Assembly (NCBI RefSeq): GCF_000353285.1
Contig: NZ_KB731324.1
Coordinates: forward strand, 5,784,577-5,848,576
Length of the DNA stretch: 64,000 bases
DNA from: Leptolyngbya boryana PCC 6306
GTDB lineage: Bacteria > Cyanobacteriota > Cyanobacteriia > Leptolyngbyales > Leptolyngbyaceae
Direction: 5' to 3'
Of the stretch, positions 1-64,000 are shown piece by piece. Every line of letters begins with the position of its first letter. Positions within the stretch are counted from its first letter, which is position 1. The notes under the pieces are model-generated. The model made no database searches. It saw only the letters and a list, made by a program, of their open reading frames with translations, and was not told the origin of the DNA. The position numbers and the translations under genes were made by a program.

Positions 1-10
1 TTTTTGAGTT

Positions 11-616
11 ATGCAAGACGTTCCCGCCTGGTTATCTTCAATCGTTTGGGCAGATTACCGTTTGGCAGTCTTGTTCACTGTCATCTTGCCACTCGCTCTC
101 CTGATTTGGGCGACCGTACAACAGGTTGAAGCCCTACAAAGATTGCTCTTGATTTATTGGCGCGTTTCTAGCTTGTTGGCGATTACCCTCTATTTACTGA
201 TTGGTGTATTGCCGATCGGGTTTTTCTCTGGTTGGCTTGCGAGAATTCTGATTCCGATCGGGCTTTGGTATTGGGCAGATTTGAATGAAGAAATTCGCGA
301 TTCGCCGTCGAGTTCGCTGAAATTGGCGCTGGTGTCTTGGCGCTGGGCAGTTTCAGTCTATTGTGCGATCGGGGTGATTGGACAAATCCCAGTCTTACGC
401 TGTGCAACCTTGGCGAGTCAGCAGATTTTAGGAGATGCAGCTTGCCGAGTTTGGCTAGATCCACCGTTCTTGTTTAGAGAATATCTTCACTCTGGAGTCA
501 GACCCTTTGTTCTGGGATTTTTTGGCATTGTCGGACTGGTCATCTACGTTCTCTATTTAGGCTACTTCGTCTTTTTCCGTCTCGGGAAGCGGAAACGCTC
601 TGCGATGGAAAATTAG
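11..616 (+). CDS. DUF3177-like cyanobacterial membrane protein
   Basis: A 201-residue integral membrane protein with about five hydrophobic segments (near residues 15-37, 50-72, 73-88, 105-125 and 165-192) and a basic C-terminus (RLGKRKR). Size and layout fit the DUF3177 family of cyanobacterial membrane proteins, recalled rather than searched. No catalytic motif is visible and no function is assigned. It is followed after 31 nt by another small conserved cyanobacterial gene on the same strand, so the two may be co-transcribed. The start is the ATG at 11, only ten bases into the window, so a longer form cannot be excluded. Confidence 0.7.
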   Translation: MQDVPAWLSSIVWADYRLAVLFTVILPLALLIWATVQQVEALQRLLLIYWRVSSLLAITLYLLIGVLPIGFFSGWLARILIPIGLWYWADLNEEIRDSPSSSLKLALVSWRWAVSVYCAIGVIGQIPVLRCATLASQQILGDAACRVWLDPPFLFREYLHSGVRPFVLGFFGIVGLVIYVLYLGYFVFFRLGKRKRSAMEN

Positions 617-647
617 TCCTTGTGTTTATCTCTTCATCAGTTTTCCC

Positions 648-947
648 ATGAGTCATTCAATTGGACAGCGTTTAGAGCAGTACACCATTAAGTGCCCCAA
701 TGAAGTCTTATTGGTGTCGATCGAGGCAGAAGGACAGCCTGATCAAATTGCGATTTTTAAGGGATTCTCCAGTTCGCTGATGAATCCAACCTCATTCGAT
801 CCGGATATGCCTGTGCTGCCGGATGATGCGATCGTGCAATCTGTCGATCGCTTGGAGAGTCCTTATAATCCCAATCATCCACGATTTGTCGAGCAGGGAT
901 TGAGTTGGCTGGAGTTCCAACGGCTGTTAGATGCAGCTGGGGTGTAG
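648..947 (+). CDS. Conserved small cyanobacterial protein, function unknown
   Basis: A 99-residue soluble protein with no membrane segment. The composition is acidic, with a central Pro/Asp-rich stretch (DPDMPVLPDD) and a C-terminal helix (LSWLEFQRLLDAAGV). It resembles small proteins conserved in cyanobacteria and chloroplast lineages, but I cannot name a function. It lies between the DUF3177-like gene and glmM on the same strand. The ATG is preceded by a T-rich stretch without a strong Shine-Dalgarno, which is common in cyanobacteria. Confidence 0.65.
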   Translation: MSHSIGQRLEQYTIKCPNEVLLVSIEAEGQPDQIAIFKGFSSSLMNPTSFDPDMPVLPDDAIVQSVDRLESPYNPNHPRFVEQGLSWLEFQRLLDAAGV

Positions 948-1040
948 TCTAAATACCTAGAGATACGCCTCAGTGTGAGATAGACTGCAAGGGTGCAACG
1001 GTTTAACCACAGTTATTTTGTGTGAGGATGTGATTTATCT

Positions 1041-2477
1041 ATGGTGTCATTGCCATCAAAGGCTGAATCGCTCAGCCGCTTTTCTTCCCGTTCCCAACAC
1101 TGGGAAGCGTTACCTTTGCCAGAGTCTGCTTTGTTTGGAACGGATGGGATTCGAGGAAAGGCTGGAGACTTGCTGACGGCTCCCTTGGCGATGCAGATCG
1201 GATATTGGGCTGGACAGGTTTTAGGCTCCGGAAATCGCGCCCCGATCGTCATTGGTCAAGATTCGCGCAATTCAAGCAATATGCTGGCAATGGCACTTTC
1301 TGCAGGATTGACCGCAGCAGGCTTAGAAGTGTGGGATTTAGGATTGTGTCCGACTCCAGTAGTAGCGCATTTAACGCACTACAGTGAGGCGATCGGCGGC
1401 GTGATGATTTCTGCTAGTCACAACCCGCCTGAAGATAATGGCATCAAGTTTTTTAATTCAGATGGCTCGAAACTCGCGTCAGAACTTCAAAAGCAAATTG
1501 AAGCTTGTCTGCGAGGAGAAAGAAAAATTGCGTCCATTTCCTCGCAATGGGGACAGCATTTCCATCGCTCGGAATTGATTGAGCAATATATTCAAGCAAT
1601 TCAGCAACCGTTGATGGCTGAATCGGCTGAACCCTTTGCTGGATTGAAAGTTGTTTTAGATTTGGCATGGGGTGCTGCAACTCGCTCTGCTGCAGATGTT
1701 TTCCGGTCTTTGGGTGCAGATGTGACTGTGTTGCATGGTCAGCCCGATGGCGATCGCATTAATGTCAATTGTGGTTCGACGCATTTGAATTTGCTGAAAG
1801 CTGCGGTGAAAGAGCAGGGAGCCGATGTTGGATTTGCGTTTGATGGAGATGCAGATCGCGTCTTAGCGGTCGATAGCCAAGGTCGGACAGTCGATGGAGA
1901 CTACATTCTCTACCTTTGGGGCAAGCACCTTTTAGCAGCAGGACAGCTTCCAGGTGCAACAATCGTTGCAACGGTGATGTCGAATCTTGGCTTTGAGCGG
2001 GCTTGGGAAAAGTTAGGCGGTCAGTTAATCCGAGCTTCGGTTGGCGATCAGTATGTTCATGCCGACATGATCAAGCATGGGGCTGCTTTGGGCGGTGAAC
2101 AGTCTGGACATATTTTGTGTCCACAACACAGCGTCAGTGGAGACGGATTGTTAACGGCGTTGCACTTAGCAAGCTTGATTCAGCGATCGGGTGGAAACTT
2201 GGCAGAATTAGTCGATCGCAGTTTCAAGACCTATCCTCAACTGCTTCGCAATGTGCGGGTCGAAGATCGGACTCAGCGCTTGAACTGGCATCACAACGCA
2301 GCCGTTCAAGACGCAATTTCTGAAGCTGAAGCGGCAATGGGCGATCGTGGACGCATCTTAGTCCGTGCATCCGGAACAGAGCCAGTAATCCGAGTCATGG
2401 TTGAGGCGGAAAGTTCTGATCTGGTAGAACATTGGACAGAGCGCTTAGTTGCGACTGTTCAGCAACATCTGACCTAA
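1041..2477 (+). CDS. glmM: Phosphoglucosamine mutase GlmM
   Basis: Interconverts glucosamine-6-phosphate and glucosamine-1-phosphate, feeding UDP-GlcNAc, peptidoglycan and LPS synthesis. The 478-residue protein has the alpha-D-phosphohexomutase layout. The phosphoserine loop [12 protein letters not shown] places the catalytic serine at about residue 126. The Mg-binding loop DGDADR is at 268-273. The sugar-binding GEQSGH follows, and the C-terminal phosphate-binding RASGTEP completes the fold. The N-terminal FGTDGIRG signature (about 32-39) distinguishes GlmM from PGM-type enzymes. The roughly 30 residues before it are slightly longer than in Escherichia coli GlmM. A GNAT acetyltransferase gene follows after a stem-loop. 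Confidence 0.95.
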
Positions 2478-2486
2478 AGATGCGGT

Positions 2487-2513
2487 AGGGTGAGTGCTGT
2501 TGTTTCTCACCCT
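2487..2513 (+). other. Stem-loop between glmM and the GNAT gene
   Basis: AGGGTGAG at 2487-2494 pairs with CTCACCCT at 2506-2513, an 8-bp perfect stem with an 11-nt loop. No T-tract follows, so it is not a classic intrinsic terminator. The longest GNAT reading frame would start at 2494 inside this stem, which favours the internal ATG at 2524. It may end or stabilise the glmM mRNA 3' end. Confidence 0.45.
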
Positions 2514-2523
2514 GACTGTACTT

Positions 2524-3000
2524 ATGTTTCAAATTCGTGCTGCACTCCCGGCTGATGTTCCAGCAATTTTCTCGCTGATTCAGGCATTAGCAGAGTACGA
2601 AAAACTCTCGCATCAGGTTACAGGCTCGATCGAGCAGCTTCACACACATCTCTTCGGCGAAAAGCCTGTGATTGAAGCGATCGTGGCAACCGTCCATGAA
2701 CAAGCGATCGGGTTTGCATTATATTTTTATAACTATTCAACTTTCCTTACAAAGCCAGGAATCTATCTGGAAGACCTGTTTGTTTTACCAGAATATCGGG
2801 GTCAAGGGATTGGAAAAGCACTCCTGACTCAGTTGGCTCAAATTGCCTTAGAGCAAGACTGTGGGCGCTTAGAATGGAGCGTTCTGGACTGGAATGAGAG
2901 TGCGATCGGGTTCTATGAACGGATGGGTGCAACAGTGCTTCCAGACTGGCGAATTTGTCGCGTTACAGGCGAGGCTTTGTTACAAATGTCAGCTTTCTAA
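2524..3000 (+). CDS. GNAT-family N-acetyltransferase
   Basis: A single GNAT acetyltransferase domain of 158 residues. The acetyl-CoA-binding motif A is clear: YLEDLFVLPEYRGQGIGKAL, with RGQGIG at about 92-97. Motif B WNESAIGFYERMGA follows. The order and the N-terminal LIQALAEYEKL resemble the diamine/thialysine acetyltransferase (SAT-like) subgroup, but the substrate cannot be fixed. I chose the ATG at 2524 because the longer ORF (from 2494) adds a non-conserved tail overlapping a stem-loop. Downstream on the same strand lies a small conserved gene. Confidence 0.85.
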   Translation: MFQIRAALPADVPAIFSLIQALAEYEKLSHQVTGSIEQLHTHLFGEKPVIEAIVATVHEQAIGFALYFYNYSTFLTKPGIYLEDLFVLPEYRGQGIGKALLTQLAQIALEQDCGRLEWSVLDWNESAIGFYERMGATVLPDWRICRVTGEALLQMSAF

Positions 3001-3049
3001 CCGAAATAAATATGTCAAAATTTTCTGTAGGATTCTAGAGGATACGACC

Positions 3050-3256
3050 ATGACAATTTGGGTAAATGAACAAGTTGATCCATCTGGACTGATGTATGCC
3101 TGCATTGCCTGCTGCGATGAAACGCAAGCAAATGAATGCCATCAATCCTTTGAAGAGAACCTCACCGCAGATCAAAAAGCAGACGGTTGGGTTGCTCGGA
3201 TGCGAGAAGTCAATTCTTGGGACGAAGTTCCCGTCAATTCGTTGAAGCTCGATTAG
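3050..3256 (+). CDS. Small conserved cyanobacterial protein, unknown
   Basis: A 68-residue acidic soluble protein with a CIACC cysteine cluster near residues 18-22 and another Cys in NECHQSF, so metal or redox binding is possible but unproven. The ending SWDEVPVNSLKLD looks conserved in character. The reading frame extends upstream to 2894 inside the GNAT gene, but that stretch is shadow, and the ATG at 3050 is the natural start. It is followed by the TrkA-like gene on the same strand after 57 nt. Confidence 0.6.
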   Translation: MTIWVNEQVDPSGLMYACIACCDETQANECHQSFEENLTADQKADGWVARMREVNSWDEVPVNSLKLD

Positions 3257-3313
3257 CTGCCAATTCTTTCACCTTGCTCTAAGCTATAAGCGGAGCTTGC
3301 AGGAGAGAAGTTT

Positions 3314-3994
3314 ATGTACGTGTTAATCGGGGGCGCAGGTCTGATTGGGGTGAGTTTGGCTCAACGTCTGATCGATCTAGGGCACACGGTTGCAGTGATT
3401 GATGTGAATCCTGCGGCTTGTCGATATGCTCGTGAGCAGTTGGGAGTGATTGCTTTTGAAGGCAGTGCGGTGAGCACAGAAGTTTTGCTCGAAGCGGGCA
3501 TTCGCAAGGCAGATGCGATCGCAGCAGTTCTGAGAAGTGATGCTTTAAATCTGGCAATGGCGACTTTGGCAAAGCATTATGGTGTGCCAAATATTTTGGT
3601 GAGAATGCGGCACAAGGATTTTGCTGAGCCTTATCGCCTTGCCGGAGCAACGCATGTGGTCAATGCGATCGAGCTTGCGGTTTCGACGATGGTGAATGTC
3701 ATCGAATACCCCGAAGTAGAATCGATGATGCACTTCGAGCAAGGTCAGATTGAAGTCTTTAAGCTGGCAATTCCTGCGAATTGTAATGTAGTCGGACGCA
3801 GTGTGGCTGAAGTTGCACAAGATTCTCGATTTCCAAAGGGATCATTGATCATTGGCTATCAGCCTCATGCACATATGGATCTGGCGATTCCGAATGGCAG
3901 CACGATTTTGGAGCCGGGTTCGACCGTTTTAATGGTTACTAAACCCGGATTTATGCACGAGGTCATTGATTTCATGCAAAAGTGCGCTGAGTAG
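3314..3994 (+). CDS. TrkA/KTN-type potassium uptake regulatory protein
   Basis: A 226-residue RCK regulator of a K+ channel or Trk/Ktr transporter. The N-terminal half is a Rossmann TrkA-N domain with the dinucleotide loop GGAGLIG (6-12) and an acidic residue at the second strand end (VIDVNP). The C-terminal part (from about 145) is a TrkA-C ligand domain ending with LEPGSTVLMVTKPG. It probably binds NAD(H) or ATP and gates a membrane subunit not found nearby. A good Shine-Dalgarno (AGGAG) precedes the ATG at 3314, and a terminator follows at 4027-4064. Confidence 0.85.
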   Translation: MYVLIGGAGLIGVSLAQRLIDLGHTVAVIDVNPAACRYAREQLGVIAFEGSAVSTEVLLEAGIRKADAIAAVLRSDALNLAMATLAKHYGVPNILVRMRHKDFAEPYRLAGATHVVNAIELAVSTMVNVIEYPEVESMMHFEQGQIEVFKLAIPANCNVVGRSVAEVAQDSRFPKGSLIIGYQPHAHMDLAIPNGSTILEPGSTVLMVTKPGFMHEVIDFMQKCAE

Positions 3995-4026
3995 AAGTTT
4001 TGAGAAGGTAGAGTTTAGTGCATTTC

Positions 4027-4064
4027 CCCCTTCCCCGATCGAACAAGGTAAGGGGATTTTTTTT
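4027..4064 (+). terminator. Intrinsic terminator of the TrkA-like gene
   Basis: CCCCTT (4027-4032) pairs with AAGGGG (4050-4055), extended by inner C/G pairs, and is followed one base later by eight T residues (4057-4064). It lies between two convergent genes and points in the plus direction. Confidence 0.75.
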
Positions 4065-4091
4065 CACGGTTCAAACCTGCAAAAGGCAGTT

Positions 4092-5153
4092 CTACTCATC
4101 TAACTGCCAAAGCTCGGTTGTATAAGCTTCGTCTAGGACTTTCTTGGGGCGCATGACGAGAATGACTCGCCCTAATAAGTTGATCGTCGGTTCTTCTTCA
4201 AACCATTGCAGTTCTAATTGTTCTCCTTCAGCGATCGCAAAGTAACTGTCTGCGTCCCAGTCTCGTTGCGCTCGATCGATGACAATGATCACTTCTTCCG
4301 CATCACCTTCTAATGGAACAGGTAAGCGATCGCTTTGTCCTAAAATCGCGACTGGATCTTCTGCACTGCGGATCACTTGCCAACCCGGAACCGTCATCAC
4401 TGCGCCGATGCCGGAAAATTGCACGATCGCAAAGATTCCCGTTTCTTCTAACATCGGGACAGCATGAAGATCAGCAACTTTGAGCGGCAGTTTGCCTGCA
4501 ACGGGTAAAATGCGCGGCAGTTGCTCATCACTGTCAACGCGATAGAGCGGAAGGCGAGGGGCAGGACGCTTGGGGGTAACAGTGAAATCGGTTAAGAGTG
4601 CTTCGATCGTTTTTCGAGCTGTTTCGGTGTGCGCGAATTTTAGACCTCTGGCAATGTAGCGCGATCGCTCTTGGAAATCGGATTTTTCTTTCGCTGTCTT
4701 CCAAGCATAGAACGCAACAACATCGCCTGGATGAGCCGTAAAGTTTTCTGGGATTTTGCTAAGACGAGAAAATTCTTTGAGCGATCGTACAACTTCGTGC
4801 ACTTCGTCCGTGTCTAAGTTCTTTGCAAAGACTAATTCAGCGGCAGCGGCACGTTCTTCCTGCTTGAGAACTCGCAATTCGTACAGAATATCGCTAGCTC
4901 TTTGTCCAAAATGGTTTTTGACCGCATCCGAAACTCCGACTTTCAGCATGGTGTCATAGACTTGTGCAGCAACAATGATCTGGTTTTGCTGAATTGGCTC
5001 GAATCCAGAGGCTTCAAAGATCGCTTGTGGCGTATATCCTGCTTTCTGCAAGGTTTGACAAGTATGTCCCCACTCGACCCAAGATCCCTGTTTGCGGCGG
5101 AGTGAGAGCAGGAGTTCGTCAGCATTTGGGAGGTCTTGAGGTGTCTCGGTCAT
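4092..5153 (-). CDS. raf1: RuBisCO accumulation factor Raf1
   Basis: Raf1 is an assembly chaperone that brackets RbcL dimers during RbcL8 core formation before RbcS replaces it. The 353-residue protein shows the family layout. An N-terminal helical domain includes GSWVEWGHTCQTLQKAGYT and LYELRVLKQEERAAAAELV. After a flexible linker around VTPKRPAPRLPLYR, a C-terminal beta-rich dimerisation domain ends MRPKKVLDEAYTTELWQLDE. The open frame continues upstream to 5309, but that part is not conserved in character. The ATG at 5151-5153 (MTETPQDLPN) matches the expected N-terminus. No carboxysome or rbc genes are in view. Confidence 0.85.
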   Translation of the reverse strand: MTETPQDLPNADELLLSLRRKQGSWVEWGHTCQTLQKAGYTPQAIFEASGFEPIQQNQIIVAAQVYDTMLKVGVSDAVKNHFGQRASDILYELRVLKQEERAAAAELVFAKNLDTDEVHEVVRSLKEFSRLSKIPENFTAHPGDVVAFYAWKTAKEKSDFQERSRYIARGLKFAHTETARKTIEALLTDFTVTPKRPAPRLPLYRVDSDEQLPRILPVAGKLPLKVADLHAVPMLEETGIFAIVQFSGIGAVMTVPGWQVIRSAEDPVAILGQSDRLPVPLEGDAEEVIIVIDRAQRDWDADSYFAIAEGEQLELQWFEEEPTINLLGRVILVMRPKKVLDEAYTTELWQLDE

Positions 5154-5314
5154 AGCAGGTTCTTTGTCGGATCTGGATTGGACTAATTCTAGATGATAGT
5201 TGATTCTGAAACGCGACCCATCATCAGAGGCAGTCCTTTCACCGAATAAATTGCCTAAAGTCAACCTAGCTACAAGACTTGCAAAAGCTTTCTGGGTTCG
5301 CCAAATCAATTCAC

Positions 5315-5352
5315 TAAAAAACGAGGGTCTAGTTTCGCAACTAAACCCTCGT
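5315..5352 (-). terminator. Intrinsic terminator downstream of the small membrane protein gene
   Basis: ACGAGGGT (5321-5328) pairs with ACCCTCGT (5345-5352), and TAGTT/AACTA extends the stem around a TCGC loop. On the minus strand it is followed by TTTTTAGTGA, so it terminates the minus-strand gene that ends at 5374. Confidence 0.8.
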
Positions 5353-5373
5353 CTTCATCAACCAAACTATTCA

Positions 5374-5607
5374 CTATGCTTCGGGCAACCTTGCACTGGC
5401 GTAGGCATCAGCTACGACAAAAGCGGGAACACGTGTAGAGTAATCGATTTCATTTCCAGTCAAAGAGCGTGCCAGCTTTTCAAAAGAAACCGATCGCCAG
5501 TTGCGCTCATGAATCGGCTTCGATTGCTCACCCAAGAAATAAGTCATCGAACCCAATAGAGCAACTGCGACCCAACCGACAACAAATAGGCTAATCAAGA
5601 TTACCAT
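5374..5607 (-). CDS. Small single-pass membrane protein, possible Psb35
   Basis: A 77-residue protein with one N-terminal transmembrane helix (residues 2-24, ILISLFVVGWVAVALLGSM) followed by a conserved-looking polar tail (FLGEQSKPIHERNWRS, YSTRVPAFVVADAYASA). Size, topology and tail agree with my recollection of a conserved cyanobacterial protein annotated as photosystem II assembly factor Psb35, a CP47-associated subunit. That name is recalled and needs a homology check. A GGAGG-like ribosome site precedes the ATG, and a strong terminator follows. Confidence 0.55.
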   Translation of the reverse strand: MVILISLFVVGWVAVALLGSMTYFLGEQSKPIHERNWRSVSFEKLARSLTGNEIDYSTRVPAFVVADAYASARLPEA

Positions 5608-5706
5608 CGCAACCTCCTGTGAAGTTCTGTTTCTTTATGTAAACTAATGTAACAGAGATTATTCAGAAAAGGCAATCTACTCGTCAGGTGTGATAACCGA
5701 ACTCGG

Positions 5707-7953
5707 TCAATTATGAGAATTTTGATGAGAATTTTGAGGATTAGATGAGAAAGAGGGGACAATTTGCTCTTCTTGTAACCGCTGGCTGAGCAAGGTATAT
5801 CGGCGCTTGTCTCGACATTGTGAAATTGCCTGCCGTAAAGCTTGAGGTTGTCCGACTAAGATCGCTAACTGTTTCGCACGGGTCAGCGTTGTGTAAAGCC
5901 AAGGACGGCTGAGCATTACGGTGTTTTGCATGAATAAAGGCACGATCGTGACTGGAAATTCAGACCCTTGCGCCTTATGTCCGGTAATGCTGTACGCCAG
6001 AGTCATCTGATCCCATTCTGTGCGCTGATATTCGACCCAATGTTCCTCAAACTGAACACCTAAAATTTGTCTCTGAGCATCGTAGGTTTCAATAATGCCT
6101 AATTCGCCGTTCATGACTTCGCGATCGTAATCATTTTCCAGTTGAATTACGCGATCGCCGATTCTAAATTTGCGCTCCTCAGCCTGAACCTCGAAGCCAT
6201 CAGCCTGCGGTGGATTGAGCAACGCTTGTACAACGGCATTAATCGCTTTCGTGCCAATGTCTCCTTTGATCATCGGACAAAGAATCTGCACATCATTAAA
6301 TGCGTTAAATCCAAGCCGAGGAATCGTTTCAGTAATCAATTGCTGAATACATTGAATGCCATGTTGAGGAGAATGTGAGGGCATCCATAAGCAATCCGAT
6401 CGAGGAGTCGTTGAAAAGCGTTCAATCTCTGGCACTTCACCTCGATTCAGCGCGTGAGCATGACAGATAATCGCCGAGCTTTGAGCTTGCCGCCAAACTT
6501 GAGTTAACCGGATTACAGGCACTTGTTCAGACTCAATTAAATCTCGCAACACTGCACCCGCTCCAACACTCGGCAACTGATCAACATCGCCAACGATCAA
6601 GAGTTGGGATTGCAGCGAAACCGCTTTGATCAATGCGTTCGCAAGAAACACATCGGTCATGGAAAACTCATCCACAACAATGCAGTCTGCTTTGAGCGGT
6701 CGAGTGTGATCGCGCTGAAAGTATCCACTACCGCGGTCATATTCCAAGAGCCGATGCAGAGTAGACGCGTCTCTTTGCGTTAATTCCGAAAGTCTGCGCG
6801 CGGCTCGCCCAGTTGGAGAAGCTAAAGCAACTTGTTTGCCCATTGCTTCCCAGAGTTCAACGATCGCGCGAGTTGTATGCGATTTTCCAACCCCTGGCCC
6901 GCCCGTCAAAATTACCACTCGCTGCGTTGCGGCTAAAATCACGGCTTGCCTTTGTTCTTGAGAAAGCAGCAGATCTGAAGACTCGCAGTACTGCTGCATC
7001 CAAGTTTCGACAAAATGATGATCAATTTCTAATGGCTCAAGAAGCAATAATTTCAGCCGAGTCGCGATCGACATTTCCGCGTAATAAAACGCAGGCAAGT
7101 AGTACCCCAACCGTCCCGGATACCGACGACTTTCTTCGACAACCAGTTCTTGAGTCGCAACCAGATAGACAATTTGATCCTCGATTTGTTCAGTTTGCGC
7201 TGCATAATCTGGACGAGCCAGCAATCGAGCGGTTCGCTCTACCAGAGTAGATTGCGGCAAAAAACAATGTCCATCTCGTCCAGCTTCTCGTAAAGTGTGC
7301 AAAATTGCACTGCGATAACGAGCTTCAGAATCCGGTTTGATTCCCAGTTGAGTCGCGATCCCATCGGCTGAGTGAAATCCAATGCCTCGAATATCTGCCG
7401 CAAGCTGGTAAGGATTTTGCGAAACAATCTCGATCGCGTCTTCTCCATAGCGCTTAAAGACTTTCACCGCTTGACTTCGACCAATGCCGTAAGTCTGTAG
7501 AAACATCATGATGCTATGAGTCTGTTTCTGCTCCAGCCAAGAGGACTGAATTATCGCAATTTTCGATTGAGCGATGCCTTTGACTTCAATCAGTCGATCG
7601 ATGTCAGATTCGAGAATGGTCAGAGTCTCTAACCCAAAGCGATCGACAATTCGTTTCGCCATCGCTGAGCCGATGCCCCGAATTGCACCACTACTTAAAT
7701 AAGCTTCGAGACTCGCGATCGTATTCGGTAGTGCTTCGCGATAATTTTCAACCTGAAATTGCAACCCGTACCGAGAATGAGTGCGCCAAGTTCCACTGAG
7801 AATTAGGGACTGTCCTAAATTGAGGCTGGCAAAATTGCCGACAATTGTTACAACTTCGGCAACCGTCTGCAACCGAGCAACCGTAAATCCAGTTTTAGCC
7901 GAGGTAAATACGATCGATTCAATGCTGCCTTCGAGTTCCTCAATGTTCATCAT
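5707..7953 (-). CDS. recD2: RecD2-type SF1B DNA helicase
   Basis: A 5'-3' ATP-dependent DNA helicase of the RecD2/TraA family (the type found without RecBC), about 748 residues. The N-terminal OB-like region (to about 75) is followed by helix-hairpin-helix repeats (GIRGIGSAMAKRIV, YGIGRSQAVKVF, DIRGIGFHSADGIA). The motor begins at the Q-motif-like LLSQEQRQAV. Walker A is GGPGVGKS (about 351-358), the Walker B-like motif is CIVVDEFSM, and motif VI is YTTLTRAKQLAIL. SITGHKAQGSEFP is the motif V region. The frame opens with TTG at 7971. I prefer the ATG pair at 7948-7953. Confidence 0.9.
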   Translation of the reverse strand: MMNIEELEGSIESIVFTSAKTGFTVARLQTVAEVVTIVGNFASLNLGQSLILSGTWRTHSRYGLQFQVENYREALPNTIASLEAYLSSGAIRGIGSAMAKRIVDRFGLETLTILESDIDRLIEVKGIAQSKIAIIQSSWLEQKQTHSIMMFLQTYGIGRSQAVKVFKRYGEDAIEIVSQNPYQLAADIRGIGFHSADGIATQLGIKPDSEARYRSAILHTLREAGRDGHCFLPQSTLVERTARLLARPDYAAQTEQIEDQIVYLVATQELVVEESRRYPGRLGYYLPAFYYAEMSIATRLKLLLLEPLEIDHHFVETWMQQYCESSDLLLSQEQRQAVILAATQRVVILTGGPGVGKSHTTRAIVELWEAMGKQVALASPTGRAARRLSELTQRDASTLHRLLEYDRGSGYFQRDHTRPLKADCIVVDEFSMTDVFLANALIKAVSLQSQLLIVGDVDQLPSVGAGAVLRDLIESEQVPVIRLTQVWRQAQSSAIICHAHALNRGEVPEIERFSTTPRSDCLWMPSHSPQHGIQCIQQLITETIPRLGFNAFNDVQILCPMIKGDIGTKAINAVVQALLNPPQADGFEVQAEERKFRIGDRVIQLENDYDREVMNGELGIIETYDAQRQILGVQFEEHWVEYQRTEWDQMTLAYSITGHKAQGSEFPVTIVPLFMQNTVMLSRPWLYTTLTRAKQLAILVGQPQALRQAISQCRDKRRYTLLSQRLQEEQIVPSFSSNPQNSHQNSHN

Positions 7954-8075
7954 GTTGGCTTTGGGCTGCAACTTCGCTCAATCCACAAAACGCATCGAAA
8001 CGCATCTTTGGCTTATTCTACTGTTGAGTCTTGAGTCAAGTCGAAGAAGTGGAAGGTACAACTCGCCAAACCTAA

Positions 8076-8645
8076 TTACTTCTTCACCTCAACAGGTGTC
8101 CCAATCCTCACTGCCTGATACAGCGCCACTACATCCGCATTTCTCATTCTCAAACATCCATGAGAAACGGCTTGCCCTAGCAACGAGTAATCCTTTGTTC
8201 CATGAAATCCAATCAAAAGTTTTCCCTGCGAAGTAAAGCCAATCCACCGTTTGCCCAAGGGATTGTCCTGGTCACCTGCCGGGATATGCTCACCCGTAAT
8301 CGGATGTTGCCAAGTTGGATTCTCAACCATTTGAGACACTTTAAACGATCCAATGGGCGTTTCCCATCCTTCTTGCCCAATTGCGATCGGATAAGTTGCC
8401 TTCAATTTCTTTTTCTCAAACAGTCGCACCTTGCGATCGCTTAAATCGACCACTAATTTTGTCTCAATCACAGGCGACGGAGCAGGAGAAGCTTTGGGAG
8501 CAACCATCGCCTGAAAATTCGGCAGGTCAAATTTTGGCAACGCAGGCAACCGACGCACCTGGAAAAGCGCGATCGCGATTCCTGGGACAACGCAGATCAT
8601 CATGAACGCTTTAGAAAGAGGAGACTCCTGAATCTTTGCCGCCAT
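8076..8645 (-). CDS. L,D-transpeptidase (YkuD fold)
   Basis: Periplasmic peptidoglycan cross-linking or anchoring enzyme of 189 residues. An N-terminal hydrophobic segment (about 11-28) acts as a membrane anchor or signal. A Pro-rich linker (to about 60) precedes the YkuD catalytic domain. The signature is complete: GFHGTKD at about 147-152 and SHGCLRM, with the catalytic Cys at about 164 and His at about 162. PIGSFKV is the usual substrate-cleft strand. The gene is divergent from the small ORF and sigG downstream. Confidence 0.9.
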   Translation of the reverse strand: MAAKIQESPLSKAFMMICVVPGIAIALFQVRRLPALPKFDLPNFQAMVAPKASPAPSPVIETKLVVDLSDRKVRLFEKKKLKATYPIAIGQEGWETPIGSFKVSQMVENPTWQHPITGEHIPAGDQDNPLGKRWIGFTSQGKLLIGFHGTKDYSLLGQAVSHGCLRMRNADVVALYQAVRIGTPVEVKK

Positions 8646-8929
8646 TTCCTTCTCAAACTGCTACTTTTTTCATTCTGCCCGGAACTCATCTGCTCGATTG
8701 TGAATCTTAAGACGCAAGCAGATTTTTCTTTTACACGGATACCATTGTCGCGATCGTAACGTAATTCATACGGGAATCCTTTGACCTAACCCGGAAAATT
8801 GGCGAATCTGCCGCAATCTTACCTAGGTTAGATAAAAGATTGAGTAAATCTTGATCCAAAGGGTGATCCCAAATTTACAATGCTGGCAACCTGTTCGTTT
8901 CGGTCTGAGTGAGGAGTGAGGAGTGAGTC

Positions 8930-9079
8930 ATGAAAGAAAAGCTATTTCTAGCGATCGCCGTCACAAGCGCAATTCTCTGTCTGTATGATTGGTCTAGTCC
9001 AATTCGCGTCCGAAATACTACCCAAACTGAAGCGATCGCCGACCACATCGCTCGTTTACAGCTCGAAACTCTACCCTAA
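8930..9079 (+). CDS. Putative 49-residue secreted or membrane miniprotein
   Basis: A short ORF starting at the ATG at 8930. Its leader contains the tandem Shine-Dalgarno-like run GAGGAGTGAGGAGTGAGT. The translation is a basic N-terminus (MKEK), a hydrophobic stretch (LFLAIAVTSAILCLY), then a polar tail ending LQLETLP. This looks like a signal-anchor peptide. It lies 150 nt upstream of sigG on the same strand, so it may share regulation with sigG/anti-sigma. Coding status is inferred from the ribosome site and topology only. Confidence 0.4.
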   Translation: MKEKLFLAIAVTSAILCLYDWSSPIRVRNTTQTEAIADHIARLQLETLP

Positions 9080-9124
9080 AGCGTATTTCTGTTGCCAGAG
9101 TTCTCCAACGAGAACATCTCCGAT

Positions 9125-9137
9125 CTATCCTGGATAG
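9125..9137. promoter_or_regulatory. Palindrome upstream of sigG
   Basis: CTATCC-T-GGATAG, a perfect 6-bp inverted repeat about 95 nt before the sigG start, in the sigG leader. It may be an operator or a small hairpin. No binding protein can be assigned. Confidence 0.3.
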
Positions 9138-9231
9138 GATCACTCGATCAAAAACTAGGCAACTGTGAGGAACTTTCTCAAACCCGTTGGGGTCATCAAA
9201 GGTGGAACGTAGAAAATACCGTCATCCGCCC

Positions 9232-9891
9232 ATGAGTCAGTCCCTTCCTGTATCCTGGTCATCGATCGAGCCAAAGGTTCATCAGAGTCCAGTGCAAGCA
9301 GAAAAACTCTCCAATTACGATTTAGTGTTGCAATGTCAGACCGGACATCGCCCGGAGAAAGCCGTGTTTGCGGAACTCATGCGGCGGTATCAGTCTCATG
9401 TCGATAAAGTTCTCTATCATTTAGCACCGGATTGGCAAGATCGTGCCGATCTGGCTCAAGAAGTCTGGATTCGGGTCTATCGCAACATCACCCGACTGAA
9501 TGAACCTGTCAAGTTCCGAGGTTGGTTGAGTCGGATTGCGACCAATTTGTTTTACGACGAGCTTCGCAAACGCAAACGCAATACCGCACCCCTGTCTTTG
9601 GATGCACCTTTATCCGTGGATGATGGAGAGGTAGATTGGGAAATCGCCGCAGCAACACCCGGACCTGATGAAGATCTCACCACTCGGGAATTCTACGATC
9701 AGCTCAACGAAGCGATCGCTGACCTCCCCGAAGTCTTCCGTACCACGATCGTGTTACGTGAGATTGAGGGCATGGCATATGAAGAAATTGCTGAACTCAC
9801 TGGAGTGTCACTCGGAACTGTGAAATCGCGGATTGCGAGAGCGCGCCATCGCCTCCAATCGCAACTTCAACAGTACCTTGATGGACAATAA
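9232..9891 (+). CDS. sigG: ECF sigma factor, SigG type
   Basis: Group-4 (ECF) sigma factor of 219 residues that directs RNA polymerase to stress promoters. Region 2 is visible as FAELMRRYQSHVDKVLY through DLAQEVWIRVYRN and FRGWLSRIATNLFYDELRKR. An acidic linker follows. Region 4 is LPEVFRTTIVLREIEGMAYEEIAELTG with the recognition helix TVKSRIARARHRL. The frame opens at a TTG at 9187, but the ATG at 9232 (MSQSLPVSW) fits better. The next gene has anti-sigma architecture, as in the cyanobacterial sigG locus (slr1545/slr1546 in Synechocystis, from memory). Confidence 0.88.
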   Translation: MSQSLPVSWSSIEPKVHQSPVQAEKLSNYDLVLQCQTGHRPEKAVFAELMRRYQSHVDKVLYHLAPDWQDRADLAQEVWIRVYRNITRLNEPVKFRGWLSRIATNLFYDELRKRKRNTAPLSLDAPLSVDDGEVDWEIAAATPGPDEDLTTREFYDQLNEAIADLPEVFRTTIVLREIEGMAYEEIAELTGVSLGTVKSRIARARHRLQSQLQQYLDGQ

Positions 9892-10061
9892 TTTTAAATT
9901 CTCCGTGATATTGCTAAGACTTCAGATTGGCTTTGTTAATATGCTCTCAGATGTATCTCCGCAAGAGCTTTAATATTCTGAGGAGTGAGTGATTACGAGG
10001 AGTGGTTAAGTACACTGAAAATCGTTTGATCTCTGGGCATTCATAAGTGAAGTGACTCTCG

Positions 10062-10583
10062 ATGAACTCCAATTTTGATTCGCTGAATAACGATATGCAA
10101 TCTCCGCTCAATTCACAGTTAAACGCACAAGCCCGCGATCGCTTCGAGTTACTCAGTGCCTATCTCGACGGAGAAGTGACAGCCAGTGAGCGCAAACAGG
10201 TCGAAGAATGGTTAGCAACCGATGCTTCGATCCAACAGCTTCACGCTCGCTTGCTCAAACTTCGTCAGGCATTTCGCTCGATTCCTGCCCCCGCTCCCGT
10301 TCAATCTGTTGAGCAAACAGTTGAACAAGTCATGGCAAAAGTCGATCGCCGTCCAAAACTCCGCTTGGTCTGGGGAGGGGCTGCCATTGCTGCTGCCTTT
10401 ATGGGTGCCGTGACGCTCTTTAGTGTTCGTCAGCCCCAAATGGCACAAGTTCAACCCAAAACTCAACCGACTCTTGAAGCTCAGCAGCAGCCCTCTGACT
10501 CTGACATGATGGTGGCGCTCGATCGCCCAGTTGTGTCAATTAAGATGGCAAATTCTCAACCGCCTTCACGTCAACGCAACTAA
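10062..10583 (+). CDS. Membrane-anchored anti-sigma factor, partner of SigG
   Basis: A 173-residue protein. The N-terminal cytoplasmic helical domain (about residues 25-75) contains LLSAYLDGEVTASERKQVEEWL, the typical anti-sigma start, but lacks the His-Cys-Cys zinc signature. One transmembrane helix (about 104-123, LVWGGAAIAAAFMGAVTLF) follows, then a Gln/Pro-rich exoplasmic tail. Position directly behind sigG indicates that it sequesters SigG at the membrane and releases it on an envelope or light-stress signal. The latter is inference. The 170-nt gap to sigG contains AGGAGTGAG repeats but no clear terminator. Confidence 0.8.
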   Translation: MNSNFDSLNNDMQSPLNSQLNAQARDRFELLSAYLDGEVTASERKQVEEWLATDASIQQLHARLLKLRQAFRSIPAPAPVQSVEQTVEQVMAKVDRRPKLRLVWGGAAIAAAFMGAVTLFSVRQPQMAQVQPKTQPTLEAQQQPSDSDMMVALDRPVVSIKMANSQPPSRQRN

Positions 10584-10607
10584 TCTCAGGTTTGCTGAAG
10601 ATTTCAA

Positions 10608-10640
10608 TCGCCCGTGGTTATTTCACTGCGGGCGATTTTT
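10608..10640 (+). terminator. Intrinsic terminator after the anti-sigma gene
   Basis: TCGCCCG (10608-10614) pairs with CGGGCGA (10629-10635) around a 14-nt loop, followed by five T (10636-10640). It overlaps the 3' end of the convergent GGCT-like gene. Confidence 0.75.
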
Positions 10641-11033
10641 CTGCCAAATTCCGCTGGGAGTCAGAACGCCCTTTAAGCGATCGACTTGCTCTTGCATCAT
10701 CACATACGCCCAAGCTTTCCCTAGTGAGATTTGGTTAAGATCGAAAACTTCAATTTCCTGGCGCTGATAATCGTTCCCTGATCCAAACGGCTCGATCTCG
10801 GTTGGATCATGTTGTTCGTAGTCATCTAGGATTTCTAATATCTCAGCATTCTGGAAAGTTAACAGATAACCGTAAGTCCTTCCATTTCCAGGAACAATTG
10901 CCGGATAACCTAGCTGTAAATGATAGAGAGAGGCGTGAGCGATCGCGCTCTGGCTGGAAATAACGCGATCAGCACAGAGCACATACTGACTTTCACCCGG
11001 TTTGAGCGTGCCGTACACAAAGACCCGAATCAT
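10623..11033 (-). CDS. Gamma-glutamylcyclotransferase-like (AIG2/GGCT fold)
   Basis: A 136-residue protein of the GGCT-like/AIG2 fold. The substrate-cradling loop [12 protein letters not shown] at the N-terminus is diagnostic. The acidic [10 protein letters not shown] in the middle carries the candidate catalytic glutamate, and RQEIEVFD plus a Tyr-rich strand (AWAYVMM) follow. Members act on gamma-glutamyl-amino acids or amines, but the exact substrate is not predictable. Its ATG overlaps the lipA stop by 4 nt (ATGA), so translation is coupled to lipA. Confidence 0.85.
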
Positions 11034-11956
11034 TCCTCTTCGCCTGCATGATACGAACTGCGGACGAGGGGAGCCGATCGCACATGAGAAAATCCCATGT
11101 CTTTGGCAATCTTGCCCAAACGCTCGAACTCATCCGGATGCCAATATTTCTGAACGGGCAAATGGTCTAAAGAAGGACGCATATATTGACCGATCGTTAC
11201 GCGATCGCACTTGACGGCTCTCAAATCCTGAAGTGTCTCAATCACTTCTTCTTCAGTTTCACCGTGTCCTAACATCAAGCCTGATTTGGTGGGAATCGCC
11301 GAATCGAGTTCTTTGACGATTTCTAAAACTCGAAGCGTGCGATCGTATTTCGCACCTCGGCGCACGGGAGCCTGTAACCGCTTGACGGTTTCAATATTGT
11401 GGTTATAGCAAGCGGGTTGCGCTTTCACGATCGTCTCAATTCGCTGACGCTGCAATTCTTCTGCGGAAAACCCTTCTTGTTTTCCGCCCCAAAAATCAGG
11501 GGTCAGCACTTCAATCTGAGTCTCCGGATTCAATTTGCGAATTTGCTGCATCGTTGCTGCAAACCAACCTGCTCCTTGATCCGGGATGTCATCTCGTGCC
11601 ACCGAAGTTAGCACGACGTATCTCAAGCCGAGTAACTGAACCGATTCCGCCACTTTCTGAGGCTCTTCGGCATCCAGCGGCATGGGCGCGTGCCCTTTAT
11701 CCACCTGACAGAACGCACACGATCGCGTACAAGTTGGCCCCATCAACAGAAACGTCGCCGTCTTCTGGGCATAGCATTCTCCCCGATTTGGACAGCGTCC
11801 TTCCTCACAAATCGTGTGAATTTGGCGCTGTTTAATAATCTGCTGCACAGTTGAAATATCACTGGCATTCCCGATCGAGCGGCGTAACCAGTCTGGCATC
11901 GCAGCAACCAAGGCACGACGTTCAGAAATTGTCGAAGGATTCGTTTGGGAAGACAT
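11030..11956 (-). CDS. lipA: Lipoyl synthase LipA
   Basis: Radical-SAM enzyme that inserts two sulfurs into octanoyl-E2/GcvH to make lipoyl groups. The 308-residue protein carries both iron-sulfur motifs: the auxiliary cluster [12 protein letters not shown] (Cys 50, 55, 61) and the radical-SAM CTRSCAFC (Cys 76, 80, 83). The C-terminal RSSYHAGE provides the serine ligand of the auxiliary cluster. GLMLGHGET and TIGQYMRPS are typical. It is the first gene of a pair with the GGCT-like gene. Confidence 0.96.
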
Positions 11957-12235
11957 AAACGGGGGAATGCTAGGGGTCAGATGAATAAAAACTTGGCAAA
12001 AGCCAACAGCTTAGAAGATAAAGTTTTGTTGCCTATGTCAATTATAAAGTGAGAAACTCATCGGCTCGACGCTGTAGTGTTCCTTCACGAAAAGTCAGTA
12101 TCATTTAGCACGATCGCGGCTATCATTTCTACTGCTGAGTTTCTCGGTCAGGGGTGCAGTATTCACGGGTCGCATCGTTTTCCCGACCATCCTGACCGAT
12201 GTTGTTTCCCAGATCACCCGTAGAGGAGTTCAGTT

Positions 12236-12784
12236 GTGGCTAGTCACAAAGTTATTGTTATCGATGATAGCGCCGTGATTCGGAACATGGTGCGTGACAT
12301 GTTGCCGAAAGGCAATTTTGAGGTTTTGGAAGCAAAAGACGGAGTGCAAGGGATTACCCTGATTCGTCAGGAGCGTCCAACTCTGATTATGTTAGATTTC
12401 CTGCTGCCGCGGATGAGCGGTTGGGAAGTGTACCAGCAAATTCAGAGCCAGCCTGAACTACAAACGATTCCTTTAGTACTGATGTCGGGACGTAAGGAAG
12501 AGGTTGAGGAAAAGCTGCAAGAGCCGTTTGAGTATTTTGAGTTTGTGCAGAAGCCATTTGACCAGAAGGGTCTAATTGATGCCATTAAAACGGCAATGGC
12601 AAAAGCGAAGCGTCGCCCGGCTCCGGTTGCACCAGTTGCTCCGGTTGCTGAGACCACAAGTGGCGCAGACGCAGCTGAAATTGCAGCCCTGAATCAGAAG
12701 ATCGTGAAGATGCAGGCTGAAATTGATGGAATGAAGAAGCAAATGGGTCAGCTTTTAGCGTTTGTGAAGCAGAAGTTGAAGTAA
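12236..12784 (+). CDS. Response regulator, receiver domain with coiled-coil tail
   Basis: A CheY-like receiver (about residues 1-120): acidic pair D10-D11, phosphoacceptor D54 in LIMLDFLLP, Ser84 and Lys106 in the KPF motif. There is no DNA-binding domain. A Pro/Ala linker (APVAPVAPVAE) leads to a C-terminal coiled coil (about 145-180, IAALNQKIVKMQAEIDGMKKQM), probably for oligomerisation or partner docking. The start is GTG at 12236 with GAGGAG 9 nt upstream. No kinase is adjacent, so the pathway is unknown. Confidence 0.85.
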   Translation: MASHKVIVIDDSAVIRNMVRDMLPKGNFEVLEAKDGVQGITLIRQERPTLIMLDFLLPRMSGWEVYQQIQSQPELQTIPLVLMSGRKEEVEEKLQEPFEYFEFVQKPFDQKGLIDAIKTAMAKAKRRPAPVAPVAPVAETTSGADAAEIAALNQKIVKMQAEIDGMKKQMGQLLAFVKQKLK

Positions 12785-12801
12785 TTTTGATGAATATAGG
12801 G

Positions 12802-12836
12802 CGCTACGGAAGTTCTCACCTCCGTAGCGTTTTTTA
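12802..12836 (+). terminator. Intrinsic terminator after the response regulator
   Basis: CGCTACGGA (12802-12810) pairs with TCCGTAGCG (12821-12829), followed by a run of T. It slightly overlaps the 3' end of the convergent carotenoid oxygenase gene. Confidence 0.85.
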
Positions 12837-14261
12837 TTGAGCAGGTTTCCATGTCCCATGAAATCCGAGAGGGATGACTTCCGGCAATGCTAATCGACAT
12901 ACGGGCTGATCATCTAAATGCTCACTATCGAACACCCAAACTTCACTACTATCTGTACGCGCATCGTAAACAACGGTAATAATCCAACCTTGATTGGCAT
13001 CGATCGCATCAGGTGCGTAAATCGGTTCCATTGGATAGCGATTCTCCCCACAGTCAGCTTCGATCAGCGTTTCAGTTTTCCGATCGAATCTCCCGATCGC
13101 GCCAAAGAAATCTTTCGTCGAATCGCTGCCTTTACGATGCATTGCTAAATAGGTATAGCGCCAGTCTTGTCCCACATCGACTGGGTTTACCACCGGAAAT
13201 TCTAAGTGTCGATCGACGAGTTCCTGCTGCTCGAATACTTTCCCCGTTTTCGGATTGACTCGAACTTGCCACAGGGTCGATTTTGCGGAGGTATGCGTCT
13301 CGCCCGTGGCAACCTGTCTGAGGTATTCATTAGTATTGAAGTCGGGGAGGCGGATGATATCAACGATCGCATTGCCATCCTCATCCACACAAGCATTGCC
13401 AAAATGCCATTGATACCAAGGATCAGTTTCGCCTTTGCTCACCAGTTGTAGCGTTTCTCGATCGAAGACCAACACTTGAGTTCCGAGTTCTGGCTTCCAG
13501 TCGAACGACTCGCTAAAACTCTTAATTCTTGCTAACAGCAAAAACGGATTCAACCGTACAGGCGAAACAAAAAAGAGTAAATACTGACCTGCCATCACAA
13601 AATCGTGGATGAGCGGAAAGCCGTCTAGGGTGTAGCTATTTCGCTGCTTGAGTTTGCCATTTGCATCGACACAATACAAATTCAGAACCGGGTCTTTCCC
13701 AACGGTCACACCGAAATTGTAGATATCTCCGGTTTTGGGGTCACGTTTTGGATGAGCAGAAAAAGGAATTGACTCCGGTAAGCTTCCTAAAGGGTCAGGT
13801 TCTCCAGTCTCTAAGGTTTCTAGATTGAGCGTGTACGGATGTGCGCCTTCCCAGAGAGCGAGTAAGCGATCGCTCAATGCCAACACTGAGGTATTTGCCG
13901 CATTTTTCAAGCCTTTCGTAAAGCGATTGATCAATCCTCCGGGTGGCAACATGCCATAACCGCTGTACATCAATCGCCCCGCCCGTTCCTCATTGAGAAA
14001 TTCTGGCGTTTCCACATAGCGATAAACCCCCGTTGCGCCCGCCTCTTTGAAATGCACGGCTAAGATTGCGCCATCGCCATCAAACCAATGTCCAACTCGC
14101 GTATTGCCGCGTTCTAGGCGACCGGGACCGTTGCGGTAGAGTGAGCCTCTCAAGCCTTCGGGAATTTTGCCAGATAAAATTGGCAGAGCCGTGGCTGAAA
14201 AGCCTTTGGCAGTATGAAGAACAGATTGAGTCCAAGGTTGTGATTTTACAGCGGTGACCAT
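12834..14261 (-). CDS. Carotenoid/apocarotenoid cleavage oxygenase (RPE65 family)
   Basis: Non-heme iron dioxygenase of 475 residues that cleaves carotenoids or apocarotenoids at a double bond. All four iron-ligand histidines are present: H170 (FSAHPK), H219 (LIHDF), H286 (WHFGNA) and H468 (GFHGTW). Second-shell motifs GSLYRNGPG and HWFDGDGA are intact. Length and spacing are close to Synechocystis apocarotenoid-15,15'-oxygenase, so a retinal-forming enzyme is plausible, but regiospecificity cannot be read from sequence. It is the last gene of a compact operon with devB, a DUF3291-like gene, devC and devA, only 10 nt after devA. Confidence 0.92.
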   Translation of the reverse strand: MVTAVKSQPWTQSVLHTAKGFSATALPILSGKIPEGLRGSLYRNGPGRLERGNTRVGHWFDGDGAILAVHFKEAGATGVYRYVETPEFLNEERAGRLMYSGYGMLPPGGLINRFTKGLKNAANTSVLALSDRLLALWEGAHPYTLNLETLETGEPDPLGSLPESIPFSAHPKRDPKTGDIYNFGVTVGKDPVLNLYCVDANGKLKQRNSYTLDGFPLIHDFVMAGQYLLFFVSPVRLNPFLLLARIKSFSESFDWKPELGTQVLVFDRETLQLVSKGETDPWYQWHFGNACVDEDGNAIVDIIRLPDFNTNEYLRQVATGETHTSAKSTLWQVRVNPKTGKVFEQQELVDRHLEFPVVNPVDVGQDWRYTYLAMHRKGSDSTKDFFGAIGRFDRKTETLIEADCGENRYPMEPIYAPDAIDANQGWIITVVYDARTDSSEVWVFDSEHLDDQPVCRLALPEVIPLGFHGTWKPAQ

Positions 14262-14271
14262 AATTTTTTTC

Positions 14272-14943
14272 TTAGTTTAGTAGCTTGCCATCTTCGAGTT
14301 CGACAATTCGATCGGCGATATCTAAAATCCGATTGTCGTGAGTGACGAGTAAAATCGTGCAGCCTTGTTCTTGGGCAAGTTTTTGCATGAGTTCAACGAC
14401 ATCTCGACCGGATTTTTTATCGAGTGCAGCAGTCGGTTCGTCGGCAAGAACAATTTTGGGATGACTCACTAGCGCACGAGCGATCGCGACTCTTTGTTTT
14501 TGTCCACCCGATAAGTCTGCGGGATAGTAATCCATCCGATGTTCTAATCCGACCGCAGTGAGAATTTCTTCTGCCATTGTCGAAGCAGTTTTATAAGGGG
14601 TTTCGCTTAATTCTAGCGGCATCATGACGTTCTCTCGTACAGTCAGACATTCGAGAAGGTTGTGTGCTTGAAAGATGTAGCCTAACTGCTGTCTTGCTTG
14701 AACAAGCTGAAGTTTGCTGGCATTTGAGAGGTTTTGTCCGAGAACATTGAGCGTGCCGGATTGCGTCGATCGTAGACATCCGATTAAGCTCAAAAGCGTT
14801 GTTTTACCTGAGCCGGAAGGCCCTGTCATGATTACAATTTCGCCGCTTTGAATGTTGAGATTGATGCCAGACAGAACTTGTTTTTTGAGTTGACCTTGAC
14901 CGTAGTAATGATCGAGGTTCTGAATGGAAATTGCGGTGTTCAT
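14272..14943 (-). CDS. devA: ABC exporter ATPase, DevA family
   Basis: ATP-binding subunit of a DevBCA-type ATP-driven exporter, 223 residues. It has Walker A GPSGSGKTT (41-49), the Q-loop near IFQAHNLL, signature LSGGQKQR (143-150), Walker B IVLADEP and switch His in LVTHDNR. It belongs to the MacB/LolD-like family, which partners a FtsX-like permease and an HlyD-like fusion protein; both are encoded upstream in the same operon. In heterocyst-forming cyanobacteria DevBCA exports glycolipids. Here the neighbouring carotenoid oxygenase suggests another lipid or apocarotenoid cargo (inference). Confidence 0.92.
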   Translation of the reverse strand: MNTAISIQNLDHYYGQGQLKKQVLSGINLNIQSGEIVIMTGPSGSGKTTLLSLIGCLRSTQSGTLNVLGQNLSNASKLQLVQARQQLGYIFQAHNLLECLTVRENVMMPLELSETPYKTASTMAEEILTAVGLEHRMDYYPADLSGGQKQRVAIARALVSHPKIVLADEPTAALDKKSGRDVVELMQKLAQEQGCTILLVTHDNRILDIADRIVELEDGKLLN

Positions 14944-14945
14944 GA

Positions 14946-16106
14946 TTAGAAAATATCTGCGGGGTCAGCCGATCGCAGTTTTCTGACCGAAATTGCGGCT
15001 GAGATTGTACACATCATTGCAGTTAGCATTAACACAAATGTTGCTCGTCCTATGGTCATCACCATGGGTAAAAGTGTTGCTTGTCTTGTGACCTGATAGA
15101 AGCCTAGAGAAATCGCAAACCCAGGCAGAAATCCAATAAATGCCAGAATCAGTGCTTCTTGGAAGACAACTGAAAGCAAATAAGTATCTCGAAATCCAAT
15201 TGCTTTCAGCGTTGCATATTCCGGTAAGTGATCAGTTACATCACTGTAGAGAATCTGATAAACCACAACTGCACCCACAATAAAACCAATCACTGCGCCC
15301 AAATCAAACACATAACCAACGGGTGTGCTCGTGTTCCAAAAACTCTTTTCTTGCTCCATAAATTCCGCTTTTGACATGATTCGGACATCATTTGGCAAGC
15401 CCGATCGCAGATTTTGCAGCACTTGATCCAAATTCGCATCCGATCGCAGTTTCACAACTCCCACATCAATCAAGCCTTTCTGCCGCCGCTCTCGAAACAT
15501 CCGCAAAAAGTTCAAATCGCTCGTAATCATGTGCCCGTTAATTCCAAACGAAGTTCCGAGCTTAAACAATCCAACGACATCCACTCGTCGATGCTCAACT
15601 TCAGTCGTCACATTTCCCGAAGCTTGAAATAATTGCGGAATTCTCCCAAATTCTTGCCGCGCTCCTGCATCAAACAGTACAGTATCAGGGCGTTTTAGCA
15701 ATTCAGTATTTGATTTCACTTCTGGTAACAGAATTGTTTGATCATCTGGATTAATGCCAATTGCATAAAGATTCCAAATCTGCTGATTTTCTGGATTCTT
15801 CCACTGAACTGGGCTGAGATAAACGGGCGTGACTGATTCAACTCCTGAATAGCCTAATGCTTGATACAATCGCCGTTCTGTAAATCGATCGAGAGAAATT
15901 ACGGCTTTATAGCGATCGCTGACTAGAAAAATCTCGCCATCCAAAACCTGATGAAGCTGAACGGCTCCTTCAAATAACGCACTGCGAAATCCCATTTGCA
16001 AGAACATCAAGACATCGGCAAAAGCAATTCCCGCGATCGCAACAATCATTCGTCCCCGTTCTTTGGTCAGTTGCTTCCAAGCTAACGGAATTCTGCGTTT
16101 CAGCAT
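14946..16106 (-). CDS. devC: ABC exporter permease, DevC family
   Basis: A 386-residue FtsX/MacB-like permease: N-terminal transmembrane helix (about 18-42), a large periplasmic domain, and three C-terminal helices (about 265-290, 315-340, 345-370). The periplasmic segment includes SPVQWKNPENQQIWNLYAIG and ITSDLNFLRMF, typical of DevC. It is 2 nt upstream of devA and 7 nt downstream of the DUF3291-like gene, so all are translated from one mRNA. Together with DevA and DevB it should form a tripartite efflux pump using TolC. Confidence 0.92.
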   Translation of the reverse strand: MLKRRIPLAWKQLTKERGRMIVAIAGIAFADVLMFLQMGFRSALFEGAVQLHQVLDGEIFLVSDRYKAVISLDRFTERRLYQALGYSGVESVTPVYLSPVQWKNPENQQIWNLYAIGINPDDQTILLPEVKSNTELLKRPDTVLFDAGARQEFGRIPQLFQASGNVTTEVEHRRVDVVGLFKLGTSFGINGHMITSDLNFLRMFRERRQKGLIDVGVVKLRSDANLDQVLQNLRSGLPNDVRIMSKAEFMEQEKSFWNTSTPVGYVFDLGAVIGFIVGAVVVYQILYSDVTDHLPEYATLKAIGFRDTYLLSVVFQEALILAFIGFLPGFAISLGFYQVTRQATLLPMVMTIGRATFVLMLTAMMCTISAAISVRKLRSADPADIF

Positions 16107-16113
16107 AAAAGCC

Positions 16114-16503
16114 TCAATTAAATCGATGGTTTTGGTGCGCGATCGAGGGATGCGTCAATGAGCTAAATCGACCGCTCGTAAACATTGCCGTTTCAGCCTC
16201 TTCCCAAGTTGTTGAGGTTGCCCTTTCTGATTGCCAATGAACGACCGAAGCTTCATCACACCAATTTTGCAGTTTTGGCATGACTTCTCGATGAGAACCC
16301 GATCTCATAAACGATCGCATCGATGCTTCATCTTCCCAAACCGTCTTTGTCCAAAACACATTTTTGCCCGCTGCTCGAATGGTTGAAGCTAAGTTGCCTT
16401 GAGCTTGTTTTGCTTGTTGGTTGCTTTTGAAGGAATACCAGAGAAATGCTGGAAGAAATCGAACAGAGCGCACTCGTAAGCGCGTGACAGAAATCAAGGG
16501 CAT
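16114..16503 (-). CDS. DUF3291/antibiotic-biosynthesis-monooxygenase-like protein
   Basis: A 129-residue protein with a predicted ferredoxin-like alpha/beta barrel. Visible family traits are RLRVRSVRFLPAF at the N-terminus, FWTKTVWEDEASMRSFMRSGSHREVM (in two parts), and SVVHWQSE. Relatives of this fold include cofactor-less monooxygenases and heme-degrading enzymes, but DUF3291 members have no settled activity. It is inserted between devB and devC, which are normally adjacent, in an operon ending with a carotenoid oxygenase. This suggests modification or sensing of the transported compound (inference). The C-terminal 25 residues are unconserved-looking. Confidence 0.75.
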   Translation of the reverse strand: MPLISVTRLRVRSVRFLPAFLWYSFKSNQQAKQAQGNLASTIRAAGKNVFWTKTVWEDEASMRSFMRSGSHREVMPKLQNWCDEASVVHWQSERATSTTWEEAETAMFTSGRFSSLTHPSIAHQNHRFN

Positions 16504-16536
16504 TGTTTTACTCCTAAAATTAGCGAAGATCAGTAA

Positions 16537-17688
16537 TTATTGAAGGCCGATCGCGATTTGCAGTTTCATATTCGTTAAGCCTGCAACGCTCTGACTGTCC
16601 TCTGGATCGAGTCGAACTTTGACTTCAACCACTCGCGCATCGATCGATGCCGCTGGATCGGTGTTCAAAACATCTTTCTTGGCAACTTCTAAGCCAATTT
16701 CGTCTACTTTGCCTTTGAGCGATCGTGCGAGTTTTCCACCCGATACGCTCGTCATCGTTGCTGCCTGTCCGACTCGAATCTTTGGCAAATCGGTCTCATA
16801 CACTTCGGCAACGGCATACATCACATCCGTTTGCCCGATCGAGACAATTCCATTTTTGCTATCGATGATCTCGCCTTCCCAGGTATGAACTTTGAGAATC
16901 TGCCCATCTCTCGGCGCACGAACGACTGTTAAATCCAGCTCTGCTTGAGTTTGTTGAACAGCAGCGATCGCACTTTGCACCTCTGCCTGTGCTGCCTCGA
17001 TATCCACCGGACGCACCTCAGCAATCCGATCTAACGTGGCTTCGGCTTCTTTGACTTGTTTCGCAATCGTTTCGGCTGCCTGTCTTCGATTGGCTTTTGC
17101 TTCTGCTAATTGCTGACGCGAAACATCTAAGGTTAATCGTTTCCCATCTTTGAGAGAAGTGGAAATCGCACCCTGTTTTTCTAAGAATTCGTATCGCTGA
17201 AATTCCAATTCGGCATTTTTTACTTCTGCTTCTAATTTCGCGATCGCCGCATCTTTCGCTGCCACATCCTCACGCAATTGCACTTCAGTGCGATCAATCG
17301 TTGCCTGCTGTGCAGAAATCTCTCCCCGCTTCGCGCCTGCTTCCACCTGCGCCAATTTTGCTTGAGCAATTCCGACTCGCTTCTGGGCTTGAGTTAAAGC
17401 TGCTAAAGCGCGATCGTGCGTATCCAACACGGCAATGATTTGACCTTTGCGGACTCGATCTCCCAACTTCACCCGCAATTCAGCAATTCGACTTCCAGGC
17501 GGATTGGCTGCCAGTTGGATCACTTCTCCTTTCGGTTCTAATCTCCCCAATGCCGTTATCGCTTGAATGGCAGGAGCATCAGAAATCGCAACTGCCACCG
17601 TTTTCGGACGAAATTGATAGAGCGCGATCGCCCCAAACGCTGTCAAAATAACCGCAATTCCAATCGATCGTGGTTGAATCTGCTGCAT
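16537..17688 (-). CDS. devB: ABC exporter membrane fusion protein, DevB family
   Basis: HlyD-type periplasmic adaptor of 383 residues. It has an N-terminal membrane anchor (about 10-26), a split lipoyl/biotinyl-like domain (GRLEPKGEVIQLA, then VVRAPRDGQILKVHTWEGE), a long coiled-coil hairpin (about 95-235, rich in Ala/Glu/Lys), and a beta-barrel domain ending KVRLDPEDSQSVAGLTNMKLQIAIGL. It connects the DevAC pump to an outer-membrane TolC. It is the first gene of the operon. Its promoter region is shared with divergent padR and carries three palindromes. Confidence 0.92.
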   Translation of the reverse strand: MQQIQPRSIGIAVILTAFGAIALYQFRPKTVAVAISDAPAIQAITALGRLEPKGEVIQLAANPPGSRIAELRVKLGDRVRKGQIIAVLDTHDRALAALTQAQKRVGIAQAKLAQVEAGAKRGEISAQQATIDRTEVQLREDVAAKDAAIAKLEAEVKNAELEFQRYEFLEKQGAISTSLKDGKRLTLDVSRQQLAEAKANRRQAAETIAKQVKEAEATLDRIAEVRPVDIEAAQAEVQSAIAAVQQTQAELDLTVVRAPRDGQILKVHTWEGEIIDSKNGIVSIGQTDVMYAVAEVYETDLPKIRVGQAATMTSVSGGKLARSLKGKVDEIGLEVAKKDVLNTDPAASIDARVVEVKVRLDPEDSQSVAGLTNMKLQIAIGLQ

Positions 17689-17708
17689 AGTTTTAACTCC
17701 TAATTACT

Positions 17709-17789
17709 ATGCACTTAGTTGCATAACACTTGCTAGAATATATGCAACTAATTGAATATGTCAACAGTTTTGTATGCAAAAAATTGCAT
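17709..17789. promoter_or_regulatory. Three PadR-type operator copies between devB and padR
   Basis: Three 16-bp elements follow the pattern ATGCA-N6-TGCAT. They are ATGCACTTAGTTGCAT (17709-17724), the degenerate ATGCAACTAATTGAAT (17742-17757) and ATGCAAAAAATTGCAT (17774-17789). Start-to-start spacing is 33 and 32 bp, about three helical turns each, so a dimer could bind all three on one DNA face. An 11-bp inverted repeat, TTAGTTGCATA/TATGCAACTAA, also spans the first two. The position suggests autoregulation and control of the exporter operon. Confidence 0.7.
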
Positions 17790-17820
17790 TTAAGATTCAA
17801 ATGGTTTGAGGTTCAAATTT

Positions 17821-18405
17821 ATGGCATTGAGTCACGCAATTTTGGCTCTTTTAATCGACAGCCCTTACAGCGGCTACGATCTGGCAAAAGATTTTGATCA
17901 GTCGGTGAATTTTTTCTGGAAGGCAACGCACCAGCAAATTTATCGCGAACTCAGCAAGCTCGAAGAGCAGGCATTGGTTGAAGTCAGCACGATCGCGCAA
18001 GCAGGACGACCCGACAAAAAGCTCTATCACATCACCAAAGCGGGCGAAACATTCTTAATCGAATGGCTGCTCCAACCTTGTGAAGTCATGCCGATCAAAG
18101 AAGACTTGCTCGTGAAACTTTGGGCAGCGCAATTGATCCCCGTTGCTCATGCGATCGAACAGTCCGCTTCCGTTGCCAAACTAATCGAAGAATTCCAGCG
18201 ACATCGAGAACTGCATCAGCAGCGACTCGCGACGTATCACCAAATCGAGCGCAAATTTTATCCAGATTCCGATCATCTGCCAATTGCCCAAAAATACCGT
18301 TACCTTGTGTTGCGGCGCGGCATTCGCTATGAAACAGACTATATCGAATGGTGTGATGAAGTTCTCAAACTATTCGCAAATCAAGCGGAAGGCAAGGGTG
18401 TCTGA
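17821..18405 (+). CDS. PadR-family transcriptional regulator
   Basis: A 194-residue regulator with an N-terminal winged helix (ILALLIDSPYSGYDLAKDF, then the wing ALVEVSTIAQAGRPDKKLYHITKAG) and the C-terminal Vir-type dimerisation domain (helical, from about 95). PadR proteins usually repress divergent genes and release DNA on ligand binding. It is transcribed away from devB, and the shared promoter has three palindromes. The frame opens at TTG 17806, but the ATG at 17821 is the better start. Ligand unknown; an exporter substrate is a reasonable guess. Confidence 0.9.
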   Translation: MALSHAILALLIDSPYSGYDLAKDFDQSVNFFWKATHQQIYRELSKLEEQALVEVSTIAQAGRPDKKLYHITKAGETFLIEWLLQPCEVMPIKEDLLVKLWAAQLIPVAHAIEQSASVAKLIEEFQRHRELHQQRLATYHQIERKFYPDSDHLPIAQKYRYLVLRRGIRYETDYIEWCDEVLKLFANQAEGKGV

Positions 18406-18441
18406 TACAATGAACGGCGTTGTCAATTAGATGTACATCCT

Positions 18442-18948
18442 TTGAGTCAATCGATCGACGATCTACCTAAAGTAGATGATTTTCTACAAGAACTCGCCAC
18501 GATTCAGCAAACAGGGTCGAAACGGATTGCGATTCTCGGTTCACGCCACGTGCCGATTACGCACCAAACTCTGATTGAACTGATGACGTATGCGTTGGTT
18601 TTAGAAGGGAACCGGATTATTACATCCGGCTCGACCGGGACAAATTTTGCTGCAATTCGAGGAGCATTACGGGCTGATCCGTCGATGTTAACGGTGATTT
18701 TGCCGCAAGGACTCGATCGACAACCCCGTGAGTCTCGTGAGCAGCTTGAAACCGTCATGCATTTAGTCGAGTGTCCAGAGAATAATAGCCTTTCTCTTGG
18801 CGAAGCGAGTGCGCTCTGTAACCAGGAAATCATTTCTCGCTGTCAACAGCTCATTTCGTTTGCGTTCCATGATAGTCACACGCTGCTACAAACCTGCCGC
18901 GATGCTGAAGATCAGCGCAAAGTTGTGACATTGTTCTATTTCGACTAA
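18442..18948 (+). CDS. DprA-like nucleotide-binding (LOG/Rossmann) protein
   Basis: A 168-residue Rossmann-like protein resembling the core of DprA/Smf DNA-processing proteins. KRIAILGSRHVPITH corresponds to the GSR motif, ITSGSTGTNFAAIRGAL to the loop binding DNA or phosphate, and TVILPQGLDRQPRESREQ to the following strand. It lacks the SAM-like and winged-helix flanks of full DprA, so it is a short stand-alone version whose role in recombination or transformation is uncertain. It uses a TTG start, since the preceding ATG at 18431 hits a stop after four codons. It is 36 nt after padR. Confidence 0.7.
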   Translation: MSQSIDDLPKVDDFLQELATIQQTGSKRIAILGSRHVPITHQTLIELMTYALVLEGNRIITSGSTGTNFAAIRGALRADPSMLTVILPQGLDRQPRESREQLETVMHLVECPENNSLSLGEASALCNQEIISRCQQLISFAFHDSHTLLQTCRDAEDQRKVVTLFYFD

Positions 18949-18954
18949 ATTTTT

Positions 18955-19383
18955 ATGTTGTTTGGATTGTCCGTCCCGAGCTTGCTGCTGATTGCGATCG
19001 CGGTCGCAGTCGTGTGGATTTATGTGCCATTTTTAGTTGTTGCGTACGCCCGCGCTCAGATTGGGTATCTCACGAACAAAGAAATGATGGCAGCCCCGCG
19101 CGCCACCTTTGATCAATTGCCGGACTATGGAAAGCGAGCTACTTGGGCACATCAGAATGCGCTCGAAGCCTTTCCGATTTTTGCCGCGGCAGCATTGATG
19201 GCGTATGTGACTCATCAAACTTCCGCATGGGCAGGATGGGCAGCGATCGCTTGGATCGTGGCACGATTTCTGTATCCCGTTTTTTACATTCTGAATGTCT
19301 CCATTTTGCGATCGTTGATGTTCGGAATTGGCTCAGTTTGCAGCTTTACGTTAATCGGACTAAGCTTGATCAGCACGCTCTAA
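18955..19383 (+). CDS. MAPEG-family membrane protein
   Basis: A 142-residue, four-helix membrane protein of the MAPEG superfamily (eicosanoid and glutathione metabolism family). The first helix is residues 5-30. Then comes the cytoplasmic loop with [19 protein letters not shown], the glutathione-binding region of the family, and the helices at 75-95, 97-115 and 118-140. Bacterial members can have glutathione transferase or peroxidase activity, but the substrate is unknown here. It is 6 nt after the DprA-like gene and 16 nt before yajQ, so one operon. Confidence 0.85.
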
Positions 19384-19399
19384 AAGACTTTTTTGTTTT

Positions 19400-19891
19400 A
19401 TGGCTTCTACTTTTTCGTTTGATATTGTGAGCGACTTCGATCGTCAGGAACTCGTCAATGCGATCGACACAACGAAGCGCGATGTTCTCAGCCGCTACGA
19501 TCTCAAAGATACGAAAACGGAGATCGAGTTGAATGCTGATGCGATCGTAATTAACACCGATAGCGAATTTACCCTAGATGCAGTGCATACGCTGATGCAA
19601 CAGCGAGCTGCAAAACGGAATCTGTCCTTGAAGATTTTCGATTATGGCAAGGTTGAATCCGCGAGCGGAAGTCGCGTTCGACAAGAAATTAAGTTGAAAA
19701 AAGGCATCAGCCAAGATATCGCCAAGCAGATCACTAAGATTATTCGCGATGAATACAAGAAAGTTCAAGGCTCAATTCAAGGCGATGCCGTTCGAGTGAC
19801 TGCAAAATCAAAGGATGATTTGCAAGCCGTGATGCAGCGGATGAAACAAGAAGATTTTCCGGTGGCATTGCAGTTTACCAACTATCGGTAA
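19400..19891 (+). CDS. yajQ: YajQ-family nucleotide-binding protein
   Basis: A 163-residue YajQ/UPF0234 protein with two ferredoxin-like halves. Family signatures are [18 protein letters not shown] at the N-terminus, [13 protein letters not shown], and [20 protein letters not shown] with the C-terminal [12 protein letters not shown]. Some members bind cyclic di-GMP and act as effectors, and others interact with tRNA or GTP, so the ligand here is open. It ends the padR-dprA-MAPEG-yajQ run. Confidence 0.93.
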
Positions 19892-19968
19892 GTTCATCGT
19901 CTAAAGTTTCTTGGGTTGGAGCATGAATCGGGAATGTTACTCGAATCGATGCTCCTTCTATTTTTCTT

Positions 19969-19994
19969 AATATCTGAATAACTGTTCATATGTT
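19969..19994. promoter_or_regulatory. SmtB-type metal-responsive operator upstream of smtA
   Basis: The core TGAATAACTGTTCA (19975-19988) has the TGAA-N6-TTCA pattern of ArsR/SmtB operators. Read on the opposite strand the core is TGAACAGTTATTCA, which I recall as the S-site core of the Synechococcus smt operator. It sits 38 nt before the metallothionein start, where SmtB would block transcription until zinc binds. Confidence 0.7.
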
Positions 19995-20026
19995 AGGTTA
20001 ATAAGGAAAAGATTGGAGAATCAACC

Positions 20027-20191
20027 ATGGCAACCGTAACTCAGATGAAATGTGCGTGTGAAGCTTGCCTGTGCATCGTGTCGATCGAGAATGCAGTCAA
20101 GAAAAATGACCATTTCTATTGCAGCGAGGCTTGTGCAGAAGGACATCCAAACGGACATGGGGATTGTGGTCATCAAGGCTGTACCTGCTAA
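20027..20191 (+). CDS. smtA: Bacterial metallothionein SmtA
   Basis: A 54-residue Zn/Cd-binding protein. The Cys/His ligands follow the SmtA pattern: KCACEACLC, then YYC-like HFYCSEACAEGHP, then DCGHQGCTC at the C-terminus. That gives nine Cys (9, 11, 14, 16, 32, 36, 47, 52, 54) plus His residues for a Zn4 cluster with an embedded zinc finger. A GGAG ribosome site lies 8 nt before the ATG. It is an isolated single-gene unit with an SmtB-like operator upstream and a terminator downstream; no smtB is adjacent. Confidence 0.95.
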   Translation: MATVTQMKCACEACLCIVSIENAVKKNDHFYCSEACAEGHPNGHGDCGHQGCTC

Positions 20192-20194
20192 TTG

Positions 20195-20227
20195 AAAAAA
20201 CCGCAGAAATTATTTCTGCGGTTTTTT
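20195..20227. terminator. Bidirectional terminator between smtA and hemL
   Basis: AAAAAACCGCAGAAAT (20195-20210) is mirrored by TATTTCTGCGGTTTTTT (20211-20227), giving a near-perfect hairpin with an A-tract on one side and a T-tract on the other. It can serve both convergent genes. Confidence 0.9.
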
Positions 20228-20266
20228 CACAATTCATTTTCAAGTGACTGTGAGGCAATATCGCGA

Positions 20267-21565
20267 TTACAGACTTGACATGACCGATTTTGCGGCTGCG
20301 ATCGTTTGATCGATATCCTCATCGGTATGAGCTAGAGAGGTAAATCCAGCCTCAAACTGCGACGGAGCCAGGTAGACACCTTGCTCTAACATGCCGCGAT
20401 GGAACTTGCTGAATTTGCTGAGATCCGATTTTTTCGCGTCTTCGTAGTTATGAACGGGCCCTTCGGTAAAGAAGAAGCCAAACATTCCACTGATCGAACC
20501 ACCACATGCTGCATGACCTGTTTCTTTCGCCGCATTCAGCAATCCAGCGATCAGACGAGACGTAATGCGATCGAGCGTTTCATAAGTTCCCGGTTGCCGT
20601 AACAATTCCAACGTCTTAATGCCCGCCGTCATTGCCAGAGGATTTCCTGAAAGCGTGCCAGCTTGATACATCGGGCCTGCAGGAGCAACCATCTCCATAA
20701 TGTCCCGACGACCGCCGTAAGCTCCGACAGGTAAGCCACCACCGATAACTTTACCCAACGTGGTCAAATCAGGAGTAATGCCAAATTTCTCCTGAACTCC
20801 ACCGTAAGCAATCCGGAAGCCCGTCATCACTTCGTCGAAGACCAACAGCGCGCCATACTCGCGAGTCAACTCGCGCAGACCTGCTAGAAACCCAGGTTCA
20901 GGCACAATGAAGCCAGAATTTCCAACGATCGGTTCTAGCATCACACCAGCAACTTCACCTGGATTTTCTTCAAATAACTTCTTCACCGCTTCCAAATCGT
21001 TGTAAGGCGCAGTGAGGGTACTCGCTGCGGTTGATTTGGGCACACCTGGAGAATCGGGCAATCCCAACGTTGCCACACCAGAACCTGCTTTCACCAAGAA
21101 CATGTCCGCATGTCCGTGATAGCAACCTTCAAACTTGATGATTTTCTCGCGTCCGGTGAATGCCCGCATTAGGCGCAATACGGACATACAAGCTTCTGTA
21201 CCAGAATTCACGAAGCGCACCATTTCAATGCTGGGAACCGCATCGATGACCATTTCTGCCAGCACGTTCTCGAGAGCGGAAGGCGCACCGAAACTTGTTC
21301 CTTTTTCGGCAGCCTCTTGAATCGCACGAATGACTTCAGGATGAGCATGACCGCAGATTGCTGGCCCCCATGTGCCAACATAATCGATGTATTGATTGCC
21401 ATCGACATCCCAAGCATAAGCACCTTTGACGCGATCGAAGACGATCGGTTGACCACCTACCGATTTGAATGCTCGTACCGGAGAGCTAACGCCACCGGGC
21501 ATCAGCTTTTGAGCGGCAGAAAAAATCTCATCTGATTTGGTGGTTTTTAAATTGCCAGTGATCAA
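20267..21565 (-). CDS. hemL: Glutamate-1-semialdehyde 2,1-aminomutase HemL
   Basis: PLP enzyme of the C5 pathway that makes 5-aminolevulinate for heme, chlorophyll and bilins. The 432-residue class-III aminotransferase fold is complete: [33 protein letters not shown] and the Schiff-base lysine at about K272 in TLGKVIGGG. The start is TTG (21563-21565) with an AAGGAGAG ribosome site. The N-terminus [26 protein letters not shown] is as expected. The leader carries two hairpins (see separate entries), which may tune expression. Confidence 0.96.
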
Positions 21566-21577
21566 AGTTCTCTCCTT

Positions 21578-21599
21578 ACTCCGTCAGAAAAATCGGAGT
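21578..21599 (-). other. Hairpin next to the hemL ribosome site
   Basis: ACTCCG (21578-21583) pairs with CGGAGT (21594-21599). In the minus-strand mRNA the 3' arm CGGAGT abuts the AAGGAG ribosome-binding segment, so opening or closing of this hairpin could affect access to it. Confidence 0.45.
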
Positions 21600-21605
21600 C
21601 GCTGA

Positions 21606-21635
21606 AAAAAGAGGCGATTCATTACCGCCTCTTTT
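21606..21635 (-). terminator. Terminator-like hairpin in the hemL leader
   Basis: AAAAGAGGCG (21607-21616) pairs with CGCCTCTTTT (21626-21635). In the minus-strand transcript the hairpin is followed by a six-T run, the form of an intrinsic terminator, and ends 41 nt before the hemL TTG start. The neighbour upstream (lexA) is divergent, so the structure can only act on a hemL leader RNA or on antisense RNA. Confidence 0.6.
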
Positions 21636-21753
21636 GATAACTACATCATCTTAACCAGATCGCGAAACCGCATGGTAATCATTCGTCTCAGAACCCGCTG
21701 GAAACCTGAAAAAACAGGAGAACAACTCACTTGCGTATTTTTTGACTCGTTAA

Positions 21754-21825
21754 GATACAAACGTTCTAAGAACGATAAACAAATTTACTAGACGAACGCT
21801 CAAATTCGTGATACAAGTGTTCTAA
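21754..21825 (+). promoter_or_regulatory. Two LexA-box-like repeats in the lexA promoter
   Basis: GATACAAACGTTCTAA (21754-21769) and GATACAAGTGTTCTAA (21810-21825) agree at 14 of 16 positions. The second matches the cyanobacterial LexA box RGTACNNNDGTWCB except for one base. The first also contains the perfect palindrome CGTTCTAAGAACG (21762-21774). The second copy ends 37 nt before the lexA ATG, consistent with autorepression. Confidence 0.6.
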
Positions 21826-21862
21826 AATCCCTTAATTGTTTGTATGTCCACCTAGGAAGTTT

Positions 21863-22483
21863 ATGGAACCCCTTACCGAAGCCCAACAACAACTTTACGA
21901 TTGGCTGGTTGACTATATCCGCGACCACCAACATGCTCCGTCAATTCGGCAGATGATGACCGCAATGAATTTGAAGTCTCCGGCTCCTGTCCAGAGCCGA
22001 CTGGAGCACCTTCGGAACAAGGGTTACATCGGCTGGACAGAAGGGCAAGCCCGCACAATTCGGATTCTCAATTCACATCCGCAAGGAATTCCAATCCGTG
22101 GCGCGATCGCAGCAACGAGTCTGGTAGAAACTTTTCCCGATGTGGAAGTTGAATATCTCGACTTATCGAACTTGCTGCTAAAACCGAGCCATTTTGCCTT
22201 AAAAGTGCGCGGTCATAGCATGATCGATGCGCTGATCGATGATGGCGATATTGTGATTTTGCAGCCTGTGAATGATGCAAGAACGATTAAAAATGACACG
22301 ATCGTTGCGGCTCATCACCAGGGCAAAGCCACTTTGAAATATTTTGAGCGCAAAGGCAGCAAAGTCATTCTGAAGCCTGGTAATCCCAATCGTGAACTTT
22401 ATCCGATTACTGAAGTTCCAGCTTCGGAAGTTGAAGTTCAAGGCGTTTTAGTCGGTGTTTGGCGCGGTTACGGCAAACTGTAA
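21863..22483 (+). CDS. lexA: LexA-family transcriptional repressor with altered scissile site
   Basis: A 206-residue LexA: N-terminal winged helix (LTEAQQQLYDWLVDYIRDHQ through SPAPVQSRLEHLRNKGYI) and C-terminal S24 peptidase fold. The catalytic dyad is present, with S119 in RGHSMIDALID and K159 in ATLKYFERKG. The self-cleavage position, Ala-Gly (A84-G85) in E. coli, reads A84-T85 here (RGAIAATSLVE). The usual GDSM reads GHSM. Cleavage may be slowed or lost, as reported for some cyanobacterial LexA proteins that regulate non-SOS genes. The ATG at 21863 with AGGA upstream is preferred to the TTG at 21836. Confidence 0.9.
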   Translation: MEPLTEAQQQLYDWLVDYIRDHQHAPSIRQMMTAMNLKSPAPVQSRLEHLRNKGYIGWTEGQARTIRILNSHPQGIPIRGAIAATSLVETFPDVEVEYLDLSNLLLKPSHFALKVRGHSMIDALIDDGDIVILQPVNDARTIKNDTIVAAHHQGKATLKYFERKGSKVILKPGNPNRELYPITEVPASEVEVQGVLVGVWRGYGKL

Positions 22484-22509
22484 AGCTGCGTTTTTGAAGT
22501 TGCAACTGC

Positions 22510-22540
22510 CTCCACTGATAGAAATCAGTGGAGTTTTTTA
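22510..22540 (+). terminator. lexA intrinsic terminator
   Basis: CTCCACTGAT (22510-22519) and ATCAGTGGAG (22524-22533) form a perfect 10-bp stem with the tetraloop AGAA, followed by six T (22534-22539). Confidence 0.92.
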
Positions 22541-22606
22541 TTGGAATTTAGAATCAACAGCTTTTGAGTGATGCCTGACAAATTCTATTCGCCAAGCATT
22601 TTCGTC

Positions 22607-23770
22607 CTACTTTAGGAGCAAGTAATAGAGTTGCCCAGTGGCATTAATCAAGCCAGCTTCATTGCCAGCTTGTACACCTGTTCCTGTAAAGATATCAACT
22701 CGACCTGCTCCAATAATTGCGCCTCCGGTATCTTGATCTAACACAAACCGACTCACCGATCGCTGTTCGAGTTGCTTCTGCGAATTCGCGATTGGCAATT
22801 GTGTCTGAATCAACGCCAATGCCCCTGGTGGCATCAAAGACTTATCTGTGGCAATGGAGCGATCGCCCGTCAGCGGAACGCCCAAACTCCCTAACGCAGG
22901 CGCACCAAACGTATTTCTGAAAAATACAAACCGCCGATTTCGAGGCAGATAGACATCTAAATCTTTCGGATTTTCTTGAAAATATTTCAGAACATTCGGC
23001 AAATTCAAATCCTCTAATTTCAGCTTGTTATCTTTAATCAGTTCCCGCCCGATGCCGCTGTAAGGCTGATCAGTAATTCCGGCAACGCCGATCGTCATCG
23101 TCGTTCCATCCGTGAGATTCAATCGCGCCGATCCTTGCACTTGAATCAGGAATGCCTCCAAGCGATCGCGCATCCAGACTAATTCTGCACCCCGCAATTT
23201 CCCCTGCTTGCCTTGTAATCCATCCGCTCCTTCTAATTCCAAGCGAGTCGGATGCGGCTTTTTCCACTGCGAAAATCCGGCAGGTAGCGCATAAAGCGGA
23301 TATCGATATTCCGCTGTTCTTTTTCGACTTGCCGTGTGAACAGGCTCGAAATACCCCGTAAACGCAACCGTGCCCTGATTGTCTTTCCCGGTTGATTGAT
23401 AAACAGTAAATTCTTTTGCGATCGCCGCTGAAAGTGCCGCCTCAGATTTTGCAGTCAGGAGTAATTGGCGAAATCGTCTCAGACTTCGGATCACACGATC
23501 GCGCGTAATTTCTTTAACCGGATAGTTCTGATACGCCTGAATCGCTTTCGAGGTCTGAAGATATCTCAAACTCTGATCAATTGCGCCGAGCACAGAGCGG
23601 CGATCGCGCAAAATCTGATCATCCACCGCAACGGTAGAGGGTGCGATCGGTTTAAGCGGAACTTGAGCGGGTTTGGCAGCAGGTTGAGTCGTAGGTTTGG
23701 GCTGTGCAAGTAAGGGGATCGCAGGCACACCGAGAAAAAGTAGACTTGCAAGAATCAGCGATCGTTTCAT
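22607..23770 (-). CDS. mltA: Lytic murein transglycosylase MltA
   Basis: Peptidoglycan-cleaving lytic transglycosylase of 387 residues. A signal peptide (MKRSLILASLLFLGVPAIPLLA) is followed by a Pro/Gln-rich linker. The MltA domain includes FTGYFEPVHTASRKRTAEYRYPLY (in parts) and VQVQGSARLNL-like QGSARLNLTDG. The 3D domain carries the catalytic Asp region VLDQDTGGAI and GAGRVDIFTGTG. The ATG at 23770 is chosen over the longer frame to 23806 because it begins a good signal peptide. It lies 68 nt downstream of a small conserved gene. Confidence 0.92.
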   Translation of the reverse strand: MKRSLILASLLFLGVPAIPLLAQPKPTTQPAAKPAQVPLKPIAPSTVAVDDQILRDRRSVLGAIDQSLRYLQTSKAIQAYQNYPVKEITRDRVIRSLRRFRQLLLTAKSEAALSAAIAKEFTVYQSTGKDNQGTVAFTGYFEPVHTASRKRTAEYRYPLYALPAGFSQWKKPHPTRLELEGADGLQGKQGKLRGAELVWMRDRLEAFLIQVQGSARLNLTDGTTMTIGVAGITDQPYSGIGRELIKDNKLKLEDLNLPNVLKYFQENPKDLDVYLPRNRRFVFFRNTFGAPALGSLGVPLTGDRSIATDKSLMPPGALALIQTQLPIANSQKQLEQRSVSRFVLDQDTGGAIIGAGRVDIFTGTGVQAGNEAGLINATGQLYYLLLK

Positions 23771-23838
23771 GGGGAGAACTGAACATGGGGTAATCAAAAC
23801 CGACAATAGATTACCCCTACAAGTTCCACAGCAGCAAG

Positions 23839-24090
23839 TTAATAGCGATCCACACTGCCTGCAAACAGCGGTTCAACTCTCAAGCTAATAACGCGCGCCG
23901 GACGAACGACCATGTATTCGCCTTGGATATTTTTAATCGGAACGCTAATAAAATCCTCAGAAGCAGCCTTCGGCATCAGTTCGCCGCTGTACCACTTCTG
24001 AAACTCTTGAATCGTTGGGAAACGCACCTCTTCCCGGTGTCCTCCCTCCATCATAATATGCACGGAAAATTCGCTAGGCGTTCTAGGCAT
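23839..24090 (-). CDS. Conserved cyanobacterial protein of 83 residues, unknown
   Basis: A small soluble protein without membrane segments. It opens MPRTPSEFSVHIMMEGGHREEVRFPTIQ (in part) and has a WYSGEL centre and a beta-rich end (YMVVRPARVISLRVEP). The texture suggests a small, conserved, beta-sheet protein, but I recognise no domain. It precedes mltA on the same strand and may share its transcript. The ATG is followed upstream by AGGAAAC, a fair ribosome site. Confidence 0.65.
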   Translation of the reverse strand: MPRTPSEFSVHIMMEGGHREEVRFPTIQEFQKWYSGELMPKAASEDFISVPIKNIQGEYMVVRPARVISLRVEPLFAGSVDRY

Positions 24091-24638
24091 CTGAGTTTCC
24101 TCTCAATTGAGCGATCGTCTTTTGCATCGCAGGACAGACTCAGTATGGGCGGAGTGTACAAAGAACTATCAGGTGAGGAGGGGAGAGACAGCAGATTAAG
24201 CTTCGAGACATTAAATTATTCCGTTATCTCTGTTACAGAATTCTGCCTGTAATTTTTAACTTTTGAATAGTGAATTTTAGCGATTCGTGAAACGCATCAA
24301 TTCCATTCAGAAATTAAATATAAATCCTGTAAATGTGGCGAGAATGACCTTCTATCTTTAGAAAGAAAGACTAGAATAAAAAGTGTCAAATTTACTTCAT
24401 AAAAACGTGGCAACAAAGTTCTACCGAATTGCAGGAAATTTGCAAAGAAAGTAGTAATCTCGTAAAAATTGTTACAATCAGTGAAGCTATTTTGATACAT
24501 AACTATAGAAACTGGTCTGTCAACCGGATTCTGAATTGTAAGCTTCGCCCGGAATGGCTTCATTTCCTATAGTCGTCACTTCACGGACGGAATCCTTTAC
24601 CTCTACACATCTCTCACCAGTCCAAGGAACGTTTCAGC
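24091..24638. other. 548-nt AT-rich intergenic region
   Basis: Lies between divergent genes. It contains two small palindromes (AGAATTCT near 24238 and TCTTT-AG-AAAGA near 24355) and an 88-codon minus ORF (24297-24563) that looks non-coding: no ribosome site, low-complexity hydrophobics. No tRNA or terminator is visible. It presumably holds the promoters of both flanking genes. Confidence 0.5.
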
Positions 24639-25028
24639 ATGAGCTTTCGGAAACCTGGTGGCTCCGCGCCAGAGCGCGATCGTCACAGTCACAACACTAT
24701 CGCGGTTTCAGGATGGGTTTATCACCCCCTAACCGCCTCTACACCTTACTCTCAACCAAGTCGTAAGCCCTTTGATCTCATTGCCCCCCTGCGCCGCAAG
24801 TTAGACAACCTCCAAGTTACAAATCCAGAATTTGCTCACTTCATCGCAAAATCGATTCCAGCCCAGTGTCCATTCGAGCGAACGGTTTCGCTCTTTGGCA
24901 AGACTCTCTTTCACATTCCGCCTCTGTGCAAACTGAATCCGTTATACGAAGAAGTCGTTGGATTACGGTTCCGCGCATTGTGCTATCTCGCTGATGAATG
25001 CGGCGAAGATATCAACCAATATTGTTAA
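24639..25028 (+). CDS. Mo-dependent nitrogenase C-terminal-domain-like protein
   Basis: A 129-residue protein whose C-terminal 80 residues match a cyanobacterial family named after the Mo-dependent nitrogenase C-terminus: EFAHFIAKSIPAQCPFER, LFHIPPLCKLNPLYEEVVG and RFRALCYLADECGEDI. Four Cys (CPFE, PLCK, LCYL, ECGE) are conserved in style and could bind metal. The name reflects sequence similarity; these proteins also occur in non-diazotrophs and no nif gene is seen here. The N-terminal 45 residues are polar and variable. A clear terminator follows. Confidence 0.8.
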   Translation: MSFRKPGGSAPERDRHSHNTIAVSGWVYHPLTASTPYSQPSRKPFDLIAPLRRKLDNLQVTNPEFAHFIAKSIPAQCPFERTVSLFGKTLFHIPPLCKLNPLYEEVVGLRFRALCYLADECGEDINQYC

Positions 25029-25515
25029 AGCTTCCAATTCTTGTCTTGTACAGCGGCTTCTCCCGGAGCCGCTTTTTTATTGCAATTAATTTCAGGGCTT
25101 TACACGCTGCAATTTATATTTCTAAATTTAGTCATTTACAAGCAGAAATATAGATTGAATTGGGTGCTTCTAAGACTCTAAACTTTGGTTTCATGCCCTA
25201 GATCTTTGGGGACAAAGTGGTATCTTTGAAATTGAGGTTAGTGAATAACTTCCCTGGCAGATCAAACAGCCAAATCTAGTTAAATAAAGAGAGGTACAAC
25301 TGCTGTTTCACTTTATATCTGTCTCGTCCAACAACACCCAAGACCGAAATTTGATATTTCCTCTTCTGGCATAGCTGAGAGTCTTTAACAAGTCGGCGCT
25401 TAAAATTAAGTATCCAATTTGTTCAACTCTATCTAGAATGGATTAATGTGAGGAAGTCACTCAGAGAGTAAGACTTGGGTGTTGTTGTAATTTTAAAGAG
25501 AAGGCAGATTTCAGC
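25029..25515. other. 487-nt intergenic region with a distant inverted repeat
   Basis: After the terminator at 25052-25078 the region is AT-rich. CAACAACACCCAA (25329-25341) is the exact reverse complement of TTGGGTGTTGTTG (25475-25487), so about 160 nt of the leader of the next gene could be closed by a 13-bp stem. No ORF or RNA gene is recognised. Confidence 0.55.
25052..25078 (+). terminator. Intrinsic terminator after the nitrogenase-C-like gene
   Basis: AGCGGCT (25052-25058) pairs with AGCCGCT (25067-25073), followed by a T-run. Confidence 0.88.
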
Positions 25516-26280
25516 ATGGCGATTATTGCTCTCAAAGCCTGGTATTTGGAACAGTATGAACCCATTCGGGAACTAGAAAAACGTCCCCACGATTTGAGGT
25601 TGAGCAAGAATAGTTTGCTGAAGTCGGGCTTGCGTGCTGATTTTTTAGAAGATAGCGATGAGGTGAAAAAATCATCGTGGTTCCAACGCTATCTCCTTGG
25701 TGAAATTGTTGAATTCTATATCGAAGGAAGCGGTGGTTACGCAATTTCTAATATTGATCTGTCGAGCCACGAAATCTATTTCTCAAAACAAGAAGTCATG
25801 GCGAATTTGGAGCCTGAAATCTTCTTTTCTTATCAAAATGAGTTTGATGAGTCGAGCGATCTGATCCGCGAAGAACTGATTTCTGTCGTAGAAAGCTTGA
25901 ATCGTCGATCGCGCTTACCTCTAACGCTACGCGAATCCCATCGGCTGAGCGAAGGCGCAATTCGGCTCAATAGTTCTCTGATGCGATCGATTCGTCAGTC
26001 TTTATTATTTATTGGCGATGCAACTTCGATCGCTGAAATTTCTGATACGCCTCCGCTGCTCATTCCCAGTCCAAAAGTATGTATCGAGACGGGATATGCC
26101 CTGAGCAGTAAGCGAACCGAGCAAGTTCTGATGGTACAAATGGAGCGATCGGACATGCCGGGATATTTTCCCTTTGATTTGCCGAGTCAGAATCGATTGA
26201 CGTTTAAAGATAAGACCCAATTGCGGAAATTATTGCCAAAAGCGATTGAGTCTCAACTGCATCGATTTAACTTGCTGTAG
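25516..26280 (+). CDS. TIR/nucleoside-deoxyribosyltransferase-like nucleotide-binding protein
   Basis: A 254-residue protein not annotated to a named family by me. The C-terminal half has the landmarks of TIR-like or nucleoside-2-deoxyribosyltransferase-like domains: LLFIGDAT (163-170), then SPKVCIETGYAL (185-196) in the place of the usual NPNVxxELGYA, with E191 as candidate catalytic residue, and FPFDLPSQNR (218-227) in the place of pFDLRxRR. The N-terminal half (1-150) is unrecognised, mixed alpha/beta and charged. Such domains are often NAD-degrading or signal-binding effectors in immunity. That role is an inference. It has a long leader with an inverted repeat and stands alone on the plus strand. 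Confidence 0.6.
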   Translation: MAIIALKAWYLEQYEPIRELEKRPHDLRLSKNSLLKSGLRADFLEDSDEVKKSSWFQRYLLGEIVEFYIEGSGGYAISNIDLSSHEIYFSKQEVMANLEPEIFFSYQNEFDESSDLIREELISVVESLNRRSRLPLTLRESHRLSEGAIRLNSSLMRSIRQSLLFIGDATSIAEISDTPPLLIPSPKVCIETGYALSSKRTEQVLMVQMERSDMPGYFPFDLPSQNRLTFKDKTQLRKLLPKAIESQLHRFNLL

Positions 26281-26310
26281 AAGCAACCTTGATGAATTTG
26301 TGAAATTTGG

Positions 26311-26390
26311 GTTTCGACTCCGCCCAACCTGCGCACTAGGCAGGATTTGTGAATGATCGAAAAAATTCGATCGTTGAGCGGAGCCGAAAC
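26311..26390 (-). other. Structured three-way-junction element between convergent genes
   Basis: An outer helix GTTTCGACTCCGC (26311-26323) pairs with GCGGAGCCGAAAC (26378-26390). It encloses CCTGC/GCAGG (26328-26332, 26340-26344) and AATGATCGAA/TTCGATCGTT (26352-26361, 26366-26375). The one mismatch in the outer helix (A/C on plus) becomes a G-U pair on the minus strand. Immediately beyond is the alr stop codon. It could be a 3'-end structure, a small RNA or a miniature transposon. Confidence 0.6.
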
Positions 26391-26400
26391 AGATTTTGCA

Positions 26401-27633
26401 CTAACCTAAAGTTCTCTTGATTGGATCAAAGACTGCTCGTTTCGCCACATAGGGCTGACCTACCGAAACTCGTGGCAAGCGATGCTTAAATCCACACAGA
26501 ATCTCCCAGGAAATTGTTCCTAACAAATTTGCCCAATCATCTGCCAAGATTTTTTCGTTACCATCTTGTCCGAGTAGCGTCACCACCTCTCCTTCTTGCA
26601 ACGCTGGAATATGGCTCACATCCAGCATTAATTGATCCATCGTGATCGAGCCAATTTGCGCTGCCTGTTGTCCTCGGACTAAAACCTTCATCTTGTTCGA
26701 GAGATTACGCGGCACTCCGTCGGCATAGCCAATCCCAACCACCGCGATCGTCGTGTCTCGATCGGCAACAAATCGATGCCCATAACTTACCCCAGTCCCC
26801 GGCTGAATCCTTTTAACCTGGGTCACTCGCGCTTTGACTTGCATCACGGGGCGGAGATCTAACCGCGACGCTGGCGGTAAGTGCGAACCCGATCGCAAAT
26901 GCTCTGCTGGATACAATCCATATAAAATCAGCCCCGTCCGTACCATGTCATAGTGCAAACTCGGATCAACCATCGTTCCGGCTGAATTGGCCAAATGAAA
27001 GCGGGGATGCTTGCCCGCTAAGTCATATCCACAGGCTCGAATCGCTGCTTCATAACGTTTTTGCTGTTGTTTTCGGATCGTGGGATCGAGATCTTCAGCT
27101 GTTGCTAAGTGGGAATAAATGCTATCGATCGACAAATTCGGCAAACCCTTGACCAACTGCACAAACTCAACTGCCTGCTCCCACGATGTCCCCAATCGAG
27201 ACATGCCCGTATCGAGTTTGATATGAACGGGCAGAACGCTGCCTCGAACCGATTCTGAGTACACTAAAGCCTGTTTGGGGGTGCAGAGAGTAGGTTGAAG
27301 CCGCCAATGCTCGATCGCTCGAATTTGATCAGCGGTATGAGTCGCGCCTAAAACCAAGATCGGCGCTTCAATCCCCGCTTCTCGCAATTCAATGCCTTCT
27401 GGGATCGTCGCTACACCAAGCCAGCTTGCCCCTGCTTGTAGAACGGTCTGCGCCACAGTCACAGATCCATGACCATACGCATCCGCTTTGACCACTGCCA
27501 TTAATTCAGTCTGGGGAGACATCAGGCTGAGAATCTGCTGCACATTATGGGACAGTGCCGCGAGGTCAATCTCAACCCAAGCTCGCTCTCGCTGCATCAG
27601 AGCAATACTCGAACTTTGATCCCAACTCAACAT
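26401..27633 (-). CDS. alr: Alanine racemase
   Basis: PLP-dependent racemase providing D-alanine for peptidoglycan, 410 residues. Landmarks are AWVEIDLAALSHNVQ at the start of the TIM barrel, the PLP lysine in MAVVKADAYGHG (K49), HIKLDTGMSRLG, HLANSAGTM, and the catalytic Tyr in GVSYGHRF. The C-terminal beta domain follows (ITMDQLMLDVS, WEILCGFKHRLPRV). The frame begins GTG-ATG. The ATG at 27631-27633 has the better spacing to GAGGAG. It is divergent from the adenylate cyclase gene. Confidence 0.95.
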   Translation of the reverse strand: MLSWDQSSSIALMQRERAWVEIDLAALSHNVQQILSLMSPQTELMAVVKADAYGHGSVTVAQTVLQAGASWLGVATIPEGIELREAGIEAPILVLGATHTADQIRAIEHWRLQPTLCTPKQALVYSESVRGSVLPVHIKLDTGMSRLGTSWEQAVEFVQLVKGLPNLSIDSIYSHLATAEDLDPTIRKQQQKRYEAAIRACGYDLAGKHPRFHLANSAGTMVDPSLHYDMVRTGLILYGLYPAEHLRSGSHLPPASRLDLRPVMQVKARVTQVKRIQPGTGVSYGHRFVADRDTTIAVVGIGYADGVPRNLSNKMKVLVRGQQAAQIGSITMDQLMLDVSHIPALQEGEVVTLLGQDGNEKILADDWANLLGTISWEILCGFKHRLPRVSVGQPYVAKRAVFDPIKRTLG

Positions 27634-27736
27634 CACGTTTACTCCTCGATCACACCATTCATCCTGACAGTTTAATCGTCACTTCTCTTTCACAATCGGG
27701 AAATATAGCGTTTAGCTGCGTTCCTAAGTGTTGAAC

Positions 27737-29125
27737 ATGTCAACTCCCCGATCTTCGACCCATCGCTTGACTTTACTTTATATCGTTTCTCTCGGTACAG
27801 TGGCATTCCTAGCGCTTTTAGGTCAAGCGATCGTCCAATCGATGCTGTCTCAACAAAAGCAAAATGCAACAGTCGTCGAGATTGCAAGCCGACAGAGAAT
27901 GCTAAGTTGGCAGTTACGAGAAGCGACTTTGGCACTACAAATTGATTCGACTCAAAGTAATGCGACACAGATTCAAGAGATTGAAAACATTCTCCAAGAG
28001 TGGGAGGTTGCCGATCAAAAAGTTCAAAGTGCAATTCGGGAAGCCATGAGTTTTAGCAGGTCTGGCAATGAGATTCGCAATCAAGCGGATGCCCTTGTCC
28101 CCTCGCATCGTCGGATTCGGCAAGCAGTTGAAGCGTTGATGCAACTGGAATCGGGTCGGAAGCGACCTGCTCAAACTTTATACTATCTGAAGGAAATTCG
28201 AGAAAGTGGGAAAGAATTTTCTGAGCGGATTAATCAGTTGCTGTTGTCTTACAACCAGCAGGCACAAGAAGGAATTGCACAACTCCGAGCGGTAGAACTG
28301 AGTCTGTTCGGATTGCTGATGCTGATCTTGCTATTAGAAGGAATTTTGGTGTTTCGTCCTGCGGTTGATCAGTTGCAGAAGGCACTCAATGATCTGGAAG
28401 CTTCCCTGTCGATGACGCAAGAGACCGCTCAACAGCTGGCAGCAGAACAAGCCCAGTCCGAACGTCTCCTGTTGAATATTTTGCCAAGCCCGATCGCGCA
28501 ACGGCTCAAAGAAACGCCCGATGAGATTCAGCCGCATATTGCCGATGGCTTTGGAGATGTAACAGTTCTATTTGCGGATATTGTTGGCTTTACCAGTTTG
28601 TCGGCTCGAACCTCGCCCCAGGAGTTGGTGGGGTTATTGAATCAAATTTTTTCGCGCTTTGATCGCTTAGCAGAACAGCATGGATTAGAGAAAATTAAAA
28701 CGATCGGTGATGCGTATATGGTCGTGGGCGGATTACCACATCCGAGTGACGATCATGCGATCGCAGTCGCGGACATGGCAATTGACATGCAAAAGGCGAT
28801 TAATCAATTCAATTTAGAGACGGGAGAAGCCTTTAGCATTCGGATTGGGATGAATACGGGTGCAGTCGTTGCGGGCGTGATTGGGTTGCGGAAATTTATT
28901 TATGACCTGTGGGGCGATACCGTGAATATTGCAAGTCGTATGGAGTCTCACGGAGTTGCAGGTGGGATTCAAGTCACAGAAGCAACTTATCTGCGGCTAG
29001 TAGAGACACATCATTTTGAGCCACGAGGAGTGATTGAGGTAAAAGGGCGCGGGGAAATGATGACCTATTGGTTAAAGAACAGAAAGGAAGTTTCCGCTGC
29101 AACATCAGAAGCCAGTGTTTTATGA
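27737..29125 (+). CDS. Membrane-bound class III adenylate cyclase with PilJ-like sensor
   Basis: A 462-residue cyclase. A transmembrane helix (about 15-37), a periplasmic helical region resembling a PilJ/type-IV-pili MCP sensor (ASRQRMLSWQLREA, IRESGKEFSERINQLL), a second helix (about 187-207) and a coiled-coil signalling helix lead to the CYC domain (from about 275). Metal-binding Asp occur in VLFADIVGFTSLS and IGDAYM. The Lys in KIKTIGDAY and Asp in YDLWGD point to ATP as substrate, and NIASRM provides the transition-state residues. It should make cAMP. ATG 27737 is preferred to the upstream GTG/TTG. Confidence 0.9.
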   Translation: MSTPRSSTHRLTLLYIVSLGTVAFLALLGQAIVQSMLSQQKQNATVVEIASRQRMLSWQLREATLALQIDSTQSNATQIQEIENILQEWEVADQKVQSAIREAMSFSRSGNEIRNQADALVPSHRRIRQAVEALMQLESGRKRPAQTLYYLKEIRESGKEFSERINQLLLSYNQQAQEGIAQLRAVELSLFGLLMLILLLEGILVFRPAVDQLQKALNDLEASLSMTQETAQQLAAEQAQSERLLLNILPSPIAQRLKETPDEIQPHIADGFGDVTVLFADIVGFTSLSARTSPQELVGLLNQIFSRFDRLAEQHGLEKIKTIGDAYMVVGGLPHPSDDHAIAVADMAIDMQKAINQFNLETGEAFSIRIGMNTGAVVAGVIGLRKFIYDLWGDTVNIASRMESHGVAGGIQVTEATYLRLVETHHFEPRGVIEVKGRGEMMTYWLKNRKEVSAATSEASVL

Positions 29126-29159
29126 GGTTCCGATTTCTCACTACGCGAGGATGAGTCTG

Positions 29160-30725
29160 CTAATGTCCAGCGCTCACGCCTTCGGCTTTCACCTTTTTGA
29201 AAAATAGCACTGCAATACCGCTAACGAGCAATGCGAACCCGATGAAGTAAAAGCAATCATTGAACGCTTGAATATAGGCTTCACGACGCACAACATTATC
29301 GATCGCGGCTAATGCCTGATTTTGAGCGGAGGCTAAATCCGAACCTCGACTGACAAAATATTGTGTCAGCTGATTCAATCGCTCTTGAGTGGCAGGATTG
29401 AAATTAGAAATACTTTCTCCTAAACGGTTGGAGTGAAATTGCTGGCGCTGAGTGAGGAGCGTCGCGATCGCGGCAATACCAATCGACCCACCCAAATTTC
29501 GCATCATATTAAACAATCCAGACGCTGATCCCGCTTGATTAGGCGCTAAGCCCGCTGTCGCGACTGTCGAAAGTGGAACCATAATCAAAGGCTGCCCTGC
29601 CGCCCGAACCAGTAAAGCAGTTCGCAATTGATCCATCCCGGTCAAATTCGTAAAAGTCGAATTCATAAAACAACTGACAGCAAACAGACTCACCCCAACT
29701 CCAATCAAGAGCCGCACATCCACGATTTTCATCAACCGGGGAACAAACGGAATCACCAGTAATTGAGGAAATCCAACCCACATCAGCACTTCACCGATTT
29801 GTAGCGCGTTGTATCCCTGAATCTGTCCTAAGTAAAGCGGCAAAATATAAACTGAGCCGTACAGTCCTAACCCAAGTGCAACGTTAATGACACTGGCTAG
29901 TCCAAAATTGCGTTCTTTGATCAATCTGAGATCGATAAAAGGTTGCCTCCGAGTCAGTTCAATCCAGAAGAAAATACTCAAGAAGATTACAGCAATCACG
30001 GCTAATCGAACGATCAAATCAGAGCTAAACCAATCTTTTCGACTGCCTTCTTCAAGCACGACTTGAAAAGATCCAAGCCCGATCGCCATCGCAATCACGC
30101 CACCCCAATCGCCATCCCTTAAGCGATCGAGCTGCATCGGGCGGGAATCGATCGCATACCAAACGGCTGTGAGCAATAACACGCCTGGAATCAGATTGAT
30201 ATAAAAAACATAGTGCCAGCTAAAGTTTTCAGTTAACCAACCTCCGAAGGTTGGCCCGATCGATGGTGCAAAGGTTGCTGTAATACCAAACAATGCCATC
30301 CCAGTCGGTTGTTTCGACGGTGGTAAAGTCGTCAGCAGCACGGTAAATGCCATTGGAATCAGCACACCACCCGTGAACCCCTGAAGTGCTCGAAACACAA
30401 TCATCGAGGGTAAATTCCAAGCAAATGCACACAGGATCGAGAAAAGAATGAACAGAGAAGCATTGACAAGGAGATAGCGACGAACTGAGAAAATCTGCGA
30501 TAGCCAACCTGTCAGCGGAATTACAACAATTTCCGCAACTAAATAAGAAGTCGAAATCCAAGATCCTTCTTCTAAAGTCGCTCCAAGTGCAGCTTGGATA
30601 TCTCTTAACGACGAATTCGTAATTTGAATATCCAACACTGCCATAAATGCACCCAAGACCGTGCCAAATACCCCGATCCACGTTTTCAATGAAACCTGAT
30701 CTCGATCGCTAGCAGTAATAGACAC
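29160..30725 (-). CDS. DHA2-family (EmrB/QacA) drug efflux MFS permease
   Basis: A 14-helix major facilitator of 521 residues exporting toxic compounds or metabolites with proton antiport. It has MAVLDIQITNSSLRDIQAALG, the DHA2 motif in helix 1, followed by WISTSYLVAEIVVIPLTGWLS and FRALQGFTGGVLIPMAFT. The C-terminal FFKKVKAEGVSAGH is cytoplasmic. The longest frame begins TTG at 30737, but a GGAGG five bases before the GTG at 30723-30725 marks that as start. It overlaps the end of a truncated MFS gene by 17 nt. No EmrA adaptor is adjacent. Confidence 0.9.
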   Translation of the reverse strand: MSITASDRDQVSLKTWIGVFGTVLGAFMAVLDIQITNSSLRDIQAALGATLEEGSWISTSYLVAEIVVIPLTGWLSQIFSVRRYLLVNASLFILFSILCAFAWNLPSMIVFRALQGFTGGVLIPMAFTVLLTTLPPSKQPTGMALFGITATFAPSIGPTFGGWLTENFSWHYVFYINLIPGVLLLTAVWYAIDSRPMQLDRLRDGDWGGVIAMAIGLGSFQVVLEEGSRKDWFSSDLIVRLAVIAVIFLSIFFWIELTRRQPFIDLRLIKERNFGLASVINVALGLGLYGSVYILPLYLGQIQGYNALQIGEVLMWVGFPQLLVIPFVPRLMKIVDVRLLIGVGVSLFAVSCFMNSTFTNLTGMDQLRTALLVRAAGQPLIMVPLSTVATAGLAPNQAGSASGLFNMMRNLGGSIGIAAIATLLTQRQQFHSNRLGESISNFNPATQERLNQLTQYFVSRGSDLASAQNQALAAIDNVVRREAYIQAFNDCFYFIGFALLVSGIAVLFFKKVKAEGVSAGH

Positions 30726-31413
30726 GCAATCCTCCAATGATTAGGGATGAGGTTGATAGGGATGAGGTTGATTGTATATGCCGAGGCACGGTTTCATCTT
30801 GTGAAGGGATTGGCATTTCACGCTTTCGCAACCGCATGGCAAACAGCCCTGCAATCACAGCAGCATAGCTAACCGTATCAATCGCAAAACAGGCGGGAAT
30901 GCCCACTGCTGCGATTAATAATCCTGCGATCGCAGAACCCATCAATCGTGCTCCACGAAAAATCGAAGAATTGAGCGCGATCGCATTTCCTAAATTTTCT
31001 GGTCGATCAACTAAATGCACGACAAACGACTGGCGCGCAGGAATATCGACCGCATTGACGCAGCCTTGAAACACACTGAGCGCAATGATATACCAGAGAT
31101 CGATCGCGTTGCTAAACGCTAAAACAGCTAACAGCAAAGATTGCAGCATGGACAGAGCCTGAGTCGCAATCAACGTGTGTTGACGGTTCCAACGATCAAC
31201 TAAAACGCCTGCAAACGGACTCAAAAGGAAATTCGGAATTTGCTGCGCGAATCCGACCACTCCCAGAAGTAATGCAGAATTCGTTAAGTGATAAACCAGC
31301 CAAATTAGGGCTGTTTGGCTCATCCAAGTTCCAATCAGAGAAAGCCCTTGCCCCATGAAAAACAGGCGGTAGTTTCGGGATTCGAGCGCGCGAAACGTCT
31401 CTGGAAACTGCAT
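30709..31413 (-). pseudogene. Half-length MFS transporter (MFS_3/EntS-like), C-terminal half missing
   Basis: A 234-residue protein beginning like a full MFS_3-type exporter (LESRNYRLFFMGQGLSLIGTWMS, DRWNRQHTLIATQALSM, VDIPARQSFVVHLV). It covers only helices 1-6 and stops after MRLRKRE plus 30 unrelated residues. Family members have about 400 residues and 12 helices. The aberrant tail encodes STSSLSTSSL from a 15-bp tandem repeat (AGGGATGAGGTTGAT at 30743-30757 and 30758-30772). The gene runs into the DHA2 start, so a deletion fused the two. A functional half-transporter is possible but less likely. Confidence 0.7.
30743..30772. repeat. 15-bp perfect tandem duplication
   Basis: AGGGATGAGGTTGAT occurs twice head to tail, at the junction where the half MFS gene loses homology to its family, just upstream of the DHA2 start. 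It is consistent with slippage at a deletion point. Confidence 0.85.
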
Positions 31414-31495
31414 CTTTTAAGTTTCTGAGGAGTGCGCCTCCCAGTGTGAGCGTTTTCAGAGATGGCAAACACTCTCTATCGACGGATTTTGCCAA

Positions 31496-33694
31496 TTAGT
31501 CATGGTTTTCGACGGGAATACGATCGGCGATCGAAAATTGATTTTTACCCGATCGTTTAGCGTGATACATGGCTTCATCTGCCTTCTCGATGAGTAGTTC
31601 CAAATCATCTGCATGTTCTGGAAAGATCGCAATCCCAATGCTCGTCGTCACCAATAAGGTCTGTCCCGAAATGGCAAATGCTTGTGATAAACGGCTTAAA
31701 ATCTTTCTAGCGATCTGCGTCACGGTCAGAATGTCTGGAATTGCGGGTAGCAGCACAACAAATTCATCCCCGCCTAAACGCGCGACTGTATCACTCGTTC
31801 TTAAACAACCGCTGAGCCGTCTGGCAACTGCCTGTAACAGCAAATCACCAATTGCATGTCCTAATGTGTCATTAATCTGTTTAAATCCGTCTAAATCGAG
31901 AAACAGTAAAGCGGTAATTTGATTACTTGCCTTCGTCATCTCGATCGCTTGTTTGATCCGTTCGTACAACAAGATCCGATTCGGTAATCCAGTTAACGCA
32001 TCATGATTGGCAATATAGTTCAATCTGTCTTGCGATAAGCGTAGTTCCACATTTGACTGATATAACTCTTCGGTTGTTCGTCTCAATTCTTCTTCAATCG
32101 TTTTCCGTTGTGTGATGTCGCGAATGACACCGACTAAAAATAGATTCCCTGCCGCATCTTTGTGTAGCGATCGCTTTGTTGCAATGTGGTAAGTCACACC
32201 ATTCGTGCTTGTAAATTCTTCTTCGTGTTCTAATTCATTCTTGTATCTGAACACTAATTCATCCTGCTGGTGAAACACATCTGCTTCATGTTCTGGAAAA
32301 ATTTCGTAATCCGATTTCTCGATTAATTCTTCGAGCGGTTTTCCAAGTAATTTAGAATACGCTTCATTCAGAACTACCCACCGATGCTCAGCATCTTTGA
32401 CAAATACCGGATCAGGAATGGAATTAATCACACGCGAAAGAAACTCTTTCGATCGCTTTAACTCTTCTTGGGAATGCGCGATCGCAGCAATCACAACCGT
32501 GGCTGAAGTGACTAAAGTAATCGCTGCGGGCACAAAGGGCACAATCCACCCTGCCAGAAATAATCCGTAGCAAATTCCGGTAAGTCCCCCACCTAGCAAA
32601 ACGACTGCCAGAAAACTGCGCTGAGGAGAACGCAGTCGCCAACAAACACTAGTGCCAATTAGCGCCCATGTCCAAATCCAGATGTATTCGACAGGCTCAC
32701 TCCAACTTTTCAAAAGCCTGCGCTGCCCGAGTGCCACGTTCAAAATTTCGCTAATAAAATTTGCCTGAATTTCCACCCCTGCCACTTCGATAGGCGTACG
32801 AGTGAAACCTCCACTAAAGGGTGTGGCTGAAAAATCTTTTAAGCTCGGTGCGAGCGAGCCAATCAAAACAATGCGATCGCGCAACTGCTCGGCTGGCACT
32901 TTTCCATCCAAGACATCTTGCATCATCACCGTTCGGAAATGTCCTGCCCCACCTCGAAAATTGGCGATGATCTGATATCCCCCATCATCTGCATTCACAT
33001 AAACCCCATCATTCTGTTGAAATCGGGGAAATATCGCTTGTCCAAGCTTTAGAATTTTGGCATCATGAGGCGCTCCCTCTTCGCGAATGCCTTGGTTTTC
33101 GAGATAGCGCAGCGCTAACATCATCGAGAAACTCCGAAATTTCTGACGATTTTCAAACCAATATAGGACTGCCCGTCGAATCTTGCGATCAGGATCGAAG
33201 ATCACATTGTTAAATCCAACTTGTCCCAGCTTCTTGAGCGTTGGAGAAGCTGCAACACCTGGACTTTCAGGATCGGGCATTTTCTGAATGCCGATTAGAT
33301 TCGGCATGGTTTGAAAGGCTCTTTCGAGTTCAGCATTGCCTTCTCTGACGGTGTGATCGCGGTAAATATCCAGCCCGATCGCGCGAGGTTTAGCACTTTC
33401 AATTTTGGTCAGTAATCCTGCCAAAGTGCGATCGCTCAACGGCCATCCATGCTGTTGTAATTCCGCTTCTCGAATGCCGACAATCACAATGCGATCGTCG
33501 ACTGGCTCTGCCGGACGTGCCTGAAAGAAACTATCAACATAGCTTAATTCCCAAGGCTGTATGATTCCGGTCGTTCGCAGCCCAATCACACTGCCTGCGA
33601 TTGCAGAAGCTGGAATCCAGACTCTGGCAGTTTGGCGCAGCGTTGTCTTGACTCTGTTCCAAATTTCTTGCCACGGCGCAAATTCTTTGATCAT
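31496..33694 (-). CDS. CHASE2-PAS-GGDEF diguanylate cyclase
   Basis: A 732-residue membrane sensor making c-di-GMP. The N-terminal TM (about 25-45) precedes an extracytoplasmic CHASE2 domain (DRIVIVGIREAELQQHGWPL, RDRIVLIGSLAPSLKDFSATP-like region). Three further helices (about 345-415) follow, then a PAS domain (VINSIPDPVFVKDAEHRWVV) with a PAC tail (VIRDITQRKTIEEEL). The GGDEF domain is catalytically intact (ARLGGDEFVVLLP), with an upstream RTSD inhibitory site. There is no EAL domain. The signal sensed is unknown. Confidence 0.92.
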   Translation of the reverse strand: MIKEFAPWQEIWNRVKTTLRQTARVWIPASAIAGSVIGLRTTGIIQPWELSYVDSFFQARPAEPVDDRIVIVGIREAELQQHGWPLSDRTLAGLLTKIESAKPRAIGLDIYRDHTVREGNAELERAFQTMPNLIGIQKMPDPESPGVAASPTLKKLGQVGFNNVIFDPDRKIRRAVLYWFENRQKFRSFSMMLALRYLENQGIREEGAPHDAKILKLGQAIFPRFQQNDGVYVNADDGGYQIIANFRGGAGHFRTVMMQDVLDGKVPAEQLRDRIVLIGSLAPSLKDFSATPFSGGFTRTPIEVAGVEIQANFISEILNVALGQRRLLKSWSEPVEYIWIWTWALIGTSVCWRLRSPQRSFLAVVLLGGGLTGICYGLFLAGWIVPFVPAAITLVTSATVVIAAIAHSQEELKRSKEFLSRVINSIPDPVFVKDAEHRWVVLNEAYSKLLGKPLEELIEKSDYEIFPEHEADVFHQQDELVFRYKNELEHEEEFTSTNGVTYHIATKRSLHKDAAGNLFLVGVIRDITQRKTIEEELRRTTEELYQSNVELRLSQDRLNYIANHDALTGLPNRILLYERIKQAIEMTKASNQITALLFLDLDGFKQINDTLGHAIGDLLLQAVARRLSGCLRTSDTVARLGGDEFVVLLPAIPDILTVTQIARKILSRLSQAFAISGQTLLVTTSIGIAIFPEHADDLELLIEKADEAMYHAKRSGKNQFSIADRIPVENHD

Positions 33695-33811
33695 TGCAGT
33701 TCACAAACTAGCCTGACGGTACGTACGAGCGCTGAGAACTTCATCATTTATCTGCAATTTCTTTATTCTGCCTTTGCCTAGCCGACCTCAGCGTTAAGTT
33801 AGCTTAGTCGA

Positions 33812-33877
33812 GCAAGGGTCGGGTAAGTCGCCCTTGCGAGCGGGTAGTCAGTACAAGGGGGCTTGTGGCTGGCTACC
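33812..33877. other. Two adjacent stem-loops between gshB and the CHASE2 gene
   Basis: GCAAGGG (33812-33818) pairs with CCCTTGC (33831-33837). Next to it, 33843-33877 folds as a second hairpin (GGTAG...CTACC outside, ACAAG/CTTGT inside, with some G-U pairs). There is no T-tract. It may be the gshB mRNA end, a leader structure or a small repeat element. Confidence 0.5.
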
Positions 33878-33919
33878 TTCTTTAATGAATCGCCAGTTGA
33901 AATTGCTGGAAGGATTTTA

Positions 33920-34888
33920 TCATTTCGACTCGAGGTTCTGAATCGATTCGATCACTTGTACCGCTAACTGGGTGTCATTAAGTCGATCGACTTCGCGGAT
34001 TCCGGTTGGGCTGGTGACATTCACTTCGGTCAAGTAGCCCCCAATCACATCAATGCCGACAAAGAAAAGTCCATCTCTTTGCAGTGTGGGAGCTAGCATT
34101 TTGCAGATGGCTTTTTCGCGATCGGTAATGTCGGTCTGGGCACTTCTGCCCCCAACTGCCATATTGCCTCGAAATTCATTGCCCGTCGGGATGCGATTGA
34201 CGGCTCCGATCGGTTCACCATTGAGCAGAATAATCCGCTTGTCGCCGTCTTTGGCTTCGGGCAGATAGGTTTGCACCATGATCGGTAATGTGCCTTGCTG
34301 AGTGCTGATTTCAATCATCGAGTTGAGATTGCGATCGCCCGCTTGCAAGAACAAAATTCCTTCGCCCGCTTTTCCGCCTAACGGCTTTAAAACGGCAGTT
34401 CCTTGCTGTTCTAAAAATTGCAGGATGACGCGCTTTTCTTGCGTGACGATCGTTTCAGGAATCGCCTCAGTGAATTGCAGCGCATACATTTTTTCATTCG
34501 CGGCGCGGATTCCTGACGGTGAGTTGATCACTTTCGTTTTGGCAGGATCAACGTAGTCGAGAATATACGTTGCGTAGAGATAGGCTGTATTGACCGGAGG
34601 ATCAGTGCGCATGAAGACTGCATCCATGGTTTCGAGAGGAAGAAACACAGGTGCTTCAGTTTGAAACCACTGGTCAACTGCAATCCATCGATTTTCGCCG
34701 AGGGTGACTGGGACAAGTGTGACTCGCTCTAAAGTCGCATGGGCTTTGCCTTGAACGACACTGAGCCGATTCGCCTGTGTGATCCAGACTTCGTGCCCAA
34801 GTTGCTGGGCAGCTTCCATAAATGCCACGCTGGTGTCGTGAGTTGGGTCTAGGCGATCGATCGGATCGATGATAAATGCAATTTTCAC
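33920..34888 (-). CDS. gshB: Glutathione synthetase
   Basis: ATP-grasp ligase joining gamma-Glu-Cys and Gly to glutathione, 322 residues. It has an N-terminal preATP-grasp domain (FIIDPIDRLDPTHDTSVAFM), NSPSGIRAANEKMYALQF, VLKPLGGKAGEGI (ATP lid), DGDKRIILLNGEPIGAVNR and EVNVTSPTGIREVDRL. A GTG start (34886-34888) is used. It lies 78 nt downstream of grxC on the same strand, a common cyanobacterial pairing that links glutathione synthesis with a glutathione-dependent oxidoreductase. Confidence 0.96.
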   Translation of the reverse strand: MKIAFIIDPIDRLDPTHDTSVAFMEAAQQLGHEVWITQANRLSVVQGKAHATLERVTLVPVTLGENRWIAVDQWFQTEAPVFLPLETMDAVFMRTDPPVNTAYLYATYILDYVDPAKTKVINSPSGIRAANEKMYALQFTEAIPETIVTQEKRVILQFLEQQGTAVLKPLGGKAGEGILFLQAGDRNLNSMIEISTQQGTLPIMVQTYLPEAKDGDKRIILLNGEPIGAVNRIPTGNEFRGNMAVGGRSAQTDITDREKAICKMLAPTLQRDGLFFVGIDVIGGYLTEVNVTSPTGIREVDRLNDTQLAVQVIESIQNLESK

Positions 34889-34966
34889 AGCAGCTCAGTC
34901 CGTTAGAGAAAAGTGGGTAGAGTGGGAATTGGAGTCACCAACTCCCAAATTGATCGAGACATTGAT

Positions 34967-35227
34967 CTAGGCAGCAAGCAGCGGATCGAGTTTGCCGGAT
35001 CGATCCAAGGCGTGAATGTCGTCACACCCTCCGATGTGCTGATCGTTGATAAAAATCTGTGGGACAGAGCGGCGACCGTTTGAGCGTTCTGCCATTTTTG
35101 CCCGTCCGGGTTCGTCGCCATCGAGACAATATTCGGTGTACTGCACACCTTTGCGATCGAGTAACGCTTTTGCCCGAATACAGAAGGGACAGGTACTCCA
35201 GGTGTAGATTTCAACGTGAGGAGTCAT
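34967..35227 (-). CDS. grxC: Glutaredoxin 3 (dithiol)
   Basis: An 86-residue glutaredoxin reducing disulfides with glutathione. The active site is CPFC (Cys 15 and 18) in YTWSTCPFCIRAKALL. The cis-Pro is in SVPQIFIN and the glutathione-binding GG in HIGGCDDIHAL. An extra Cys in GGCDD is common in GrxC. It sits directly upstream of gshB. Confidence 0.95.
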   Translation of the reverse strand: MTPHVEIYTWSTCPFCIRAKALLDRKGVQYTEYCLDGDEPGRAKMAERSNGRRSVPQIFINDQHIGGCDDIHALDRSGKLDPLLAA

Positions 35228-35261
35228 ACAAATTTCCTAGCATTAGCAACATTTGTTAATT

Positions 35262-35873
35262 TTAGACATACTCGGTCGCTTCGCGACGAACCCAGCCATT
35301 TAGTGTAAAACGGCTGTCGGCAAAATTGCGCGATCGACAAGAAATCGGTAAGACTTCATGCAGGCAATGGCTAGGAAAGAACACAATCCGATTATTCACG
35401 GGCTGGATGTCTCGGTAAGTCTCTGCTTGAACGTAGTGTCCATTTTCGATTCGCATGTCGTAAAGCCGTAATGCTCCGCCTGAGAAGTTTGTCGGTTCTC
35501 GGTTGAAATAATAGACATACGACATGGTTCGAGTTGCTGCATCTGGGCTACCGTTATCGTTATGGATTTTGTAATAGTGACCGTCGTTGTGAGCGGTGAG
35601 TTGAATCTCAATTTGTGAGATGGCAAAGGGTTCGATATTCCAGGCATGGAACAGACGCGGCAGGAGCGGTGTGATTTTCTGAATCATCCAGTTTTCGTAC
35701 GCTTCAAAGTGATAGAGAATCCAGGATTTGCGATAGTCGAGGTCGCCAGTTGCAGTGCTGGTTGGGACAAAATCAGCTTCGCGATCGAGTACATATTCCA
35801 AGAGATTCAGACGATCCTCATTGGCGAGGAAGTGATCGATTTGGAGAAATTGAGCGGGTTGGTCAAAAGACAT
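35262..35873 (-). CDS. 2-oxoglutarate/Fe(II)-dependent oxygenase (prolyl-4-hydroxylase-like)
   Basis: A 203-residue 2OG-FeII_Oxy_3-type protein. The iron triad is visible: HND in YYKIHNDNGSPDAATR and the distal His in PSHCLHEVLPI, followed by SRFTLNGWVRR, whose Arg would bind 2-oxoglutarate. SYVYYFNREPTNFSGGALRLYD is the typical core strand. The substrate is unknown (prolyl residues of proteins or small molecules). The start at 35873 (MSFDQPAQFL) replaces an upstream frame to 35933. It lies between pilT and grxC on the minus strand. Confidence 0.85.
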   Translation of the reverse strand: MSFDQPAQFLQIDHFLANEDRLNLLEYVLDREADFVPTSTATGDLDYRKSWILYHFEAYENWMIQKITPLLPRLFHAWNIEPFAISQIEIQLTAHNDGHYYKIHNDNGSPDAATRTMSYVYYFNREPTNFSGGALRLYDMRIENGHYVQAETYRDIQPVNNRIVFFPSHCLHEVLPISCRSRNFADSRFTLNGWVRREATEYV

Positions 35874-35948
35874 AAATTTTGCGATCGTCAACGATGCTAT
35901 TTCACACGAAATACGATCGCAAAGACTCAACAATTTTCAAAATCGGAT

Positions 35949-37226
35949 TTAAGCCGGATGATAATCTCGTGCAGACGGATCAAATTCCCGATTTGAAGAC
36001 CGTCCTGGATCGTAGCCTTCATTACGGACGCGACGGCGGAGATCTCCCAAATCTGGAGACGCTTTCACGGCATCTTCAGGCGTAATTTTGCCGAGTAAGA
36101 TCAACTCACACAACGCTTGGTTCATCACTTGCATTCCTTCATTGGTGCCAGTCTCCATCAATTGGAATGCTTCGATATCATTGCCTTTGAGCAGGTAATC
36201 TTGCATTGCAGGTGTATTGAGCAAGATTTCATGCACCGCAGTTCGATGTCCGTCTGTCGTCGGTAACAATTGCTGAGCCACAACCGAAATCAGAGATTCT
36301 AAAATCTGAACTCTCATCGCGTCCTGCTCATCCGGCGTATAGATATTCAGCAGACGATTCACAGTTGCGATCGCGCTTTTTGTGTGCAGGGTTCCAAGGA
36401 CTAAATGCCCAGTTTGAGCCGCTTTTAAGGCTGTATCGACCGTGACGCGATCGCGCATTTCCCCGATCAAAATTACGTCTGGATCTTCGCGCAAAACCGC
36501 TCTGAGTGCGTGTTCAAACTCATGCGTATGCAGTCCGACCTCTCGTTGGCTAATCAGGCAATTCTGCGAGGTGTGAACATACTCAATCGGATCTTCGATC
36601 GTGACAATATGGCGCTGATCGGTCTCGTTCAAGTGGCGAATCATTGCCGCGATCGAGGTCGATTTTCCGGAGCCAGTGGGTCCTGTGAGGAGAATCAAGC
36701 CTTGCTGATAGCTGACTAGATGTTTGAGCACTGAAGGTAAGCCCAGTCGATCGATCGTGGGAACCTCTAGACTAATCAGACGAAGTACGATCGCGCCGCC
36801 CGTCAAACTCTCAAAGCAGTTCACCCGGCAGCGGACGAAACCAGGATAGAAGATGGCGGTATCAAGTTCTTTCTCTTGCCGAAACCGTTCGCACTGCTCG
36901 GGAGTGAGCATCTCGGCTAAAAAGCGATCGAACATTTCGGGGGTGACTGCGGCTTGATTTTGCCGGATCATTTGCCCTCGAATCCGATAGCGAACGGGTT
37001 CACCCACGCGCAGGTGAATATCAGATGCCTGTTTCGCATACGCATCTTGAACGAGTTGTCGAATCGTCGGCACTGAACTCGGTGGCATCGATCGCGGCGT
37101 AGCGGGAACTGGATTGCGTTTGGCTCCGAGAGGAATGGAAGGAGGAGGAACCGCAACAGGTTCAGTCAGCGATCGAGAACGCGAGCTAGATTTAACCGAC
37201 TCGTCAAAAGGATTTACTTGTGTCAT
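35949..37226 (-). CDS. pilT: PilT-family type IV pilus retraction ATPase
   Basis: Hexameric ATPase powering pilus retraction for twitching motility and DNA uptake; 425 residues. A PAS-like N2 domain (LVQDAYAKQASDIHLRVGEPVRYRI) follows a 55-residue disordered Ser/Pro-rich extension. The core has Walker A GPTGSGKST, Asp box TIEDPIEYVH, Walker B DVILIGEMRD and His box GHLVLGTLHT. The retraction hallmark AIRxxL is replaced by the near-terminal MNQALCELILLGKITPEDAV. The extended tails suggest a second, regulatory PilT paralogue (inference). ATG 37226 is chosen over 37271. Confidence 0.9.
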   Translation of the reverse strand: MTQVNPFDESVKSSSRSRSLTEPVAVPPPSIPLGAKRNPVPATPRSMPPSSVPTIRQLVQDAYAKQASDIHLRVGEPVRYRIRGQMIRQNQAAVTPEMFDRFLAEMLTPEQCERFRQEKELDTAIFYPGFVRCRVNCFESLTGGAIVLRLISLEVPTIDRLGLPSVLKHLVSYQQGLILLTGPTGSGKSTSIAAMIRHLNETDQRHIVTIEDPIEYVHTSQNCLISQREVGLHTHEFEHALRAVLREDPDVILIGEMRDRVTVDTALKAAQTGHLVLGTLHTKSAIATVNRLLNIYTPDEQDAMRVQILESLISVVAQQLLPTTDGHRTAVHEILLNTPAMQDYLLKGNDIEAFQLMETGTNEGMQVMNQALCELILLGKITPEDAVKASPDLGDLRRRVRNEGYDPGRSSNREFDPSARDYHPA

Positions 37227-37508
37227 ATACTCAGGCTTCCGTATTTCGCCGGGATCGAGGGGAATGGGCAAGTTGACGAGGGGGCGGCTAGAGAAATACT
37301 CTGATTCCCCAGACTGTACCTGATGTCATGGCATCGTAGAAATACGGAGAGAAAAAGTTTGCAGAAAGTTTTTGTACGGATAAAGCACTGAGGCTGTGAT
37401 CAGCTGAGCGAAAAATTCCGGGAAACTCTTCATCGAAAAGGTTCTCTCGGTTCACAGTCTGGTGCATTCTGAAATCACGTCCCTTTGCAAAGCCTTTACA
37501 GAACTCTC

Positions 37509-38630
37509 ATGCGTATCTCTCGCCTTACAGACTGGCTCGAATCTCATTGGATCAATCCGGCTTATAGCGGTGGGTTGTTGGCTGGGATGGGCATTTTCTT
37601 CTTTCTCGCGGCGACGAATTCGATGTCCGGTTGGCTATATGTCATGAGCGGCGTTGTGTTGGCGCTGTTGGCGATCGCGGCTATTCTCTCCCGACGAACG
37701 CTGTCCCGATTATCAATCACCCGCCGTCCAATTCAGCCCGTGAGTGTCGGTGAGAATTTAACGATCGAGTTGTTTATTCAAAATCCGACTCGAAAAAGAA
37801 AAACTTTGATTCAAGCAACCGATTTCATTCCGTCTGTCTTCGGCAAGCCTGTTGAAAAGGTTGTGGAATTGATTCATCCGACCACTCCTTATTACTGGGT
37901 TTACCAGCATCGAGCCGAGCAGCGGGGAATTTACCGCTGGCATGAAGTGCAACTGCGAACGGCAGCTCCTTTGGGTTTGTTTTGGTATCGCAAGACGTTT
38001 CGAGCCGATGCGATCGCGGTGATTTACCCACAGGTTTTGCCGTTGAGCCGCTGCCCGTTGATTGATCAGATTGGGCAAGAGATGAGTTTGCAAATGCAGT
38101 CGCAGCGGGCGCAGAATTCGACGCAGGGCATCACTCGATCGCTGCGTCCCTATCGTTGGGGCGATCCGATGCGGATGATTCATTGGCGCAGTAGTGCTCG
38201 GTATGGCGAGTTGCGCGTGCGAGAGTTAGAGATTTTAACCAGTGGGCAAGAGATTGTGATTGCCTTAGATAGTGCGGCAACTTGGGATCGTGAAGCATTT
38301 GAGCAGGCAGTCACGACTGCGGCATCGCTGTATTTTTACGGAGAGCGACAGACCTTGAGCATTCGAGTGTGGACAGCAGAATCTGGGGCAATCCGGGGAC
38401 GGCAACTGGTTTTGGAAACCTTAGCAGAGGTTCAGCCGCATCAAGAGGTGACATCAGATCGGTTGCCTGAAGGAACCATCGTTTGGCTGACGCAGAATTC
38501 GAGCAGTTTGAATACACTTCCGAGTGGAAGTCGCTGGGTCTTGTGGGGACAGGGACAGACGACAGCGAACTTGGGAATTCGGGTGGAACAAGAGCGATCG
38601 CTGCAGGCGCAGTTGCAAGATAGTGTTTAG
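37509..38630 (+). CDS. DUF58-domain membrane protein
   Basis: A 373-residue protein. Two N-terminal helices (about 23-43 and 47-63) precede a cytoplasmic or periplasmic DUF58 domain with the diagnostic LRPYRWGDPMRMIHWRSSARYGELRVRE (in part), followed by a VWA-like stretch (EIVIALDSAATWDREAFEQAV). DUF58 proteins accompany MoxR ATPases and transglutaminase-like proteins, but no such gene is in view. A DUF309 gene follows after 15 nt. The ATG at 37509 is preferred over the TTG at 37485. Confidence 0.85.
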   Translation: MRISRLTDWLESHWINPAYSGGLLAGMGIFFFLAATNSMSGWLYVMSGVVLALLAIAAILSRRTLSRLSITRRPIQPVSVGENLTIELFIQNPTRKRKTLIQATDFIPSVFGKPVEKVVELIHPTTPYYWVYQHRAEQRGIYRWHEVQLRTAAPLGLFWYRKTFRADAIAVIYPQVLPLSRCPLIDQIGQEMSLQMQSQRAQNSTQGITRSLRPYRWGDPMRMIHWRSSARYGELRVRELEILTSGQEIVIALDSAATWDREAFEQAVTTAASLYFYGERQTLSIRVWTAESGAIRGRQLVLETLAEVQPHQEVTSDRLPEGTIVWLTQNSSSLNTLPSGSRWVLWGQGQTTANLGIRVEQERSLQAQLQDSV

Positions 38631-38645
38631 CGATAAAATCACAAC

Positions 38646-39068
38646 ATGGACACAGACATCCCAGAAGAATTTTGGCAGGGAATCGAGCAATTTAATCAGG
38701 GCGAATTCTACGCCTGCCATGACACCTTAGAAGCGATTTGGATCGAAGCTCCTGTCGTCGATAAAAAATTCTATCAGGGCATTTTACAGATTGCGGTGGG
38801 ACTCTACCATTTAGGCAATTACAACTGGCGCGGAGCCGTCATTCTGATAGGGGAGGGATTAAATCGATTAAGCGACTATCAACCTGAATATGGTGGGATT
38901 GAGGTTGAGCAACTCGTAGAAGATGTATCAGCCTTACTCAGCGAAATTCAAGCCGCAGGACAAGATCGCGTTGATCAAATCGTTTTGACTGACGATCCAC
39001 CACTTGAATCTGTCGATAAAATTTTTCTCCGTCCACCAATCATCCAGAAAATCACAGCAAATCGTTGA
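38646..39068 (+). CDS. DUF309-domain protein
   Basis: A 140-residue helical protein with the DUF309 signature FNQGEFYACHDTLEAIW and FYQGILQIAVGLYHLGNYNWRGAVIL (in parts). The motif residues Glu, His, Glu and a distal His suggest a metal or hydrolase site, although the family has no proven activity. It sits 15 nt after the DUF58 gene. Most likely an operon. Confidence 0.85.
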   Translation: MDTDIPEEFWQGIEQFNQGEFYACHDTLEAIWIEAPVVDKKFYQGILQIAVGLYHLGNYNWRGAVILIGEGLNRLSDYQPEYGGIEVEQLVEDVSALLSEIQAAGQDRVDQIVLTDDPPLESVDKIFLRPPIIQKITANR

Positions 39069-39226
39069 AGAGTCATGTATATAGAAACTTGTCTTCGTGA
39101 TCGCTCGTCTTGAAATTTATTCGCACGATCGCCCGATGTCAAAGAATTCATTGATCGCATACGCTTAACTTTCTGATAGTGATATATTCGATTCGTCCTG
39201 TTCACCCTCATCCCCAGTCTCCACTC

Positions 39227-39697
39227 ATGTCTCGCTTCTCCGTTCGTTCTCTCCTAGTTCTGCCGATCATCGCCGCTGCTGTGCTTGCGAATGGACGTGT
39301 TTCTATCGCTCAAGCACCCGCAGGCTCGACTCCGCTTACCTTGCGCGCCAATAGTACTGAGGCAAACGCGAAAACAGGGGTTGTCGTTGCAAAAGGTAAC
39401 GTCCAGATTAACTATCCTGCTCGTCAGATTCAAGCCACTTCTGCTCAAGCTATTTATTACAGCAACGAACGCCGGATTGTTCTGCAAGGGGATGTCTACG
39501 TCTTGCAACAGGGCAATAGTTTGCGGGGAGAAACGATTACGTATTTAGTCGATGAAGGGCGGTTTGTGGCACTCCCTCAACCGAATAAACAAGTAGAAGC
39601 GGTCTATTTGATTGAAGCACCTGCGGCTCCTGCTTCGCCTGCACCTGCGGCTCCTGCTCCTTTTAGCCCACAATCTCAGTTTCGGTCGAGTCGTTAA
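39227..39697 (+). CDS. lptA: LptA/OstA-domain periplasmic protein
   Basis: Periplasmic bridge of the LPS transport machinery, 156 residues. A signal peptide (MSRFSVRSLLVLPIIAAAVLA) is followed by one OstA repeat domain (STEANAKTGVVVAKGNVQIN, QATSAQAIYYSNERRIVLQGDVYVLQ). The C-terminus is an Ala/Pro linker encoded by two 18-bp GCACCTGCGGCTCCTGCT repeats (39617-39634, 39641-39658). The next gene is lptB. The frame opens at 39179, but the ATG at 39227 starts a proper signal peptide. Confidence 0.85.
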   Translation: MSRFSVRSLLVLPIIAAAVLANGRVSIAQAPAGSTPLTLRANSTEANAKTGVVVAKGNVQINYPARQIQATSAQAIYYSNERRIVLQGDVYVLQQGNSLRGETITYLVDEGRFVALPQPNKQVEAVYLIEAPAAPASPAPAAPAPFSPQSQFRSSR

Positions 39698-39737
39698 CGA
39701 GTTACGTCCCCTCTTTTTCAGGTTTTAGGAGCGGGTT

Positions 39738-40466
39738 TTGAGAATCGTTCTAGAAAATATTCACAAATCGTTTGGCGATCGCCCAGTGGTGAATCGCGTC
39801 AGTTTGTCTGTGGGTCAGGGTGAGATTGTCGGGCTGCTTGGTCCCAACGGAGCCGGAAAGACGACGACGTTTTATATTGCAACTGGGCTAGAAAAGCCAG
39901 ACAGCGGTAAGGTTTGGTTGAATGATAAAGAAGTGACGGATCTCTCGATCGACAAACGCGCTCATCTCGGAGTTGGCTATCTTGCTCAAGAAGCGAGCAT
40001 TTTTCGCTATTTAACCGTACGAGAAAATATTCTACTCGTGCTGGAGCAAACCAAGGTTCCGCGCTGGCAGTGGAACGATCGCTTAAACAGTTTGCTGAAA
40101 GAATTTCGATTAGAAAAAGTTGCCTCTTCGCTCGGAATTCAAGTGTCGGGTGGAGAACGTCGTCGGACAGAACTCGCGCGGGCTTTGGCAACAGGGGTAG
40201 ACGGACCCAAATTTTTATTATTAGACGAACCGTTTGCAGGCGTTGACCCGATCGCCGTTGCTGAAATCCAAACAATCGTGGCGCAATTGCGCGATCGCCA
40301 TATGGGGATTCTGATCACCGATCATAATGTGCGCGAGACGTTAGCCATTATCGATCGCGCTTACATCATGCGAGATGGTCAGATTCTTGCCTCGGGCAGT
40401 GCTGAGGAACTTTACAACAATCCCTTAGTCCGCCAGTATTATCTCGGTGACAATTTTCAACCCTAG
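39738..40466 (+). CDS. lptB: LPS export ABC transporter ATPase LptB
   Basis: Cytoplasmic ATPase of the LptB2FG extractor, 242 residues. It shows Walker A GPNGAGKTT, Q-loop YLAQEASIFRYLTVRENI, signature VSGGERRRTELARALA, Walker B FLLLDEPFAGVDP and switch His ILITDHNVRETL, which are LptB-like down to the C-terminal NNPLVRQYYLGDNF. The start is TTG at 39738 with AGGAG 6 nt upstream. It sits between lptA and lptF. Confidence 0.96.
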   Translation: MRIVLENIHKSFGDRPVVNRVSLSVGQGEIVGLLGPNGAGKTTTFYIATGLEKPDSGKVWLNDKEVTDLSIDKRAHLGVGYLAQEASIFRYLTVRENILLVLEQTKVPRWQWNDRLNSLLKEFRLEKVASSLGIQVSGGERRRTELARALATGVDGPKFLLLDEPFAGVDPIAVAEIQTIVAQLRDRHMGILITDHNVRETLAIIDRAYIMRDGQILASGSAEELYNNPLVRQYYLGDNFQP

Positions 40467-40469
40467 ATT

Positions 40470-41618
40470 ATGTCTTTAGCTCCTACCCGCGCGCCGATTT
40501 CGGTTCTCGATCGCTATATTGCTGGACAATTGACGGGTCCATTTATCTTTGGCGTGGCAGCGTTTACATCGATTCTGGTGTCGGTAGGAGCGGTGTTTGA
40601 TCTGATTCGCCAGATGACAGAAATGGGCTTGCCGTTGTCGATCGCAACTCGCGTTTTTCTCTTGCGACTGCCAGAGTTTGCTAGCCTTTCTTTTCCAATG
40701 GCAACCTTGCTTTCGACGTTAATGGTCTATAGTCGGCTTTCGACTGACAGTGAGTTGATTGCGCTGCGAAGTGTCGGGATTAGCATCTATCGACTGGTTG
40801 CACCTGCGATCGTGTTGAGCTTTCTCGTTTCTGTGATGACTTTTGGCTTTAATGAAGCAATTGTTCCGGCAGCAAAATATCAAGCGACTCAAACGTTATC
40901 ACAAGCATTAAAGCAAGATAAGCCGAAGTTTGATGAGAAGAATATTGTCTTTCAGCAGTATCGCGATGAGAAGCAGCCCGATGGAAAGAGTGTACAAATG
41001 CTCGATCGAATTTTTTATGCTCAACGATTCGACGGGCAGCAAATGAAGGGCTTAACGGTGCTGGATTTCTCTCAAAACGGGGTGAATCAGATCATTAGTG
41101 CAGATTCTGCTCGCTGGAACTATGAGGATCAAACCTGGGACTTTTTCAGTGGCACAATTTACCTGGTTGATCCGAATGCGTCTTACCGCAATATTCTCAA
41201 ATTCGAGCGGCAGCAGATTCAATTGCCCCGAACCCCGCTGGATTTGGCGACTCACAAAACTGATTCGGCAGAGATGAATATTGCCGAAGTTCAGGATTAT
41301 CTCCAGTTGGTCAACCAAAGTGGCGATGAGAAGCGCGCCAATCAATTGAGAATGAGAATTCAGCAGAAAATTGCCTTTCCATTTGTGTGCTTGGTTTTTG
41401 GATTAGCAGGTTCGACGTTGGGCACGAAACCCCGACGAGGCGGCAGAGGTGCAAGTTTTGCGATTAGTATTTTGATCATTTTTACCTACTACCTGCTGTC
41501 GTTTGTCTGTGATGCGTTTGGGCGGTTGGAGATTTTCACGCCGATTTTGGCAGCTTGGTTGCCGACTGTGTTGGGACTGGGGGCAGTGAGTTGGCTATTA
41601 GTACGAGCAGCAAAATGA
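40470..41618 (+). CDS. LptF/LptG-family permease
   Basis: Inner-membrane subunit of the LPS exporter, 382 residues. Six helices flank a periplasmic beta-jellyroll (about 120-270). It begins with helix 1 (FIFGVAAFTSILVSVGAVFDLI) and RLPEFASLSFPMATLLSTLMVYSRLSTDSELIALRSVGIS (coupling helix), and ends with helices FVCLVFGLAGSTLG through VLGLGAVSWLLV. Cyanobacteria usually have a single such gene acting as a homodimer (inference). It is 3 nt after lptB, and its stop overlaps the next start. Confidence 0.93.
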   Translation: MSLAPTRAPISVLDRYIAGQLTGPFIFGVAAFTSILVSVGAVFDLIRQMTEMGLPLSIATRVFLLRLPEFASLSFPMATLLSTLMVYSRLSTDSELIALRSVGISIYRLVAPAIVLSFLVSVMTFGFNEAIVPAAKYQATQTLSQALKQDKPKFDEKNIVFQQYRDEKQPDGKSVQMLDRIFYAQRFDGQQMKGLTVLDFSQNGVNQIISADSARWNYEDQTWDFFSGTIYLVDPNASYRNILKFERQQIQLPRTPLDLATHKTDSAEMNIAEVQDYLQLVNQSGDEKRANQLRMRIQQKIAFPFVCLVFGLAGSTLGTKPRRGGRGASFAISILIIFTYYLLSFVCDAFGRLEIFTPILAAWLPTVLGLGAVSWLLVRAAK

Positions 41619-42643
41619 TGGACAAGCCTTTGTTTTTGCGCGACCTTTGGTACTATGCGCTGCCGGGTGGAAGTTTGAAGCCGGGACAAACGATCGCGAA
41701 AACCCTGCTCAATGAACCGATTTTACTCGGCAGGACTCAGGCGGGCAAAGTCTTTGCACTGAGAGATATCTGTCCGCATCGGGCTGTTCCGCTGAGTTGC
41801 GGGCGATTTGACGGTACTGAGGTGGAATGTGCTTACCACGGCTGGAAGTTTGACGCAGCCGGACAATGTACTGCGATTCCAGCGTTGACTGAGGATCAAA
41901 CGTTAGATTTTTCTAAATTTCGAGTGCGATCGTATCCAATTCGAGAAGCACAAGGCAATATTTGGATTTACATCGGAGAGCAGTCTCCCCAAGATGAGCC
42001 GCCTCAAGTCCCTGGCTTTGACACGACGTATCAAGCCGCTGTTGTGATGAACTTTCCAACGTACTTAGATCATGCGGTAGTCGGGTTAATGGATCCAGCG
42101 CATGTGCCTTTTGTGCATCGAGCGTGGTGGTGGCGGGCTGATCCGACCCTGGCAGAAGAAGTAAAAACGTTTGATCCGTCTCCGCTCGGATTTACGATGC
42201 GGCGGCATAAATTAGAGCGATCGACCTTTCTTTACGATCTAGTAGGCGGTGATCCAGAAGTCGAAATCTCATTCCAACTCCCAGGAGTACGATTTGAGCA
42301 AGTGATTACAAAGCGACATCGAGTCTGCAATCTAACGACGATGACTCCGCTGAATGATACCGAGACAGAAGTTACTACGCTCTTTTATTCAACAATCCCT
42401 TGGTTCAATCTGTTGAAGCCCTTTTTACTTCCGCTCACTCGAACATTCTTGAATCAAGATCGAGACATGGTCGTCAAACAGAAGATTGGATTACAGCACA
42501 ATCCAGGCTTGATGTTGATCAAAGATGCAGATACTCAGGCGCGATGGTACTACCAATTGAAGGCAGAATTTGCGCGATCGCAATCTGAACATCGAGCCTT
42601 CATTAATCCTGTCAAAGAGCAAACTTTGAGATGGCGAAGCTGA
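41615..42643 (+). CDS. Rieske non-heme iron oxygenase
   Basis: A 342-residue aromatic-ring-hydroxylating-dioxygenase-type oxygenase. The Rieske 2Fe-2S ligands are CPHRAVPL and CAYHGWKF. The mononuclear iron site is in DHAVVGLMDPAHVPFVHRAW, with Asp and two His. It resembles the VanA/chlorophyll-a oxygenase/PaO-like group, but the substrate is unknown. Its ATG-ATG overlaps the lptF stop (ATGATG), so translation is coupled to the LPS export genes, which hints at an envelope lipid substrate (inference). It has no transmembrane helices at the C-terminus, unlike PaO enzymes. Confidence 0.9.
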   Translation: MMDKPLFLRDLWYYALPGGSLKPGQTIAKTLLNEPILLGRTQAGKVFALRDICPHRAVPLSCGRFDGTEVECAYHGWKFDAAGQCTAIPALTEDQTLDFSKFRVRSYPIREAQGNIWIYIGEQSPQDEPPQVPGFDTTYQAAVVMNFPTYLDHAVVGLMDPAHVPFVHRAWWWRADPTLAEEVKTFDPSPLGFTMRRHKLERSTFLYDLVGGDPEVEISFQLPGVRFEQVITKRHRVCNLTTMTPLNDTETEVTTLFYSTIPWFNLLKPFLLPLTRTFLNQDRDMVVKQKIGLQHNPGLMLIKDADTQARWYYQLKAEFARSQSEHRAFINPVKEQTLRWRS

Positions 42644-42646
42644 TTG

Positions 42647-42747
42647 ACTGACAATAAAGGCGAGGAGCATTTTCCATAACAGTAATTGAAGTGGTGTGGT
42701 AATCCCTAGATGACGGGATTTTGCTCCTCGCCTCCAGTTTTGTCAGT
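42647..42747. other. Nested inverted-repeat element
   Basis: ACTGACAA (42647-42654)/TTGTCAGT (42740-42747) encloses GGCGAGGAGCA (42659-42669)/TGCTCCTCGCC (42722-42732), which encloses AATCCC (42701-42706)/GGGATT (42715-42720). All pairs are perfect. The element begins 3 nt after a stop codon. It resembles a structured 3' end or a miniature inverted-repeat element. Confidence 0.7.
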
Positions 42748-42755
42748 TAACCAGC

Positions 42756-42799
42756 GTCACAGCTTATGGACTTAATGCTAGTAGTCCATAAGCTGTGAC
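42756..42799. terminator. 17-bp perfect hairpin between convergent genes
   Basis: GTCACAGCTTATGGACT (42756-42772) and AGTCCATAAGCTGTGAC (42783-42799) form a perfect 17-bp stem with a 10-nt loop, 8 nt after the previous element and between convergent genes. It lacks a T-tract, so a terminator role is only possible; a mobile-element end is an alternative. Confidence 0.6.
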
Positions 42800-42841
42800 A
42801 GGTAGGTTGGATGGGGATTACACAAGGCGAACTTTTGTTCC

Positions 42842-43273
42842 CTATCTTTGCGTTAGCTTCTCAGTCCTTTCGCGAATGCGTTCTTCCTGTTCTCTGAGTT
42901 CAGGTGTCAATGCTTCACCAAAGTCATCTGCCTCGAACACTGGACGAATCTCAATCTCGGAGTCTCCCGGCATAGGGTTGGGGCAACGCTTCACCCAATC
43001 GATCGCTTCTTCGATCGATTGCACTTGCCACAGCCAATACCCAGCAATCAGTTCTTTGGTTTCCGTAAAAGGACCATCAATAACCGTGCGATTCGTTCCA
43101 GAAAATTGAACCCGTGCCCCTTTCGAGCTAGGATGCAGTCCCTCGCCTGCTAGCATAATGCCAGCCTTGACCAATTCTTCGTTATACTTTCCCATTTCGG
43201 TTAGCAGTTGTTCACTGGGCATCACACCAGCTTCCGAGTCTTGAGTTGCTTTTACTATTACCATAACCTTCAT
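42842..43273 (-). CDS. DGPF/YCII-domain protein (third)
   Basis: A 143-residue YCII-related protein with the DGPF motif in VIDGPFTETKELIAGYWLWQV, the dimeric alpha/beta barrel common in ECF42 clusters, and a charged C-terminal tail. It lies last in the operon. GGGAG lies ahead of the ATG at 43273 (the frame is open to 43342, but the extra residues are Thr/Ser-rich and unlikely). Activity is unknown; YCII proteins may be small oxygenases or hydrolases. Confidence 0.85.
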   Translation of the reverse strand: MKVMVIVKATQDSEAGVMPSEQLLTEMGKYNEELVKAGIMLAGEGLHPSSKGARVQFSGTNRTVIDGPFTETKELIAGYWLWQVQSIEEAIDWVKRCPNPMPGDSEIEIRPVFEADDFGEALTPELREQEERIRERTEKLTQR

Positions 43274-43344
43274 TGTTGAATCTCCCGTTGTTGATGTTTG
43301 ATGTTTGATTGTTGTTGAGTGTGATTGTGTAGAGATATTCACTG

Positions 43345-43842
43345 TTATTCAACAGAGATGCGTTTCAGTTCATCAATTTCGATCTTCTTCATTTGCAGCA
43401 TTGCTGTCATGACTCTTTGGGATTTTTCTGTATAGGCATCATTGAGCATTTCAACCAAAATACGCGGAACAACTTGCCATGAAACGCCGTATCGATCCTT
43501 GAGCCAGCCACATTGCTGTGCTGTTTCATCGCCACCCGCAGATAGCTTCTGCCAGTAGTAGTCCACTTCTTCCTGGGTCTCGCAATGGATTTGGAAGGAA
43601 ATGGCTTCGTTGAATTTGAAGGTTGGTCCCCCGTTGAGCGCCGTAAATGGTTGCCCATCTAGCTCAAAGGCTACAGTCATGACTGTTCCGGCTGGTTTTT
43701 TGTGGATCTCCTGCCCAGCTTCTCCATAGTGAGTAATGGTGACGATTTTGGAATTGCTAAAAATCGCTGTATAAAACTGAGCAGCTTCTTCTGCTTGATT
43801 GTCGAACCACAAGCAGGGAGTTATTTTCTGAATGGTTGGCAT
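43345..43842 (-). CDS. PhnB-like VOC-superfamily protein
   Basis: A 165-residue glyoxalase/VOC-fold protein of the PhnB/3-demethylubiquinone-methyltransferase-like subgroup: ITPCLWFDNQAEEAAQFYTAIFSNSKI (in part), FTALNGGPTFKFNEAISFQIHC, and GGDETAQQCGWLKDRYGVSWQVVP. The family often binds a metal via His/Glu. Here the conserved positions are only partly visible. It is in the ECF42-associated operon between two DGPF genes, 71 nt upstream of the last. Confidence 0.85.
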   Translation of the reverse strand: MPTIQKITPCLWFDNQAEEAAQFYTAIFSNSKIVTITHYGEAGQEIHKKPAGTVMTVAFELDGQPFTALNGGPTFKFNEAISFQIHCETQEEVDYYWQKLSAGGDETAQQCGWLKDRYGVSWQVVPRILVEMLNDAYTEKSQRVMTAMLQMKKIEIDELKRISVE

Positions 43843-43874
43843 GGTGTTTCTCTGAATGAGCTAAAATCGCAAGA

Positions 43875-44231
43875 CTAATCTGACAGCAAGGCTGATAGCT
43901 CCAGCACAGGGCGGATTTCGACGGTGCCGACACGGGCACCAGGGATGCGTCCAGCGATCGCGATCGCTTCATCGAGATCCTTTGCATCGATCAGGAAGTA
44001 ACCGCCGAGTTGTTCGCGAGTTTCAGCAAATGGACCATCGGTGATCATCCGTTTGCTGTCCCGAACCCGAACGCTTGTTGCGGTTGAAACGGGGTGCAAC
44101 GGTGACGCACCCAAATATTGTCCCTTTGCTTGGAGTTCTTGCGTCAGTTGAATCGACTCAGCATAGCCGTGCTCCCGTTCACTCTCGCTCCATGCAGTTT
44201 CGTCACTGTAAATCAACAACATGTATTTCAT
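43875..44231 (-). CDS. DGPF/YCII-domain protein (second)
   Basis: A 118-residue YCII-related protein: MKYMLLIYSDETAW start and the DGPF core MITDGPFAETREQLGGYFLID, then EAIAIAGRIPGARVGTVEIRPV. This is the canonical form found next to ECF42 sigma factors in actinobacteria and proteobacteria. It is 22 nt downstream of a DUF1579 gene. Confidence 0.9.
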   Translation of the reverse strand: MKYMLLIYSDETAWSESEREHGYAESIQLTQELQAKGQYLGASPLHPVSTATSVRVRDSKRMITDGPFAETREQLGGYFLIDAKDLDEAIAIAGRIPGARVGTVEIRPVLELSALLSD

Positions 44232-44253
44232 GGGTTTGAACCTGATCGTTGAA

Positions 44254-44733
44254 CTAGGATTTGCGCCAGTAGTGACCCGTCATAAACTGATGCCAGTTGC
44301 CGTCTTCTCCTAAAATTTGGGAGGTCAAAATCCGGTGGTCGTTGCTAACAAACGTAATAATATCTTGGTATTTTGCTAACGCGGTTTCAGTGCAACTGGG
44401 TCCTTCGGTATCTAGTGTGAGCACGGTTTCGGTTTCGTTCAGGGAACCGTTGTAAAGCCAAAGATGGGACATCATCGAACAAACAAAGGTTCCGATGTAG
44501 CGATCGTTTTGCGGGTCATACCCTAGGGTTACGATTGTTGTTCCCATTTCACCATTTGGTGTTTCGCCTTGACCTTCAGCGATAATCCAGAGTCCACCTA
44601 GCGATTTTACAATTTCAGTTCCCTTAAATTTTGAGGGTGGTTGATTCGGTTCCATTTGGCATTCCGATTCATAATTCCATTCCCCAATCAGTTTGTCTAA
44701 CCATTGGTGTTGCTTTTGTAATGTTGCTTGCAT
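44254..44733 (-). CDS. DUF1579-family protein
   Basis: A 159-residue beta-rich (lipocalin-like) protein: HQWLDKLIGEWNYESECQM, the DUF1579 signature with LxxLxGxW, then GGLWIIAEGQGE, TTIVTLGYDPQNDRYIGTFV and HQFMTGHYWRK. It sits between two DGPF genes. In other ECF42 clusters DUF1579 members also occur; a ligand-binding role is a guess. Confidence 0.88.
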   Translation of the reverse strand: MQATLQKQHQWLDKLIGEWNYESECQMEPNQPPSKFKGTEIVKSLGGLWIIAEGQGETPNGEMGTTIVTLGYDPQNDRYIGTFVCSMMSHLWLYNGSLNETETVLTLDTEGPSCTETALAKYQDIITFVSNDHRILTSQILGEDGNWHQFMTGHYWRKS

Positions 44734-44769
44734 TGGTTTTCTCCGTAGTTAATGAGTCAAGTAGCGAAC

Positions 44770-45138
44770 TCAAACTTTGTCGCTGACGCATTGATTTTCA
44801 TCCACTGGGCGAATCTCAAAGGAACCAAAACGGGCACCCGGATGCTTTGACATCAACTGGATCGCGTGGTTCAGATCTCTGGCTTCCAGCACCAAAAATC
44901 CGCCGAGTTGTTCTTTGGTTTCTGCGTAGGGTCCATCGGTAACAGCAACCTGACCATTGTGGTATTGCAGGGTTGCCGCATTGCGAACACTTTGTAGGGC
45001 TTCTCCACCCATGAAGTGTCCACCCTGACGCAATTCGTCATCGTAGGCAAAACATTTTTCCATCAGAGTAGTACGATCGCGCTCTGGCATCTCGTCCCAC
45101 TTGCGTTCTTCCATATAGCCAAGGCAAATAAATTTCAT
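44770..45138 (-). CDS. DGPF/YCII-domain protein (first, promoter-proximal)
   Basis: A 122-residue YCII-related protein. It starts [18 protein letters not shown], has the core [21 protein letters not shown] (DGPF as DGPY) and ends [13 protein letters not shown] very strong ribosome site GGAGGAG precedes the ATG at 45138; the longer frame to 45150 would place the Shine-Dalgarno inside the gene. It is the first gene of the operon downstream of the ECF42-type promoter. Confidence 0.88.
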
Positions 45139-45176
45139 CCGCTCCTCCAAATTAGAGAATGGGCGCTTTCATTCAG

Positions 45177-45205
45177 TAGTCGTTCGGGATTCCCATAAAT
45201 CGACA
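45177..45205 (-). promoter_or_regulatory. ECF42-type promoter of the DGPF operon
   Basis: On the minus strand a TGTCGA -35 element (45200-45205) is followed 17 nt later by CGACTA (45177-45182) as -10. ECF42 sigma factors are known to use TGTCGA plus a CGA-type -10. The motif lies between the sigma gene stop and the ribosome site of the first DGPF gene, exactly where the auto-controlled operon promoter is expected. An inverted CGGGAT/ATCCCG (45185-45190, 45205-45210) overlaps it. Confidence 0.7.
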
Positions 45206-45210
45206 TCCCG

Positions 45211-46470
45211 TTAAAAATTTTTTTCACCTAATTCGCGCAGGCGTTTTTCCAAGAATCGGCGTTCGGGTTCCTGTCGCACTAAGGCAAGGGCGCGGTGATA
45301 GGATTCTTTGGCATCGGCAAGCTTACCCAAGCGTCGGCACAAATCCGCCCGTGCCGCATGAGCGAGGTGATAGTCGGACAATTCACCTTGCTCTAAAATG
45401 CCATCAACCAGTTGCAGTCCTGCCCCTGCACCCTCTCGCATCGCCACGGCAACGGCTCGGTTCAACCGCACGATCGGGGAAGGTACCACCTGCGCGAGAA
45501 GGTTATACAATGCCACGATTTGTCCCCAGTCGGTTGCCTCTGCACTGGGTGCTTCAGCATGGACAGCCGCGATCGCGGCTTGCAGCGTATACACCCCAAT
45601 CTGTGGAGCAGCTAACGCCTGTTCCACCCATCGCTGACCTTCTGCAATTTGCTCTCGGTTCCAAAGAGAACGATCTTGATCCTCTAACAAAATTAAATCT
45701 CCTTCTGGGGAGGAGCGGGCAGTACGGCGTGACTCCTGAAATAGCATGAGTGCGAGAAGTCCCATGCCTTCTGCATCGGGCAGGAGTTCAACCAGGAGAC
45801 ACCCTAAGCGAATCGCTTCGGTTGACAAATCCGGTCGCGTCACAAACTCACCGGATGAAGCGGAATACCCTTCATTGAAGACGAGATAGATGACTGACAA
45901 TACCGCATCGAACCGTTCGGGAAGATCTGCGATCGCAGGTACGACGTAAGGAATGCGAGCATCTCGAATTTTTGCTTTGCCCCGCACAATCCGTTGGGCA
46001 ATGGTGGAGGGTGTGGACAAAAAGGCACTGGCAATTTCTTCCGTTTTCAGACCACAGATCTCCCGCAGGGTCAGGGCAACTTGGGTATTGAGCGAAAGGG
46101 CGGGATGGCAGCACGTAAAAATCAGCCGCAACCGATCATCTTCAACCTCATTGTCTTCTAACACGAGGGAATTTTCTGCGTGTTCAAGTCGCGCTCCCAG
46201 TTCTCCCAGTGAAGCATCAAAGCGAAATCGACGACGCAGGGTATCGATCGCTTTAAATCGTCCGGTCGAAACTAACCAGGATCTGGGATTGTGTGGCACC
46301 CCGTCCCGTGTCCATTGTTCTATTGCTGCTGCAAATGCTTCGTGCAGCGCCTCTTCTGCAAGGTCGAAGTCCCCCAACAGTCGGATCAGAGTTGCGAAAA
46401 CCCGACGGGACTCAGTGCGATAGAAATGGTCTACCGTCTGGCGAGCTTGTTCGATCGAATGTTCATCCAT
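45211..46470 (-). CDS. ECF42-type sigma factor with C-terminal TPR-like extension
   Basis: A 419-residue ECF sigma factor, much longer than ordinary ECFs (about 190). Region 2 is FATLIRLLGDFDLAEEALHEAFAAAIEQW and NPRSWLVSTGRFKAIDTLRR (in parts). Region 4 is ALTLREICGLKTEEIASAFL with TIAQRIVRGKAKIRDA. The ECF42 hallmark DDRLRLIFTCCHPAL is present. The C-terminal 220 residues form an all-helical DUF6596/TPR-like domain (VPSPIVRLNRAVAVAMREG) that substitutes for an anti-sigma. The adjacent DGPF genes are its typical targets. The frame opens GTG-ATG at 46471-46473; ATG 46470 is used. Confidence 0.92.
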   Translation of the reverse strand: MDEHSIEQARQTVDHFYRTESRRVFATLIRLLGDFDLAEEALHEAFAAAIEQWTRDGVPHNPRSWLVSTGRFKAIDTLRRRFRFDASLGELGARLEHAENSLVLEDNEVEDDRLRLIFTCCHPALSLNTQVALTLREICGLKTEEIASAFLSTPSTIAQRIVRGKAKIRDARIPYVVPAIADLPERFDAVLSVIYLVFNEGYSASSGEFVTRPDLSTEAIRLGCLLVELLPDAEGMGLLALMLFQESRRTARSSPEGDLILLEDQDRSLWNREQIAEGQRWVEQALAAPQIGVYTLQAAIAAVHAEAPSAEATDWGQIVALYNLLAQVVPSPIVRLNRAVAVAMREGAGAGLQLVDGILEQGELSDYHLAHAARADLCRRLGKLADAKESYHRALALVRQEPERRFLEKRLRELGEKNF

Positions 46471-46473
46471 CAC

Positions 46474-46854
46474 TTAGACCTCAACGCCTTATAGATCGGG
46501 ATAGGGACTAACAGTGAATTTGATCACCTTGGATGTTTAGGAAATGCCCCATGAACGGGAACACAGCCGAAATCGTTTGTTCCATAAAGCCTCTCTTGCA
46601 CTGCATGATCAGGATGAGAGATCGCAACTATCAAGCCTGTTTTATAGTACAAGAGTTTTACTCACATTACAACTATGCCAAAGGAATGTTCTTTGTTGAT
46701 TGATTTGTTTGGGTGAGAGATGTGTTCTTATGACTAAAGGTAATTGCTCAACCAGGTTTATCTAATTTTGATGCTATTTCCCGTATCCTTACCTCACTGC
46801 AGACCGATTGGCTACTAGGTTGAGCAATTACAGATATTGATTGGAGGTAAGGCT
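46474..46854. other. 381-nt intergenic region with an inverted-repeat element
   Basis: Separates the sigma gene from a fragment of an Rpn-type gene. Apart from the 46740-46831 inverted-repeat element nothing is recognised. There is no visible TGTCGA-type promoter for the sigma gene itself. Confidence 0.5.
46740..46831. mobile_element. 92-bp element bounded by 14-bp perfect inverted repeats
   Basis: GTAATTGCTCAACC (46740-46753) and GGTTGAGCAATTAC (46818-46831) are exact reverse complements bounding 64 bp. No target duplication is obvious. It lies just upstream of a degraded transposase-like gene, so it may be a MITE or the remnant of a longer element. It could alternatively be a long stem-loop leader. 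Confidence 0.5.
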
Positions 46855-47211
46855 ATGATTTCCTCAGTAATGGCACATCTGAAAACAAAGGAGACACGCA
46901 ACGATGCCCAAGCTCGGAAAGAGTGGAAGTTTCGGCTCACGCGACGGCTGTATGAGCAGGGTTATGAGCGACAACATATACTGAACTTGTTCCGTTTTTT
47001 GGATTGGACGCTGGAATTACCTGAGGGACTGAAACAAGCATTTCAGGCTGAACTTGCCCAATACGAACAGGAGAGACAGATGCCGTACATCACCTCGATT
47101 GAACAAATGGCGAAGGAGCAAGAGCGGAAAGAGATTGCACTTCGGATGCAACAAGGACTACCAATTGAAGCGATTGCTCAAGCAACACAATGGTCGATCG
47201 CAGCATCCTGA
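46855..47211 (+). pseudogene. Fragment of an Rpn/PD-(D/E)XK transposase-like gene (C-terminal part)
   Basis: A 118-residue ORF that matches only the C-terminal half of the cyanobacterial Rpn-family (recombination-promoting nuclease/putative transposase) proteins: EWKFRLTRRLYEQGYERQHILNLFRFLDW (in part) and QMPYITSIEQMAKEQERKE. The N-terminal nuclease core is missing, and the C-terminal helix-turn-helix ends abruptly. A GGAGG site and ATG are present, so a truncated protein might be translated. Probably inactive. Confidence 0.6.
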
Positions 47212-47247
47212 CTCTCAATTCGAGCAAAAGAAATAGCAGTTGTCTTT

Positions 47248-47757
47248 CTAATTCTCTTTACCATGCATATTCCGCCACACAATAGGCGGGATTATGCGAA
47301 TAGACAGAATGATTGGGACATCAAAGCCCTGATTACTCAGAAGTAGTAAAGCGAATGCATTCTTTAAGCGCCATGCTGAAGATTCGATCGCATCATAGTC
47401 ATCACTGTCAATAGCTATATTTGGGAAGCCAAGGTGAGACTCCAGAGCATGTAGACATTGTTCGTAGTAAATTTGAAACTCGCTTACCTTTTCATCATAC
47501 TCATCTGAGTCTAAGGAGTCTGTTTCAACAAATACAGCTAAATCAATCTCTACATGCTCAACTTTGTTATCTGAGAAGTAGACGCTCAAATCACTTTCAT
47601 TAACTAATGAGTATGTCTCTCTCGATTGAACTTGCTCAATTAACTGCAAATTTAACTCAGAGACAATGCTATTCCATTCTTGTCGCCGCCAGTTCCATTT
47701 GAGTGGCTGAATGGCTCTAGCTACTTGTATAGCGTTATTACTAAGCTCATCACTCAT
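47248..47757 (-). CDS. Hypothetical protein, acidic (169 residues)
   Basis: An acidic soluble protein rich in Asp/Glu/Ser with WNWRRQEWNSIVSELNLQLI near the N-terminus and a C-terminal hydrophobic helix and PPIVWRNMHGKEN. It has no recognised domain; small acidic proteins beside Rhs remnants are often immunity proteins (guess). There is no strong Shine-Dalgarno. It is in a region of degraded genes. Confidence 0.5.
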   Translation of the reverse strand: MSDELSNNAIQVARAIQPLKWNWRRQEWNSIVSELNLQLIEQVQSRETYSLVNESDLSVYFSDNKVEHVEIDLAVFVETDSLDSDEYDEKVSEFQIYYEQCLHALESHLGFPNIAIDSDDYDAIESSAWRLKNAFALLLLSNQGFDVPIILSIRIIPPIVWRNMHGKEN

Positions 47758-47829
47758 GATACTTTCAAAATTAGGTTTTGTTCGTTCTTATAGGGTTTTG
47801 GTTCAGAGTATTTTACCCTCAGATCATTC

Positions 47830-48076
47830 GCGACGAAATGAAATTCTGCGATTATTGGCAGGATGGAAGATTAGAATAGATTTAGGCAATATTCAGGACT
47901 TTAGCCGACAGGAAGCACTCATTGCACTCTCGGAAGCATTTCTCGCTTGGGAACAGCAGACTCAGGAACAGAGCAAATAAGAGGAGCGCCGAACGATCGC
48001 ACGTCCGATGTCCCAACAGGGGTTATCGATTGAAATGATTGCTCAGGTTACAGAATTGTCTATCGCAGAAATCTAA
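47830..48076 (+). pseudogene. Degenerate transposase-like fragment with in-frame stop
   Basis: The frame ILRLLAGWKIRIDLGNIQDFSRQEALIALSEAFLAWEQ (in two parts) runs to a TAA at 47978-47980. It then continues in the same frame as EERRTIARPMSQQGLSIEMIAQVTELSIAEI to a second TAA at 48074-48076. The segment after the first stop resembles the C-terminal (Q)GL-IEAIAQ-T-SIAE motif of the Rpn-type fragment at 46855. The left boundary is vague because it overlaps the antisense hypothetical gene. The start is missing. Confidence 0.5.
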
Positions 48077-48251
48077 TCACTTCAATCTCAGCATCAAGAA
48101 GAGTAACTGTTCTGCTCCTTGAACCGAACATTTCAAAAATTCCATTCTGAAAGTCGTAGAAGCGATCGCGAAAATAGTAATCGTCCAACCCCGGATCAAA
48201 CTGCTCACCCGCAAACAGATATTTATTTGCGATCACTCCCTCTTTTTTCAC
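48060..48251 (-). pseudogene. Rhs-repeat-associated core fragment
   Basis: A 63-residue reading frame containing NKYLFAGEQFDPGLDDYYFRDRFYD, the conserved end of the Rhs/YD-repeat core (YLFAGEQFD...YYLRARYYD). Family members exceed 1000 residues, so this is a remnant. After the core motif the sequence diverges, consistent with lost C-terminal toxin. It overlaps the 3' end of the transposase-like fragment on the other strand. Confidence 0.6.
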
Positions 48252-48354
48252 CCCATTTCCAACATCATCATGACGGGAGAAGGTTCACTAGATGAAAAAT
48301 TGAACGGGAGCATTACCCTTTGGCATCAAGATCTAACTATGCATTTGTTCACTT

Positions 48355-48624
48355 TCAAAGCTCACGATGCTTCTGCATTCGCTCTTCAAATCTTCGCCAA
48401 ACCTCATCATGTCGATCAGCGAGCAGAAAAGTGCAATTCACATGCTCATCACTGGTTGGGCAGTAGATACCAGGGCGTTTTTGGTGTGCGGAAGCAGACG
48501 CATAGGAATCAAGAATCAATAGGTCAGAGTTACAGAGAGGGCAAAGAATTTTTCCGCCCTGCTGATGAACCTCAAGGATCTCTTCAAGATCGTCTGTATT
48601 CGTCTTGTATATGATCGAAACCAT
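48355..48624 (-). CDS. Hypothetical small protein with Cys-rich motif
   Basis: An 89-residue protein with a strong TAGGAGG ribosome site 6 nt before its ATG. A CPLCNSDLLIL motif and a later YCPTSDEHVNC make a candidate zinc ribbon (Cys 28, 31, 54, 63). The ending HDEVWRRFEERMQKHREL is charged and helical. The family is not recognised. Location next to an Rhs remnant suggests an orphan immunity or regulatory gene, which remains a guess. Confidence 0.6.
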   Translation of the reverse strand: MVSIIYKTNTDDLEEILEVHQQGGKILCPLCNSDLLILDSYASASAHQKRPGIYCPTSDEHVNCTFLLADRHDEVWRRFEERMQKHREL

Positions 48625-48676
48625 GAGTTCCTCCTAAAAATTATCTGCCAACGAAGTTTGGAACTTTACACTCAGA

Positions 48677-48901
48677 CTATTTTTCGCGCAATGTTCGTTT
48701 TGCTTCTTCTAAATTTACTAGAAAGGCATCCAGATCAAATGACCAAACCCCATTAGAGGTAGGATCAGGATTTGGATAAATATCTAACTGAAATTCTTCT
48801 GTTTCTTGTGAAATCTCTGCCACATATTGGTCATTATGCCAAATTTCAGCAACTGGATTCTCGCGGTCTACTAGGCTTGCTCTCTGTATTCTAAATTGCA
48901 T
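48677..48901 (-). CDS. Hypothetical small protein (74 residues)
   Basis: A compact soluble protein: MQFRIQRASLVDRENPVAEIWHNDQYVAEIS start, acidic FQLDIYPNPDPTSNGVWSFDLDAFLVNLEEAKRTL end (in parts). The regular pattern of strands then helix looks like a real folded protein. Not recognised; it lies 52 nt upstream of the Cys-rich small gene on the same strand. Confidence 0.5.
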   Translation of the reverse strand: MQFRIQRASLVDRENPVAEIWHNDQYVAEISQETEEFQLDIYPNPDPTSNGVWSFDLDAFLVNLEEAKRTLREK

Positions 48902-49017
48902 CTCTAAAGCTCCAAAAATCCGATAAATTCTCCTTGCTTATAGTATTTTATTTCTCTTCTACTAACCCAAGTTGAGAGTTAGTGGACTCAATCTCCGAAG
49001 CTCTCGGTTTTGCACGG

Positions 49018-49053
49018 AAAAAGCACTCCAACTTTTGAAAGTTTGGAGTGCTT
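49018..49053 (-). terminator. Terminator downstream of the SDR gene
   Basis: AAGCACTCCAACTTT (49021-49035) pairs with AAAGTTTGGAGTGCTT (49038-49053). On the minus strand it is followed by a T-run, matching the SDR gene that ends at 49073. Confidence 0.85.
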
Positions 49054-49072
49054 AAAATTCGGGCGAGTTTAC

Positions 49073-49945
49073 TTAACCGTTGACAACATTGCCGCCGTTT
49101 GGATGCAAGATTTGCCCACTCATGTAGCTCGAATCACTGGATGCTAAGAAAACATAGCTTGGTGCAACTTCATCAGGTTGTCCAACTCGCTGCATCGGAA
49201 CTTGCTTACCGAATGATTCTACTTTCTCTTCAGGAAATGTAGACGGAATCAAGGGAGTCCAGATAGGACCTGGCGCAACCCCATTCACTCGAATTCTTTT
49301 TTCAATCAAAGATTGGGAGAGCGATCGCGTAAATGCAACAATCGCACCCTTCGTCGAAGAGTAATCGAGTAACTGTGGACTACCTTGGTAAGCAGTTACA
49401 GAAGTTGTATTGATGATCGAACTTCCCTCTTTGAGATGCGGCACTGCTGCCTTCGTCAAAAAGAACATACTAAAAATGTTCGTGCGGAAAGTTCGCTCTA
49501 ACTGTTCTGAAGTAATATTCTCGATCGATTCTTGAGGATGCTGCTCAGCGGCATTATTGACCAAAATATCGAGATGACCGAATTCATCGATCGTCTTTTT
49601 GACAATCGATTGGCAGAGCGATTCATCCCCAATATCGCCCGGAAGGGCAAGACATCTGCGCCCTTCTTGTTCGACAAGTCGAGCCGTTTCTTTTGCGTCG
49701 TCATGTTCATTCAAATACGCGATCGCAACGTCTGCACCTTCTTTCGCAAACAAGATCGCCACCGCACGACCAATTCCGCTATCGCCTCCAGTTATGAGTG
49801 CAACTTTACCGGAAAGTTTCCCTGCTGCTTGATATCTTTCTCCATAGCTTTGTGGTGCAGGAGTCATTTGTGACTCATGTCCGGGCTGCTGGTCTTGCTG
49901 CTGTGGAGGCTGCGACTTCTGCTTTTCTGGCGATGCTTGTACCAT
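49073..49945 (-). CDS. SDR-family oxidoreductase (YhxC/GSP39-like)
   Basis: A 290-residue classical short-chain dehydrogenase. The NAD(P) motif is TGGDSGIGRAVA, then NNAAEQ, the catalytic Ser in INTTSVTAYQGSPQLLD, and Tyr/Lys in YSSTKGAIVAFTRSL. PGPIWTPLIPSTFPEEKV and SYMSGQILHPNGG follow. The long Gln/Pro-rich N-terminal extension (about 40 residues) is typical of the general-stress SDR subgroup. Substrate unknown; perhaps aldehyde or sugar. It ends the minus-strand stress cluster. Confidence 0.92.
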   Translation of the reverse strand: MVQASPEKQKSQPPQQQDQQPGHESQMTPAPQSYGERYQAAGKLSGKVALITGGDSGIGRAVAILFAKEGADVAIAYLNEHDDAKETARLVEQEGRRCLALPGDIGDESLCQSIVKKTIDEFGHLDILVNNAAEQHPQESIENITSEQLERTFRTNIFSMFFLTKAAVPHLKEGSSIINTTSVTAYQGSPQLLDYSSTKGAIVAFTRSLSQSLIEKRIRVNGVAPGPIWTPLIPSTFPEEKVESFGKQVPMQRVGQPDEVAPSYVFLASSDSSYMSGQILHPNGGNVVNG

Positions 49946-50031
49946 TGACTTGCTCCTGTTGTTTTCGATGTTCTGTAGAGGATTGGGCGAAATGGATGTG
50001 AAACAAAATTAATTCGCCCAAAACCGGGACT

Positions 50032-50385
50032 CTACCGCCAAACTCGATTGCCATCTTCGTCTAGTCTTGCTAAGCGGATCATGTCGGAAATTTCTTCCGC
50101 ATCTTTGACATGGTGTAACGCTTTCTTCTCGCCATCTGGAGTCTCAAACACAAAATAGGTTGGGACTGTAATGTGATCACCAGTGATGTCAGGGGCATCG
50201 ACTGCAACTTGCTGTGCTTTTTCTTCGAGAGATTTTGACGGATCAATGCGATCGCCCGGATTCGATGCGAGATGTCCCTTAGCAAGCTCTTTTTGCTGTT
50301 CTAATTTTTGCTGGGGATCAACTTCTGCTGCGGTCATCGGTTGATTGATTCCAGATTGAGTTTCTGCTGCTGAATCTTTATTCAT
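50032..50385 (-). CDS. Hypothetical soluble protein in stress cluster
   Basis: A 117-residue protein. Its first 60 residues are polar and disordered-looking (rich in Gln, Ala, Lys). Then ITGDHITVPTYFVFETPDGEKKALHHVKDAEEISDMIRLARLDEDG (in parts) forms a small alpha/beta unit. No family is recognised. The frame starts at 50418, but the ATG at 50385 is the more likely start. It lies between the SDR gene and the DUF2231 gene, all on the minus strand. Confidence 0.55.
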   Translation of the reverse strand: MNKDSAAETQSGINQPMTAAEVDPQQKLEQQKELAKGHLASNPGDRIDPSKSLEEKAQQVAVDAPDITGDHITVPTYFVFETPDGEKKALHHVKDAEEISDMIRLARLDEDGNRVWR

Positions 50386-50416
50386 AATAAAAAATTGAAT
50401 TCTTCTTAGTACCAAC

Positions 50417-50446
50417 ATAAAAAAAAGAGGCAGTTTATACCTCTTT
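50417..50446 (-). terminator. Terminator downstream of the DUF2231 gene
   Basis: AAAGAGG (50424-50430) pairs with CCTCTTT (50440-50446). On the minus strand the hairpin ends in a run of eight or more T, so it terminates the transcript of the DUF2231/DUF2993 pair. Confidence 0.8.
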
Positions 50447-50487
50447 CAAACGGTGAGTTATCGTATCTTTCAAAGGTGAGATAGATA

Positions 50488-51012
50488 CTAAGGACGGCGA
50501 TTTGGGCCAACTCCAATTACTGCAACTTTATGTCGGTAAATTAGCTCTGCTCCATACCATCCAGTAATTCCTAAAATTGCAGACACGAATAGCGAAATAA
50601 TCATTCCAGTCGGCAAAATTGCACCCGTTTCGTTGCCCCATCTCAACCATAAATTGATCGCAGATAAAGTTAAAGCTGCAATATTTCCTACCATATGCGC
50701 CCAGCCTGCACTGTGCTCCCGAACGCGCCCAATTCTGAGAAAATCGCTCATTCCAGTTGCTGCTGCAACGAGACCTGTGACCAGTCCTCCAACCAGTAGC
50801 CAAAATGAAGCTCTTGCCCAGAATGGATCGCTAGTAAACCAATACGCTGCATCTGTTACCAATGTACCTGTGAGAAATGCGATCGGAAAAGTCACAATCA
50901 GTGGATGCAGCGGATGCTTAGCAATATGAACGGTGCTAGGCACACCACTATCGCGCAATTCTGCTTCATCTGATTCGATCAATAAAGGAATATCCGGTGT
51001 CGTTTTCGTCAT
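50488..51012 (-). CDS. DUF2231-domain membrane protein
   Basis: A 174-residue membrane protein with four helices (about 35-58, 63-87, 105-123 and 130-152). The DUF2231 signature HPLHPLIVTFPIAFLTGTLVTDAAYW is near the N-terminus. His residues suggest heme or metal ligation, as proposed for some family members, but the function is unknown. It lies 13 nt after the DUF2993 gene. Confidence 0.88.
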   Translation of the reverse strand: MTKTTPDIPLLIESDEAELRDSGVPSTVHIAKHPLHPLIVTFPIAFLTGTLVTDAAYWFTSDPFWARASFWLLVGGLVTGLVAAATGMSDFLRIGRVREHSAGWAHMVGNIAALTLSAINLWLRWGNETGAILPTGMIISLFVSAILGITGWYGAELIYRHKVAVIGVGPNRRP

Positions 51013-51025
51013 AGTATTCTCCTAA

Positions 51026-51754
51026 TTAACTTGGAAATTGATGAACAATTGCTTCAGATTCCAGAATCATTCTTCCGGTCTGAACATCTAACCGCTTTAA
51101 CTGCAAAGACATTCCCTCAAGCTCAAAATTTCTTAGATTCAATAGCTCTTTGGATTGATTGAGTAACGCTTCAGTTAGCTCTGGAGAAAGTTCTTGATTA
51201 TCAGTCGGTTCAACATTTTCAAGTACGACTTGCTGTCCAGATTCGCTAATCTTTGGGACTGCTGTAAATGCAACGTGTTTTCTTTCTTGGCTGGCTTGCA
51301 AAAGTACATCAGTTGCTAAAGAAACTTTTCCTTCTCCAGGTAATCCAAATTCAATTTTCTGCATGTCTACGGTGGCAGGTTCACCATTCACATGCACATC
51401 TAGGTTCTGCATTTTTTCTCGGACGAAATCGGAGTTAAATGCACGATTGATATCTGCTTCAGTCAAAGTCACGATCGCTTCTGCTTCAGTCGGATGAGCA
51501 AGCTCAATCTTTCCAAATGCCACGCTCAAAGGATTAATTGCAACGGCTCCCGTATTGAGTTCCATTTTCTCAATCCGCAAGTCTTGCTTCATCACCATGC
51601 CTTCGCCTTCGATCGCAACTGAATCGACTGCGCCTGTCATGATTTTGAGCGGATCAGTTTCAATTTCAACGTCTAAGGTTTCCACCTCATCCAGTTGGCT
51701 TTTAATTCCTAGCTCTGCAACTTTACTGACTGCCTGTTCACCTAAATCGGGCAT
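51026..51754 (-). CDS. DUF2993 (LmeA-like) protein
   Basis: A 242-residue protein of the DUF2993 family, whose actinobacterial member LmeA binds phospholipid. Here ETDPLKIMTGAVDSVAIEGEGMVMKQDLRIEKMELNTGAVAINPLSV (in parts) is the family core, followed by TLTEADINRAFNSDFV. No signal peptide or TM is visible, so it is probably cytoplasmic or membrane-associated. The ATG at 51754 has AGGAG 8 nt upstream, favoured over the ATG pair at 51770-51775. Confidence 0.85.
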   Translation of the reverse strand: MPDLGEQAVSKVAELGIKSQLDEVETLDVEIETDPLKIMTGAVDSVAIEGEGMVMKQDLRIEKMELNTGAVAINPLSVAFGKIELAHPTEAEAIVTLTEADINRAFNSDFVREKMQNLDVHVNGEPATVDMQKIEFGLPGEGKVSLATDVLLQASQERKHVAFTAVPKISESGQQVVLENVEPTDNQELSPELTEALLNQSKELLNLRNFELEGMSLQLKRLDVQTGRMILESEAIVHQFPS

Positions 51755-51841
51755 GTCCCTCTCCTGTGCCATCATTCAGCGCTACTCTAGAACATCTCAT
51801 CTCGGCTCTAAATCTGCACACTGATAGAGCTAGACCTATGC

Positions 51842-53185
51842 CTAGAGGGAGGCAACGTGAGTCGGCAGTTCTACTGTAAACATTGAGCCAAGCCCAACCT
51901 GACTTTGAACGGAGATCGTTCCTCCCATCAGTTGCGTGAGAGATTTTGTAATCGCTAACCCCAAGCCTGTGCCATTCTGTAGTCGAGTGGAAGATTGATC
52001 TACTTGTCGAAATTCCTGAAAAATCGCGTCTAATTGACTATCATCAATGCCAATTCCCGTATCTTGAACCACGATCGCAATTCGCCCAGTTTTCCTGACT
52101 TCCACTTTCACAGAAACTGAACCTGAATGAGTAAATTTGATCGCGTTTGAGAGCAGATTGACGATAATTTGCTTCAGCCGAATGCGATCATTCGTCACGA
52201 GAAGGGAGTGACTTTCAAACTGAATATCCAGGTCTAAACTCTTTTGCTCAGAGAGCGATCGCATTTCTTGAACGGTTGCTTGAATCAACTCAATCAGATC
52301 AAAGGTTTCTAGCCTCAACTCAAAGCGATTGGCTCGTAAATTAGAAAAATCTAAAATATCTTCAATCAAGCCCAATAAGTGCTTCCCGTTTTGAAAAATT
52401 CGTTCGATTAATCGAAGATGATGCGGCGGAACTTGCTGATGAAACTGCCTTAAAAGTAAATTGGAAAATCCAATAATGGCAGTTAAAGGAGTTCGCAATT
52501 CATGCGACATCGTTGAAATAAACTGCTCCTTTAACTGTACCGATTCAATTAATTCTAAATTCTGTTTTTGAATAGCTCTCAATTGAGATTCGATTTCTTT
52601 TCGAGCCGAAATATCGCGTAAAATCCATCTCAAAGCAGCCGTTTCTCCCCGATTGTTTTTGACAGCCGCGATCGTTAATGCTGCTTCAAATCTCTGTCTA
52701 TCTTGAGTGATAAATCCCATCTCCCATTCTCGAACTTGATCAACCGATTGCAGTTGAACCAAGAGCGATCGAAAAATATTTCGCTGCTCCTCTGAGACAA
52801 AATTCATCAGAAGTTTGCCGATAATATACTTTCTCTCTATGTTAAATAGCTCAGCAGCGGCGCGATTTGCTTCTTGAATCTTGCCATGTTTATTGGTAAT
52901 TAAATATCCATCCGGAGCAAATTCAAATAATTCTTGATAGCGCTGTCTTTCAATTTCAAGCGCGTGTCGAGTTTCAAAAAGCTGCTGATTTTGACGGCAC
53001 ACTTCTTGTTCAAGGACTTTTAATTCTGATAATGCTTCTGAAAGCGCGTTGAGATAATCTGAAAATGTATCAGAAGAATCAGATTGATTGACCGCTTCAT
53101 GGATTTGATTAAATCGCTCATCGATCGTATCTAATTGATCAGCAATTTTTTGACGATCGCGAAGATTGTCTGATTCATGGCTCAT
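51842..53185 (-). CDS. PAS-domain sensor histidine kinase
   Basis: A 447-residue soluble kinase. An N-terminal coiled coil (about 1-80) leads to a PAS domain (LFEFAPDGYLITNKHGKIQEANRAAAELFNI, in part) with a PAC tail (LRWILRDISARKEI). The HisKA phosphoacceptor is in STMSHELRTPLTAIIGFS, and the HATPase has N-box VNLLSNAIKFTHSG, G1 DTGIGID and G2 GTGLGLAI. No TM is seen. No response regulator is adjacent, and the cognate partner is unknown. ATG 53185 replaces the longer frame to 53323, which is low complexity. Confidence 0.92.
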   Translation of the reverse strand: MSHESDNLRDRQKIADQLDTIDERFNQIHEAVNQSDSSDTFSDYLNALSEALSELKVLEQEVCRQNQQLFETRHALEIERQRYQELFEFAPDGYLITNKHGKIQEANRAAAELFNIERKYIIGKLLMNFVSEEQRNIFRSLLVQLQSVDQVREWEMGFITQDRQRFEAALTIAAVKNNRGETAALRWILRDISARKEIESQLRAIQKQNLELIESVQLKEQFISTMSHELRTPLTAIIGFSNLLLRQFHQQVPPHHLRLIERIFQNGKHLLGLIEDILDFSNLRANRFELRLETFDLIELIQATVQEMRSLSEQKSLDLDIQFESHSLLVTNDRIRLKQIIVNLLSNAIKFTHSGSVSVKVEVRKTGRIAIVVQDTGIGIDDSQLDAIFQEFRQVDQSSTRLQNGTGLGLAITKSLTQLMGGTISVQSQVGLGSMFTVELPTHVASL

Positions 53186-53341
53186 AATGTCCGATCGCCC
53201 TGAAAATACGAAATGAATAAAGATATAAAAATTTCTGTGACTATTTTTGCAAATTTTTAAGATAGACAACTCTATCAAGAGAGCAGGATTCTGAGAAAGT
53301 ACGCTAGATTGTTCACAAGCCAACCCAATCTCTCTTCATCT

Positions 53342-53569
53342 ATGCCGATCCGAGATCATCGCTGGTTCGTGCCAACATTGCCCGTCGAACCAGAAATCTT
53401 TCAGATATATCGAACGACACATCAGTTTTACTATGAAGTTCAATCGCGAGATGAGCACGATCGCTATTGTGAATGGTACGCAACCGTTTCAATGCAACAT
53501 CGCCGCGAACTGGAAACAATGCGCGGCGATGTCAATGTATTCAGATGGTTTCGACGCAGATCCAGTTAG
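53342..53569 (+). CDS. Hypothetical 75-residue protein
   Basis: A small Arg-, Tyr- and His-rich protein (RDHRWFVPTLP, YYEVQSRDEHDRYCEWY, RRELETMRGDVNVFRWFRRRS), basic at the C-terminus. The family is not recognised. The ATG at 53342 is used instead of the 53309 start. It ends exactly where the antisense ftrV ends (53569/53570), a compact convergent arrangement. Confidence 0.5.
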   Translation: MPIRDHRWFVPTLPVEPEIFQIYRTTHQFYYEVQSRDEHDRYCEWYATVSMQHRRELETMRGDVNVFRWFRRRSS

Positions 53570-53791
53570 CTAGATCGCCTCAAGTTCAAATTCTTGCAGG
53601 TGAGCACGAAACTTGCCAGCAAACTTGACGAGATAAGGAAAATTTGCGCTCACCGGACGACCCTGCCATTCTTTGACGATCGCTATAATTTCACCTTCTT
53701 GACCTTTGATATCAAATGCCTCGTTGCGGTGTTCTGGATGGTGATACACCACCACTGATTCTTTAACTCGAACGCGATCGCCAATATTCAT
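53570..53791 (-). CDS. ftrV: Ferredoxin-thioredoxin reductase variable chain FtrV
   Basis: The small, SH3-barrel-like subunit that supports the catalytic FTR subunit in passing photosynthetic electrons from ferredoxin to thioredoxin. The 73 residues fit the family: MNIGDRVRVKESVVVYHHPEHRNE, FDIKGQEGEIIAIVKEWQGRPVSANFPYLVKF (in part) and FRAHLQEFELE. The ATG at 53791 gives the normal length; the frame continues upstream without family features. Confidence 0.93.
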   Translation of the reverse strand: MNIGDRVRVKESVVVYHHPEHRNEAFDIKGQEGEIIAIVKEWQGRPVSANFPYLVKFAGKFRAHLQEFELEAI

Positions 53792-53891
53792 AACCTTGAG
53801 TGTCCCTCTTTCCGCAAGATTCACCACAGTCGCTTGCCCTGTATGAACGATAGATAACCTTTTTATCTTTGCATAATGCGTGTCAATCGCT

Positions 53892-55763
53892 CTATCGCTT
53901 CAGCAAATCGTTAGGCACGAATTGACGCAATGGTTCGACTTTCGACTTGATCTGCTGCTCCATCCCTTTAATTTGCTGCTCCATTCCCACCGGATCTCGA
54001 TAATACCAAGCTCCCAGTGCAGTACCACCGCCCAACAGCAGAACCAGCAAAGTTTTGAGCCAAATCCGGCTCTTGCGTTTCCGTGGGACAACTTCAGTCG
54101 GCGGGATCACGACTGGAGCGGGTAAATCCTGATCGTCTTCCCCAGTCACAAATGACATCGGCAATCGCAATTCCGGCAGCGAGGATGAAACTTGACAGTG
54201 CGTCAGCACGATCGAAGCATTGTCATGCCCATTGCGCTGATTGGCAAAGTCGAGCCAAGATTTCACTGCCGACTCTAGCGAAAATTTATCCTGCAAGATC
54301 AGTTCTGCATAATCTGCCCAAGATTGCTCGACAAAGCCGTTATCGCTCATGCCGTCTGAACACAGCACTAATAAGCCGTCTTCTTCGATGATGAAGCGTC
54401 TGACACTCGGATGGAGATGATGCCCTTCACGAGTTCCCATCGCTTGCGTCAATGCGCCCGAATCAGGGCGTTTCAGCGCTTCTCGATACAGCGATCGACC
54501 CATTCGCACTTCTCGCACCGCAACATCATCATCGACGGTCAATTGGTGACAATATTCTGGCGTAATCCAATAGGCGCGACTGTCACCGACATTGACGATA
54601 TACAGTTCGTGACCGTTATTAGAAACAGACCCACTCGTGAGCGTAACGCATTGGGGAATCTGCAACGCCATCACTAAGGTCGTGCCCATGCGTCGCCGCG
54701 CCATGCGATTCTGAGCATCATTTTTAGCGGCGATGAGATTATTCACGACTCGCACGATCGCGGCGAGTTGATCACAAATCAAATCCGGCGGCAAAAGTTC
54801 GGGTTGATGTGCGATTTCCGACAATAACGCTTTGACTTGCAGTTGAATCGATTGCACAGCGAGTTGGCTTGCCACTTCTCCGCCATCGTGTCCGCCAATT
54901 CCATCACAGACGATCGTTAATCGCGCCGATAATTCATCAAACGATTGCGTCTTCGTGTGTAACGGGTAACAAGTGTCTTCGTTATGCGATCGCCGTTTTC
55001 CAACTTCAGTTGCCCCGATGACTTGCGATCGCAACGGCAACGCCGCCGCCTGTTCGAGCAATAACGCATTCAACTGCGTTGAAATATCGCGATAGCTGAC
55101 ATTTGCTGCCTGCATCAACGTACACAGCGCTTGTAGCTTATCGGCAATAATCGGCTTGGCATCCGGCAATAGCACGAGCCAACTCTGCGCCAAATTTGCG
55201 AGCGTCGGTCGATTAAAGGATTCGCTCGTCTGTCCTTCGTCAAAAATCAACTCTTGTAATCGAATCCGCCAGCCTTCAATCCGCACCTGCTCCGGCGATA
55301 ACAAACTCGATGCCACGCCTAATTCAGACAGAGGAGTCCACAATTCCAGCATTTGCCAGAGCCAATAGACCTGCCGAGTCGCAGTGCCTTGATGCCACAC
55401 TTGCGCGATCGACGGCTGCAATTCCCCGTTCTCAGTGAGCGGCACGTTTTCCAACAGTAGAATCTCGTCGCCGCCCTCTCGGCAAACTCCATACACTTCT
55501 GGCACATGCAGCCGATACGGATACAACAGCATATAAGTCTGTGCGATTTCCGAGACGGCAAGCGGCACTTGAGGATCGACTTCGGGTTGGGTATCTAGCC
55601 AGATTTGGGCTGCCTTCACCTGATAACGAGCCGCGATTGTTGTGCCAGGCTTCTGATTTTGGGCGGTCGCTCCTACTGCCCAGAGATAGTGAAACCCTTG
55701 CGCTTGAGACCGATCGATCGCCAGTGCCGACGTATAGTTGGGAAGATTAGACGTGGAATTCAT
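53892..55763 (-). CDS. PP2C-type Ser/Thr phosphatase with N-terminal extension and C-terminal TM
   Basis: A 623-residue protein. Residues 1-250 are an uncharacterised alpha/beta region (QAQGFHYLWAVGATAQN, VYGVCREGGDEILLLENVPL) with protein-kinase-like flavour but no kinase motifs. The PP2C domain (about 270-530) has metal residues in KRRSHNEDTCYP, VCDGIGGHDGGEVAS, VGDSRAYWI and VLCSDGMSDN. NGHDNASIVLTH provides the last Asp. A C-terminal TM helix (about 575-592) anchors it. Start 55763 (MNSTSNLPNY) is preferred to 55802. It probably reverses Ser/Thr kinase signals; the targets are unknown. Confidence 0.9.
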   Translation of the reverse strand: MNSTSNLPNYTSALAIDRSQAQGFHYLWAVGATAQNQKPGTTIAARYQVKAAQIWLDTQPEVDPQVPLAVSEIAQTYMLLYPYRLHVPEVYGVCREGGDEILLLENVPLTENGELQPSIAQVWHQGTATRQVYWLWQMLELWTPLSELGVASSLLSPEQVRIEGWRIRLQELIFDEGQTSESFNRPTLANLAQSWLVLLPDAKPIIADKLQALCTLMQAANVSYRDISTQLNALLLEQAAALPLRSQVIGATEVGKRRSHNEDTCYPLHTKTQSFDELSARLTIVCDGIGGHDGGEVASQLAVQSIQLQVKALLSEIAHQPELLPPDLICDQLAAIVRVVNNLIAAKNDAQNRMARRRMGTTLVMALQIPQCVTLTSGSVSNNGHELYIVNVGDSRAYWITPEYCHQLTVDDDVAVREVRMGRSLYREALKRPDSGALTQAMGTREGHHLHPSVRRFIIEEDGLLVLCSDGMSDNGFVEQSWADYAELILQDKFSLESAVKSWLDFANQRNGHDNASIVLTHCQVSSSLPELRLPMSFVTGEDDQDLPAPVVIPPTEVVPRKRKSRIWLKTLLVLLLGGGTALGAWYYRDPVGMEQQIKGMEQQIKSKVEPLRQFVPNDLLKR

Positions 55764-55939
55764 AAGGGAGAAGCTAGGATGAAGAAGCGAATCGCAGAGC
55801 ATCTTAGCGCCGACTGAGAGGAAAAGCTACAGTCATTGCCGGAATGTTGCATTTGCGGTTTGAAGTCTGTATTAAAGCATGACTTCTCATCGGGGGAACG
55901 CTACATTTTAATTCCTCAAACTGGAAACTCAATGTCTCT

Positions 55940-56350
55940 ATGAATCCTACTGTTCTATGGCTATTGCTTGGGGCGGGATTGTGTCTAGTCGAATTCATTC
56001 TGCCAACCGCATTTGTCGCCTTTGTCACGGGGATTAGTGCGTTTTGTGTTGCAATGGTGGCGCACTGGTTGCCTGTGAATCTCCAAGCCATTGTTTGGGT
56101 GATCTTGTCGATCGCGATGGTGCTGTTTTCCCGTCGGTTCGTCAATCGCCGTGCCAATTTAAAACTCGATGCCAGTGAAGCTGAAACCCTCACTGAAATC
56201 CGGTCAGGACAACTGGGGCGAGTTTGCTATGAAGGCAACTCTTGGGCGGCGCGCTGTGAAAGTTCTCATCTCGATATTCCCGCAGGTGTCCGCGTTTATG
56301 TCGTCGGACGCAAGGGAACAACTTTAATTGTCATGCCCGAAGATATTTAA
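55940..56350 (+). CDS. NfeD-family membrane protein
   Basis: A 136-residue NfeD1b-type short protein: two to three TM helices (about 5-25, 28-47, 53-70) and a C-terminal OB-fold domain (GQLGRVCYEGNSWAARC, IPAGVRVYVVGRKGTTLIVMPED). NfeD proteins partner with SPFH/slipin-type proteins, and such a gene follows 12 nt downstream. They organise membrane microdomains and protein quality control. Confidence 0.9.
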   Translation: MNPTVLWLLLGAGLCLVEFILPTAFVAFVTGISAFCVAMVAHWLPVNLQAIVWVILSIAMVLFSRRFVNRRANLKLDASEAETLTEIRSGQLGRVCYEGNSWAARCESSHLDIPAGVRVYVVGRKGTTLIVMPEDI

Positions 56351-56362
56351 GGAGAAAAATTT

Positions 56363-57307
56363 ATGTGGGGTTGGTTGATTGCGTTAGTCGTGGGCGGCGG
56401 TGCAGTTTCAAGCGTCAAAATTATTCAGCAAGGAAATGAAGCCCTGATTGAACGGCTAGGAAGCTACGATCGTAAACTTTCGCCAGGGTTAAATTTTGTT
56501 TTGCCGGGACTCGATCGCGTGGCATTCCAAGAAACGATTCGAGAGAAAGTGCTCGACATTCCACCGCAAGGCTGTATTACGCGGGATAACGTTTCGATCA
56601 CGGTGGATGCTGTCGTCTATTGGCGCATCGTCGATATGGAGAAAGCCTATTACAAAGTTCAAAATCTACAATCGGCAATGGTGAATCTCGTGTTGACCCA
56701 GATTCGAGCCGAGATGGGGCAGTTGGAATTAGATGAGACGTTCACGGCGCGATCGCAAATCAACGAAATCTTACTTCGAGAACTCGACACGGCTACTGAT
56801 CCTTGGGGAGTCAAAGTTACGCGGGTTGAGTTGCGAGATATTGTGCCGTCGAAAGCCGTCCAAGAATCAATGGAATTGCAAATGTCGGCAGAACGTCGCA
56901 AGCGGGCAGCAATTTTGACTTCTGAGGGTGAGCGAGAAGCAGCAGTCAACTCGGCTCGGGGTAAAGCAGAAGCGCAAGTTCTCGATGCAGAAGCGCGTCA
57001 GAAAGCAGTGATTTTGGCTGCTGAAGCTGAGCAGAAAAGTATTGTTCTGAAAGCTCAAGCAGAACGTCAGCAAGCCGTGTTGAAAGCTCAAGCAACTGCT
57101 GAAGCAATTCAGATTGTGACTCAAGCCCTGAAAGATGATGTACGTGCGGCTGAAGCAGGTAAAGTCCTCTTGGCACTCGGCTATCTGGATATGGGCAAAA
57201 CTGTGGGTCAGAGCGGAAGCAGCAAGGTAATGTTTATGGATCCTCGCAGCATTCCAGCAACCTTACAGGGAATGCTGTCGATCGTCGATGAGAACGGCAA
57301 AGCTTAG
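56363..57307 (+). CDS. SPFH/Band 7 (paraslipin/QmcA-type) protein
   Basis: A 314-residue SPFH protein anchored by an N-terminal TM (1-18). The band-7 domain includes [32 protein letters not shown] (in part), [13 protein letters not shown] and [15 protein letters not shown] coiled-coil region follows ([31 protein letters not shown], in part). It ends in the C-terminal oligomerisation segment ENGKA. It acts in membrane scaffolding together with NfeD. It follows nfeD closely and is followed by a terminator. Confidence 0.93.
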
Positions 57308-57618
57308 CTTCTCGAACTATCAAAAGTTGGAGTTCTCTAAAAACTCCAACTTTTGTCGGGTAGATTGTGCGGAAAGTCATTCTCTATTTTCCGCCAAAAG
57401 TTGGTTGCAACAGTGTTCAATCCGGGGAAACGCCAGAGTTTAAGCGCTCAGCCCAGTTAAAATGCGACAAATTGAGAGAAATCTCTCATTCGCAAACCTG
57501 CTCGATTCAGTATTAAATCTTCTTGTTCCCACAGAAGATTTAGAATGCGAGCAAATTTGAAATCGAGTGTCTCAAGGTTTGATAGAGTGCTAAATCTACC
57601 CAAGCTTATCGAACGCTC
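57308..57618. other. 311-nt intergenic leader upstream of the AAA-WD40 gene
   Basis: After the terminator at 57321-57355 the region holds several short inverted repeats: GAGAGA/TCTCTC near 57474-57487, CTCGATT/AATCGAG flanking, and AAATCTTCT (57515-57523)/AGAAGATTT (57533-57541). These could fold into a leader structure. No ORF or RNA gene is evident. Confidence 0.45.
57321..57355. terminator. Terminator after the SPFH gene
   Basis: CAAAAGTTGGAGTT (57321-57334) and AACTCCAACTTTTG (57342-57355) are a perfect 14-bp inverted repeat. The stem ends with TTTT within the 3' arm. Confidence 0.75.
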
Positions 57619-60600
57619 GTGATTACTTCTGAACATCCTAAACCTGTCTATCAGGTTGGGGGCAGTCTACCGCCTCGATCTACCAGCTATGTCTATCGGC
57701 AAGCCGATCAAGATTTATTTCAAGCCTTGCGCAATCAGGAGTTCTGCTATGTGCTCAATGCGCGGCAGATGGGCAAATCTAGCTTGCGGGTGCAAACTGC
57801 GTTACGACTACAAGCAGAAGGAGTCAGTTGCGTCACGATCGATCTGACCGAAATCGGTACCCAACAAATCACGATCGAGCAATGGTACGCTACGATCGCT
57901 GCTTTTCTTGTCAGACGATTTCAACTCGATATTCATCTATCCCAGTGGTGGGAGTCACATGCTCATCTCTCACGAGTCAATCGTTTGGGTGAATTCATCG
58001 AAATCGTTTTACTGACTCAAGTTCAAGATCCAATTGTAATTTTTATTGATGAAGTTGATAGTGTTCTCGGTCTGAATTTTCCGTCAGATGACTTCTTTGC
58101 CCTCATTCGGACTTGCTTCAATAAGCGCACAGACAATCCTGCCTATCAGCGATTAACCTTTTGTTTGATCGGCGTGACGACTCCCAGTGATCTGATCGCT
58201 GATCGCGCTCGTACTCCCTTCAATATCGGACAAGCGATCACGCTACAGGGCTTTCAATTAACAGAATCGACTCCACTGCTCTGTGGATTGCTCAACTTTC
58301 CCGATCCAGAAATGATTTTGCGTCACATTCTCGATTGGACAGACGGACAGCCATTTCTGACCCAAAAGCTCTGCAACCTCGTTCAAAACACCCTGCTTGA
58401 ACATCCTGAAGAAGCTTCGCCAGCCTGGATTGATCAACTGGTTCAGACCCATTTACTTCAACACTGGGAAAGTCAGGATGAACCTGAACATCTCAGAACG
58501 ATTCGCGATCGCTTATTGCTTCGAGAAGAATGGGCAGGACGGTTGCTCGGACTCTATCAACAAGTGCTACAAAACCGTGGGATTGCCTGTGATGATAGTT
58601 TGGAACAGACTGAATTATTGCTCTCTGGTTTAGTCAAGAAGCAACAAGGGACGCTACAAGTCAAAAATCGAATTTATCGAGAAGTTTTCACCTTAGAGTG
58701 GGTCAATCAACACTTGAGCCGATTGCGCCCTTATGCGGAAGCCTTCAATGCGTGGATGGTTTCTCAGCAAACCGATGATTCTCGCTTGTTACGAGGGCAA
58801 GCGCTAGCAGATGCTCAGCAGTGGAGTCAAGGCAAACATTTAAGCGACTTAGATTATTGGTTTTTGTCAAGTAGTGAACAATGCGATCGCCGAGAAATGC
58901 AACAGGCTTTGGAAGCAACCCAAGCCAGGGAAATCCAATCCCGATTGCTGCAAGAACGCAAAGTTGTCAAGTTGCAGCAGACATTACTTGGAAGTTTAGC
59001 AGTGCTGTCTACGATCGCGATTGGGATTAGCGGATTTGCGTTGCATCAATATCAAGAGTCAAAGTTAAGCCAAATTCGAGCTTTAGCTTCTTCTTCAGAA
59101 GGCTTATTCGCCTCAAATCGACAGCTAGATGCCATGATTAATGCGATCGAAGCCGAACGTCATTTACGCAAACTCCAGCAAGTCGATCCTCAAACTCTTA
59201 CGAAAGTAGAAGCTGCCTTACGGCAAGCAGTCTATGCAACTAATGAAACTAACCGTTTAATTGGGCATCAAGGCTCAGTCCTGACAGTTGCGATCAGTCC
59301 AGACAGCCAAGTTATTGCTACTGGTAGTAATGATAAAACAGTCAAGCTCTGGTCGCAAGATGGAACCTTACTCAAAACGTTAAAGCACACTGCGACAGTG
59401 CATCGCGTTGCGTTCAGCCCTGACAGTTCTCGCGTTGTAACCGGAGGCTTAGATGGCACAGTCAATCTCTGGAACATCAATGGTACTCCGTTAAAGACAA
59501 TTCAGGCACACCAGTCTCCAGCTTGGGGAGTTGCTTTTAGTGCAGATGGACAAACGATCGCGTCAGCTAGTGCAGATAAAACAGTAAAAGTTTGGACAGT
59601 AGATGGCAAGCTACGATCGACCTTAACTGGTCATGCAAAAGCCGTTTGGGGCGTTGCTTTTAGTCCGGATGGACAAACAATTGCTTCAGCAGGGGTCGAT
59701 CGTGTCATCAAATTGTGGAATCTGAAGGGGCAGGAGCTCAAAACACTCAAAGGGCATCGAGCAGCCGTTTGGGAAGTCACATTTTGCCCGCAGACGAATT
59801 TGATTGTTTCGGTGAGTGGCGATCGCACAGCAAAACTTTGGAGCCGAGATGGCAAGCTTGTCAGAACTCTCCAAGGCGAACGTCCCATGATTGGCGTTGC
59901 TTGTAGTGCAAATGGTCAATTTATTGCCACAAGTGGGACGGATAACTTTGTCAGTCTTTGGAAGCCAGATGGAACTTTAGTTCGACATCTAAAGCAGCAT
60001 AATGCCGTGATTCGCAGTGTGGCATTAAGTGCTGATGGACTGATGGCAGCTTCTGCGAGTGACGATGGGACTGTCAAACTTTGGCAGCGAAATCAATCTC
60101 TCTTGAGACCCCTGAATGGTCATCAGGACGTCATTTGGGAAGTTGCAACGAGTCCGAATGGAAAACTGATTGCAACCGTGAGTGGAGATGGCACACTCAA
60201 ACTATGGAACATGAACGGAACTTTGATCCAAACGATTCAAGGCAGAGAAGCGGGCTTCCGCAGTGTTGCTTTTAGCCAGGACAGTCGAATTCTGGTCACA
60301 GGGGATATGAATCGCACGGTTCAACTCTGGAAGGTGAACGACTCTAAACAATTTTCGCTTCAACGATTGCGAACGCTAACTGGACACGAAGCAAGTGTCT
60401 ATGCAGTCGCAATGAGTCCCGATGGTCAAACAATTGCATCTGCCGGAGATGACAAAACGATCAGACTTTGGACGATCGAGGGCAAACCGCTGCATCGCTT
60501 CATTGCTCACCAAGAAAGAATTTGGAAGCTTACTTTTAATCCGCAGGGGAACATGCTTGTTTCAGCCAGCGAAGATGGAACCGCTAAACTCTGGACAACA

Positions 60601-61074
60601 AAAGGTCAGCAGATCGCAACTCTACCCGGACAAGGAGCTATCTGGGGAGCTGCCATTCGTGCTCAAGGGGATATGATTGCTTCGGTCAGCCGTGACGATA
60701 TGCTGAGGCTATGGCGACCAGATGGCAGCTTAATTAAAAGCATTCCTGGGCAGAGCCGAGGATTAACACGAGTTGCTTTTAGTCCTGATCATCAAATGAT
60801 CGCAACGGCTGGAGTAGACAATACCGTAAAACTCTGGAGTATCACTGGAGAGTTGCTCAGAACATTACCCGGTCATCGTGGCATCGTCATCAGCCTTGCT
60901 TTTAGTGCAGATAGCCGTCATTTGATCTCGGGTGATGATGATGGACAGGTCATTCTCTGGGATTTGCACGCAATTCGTGTCCTCAACCCTTTCGCCTACG
61001 CTTGTGATTGGGTGAAAGACTATCTGCGGACAAATCCAGAAGTTCACGATCGCCGGAATCTCTGCCAACAATAA
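57619..61074 (+). CDS. AAA-like NTPase with 14 WD40 repeats (STAND-type)
   Basis: An 1151-residue, GTG-started protein. Residues 1-400 are an AAA-like P-loop NTPase with Walker A-like ARQMGKSSLR (48-57) and Walker B IVIFIDEVDSVL, plus LTQKLCNLVQ and LLSGLVKKQQ winged-helix-like parts. A TM-like helix at about 455-478 precedes a helical linker. Fourteen WD40 repeats follow (about 545-1120, each with GH...D...LW), enough for two seven-bladed propellers. This is the architecture of cyanobacterial STAND-like signalling proteins; the trigger and output are unknown, and no effector domain is visible. Isolated by long flanking regions. Confidence 0.92.
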   Translation: MITSEHPKPVYQVGGSLPPRSTSYVYRQADQDLFQALRNQEFCYVLNARQMGKSSLRVQTALRLQAEGVSCVTIDLTEIGTQQITIEQWYATIAAFLVRRFQLDIHLSQWWESHAHLSRVNRLGEFIEIVLLTQVQDPIVIFIDEVDSVLGLNFPSDDFFALIRTCFNKRTDNPAYQRLTFCLIGVTTPSDLIADRARTPFNIGQAITLQGFQLTESTPLLCGLLNFPDPEMILRHILDWTDGQPFLTQKLCNLVQNTLLEHPEEASPAWIDQLVQTHLLQHWESQDEPEHLRTIRDRLLLREEWAGRLLGLYQQVLQNRGIACDDSLEQTELLLSGLVKKQQGTLQVKNRIYREVFTLEWVNQHLSRLRPYAEAFNAWMVSQQTDDSRLLRGQALADAQQWSQGKHLSDLDYWFLSSSEQCDRREMQQALEATQAREIQSRLLQERKVVKLQQTLLGSLAVLSTIAIGISGFALHQYQESKLSQIRALASSSEGLFASNRQLDAMINAIEAERHLRKLQQVDPQTLTKVEAALRQAVYATNETNRLIGHQGSVLTVAISPDSQVIATGSNDKTVKLWSQDGTLLKTLKHTATVHRVAFSPDSSRVVTGGLDGTVNLWNINGTPLKTIQAHQSPAWGVAFSADGQTIASASADKTVKVWTVDGKLRSTLTGHAKAVWGVAFSPDGQTIASAGVDRVIKLWNLKGQELKTLKGHRAAVWEVTFCPQTNLIVSVSGDRTAKLWSRDGKLVRTLQGERPMIGVACSANGQFIATSGTDNFVSLWKPDGTLVRHLKQHNAVIRSVALSADGLMAASASDDGTVKLWQRNQSLLRPLNGHQDVIWEVATSPNGKLIATVSGDGTLKLWNMNGTLIQTIQGREAGFRSVAFSQDSRILVTGDMNRTVQLWKVNDSKQFSLQRLRTLTGHEASVYAVAMSPDGQTIASAGDDKTIRLWTIEGKPLHRFIAHQERIWKLTFNPQGNMLVSASEDGTAKLWTTKGQQIATLPGQGAIWGAAIRAQGDMIASVSRDDMLRLWRPDGSLIKSIPGQSRGLTRVAFSPDHQMIATAGVDNTVKLWSITGELLRTLPGHRGIVISLAFSADSRHLISGDDDGQVILWDLHAIRVLNPFAYACDWVKDYLRTNPEVHDRRNLCQQ

Positions 61075-61193
61075 TGTTCATAGATTCCTGCTCAGACTGC
61101 TCCTGAATATAGATGACGTAGAGCATCGTCGCGATCGCAGAATCAGCAGGGCACTCTACAGCTAATGATCGATGCTTTAGAGAGTTGAGAAAG

Positions 61194-63662
61194 ATGATGC
61201 GTGGATTGCTCTGTATCGGGCTAGTCAGCTTAGGCACAATTTCAATCTTAGAACAGGCTCACGCTCAAAATGTCGTTGCTGATAGTTCACTCGGCACAAT
61301 TGTTACAGGCAGTGCCAATTCTATAATTACAGGTGGCACTCGTCCAAACAATGGTTCCAACCTATTTCACAGCTTCAGCCAGTTTTCTATTCCTACAGGT
61401 GGCTCTGCCACGTTTGATAATGCGCTTGATGTCGTTAATATCTTCAGTCGGGTGAGTGGAGGAGCCGCCTCCAACATTGATGGACTCCTTCAGGCGAATG
61501 GAACTGCCAACCTATTTCTGCTTAATCCGGCAGGGATTTTATTTGGGACAAATGCTCGCTTAAATATTGGCGGATCATTTGTGGGGACAACCGCCGATCG
61601 CATTCAATTTGCAGATGGCTCTCAATTCGTTGCAACCGATCCCAATCCCGCCCCCCTGTTAACAATGAGCGTCCCCAGCGGGCTGCAAATGGGACAAAGT
61701 TCGAGTAGCATTCAGGTTCAAGGTCAAGGTCATCAGATTCTGCATCTTCCTATCTTTTTAGAACCTGCCACTCGTAACCCTCAGCAGGTCGGCTTAAAAG
61801 TGCAACCCGGAAGAACTTTAGCGCTCATTGGCAACGGAATTCAACTTAACGGCGGTGTGCTCATTGCAGAAAGTGGGCAGGTGAATCTAGCAAGCTTGAG
61901 CACAGGAACAGTTCAGTTTGATTCCACCCTGCCTCAATGGAACTTCAAAGTGGACACCACTGCAAAATTAGCAAATATTCAGCTTACGCAAGCTTCGCTC
62001 CTTGATACGAGTGGCAATCCTGGGGGGTCAATTCATCTACAGGGAAAAGACATTCAGATTCAGAACAGTTCTATGCTGTTTGTTCAACATTACGGAACAC
62101 AAGCAGCAGGTCGTATTCAAGTCAAAGCAGACTTACTAGAACTAAGCGGTGCACTCCGCAATCGGGATCAAAGTTTAATTCTGAGTGAGAATCTAGGCAG
62201 CAGTCCCGGTGCTCACATCGATATTTCAGCCCGACAGATCGTGGCACGCGATGGAGGTGAAATTCTTTCTACAACATTCCGCAATGGAGGAATGGGCGGC
62301 GATATTTCAGTCAATGCGCGTGACTCAATCCAACTCTTTGGGGTTTCACCCTTTGATGGCACTCGCTTTAGCGGCATTGGCGCACCGTCCAATTTAGGGG
62401 GAGGTCGAGGTGGTAACATCTCGATTACGACTGGAGATTTTATTGCTAGGAATGGAGCAGGCATCATTTCTCGTGTTCTGGGGGGACGAGGCACTGGGAC
62501 GATTCAGCTGCGCTCAGATAGCATTTCCCTAATCGGCGAAAATCCAGTTATTGCTGGTAATAGCAGCATTGTTTCTTCAACCTTTCTCGGTGGAGATGCA
62601 GGCGCGATCGTGATTGATACGGGGCGGATTGTCCTCGGAGCATCTGGGGCGATTTCTGCAAGTACGTCTGGTACTGGGAATGCAGGAAGTTTAACGGTGA
62701 ATGCTCGCGAATCGATCGAGATTGACGGCTCGAATGTGGCTTTAGCTTTACCCAGCCGAATCTCAGCATCCGGGCAGCAGCTCTCCGCCCGATTTCGGCA
62801 GATCTTTGGACTCCCGGCTTTACCCACAGGAAATGGTGGGAACTTAGTGGTCAATTCGCCGAATATCACTATCCGAAATCAAGGATTTATTGCAGCTGAG
62901 AATGTTGGCAGTGGCAATGCTGGCTATCTCAAGATTCAAGCGGACTCAATTCTACTTGAGCGACAAGGTCAAATCAGAACCTCAACCACTGTAGGTCAAG
63001 GGGGAAATCTAGAACTCACAGCACGCGATTCACTGATTATGCGGCAGCAGAGTTTGATCAGTGCAAGAGCCGGTGAACGAGGAAATGGTGGCAATATTAT
63101 GATCAATGCCCCAATCATTGCGGGCTTTGAAAATAGCGACATCATTGCCAATGCAGTTCGCGGTCGGGGCGGTAATATTCAGATTACGACTCAGGGGATT
63201 GTTGGACTCCAGTATCGTCCTCAACTTACCCCTGATAACGACATTACAGCGAGTTCCGAATTTGGGGTGAATGGTTCTGTTCAAGTCAGAAATGTCGGAG
63301 TTGATCCGAATTCTGGGCTAATGACGTTATCGGAAAAGCTTATCGATACGAGTCAGCAGGTTGCAGAAGGGTGTTCATCTGCGAAAAATGGCAGTTTTAT
63401 CATCACCGGGCGTGGGGGAATGCCTGAAAATCCTGCTGAACGTGTCGTGCGCGATCGTCCTTGGACTGATCTTCGCGCTCTCAGTCACACATCCGTTACC
63501 CGTTCAGCGTCAACACTACCCGCTGAACCCTTAATCGAAGCAACTACCTGGCATCGCAGTCCTCAGACGGGTCGCATCGAACTAATCGCAGCTCGACCTA
63601 ACCGCGCAACCCTATTCGCAACTTGTAGTGTGTCTTCTGATATCACTTCACAAGTTGATTGA
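61194..63662 (+). CDS. Filamentous-haemagglutinin-domain exoprotein (TpsA type)
   Basis: A secreted beta-helix protein of 822 residues. Signal peptide LLCIGLVSLGTISILEQAHA ends at A-H-A. The N-terminal TPS domain carries LFHSFSQFSIPTGGSATFDN, the NPAGILFGTNARLNIGGSFVGTT motif (in part), and IFSRVSGG. The rest consists of beta-helix repeats rich in Gly/Asn (e.g. GNAGSLTVNARESIEI, GNGGNIMINAP). The ending LFATCSVSSDITSQVD has no toxin-like domain. Transport would need a TpsB outer-membrane partner, which is not adjacent. ATG 61194 is chosen over the TTG at 61185. Confidence 0.9.
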   Translation: MMRGLLCIGLVSLGTISILEQAHAQNVVADSSLGTIVTGSANSIITGGTRPNNGSNLFHSFSQFSIPTGGSATFDNALDVVNIFSRVSGGAASNIDGLLQANGTANLFLLNPAGILFGTNARLNIGGSFVGTTADRIQFADGSQFVATDPNPAPLLTMSVPSGLQMGQSSSSIQVQGQGHQILHLPIFLEPATRNPQQVGLKVQPGRTLALIGNGIQLNGGVLIAESGQVNLASLSTGTVQFDSTLPQWNFKVDTTAKLANIQLTQASLLDTSGNPGGSIHLQGKDIQIQNSSMLFVQHYGTQAAGRIQVKADLLELSGALRNRDQSLILSENLGSSPGAHIDISARQIVARDGGEILSTTFRNGGMGGDISVNARDSIQLFGVSPFDGTRFSGIGAPSNLGGGRGGNISITTGDFIARNGAGIISRVLGGRGTGTIQLRSDSISLIGENPVIAGNSSIVSSTFLGGDAGAIVIDTGRIVLGASGAISASTSGTGNAGSLTVNARESIEIDGSNVALALPSRISASGQQLSARFRQIFGLPALPTGNGGNLVVNSPNITIRNQGFIAAENVGSGNAGYLKIQADSILLERQGQIRTSTTVGQGGNLELTARDSLIMRQQSLISARAGERGNGGNIMINAPIIAGFENSDIIANAVRGRGGNIQITTQGIVGLQYRPQLTPDNDITASSEFGVNGSVQVRNVGVDPNSGLMTLSEKLIDTSQQVAEGCSSAKNGSFIITGRGGMPENPAERVVRDRPWTDLRALSHTSVTRSASTLPAEPLIEATTWHRSPQTGRIELIAARPNRATLFATCSVSSDITSQVD

Positions 63663-63740
63663 GCGAGCCGTCAACTGCATCAATCGGTGAAACAAGCCCC
63701 GAAACCGCTACATTTAAAGACATGGCATTGGAGAAACGCG

Positions 63741-63917
63741 ATGTTTAATTTAGGCTGGGTTGAAATTGGAGTCATTTGCCTCGTTGCGCTGCTCATCTTT
63801 GGGCCGAAAAAGATTCCTGAACTGGGGGGAACTTTTGGCAAAACGCTGCGGAACTTTAAAGAAGGTATGACTCAAGCGGATGAGCCAGACGAGATTGAAC
63901 CTGGCGACGATCGCTAA
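63741..63917 (+). CDS. tatA: Sec-independent protein translocase subunit TatA/E
   Basis: A 58-residue TatA-type protein: N-terminal TM (MFNLGWVEIGVICLVALLIFG), the FGP hinge (IFGPKKIPELGG), the amphipathic helix (FGKTLRNFKEGM) and a short acidic tail. It forms the pore of twin-arginine transport across thylakoid and plasma membranes. The frame starts at 63687 but the ATG at 63741 fits the family. The rest of the tat system is outside the window. Confidence 0.93.
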   Translation: MFNLGWVEIGVICLVALLIFGPKKIPELGGTFGKTLRNFKEGMTQADEPDEIEPGDDR

Positions 63918-64000
63918 ATCCTTAAGTACGGTCGTCCTAGAAAATTAGACGGTTATCCTCCCTCGTTGGTTTGCAAATTCCCTCGGTAGAGTGGGGTGTA

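What the first reader, a model, noticed from the sequence alone, without database searches (positions are those of the whole stretch)
12834..17688. Five-gene operon joining a carotenoid-cleavage oxygenase to a DevBCA-type exporter
Seen: devB, a DUF3291-like gene, devC, devA and an RPE65-family oxygenase are packed with gaps of 33, 7, 2 and 10 nt on one strand. Known: RPE65-type enzymes make apocarotenoids such as retinal, and DevBCA exports hydrophobic cargo through TolC. Inference: this may be an apocarotenoid production-and-export system, with the DUF3291 protein modifying or sensing the product and PadR regulating it. I do not know this combination as a described system.
Basis: partly seen in the sequence, partly recalled or inferred. 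Interest (0 to 1): 0.75.

Follow-up and report, generated by a model that had tools for sequence, protein, structure and literature searches.

The report
PadR-linked carotenoid-cleavage and export operon
A cyanobacterium carries, in one tightly packed gene set behind a shared switch, an enzyme that probably cuts carotenoid-derived compounds and a pump that may push a greasy product out of the cell; relatives pair this enzyme with different pumps, which suggests the two work together.

Summary
The full five-gene order was seen only in the window's genome, but its parts recur. Among 159 other distinct loci of the oxygenase group, a divergent PadR gene lies upstream in 21, DevBCA upstream on the same strand in 5, a DUF3291 gene upstream in 3. 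Oxygenase-linked DevC proteins fall in three separate places of a tree (one clade rejected, p-AU 8e-51), so different pumps joined the oxygenase. The 8-mer TTGCATAT/ATATGCAA occurs in 19 of 27 promoters of this PadR group (38 copies; 0.39 expected from shuffling) and brackets this operon's predicted -10 box. DUF3291 has a predicted ABM-type fold. The oxygenase is not the retinal-forming ACO, which lies elsewhere in the genome; by elimination it is NosDiox2/NSC3-like. Best reading: a PadR-controlled operon that cleaves carotenoid-derived compounds and expels a product through a DevBCA/TolC-type pump. Cargo, regulation and co-transcription are unproven, and each module also occurs without the others. 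New variant of known parts; no description seen in the paper listings searched.

The parts
16537..17688 (-). DevB: periplasmic membrane-fusion protein of a DevBCA (MacB-like) exporter
   Evidence: TIGR02971 352 bits; PF13437 and PF16576
16114..16503 (-). DUF3291 protein with a predicted antibiotic-biosynthesis-monooxygenase (dimeric alpha/beta barrel) fold; probably a small oxygenase or carbonyl-binding protein
   Evidence: PF11695; three relatives also match or approach PF03992 ABM; predicted b-a-b-b-a-b chain, best model mean pLDDT 69, the other four 61 to 39, from a two-sequence alignment; Foldseek hits to ABM proteins such as SnoaB, LsrG and PA0709; 33 columns invariant in 8 aligned proteins
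14946..16106 (-). DevC: FtsX/MacB-type permease
   Evidence: TIGR01185 515 bits
14272..14943 (-). DevA: ATPase of the exporter
   Evidence: TIGR02982 363 bits
12834..14261 (-). Carotenoid cleavage oxygenase (RPE65 family), probably NosDiox2/NSC3 type
   Evidence: PF03055 427 bits; 216 bits to Synechocystis ACO 2biw; H170, H219, H286, H468 and E138, E354, E412 invariant in 16 aligned proteins (their roles as iron ligands and second-shell residues are recalled)
17821..18405 (+). Divergent PadR-family regulator, presumed repressor
   Evidence: PF03551 and PF10400; in one group of 27 PadRs (support 95/88) that holds the oxygenase-locus PadRs and a few from units without oxygenase
17715..17751 (.). 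Putative PadR operator: inverted repeat TTAGTTGCATA-N15-TATGCAACTAA
   Evidence: perfect 11-bp arms; core TTGCATAT/ATATGCAA in 19 of 27 promoters of the PadR group and 0 of 5 outgroup PadR promoters
17773..17789 (.). Second operator-like site (TATGCAA-N4-TTGCAT) nearer to padR, possibly autoregulatory
   Evidence: sequence
17737..17764 (-). Promoter-like site for the operon, TTGACA-N16-TATATT, 11 of 12 consensus; the operator arms lie on either side of its -10 box, the right arm overlapping it by two bases
   Evidence: best of 8 sites found; 6.7 expected in shuffles, so the count alone means little

Best explanation
A PadR-controlled operon for handling carotenoid-derived carbonyl compounds. 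At rest the divergent PadR protein binds the TTGCATA...TATGCAA repeat around the operon's -10 box and keeps it silent (inferred from a recurrent sequence). A hydrophobic inducer, perhaps an apocarotenoid or a xenobiotic, releases it (inferred from known PadR/LmrR behaviour). The operon then makes (1) a non-haem-iron oxygenase of the NosDiox2/NSC3 type that cuts carotenoid breakdown products into shorter aldehydes and ketones (family shown, substrate inferred), (2) a small ABM-fold protein that oxidises or otherwise handles a reactive product (fold predicted, function inferred), and (3) a DevBCA pump that passes an amphiphilic product through a TolC-type outer-membrane channel encoded elsewhere in the genome (pump family shown, cargo inferred). 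In a Pseudanabaena-type clade the same PadR-oxygenase pair carries oxidoreductases, in one case an aldehyde dehydrogenase, which may be another way to dispose of the same aldehydes.
For: Tight co-directional packing. Same operon without DUF3291 in G022. DevBCA upstream of the oxygenase in 5 of 159 other loci, including Plectonema radiosum NIES-515, and a DevA remnant just before the oxygenase in G016. Oxygenase-linked DevC proteins lie in three places of the tree, one clade rejected. PadR divergent upstream of the oxygenase in 21 of 159 loci (20, plus L040), in one PadR group with a shared operator-like repeat. DUF3291 directly before the oxygenase without exporter in G012 and G013, and 2.7 kb upstream of it, with two other genes between, in an Aphanothece MAG. 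Aldehyde dehydrogenase and flavodoxin-like oxidoreductase (L105), DUF1963 and cupin (L176), af470-like monooxygenase (L194) and NAD epimerases between PadR and oxygenase in a Pseudanabaena-type clade. TolC-type channel gene in the genome. DevBCA-like pumps use HgdD, and two of them give drug resistance in Anabaena (PMC8277102, passages).
Against: 154 of 159 oxygenase loci show no complete DevBCA within 4.5 kb upstream (some cut by contig ends). PadR-DevBCA units occur with no oxygenase seen beside them (G015, G018, G020, G024, G029, G036, G037, G425; G036 and G425 end near DevA on the contig, but their oxygenase is on another contig). Where the oxygenase lies apart from PadR-DevBCA (G015, G018, G024) its upstream region has no exact operator 8-mer, so joint control is not kept. 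G021 keeps PadR and DUF3291 with no detected oxygenase anywhere and no DevBCA beside them, though that genome is in 1060 contigs. In 4 of the 5 other DevBCA loci the oxygenase starts about 240-400 nt after DevA, so co-transcription there is unsure. No cargo is known.
Confidence: 0.45

Rival explanations
1. A multidrug/xenobiotic resistance operon: PadR senses foreign hydrophobic or aromatic compounds, DevBCA pumps them out, and the oxygenase and ABM-fold protein degrade some of them (stilbene-type or quinone-type), not carotenoids.
For: PadR regulators are linked with detoxification and multidrug resistance (PMC3506622, abstract start in listing); DevBCA-like pumps Alr4280/1/2 and Alr3647/8/9 give drug resistance (PMC8277102, passages); the oxygenase family also holds lignostilbene dioxygenases (94 and 89 bits); redox enzymes sit between PadR and oxygenase in a Pseudanabaena-type clade; PadR-DevBCA without oxygenase was seen in 8 genomes.
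Against: The oxygenase scores highest to apocarotenoid oxygenase (216 bits) and higher to two carotenoid dioxygenases (152, 124) than to lignostilbene dioxygenases (94, 89); the best NCBIfam model is an apocarotenoid 13,14-cleaving dioxygenase (166 bits against 138 for lignostilbene dioxygenase, both far under their cut-offs). Of the best 80 named loci 76 have cyanobacterial titles, and the Nostoc enzyme it matches by elimination cuts apocarotenoids (PMC5133782, passages).
Confidence: 0.3
2. Shared switch, separate jobs: the PadR locus is an island where stress genes are inserted and lost. Oxygenase and exporter answer the same stress (for example light or oxidative damage) but do not share a substrate.
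For: Very variable cargo behind one PadR group; oxygenase and DevBCA are apart in G018, of the window's own genus; the operator 8-mer is absent where the oxygenase lies apart.
Against: Pumps of three lineages joined with the oxygenase, always upstream on the same strand; gaps of 2-33 nt in the window and a DevA-oxygenase gap of about 10 nt also in G022.
Confidence: 0.2
3. Chance juxtaposition of unrelated genes with no functional meaning.
For: Only 6 of 160 loci, window included, carry the pairing.
Against: Separate pump lineages, same orientation each time, and a divergent PadR with a recurrent repeat; in Plectonema and on the short G038 contig no PadR was seen.
Confidence: 0.05

Closest known systems
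DevBCA-HgdD glycolipid exporter of Anabaena sp. PCC 7120 and its drug-resistance paralogues Alr4280/1/2 and Alr3647/8/9
   Same: All three pump parts pass the DevA, DevB and DevC family cut-offs; gene order B-C-A; a TolC-type channel gene elsewhere in the genome.
   Different: Here a DUF3291 gene is inserted between devB and devC, a carotenoid-family oxygenase follows devA, and a PadR gene is divergent. No such combination turned up in the passages read.
NosDiox2/NSC3 (all4895) of Nostoc sp. PCC 7120
   Same: By elimination the same class. Chlorogloeopsis fritschii PCC 6912 is reported to have one NosCCD, one NosDiox2 and two NosACO relatives (PMC7029182, passage); in its genome I find one gene of the window's group (58%), two at 33% with ACO-like lengths and one at 32%. 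The 32% type, tested in a Cuspidothrix copy only, is CCD1-like.
   Different: NSC3 is reported as an enzyme that cuts apo-8'-carotenal at C13-C14 and C15-C15' (PMC5133782, passages); no exporter is reported with it there. Assignment is not by direct alignment to all4895.
Synechocystis apocarotenoid-15,15'-oxygenase (ACO, Diox1)
   Same: Same enzyme family, four histidines kept.
   Different: The window genome has a separate ACO ortholog (600 bits against 216 for the window protein).
LmrR/PadR multidrug repressor of the LmrCD pump (PMC5428041, abstract start in listing)
   Same: PadR-family regulator, operator-like repeat at the promoter, ABC pump as presumed target.
   Different: The pump is a tripartite DevBCA type and the unit includes an oxygenase; binding and ligand untested.

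Membership tests
DevBCA-type (MacB-like) tripartite exporter | Separate membrane-fusion protein, FtsX-type permease and ATPase in one gene set, all over the Dev family cut-offs | tested here: met
DevBCA-type (MacB-like) tripartite exporter | A TolC/HgdD-type outer-membrane partner exists in the genome | tested here: met
   PF02321 twice in one 627-aa frame at G000:C1:3594710-3595942; interaction not tested
DevBCA-type (MacB-like) tripartite exporter | Exports a defined amphiphilic cargo | not testable with these tools
   needs a mutant and metabolite analysis
Carotenoid cleavage oxygenase (RPE65 family) | Full-length domain with four histidines for iron | tested here: met
   PF03055 10-469 of 469; H170, H219, H286, H468 invariant in 16 of 16 aligned proteins; ligand role recalled
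Carotenoid cleavage oxygenase (RPE65 family) | Cleaves carotenoids or apocarotenoids | not testable with these tools
   enzyme assay needed
NosDiox2/NSC3 class | Orthology to all4895 | tested here: inconclusive
ACO (retinal-forming) class | Orthology to Synechocystis ACO (2biw) | tested here: not met
   another gene of the genome is far closer
Antibiotic-biosynthesis-monooxygenase (dimeric alpha/beta barrel) fold | Ferredoxin-like b-a-b-b-a-b chain matching ABM structures | tested here: met
   moderate model confidence (best pLDDT 69; 62 PDB matches at E <= 0.001)
Antibiotic-biosynthesis-monooxygenase (dimeric alpha/beta barrel) fold | Monooxygenase activity | not testable with these tools
   the fold also serves other functions (LsrG among the matches)
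PadR repressor with C-terminal domain | PadR winged helix plus Vir_act_alpha_C domain | tested here: met
PadR repressor with C-terminal domain | Binds an inverted repeat in its divergent promoter | tested here: inconclusive
   recurrent repeat present; binding not shown

The most novel reading that the evidence does not exclude
A dedicated bacterial system that makes and secretes a cleaved carotenoid: a carotenoid oxygenase, a small tailoring enzyme and a TolC-linked ABC pump under one ligand-sensing repressor. It would be a bacterial counterpart to plant strigolactone making and export (oxygenases plus an ABC transporter; recalled), with pumps recruited from three lineages in cyanobacteria, and it would release a signal or deterrent molecule.
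Probability: 0.22. Interest if true: 0.8.

Novelty: new variant of a known kind. Interest (0 to 1): 0.55.

Why it matters
Cyanobacteria release many carotenoid-derived compounds (odours, retinoids), and I know of no dedicated exporter for them (recalled; the listings, two of them capped, showed none). The recurrent pairing names a candidate pump, a candidate regulator with a readable operator, and a small set of mutants that would test it. It also gives a genetic context for the NosDiox2-type enzyme and for a DUF3291 protein.

Tried and rejected
Considered: the oxygenase is the retinal-making ACO. Rejected, because another gene (G000:C1:2688446) is the ACO ortholog. Considered: the oxygenase is of the CCD1/NosCCD class. 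Rejected, because another Nostocales type matches plant CCD1 at 364 bits against 124 for the window protein. Considered: PadR controls separated oxygenase genes in trans. Not supported: L044, L051 and L065 have no exact operator 8-mer upstream. Considered: a link to heterocyst glycolipid export; not pursued, since the DevC of the window belongs with PadR-linked paralogues, but devBCA of PCC 7120 itself was not in the tree. Considered: that the ACO gene all4284 lies near the drug pump alr4280-82 in PCC 7120, from locus numbers in PMC7029182 and PMC8277102; in the 8 genomes no ACO-like match lay within 40 kb of a DevC match (E <= 1e-60) on one contig, so it was not used. Searches that gave little: papers on DUF3291 (1 hit, listing only); NosCCD/NSC3 by name (mostly unrelated); PMC1559462 and PMC3648047 are not held. 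The promoter scan count is at chance level.

Rows dropped and limits: 13 of 172 oxygenase loci were dropped as duplicates before the count of 159, and the window itself is not among them. Many loci end at contig ends, so absence of a neighbour is a lower bound. One PadR (L040) was missed by the clustering and is counted. PadR matches under 120 residues and duplicates were left out of the PadR tree. The operator control used single-letter shuffles, and the 8-mer was chosen after looking at the repeats. Distances are differences of ORF ends, with mechanical start codons, and may be off by one or more. Pfam names for neighbour clusters rest on one or a few members each.
Full report
What is there. 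On the minus strand the window holds DevB (17688-16537), a DUF3291 protein (16503-16114), DevC (16106-14946), DevA (14943-14272) and an RPE65-family oxygenase (14261-12834), with gaps of 33, 7, 2 and 10 nt. The Dev proteins pass the NCBIfam cut-offs for DevB, DevC and DevA; the oxygenase matches PF03055 over nearly the whole profile; DUF3291 is just over its Pfam cut-off. A PadR gene starts at 17821 on the other strand.

The oxygenase. The four histidines H170, H219, H286 and H468 are invariant in 16 of 16 aligned proteins (iron role recalled). Its best solved relative is Synechocystis ACO at 216 bits, then two carotenoid dioxygenases at 152 and 124; lignostilbene dioxygenases reach 94 and 89. 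But the genome has a second gene that matches ACO at 600 bits, so the window gene is not the ACO. A third type in Nostocales, tested in a Cuspidothrix copy, matches plant CCD1 at 364 bits. Nostoc sp. PCC 7120 has NosCCD, NosACO and NosDiox2/NSC3, and Chlorogloeopsis fritschii PCC 6912 is reported with one NosCCD, one NosDiox2 and two NosACO relatives (PMC5133782 and PMC7029182, passages). In the C. fritschii genome I find one gene of the window's group, two at 33% and one at 32%, which fits window group = NosDiox2. That enzyme is reported to cut apo-8'-carotenal at C13-C14 and C15-C15'. This is elimination, not a direct alignment.

How far the neighbourhood holds. In the window's order 41 of 42 genomes have some match to the oxygenase; by my reading of the table 39 of 42 have one of the window's group, one of them truncated. 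In the phylum sample 92 of 386 have one at E <= 1e-95. I read the surroundings of 159 distinct loci of this group, window not included, many of them cut by contig ends. Within 4.5 kb a DprA-like gene is divergent upstream in 24 and a PadR gene in 21 (20 plus L040). Complete DevB-DevC-DevA lies upstream on the same strand in 5: G022, G033, G035, G038 and Plectonema radiosum NIES-515. DUF3291 lies upstream in 3: directly in G012 and G013, and 2.7 kb away with two other genes between in an Aphanothece MAG. The full five-gene order was seen only in the window's genome. So the strict order is not conserved, but its pieces are.

Pieces apart. PadR with DevB-DUF3291-DevC-DevA and no oxygenase beside it occurs in G018 and G024, whose oxygenase lies elsewhere. 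PadR-DevBCA without oxygenase beside it occurs in G015, G020, G029, G036, G037 and G425 (two of these contigs end near DevA). PadR-oxygenase without pump is commoner than with pump. DUF3291 relatives were found in 8 of 42 order genomes: in a unit divergent from this PadR in 6 (window included), at a contig end in G014, and as a broken remnant beside the oxygenase in G025. In G021 only DUF3291 remains beside PadR and no oxygenase was found. In G016 a DevA fragment lies about 70 nt before the oxygenase, as if a pump had been lost.

Pumps of three lineages. A tree of 33 DevC proteins puts the oxygenase-linked ones in three places: window with G022, inside a set of PadR-linked pumps; G033, G035 and G038, together with G039 (same pump, short contig) and near G015; and Plectonema alone. 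Holding all six as one clade is rejected (p-AU 8e-51), as is holding five without Plectonema (p-AU 6e-5); the groups were tagged before the tree was built. In a quick tree of 48 oxygenases the window-G022 pair and the G033/G035/G038 set each sit with members of their own genus, and Plectonema stands alone. The likely history is an old oxygenase gene to which different pumps were joined, or at which pumps were swapped, three times. This is the strongest evidence for a working link.

The switch. The promoter region has a perfect 11-bp inverted repeat, TTAGTTGCATA-N15-TATGCAACTAA, at 17715-17751, whose arms lie on either side of the -10 box of a promoter-like site at 17764-17737. In a PadR tree the oxygenase-locus PadRs form one group of 27 (support 95/88) that also holds those of G015, G018, G021 and G024. 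The core 8-mer TTGCATAT/ATATGCAA occurs 38 times in 19 of these 27 promoters, 0.39 expected from single-letter shuffles, and in 0 of 5 outgroup PadR promoters. The 8 of 27 without it include all six of the Pseudanabaena-type clade. Close upstream of the oxygenase itself it was found in 6 of 22 loci with PadR (in several others genes lie between). In 137 loci without PadR there were 8 hits, 7 overlapping the start codon and 1 inside the gene, so none upstream. The motif was chosen after seeing the repeats, so the count overstates somewhat. A gapped form occurs at three places in the genome, one of them here; the reversed control pattern occurs at one place, and the other two sites were not examined. 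Separated oxygenase genes in G015, G018 and G024 lack the 8-mer, which counts against a fixed partnership.

The small protein. DUF3291 relatives share 33 invariant columns, W51, H71, C82, H89 and W90 among them. The best model from two sequences (mean pLDDT 69; the other four models 61 to 39) shows the b-a-b-b-a-b chain of the ABM fold. Foldseek finds ABM proteins such as SnoaB, LsrG and PA0709, and relatives also touch the Pfam ABM model. It is probably a small oxygenase or a protein that binds reactive carbonyls; this is inference.

Other cargo. In a Pseudanabaena-type clade of six loci the space between PadR and the oxygenase holds a NAD epimerase (5 loci) and/or a cupin (5 loci), and in single loci a flavodoxin-like oxidoreductase and an aldehyde dehydrogenase (L105), DUF1963 (L176) or an af470-like monooxygenase (L194) (Pfam run on L105, L176 and L194 only). 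An aldehyde dehydrogenase next to an aldehyde-making oxygenase fits disposal of a carotenoid aldehyde, but also fits general detoxification.

Mechanism. Shown: gene order, families, predicted fold, recurrent repeat, pumps of separate lineages. Inferred: repression by PadR, an apocarotenoid substrate, action of DUF3291, export through a TolC-type channel (one candidate in the genome). I put the carotenoid handling-and-export reading at 0.45, a xenobiotic-resistance reading at 0.3, a shared-switch reading at 0.2 and chance at 0.05.

Literature. Searches for DevBCA with carotenoid (2 papers, both listed), DUF3291 (1), two of DevBCA, multidrug, apocarotenoid and PadR (20 of 1,682 listed), PadR with cyanobacterial carotenoid oxygenase terms (15 of 112 listed) and apocarotenoid with efflux terms (15 of 517 listed) showed no description of this unit in their listings. 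The library lacks most subscription papers. Passages only were read, in PMC3299332, PMC5133782, PMC8277102, PMC7029182, PMC7660261 and PMC6161253.

Noticed in passing
window 12802-12835: A hairpin (9-bp stem) plus T-run ends the convergent response-regulator gene; its T-run overlaps the stop codon of the oxygenase, so the two genes end face to face (sequence).
   Followed up: partly
L105:3305-9407; L194:4107-8423; also L093, L103, L109, L176: A Pseudanabaena-type clade carries PadR, then NAD epimerase and/or cupin and other oxidoreductases (aldehyde dehydrogenase in L105, af470-like monooxygenase in L194), then the oxygenase; a second PadR fragment lies in L105.
   Followed up: partly
L114, L164, L191, L192, L195, L214: A glyoxalase-type gene (Pfam run on L214 only) lies upstream on the same strand of the oxygenase in 6 loci, from about 65 to 3,991 nt away.
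   Followed up: no
L089, L091, L098, L099, L100, L101, L108, L112, L166, L168: A globin-type gene (Pfam run on L168 only) is divergent from the oxygenase in 10 loci, most of the named ones Nostoc.
   Followed up: no
L081, L106, L110, L113, L125, L160, L174, L182, L193, L199: A short-chain dehydrogenase (Pfam run on L182 only) follows the oxygenase on the same strand at about 530-790 nt in 10 loci.
   Followed up: no
L154, L155, L157: MAGs labelled Thiohalocapsa and Chromatiaceae hold the same oxygenase type at about 50% identity; in L154 and L155 a second oxygenase is divergent nearby. Possible gene transfer from cyanobacteria.
   Followed up: no
G000:C1:3109947-3110624 (L266): The window's genome encodes a microbial rhodopsin, which needs retinal; the separate ACO ortholog could supply it.
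   Followed up: partly
L126: A MAG labelled Candidatus Gracilibacteria carries this mostly cyanobacterial oxygenase; probably a mislabelled or contaminated bin.
   Followed up: no
window 18442-19891: The DprA-like, MAPEG and YajQ genes next to PadR recur as a block; the DprA-like gene is divergent upstream of the oxygenase in 24 of 159 loci and may mark an old position of the oxygenase.
   Followed up: partly
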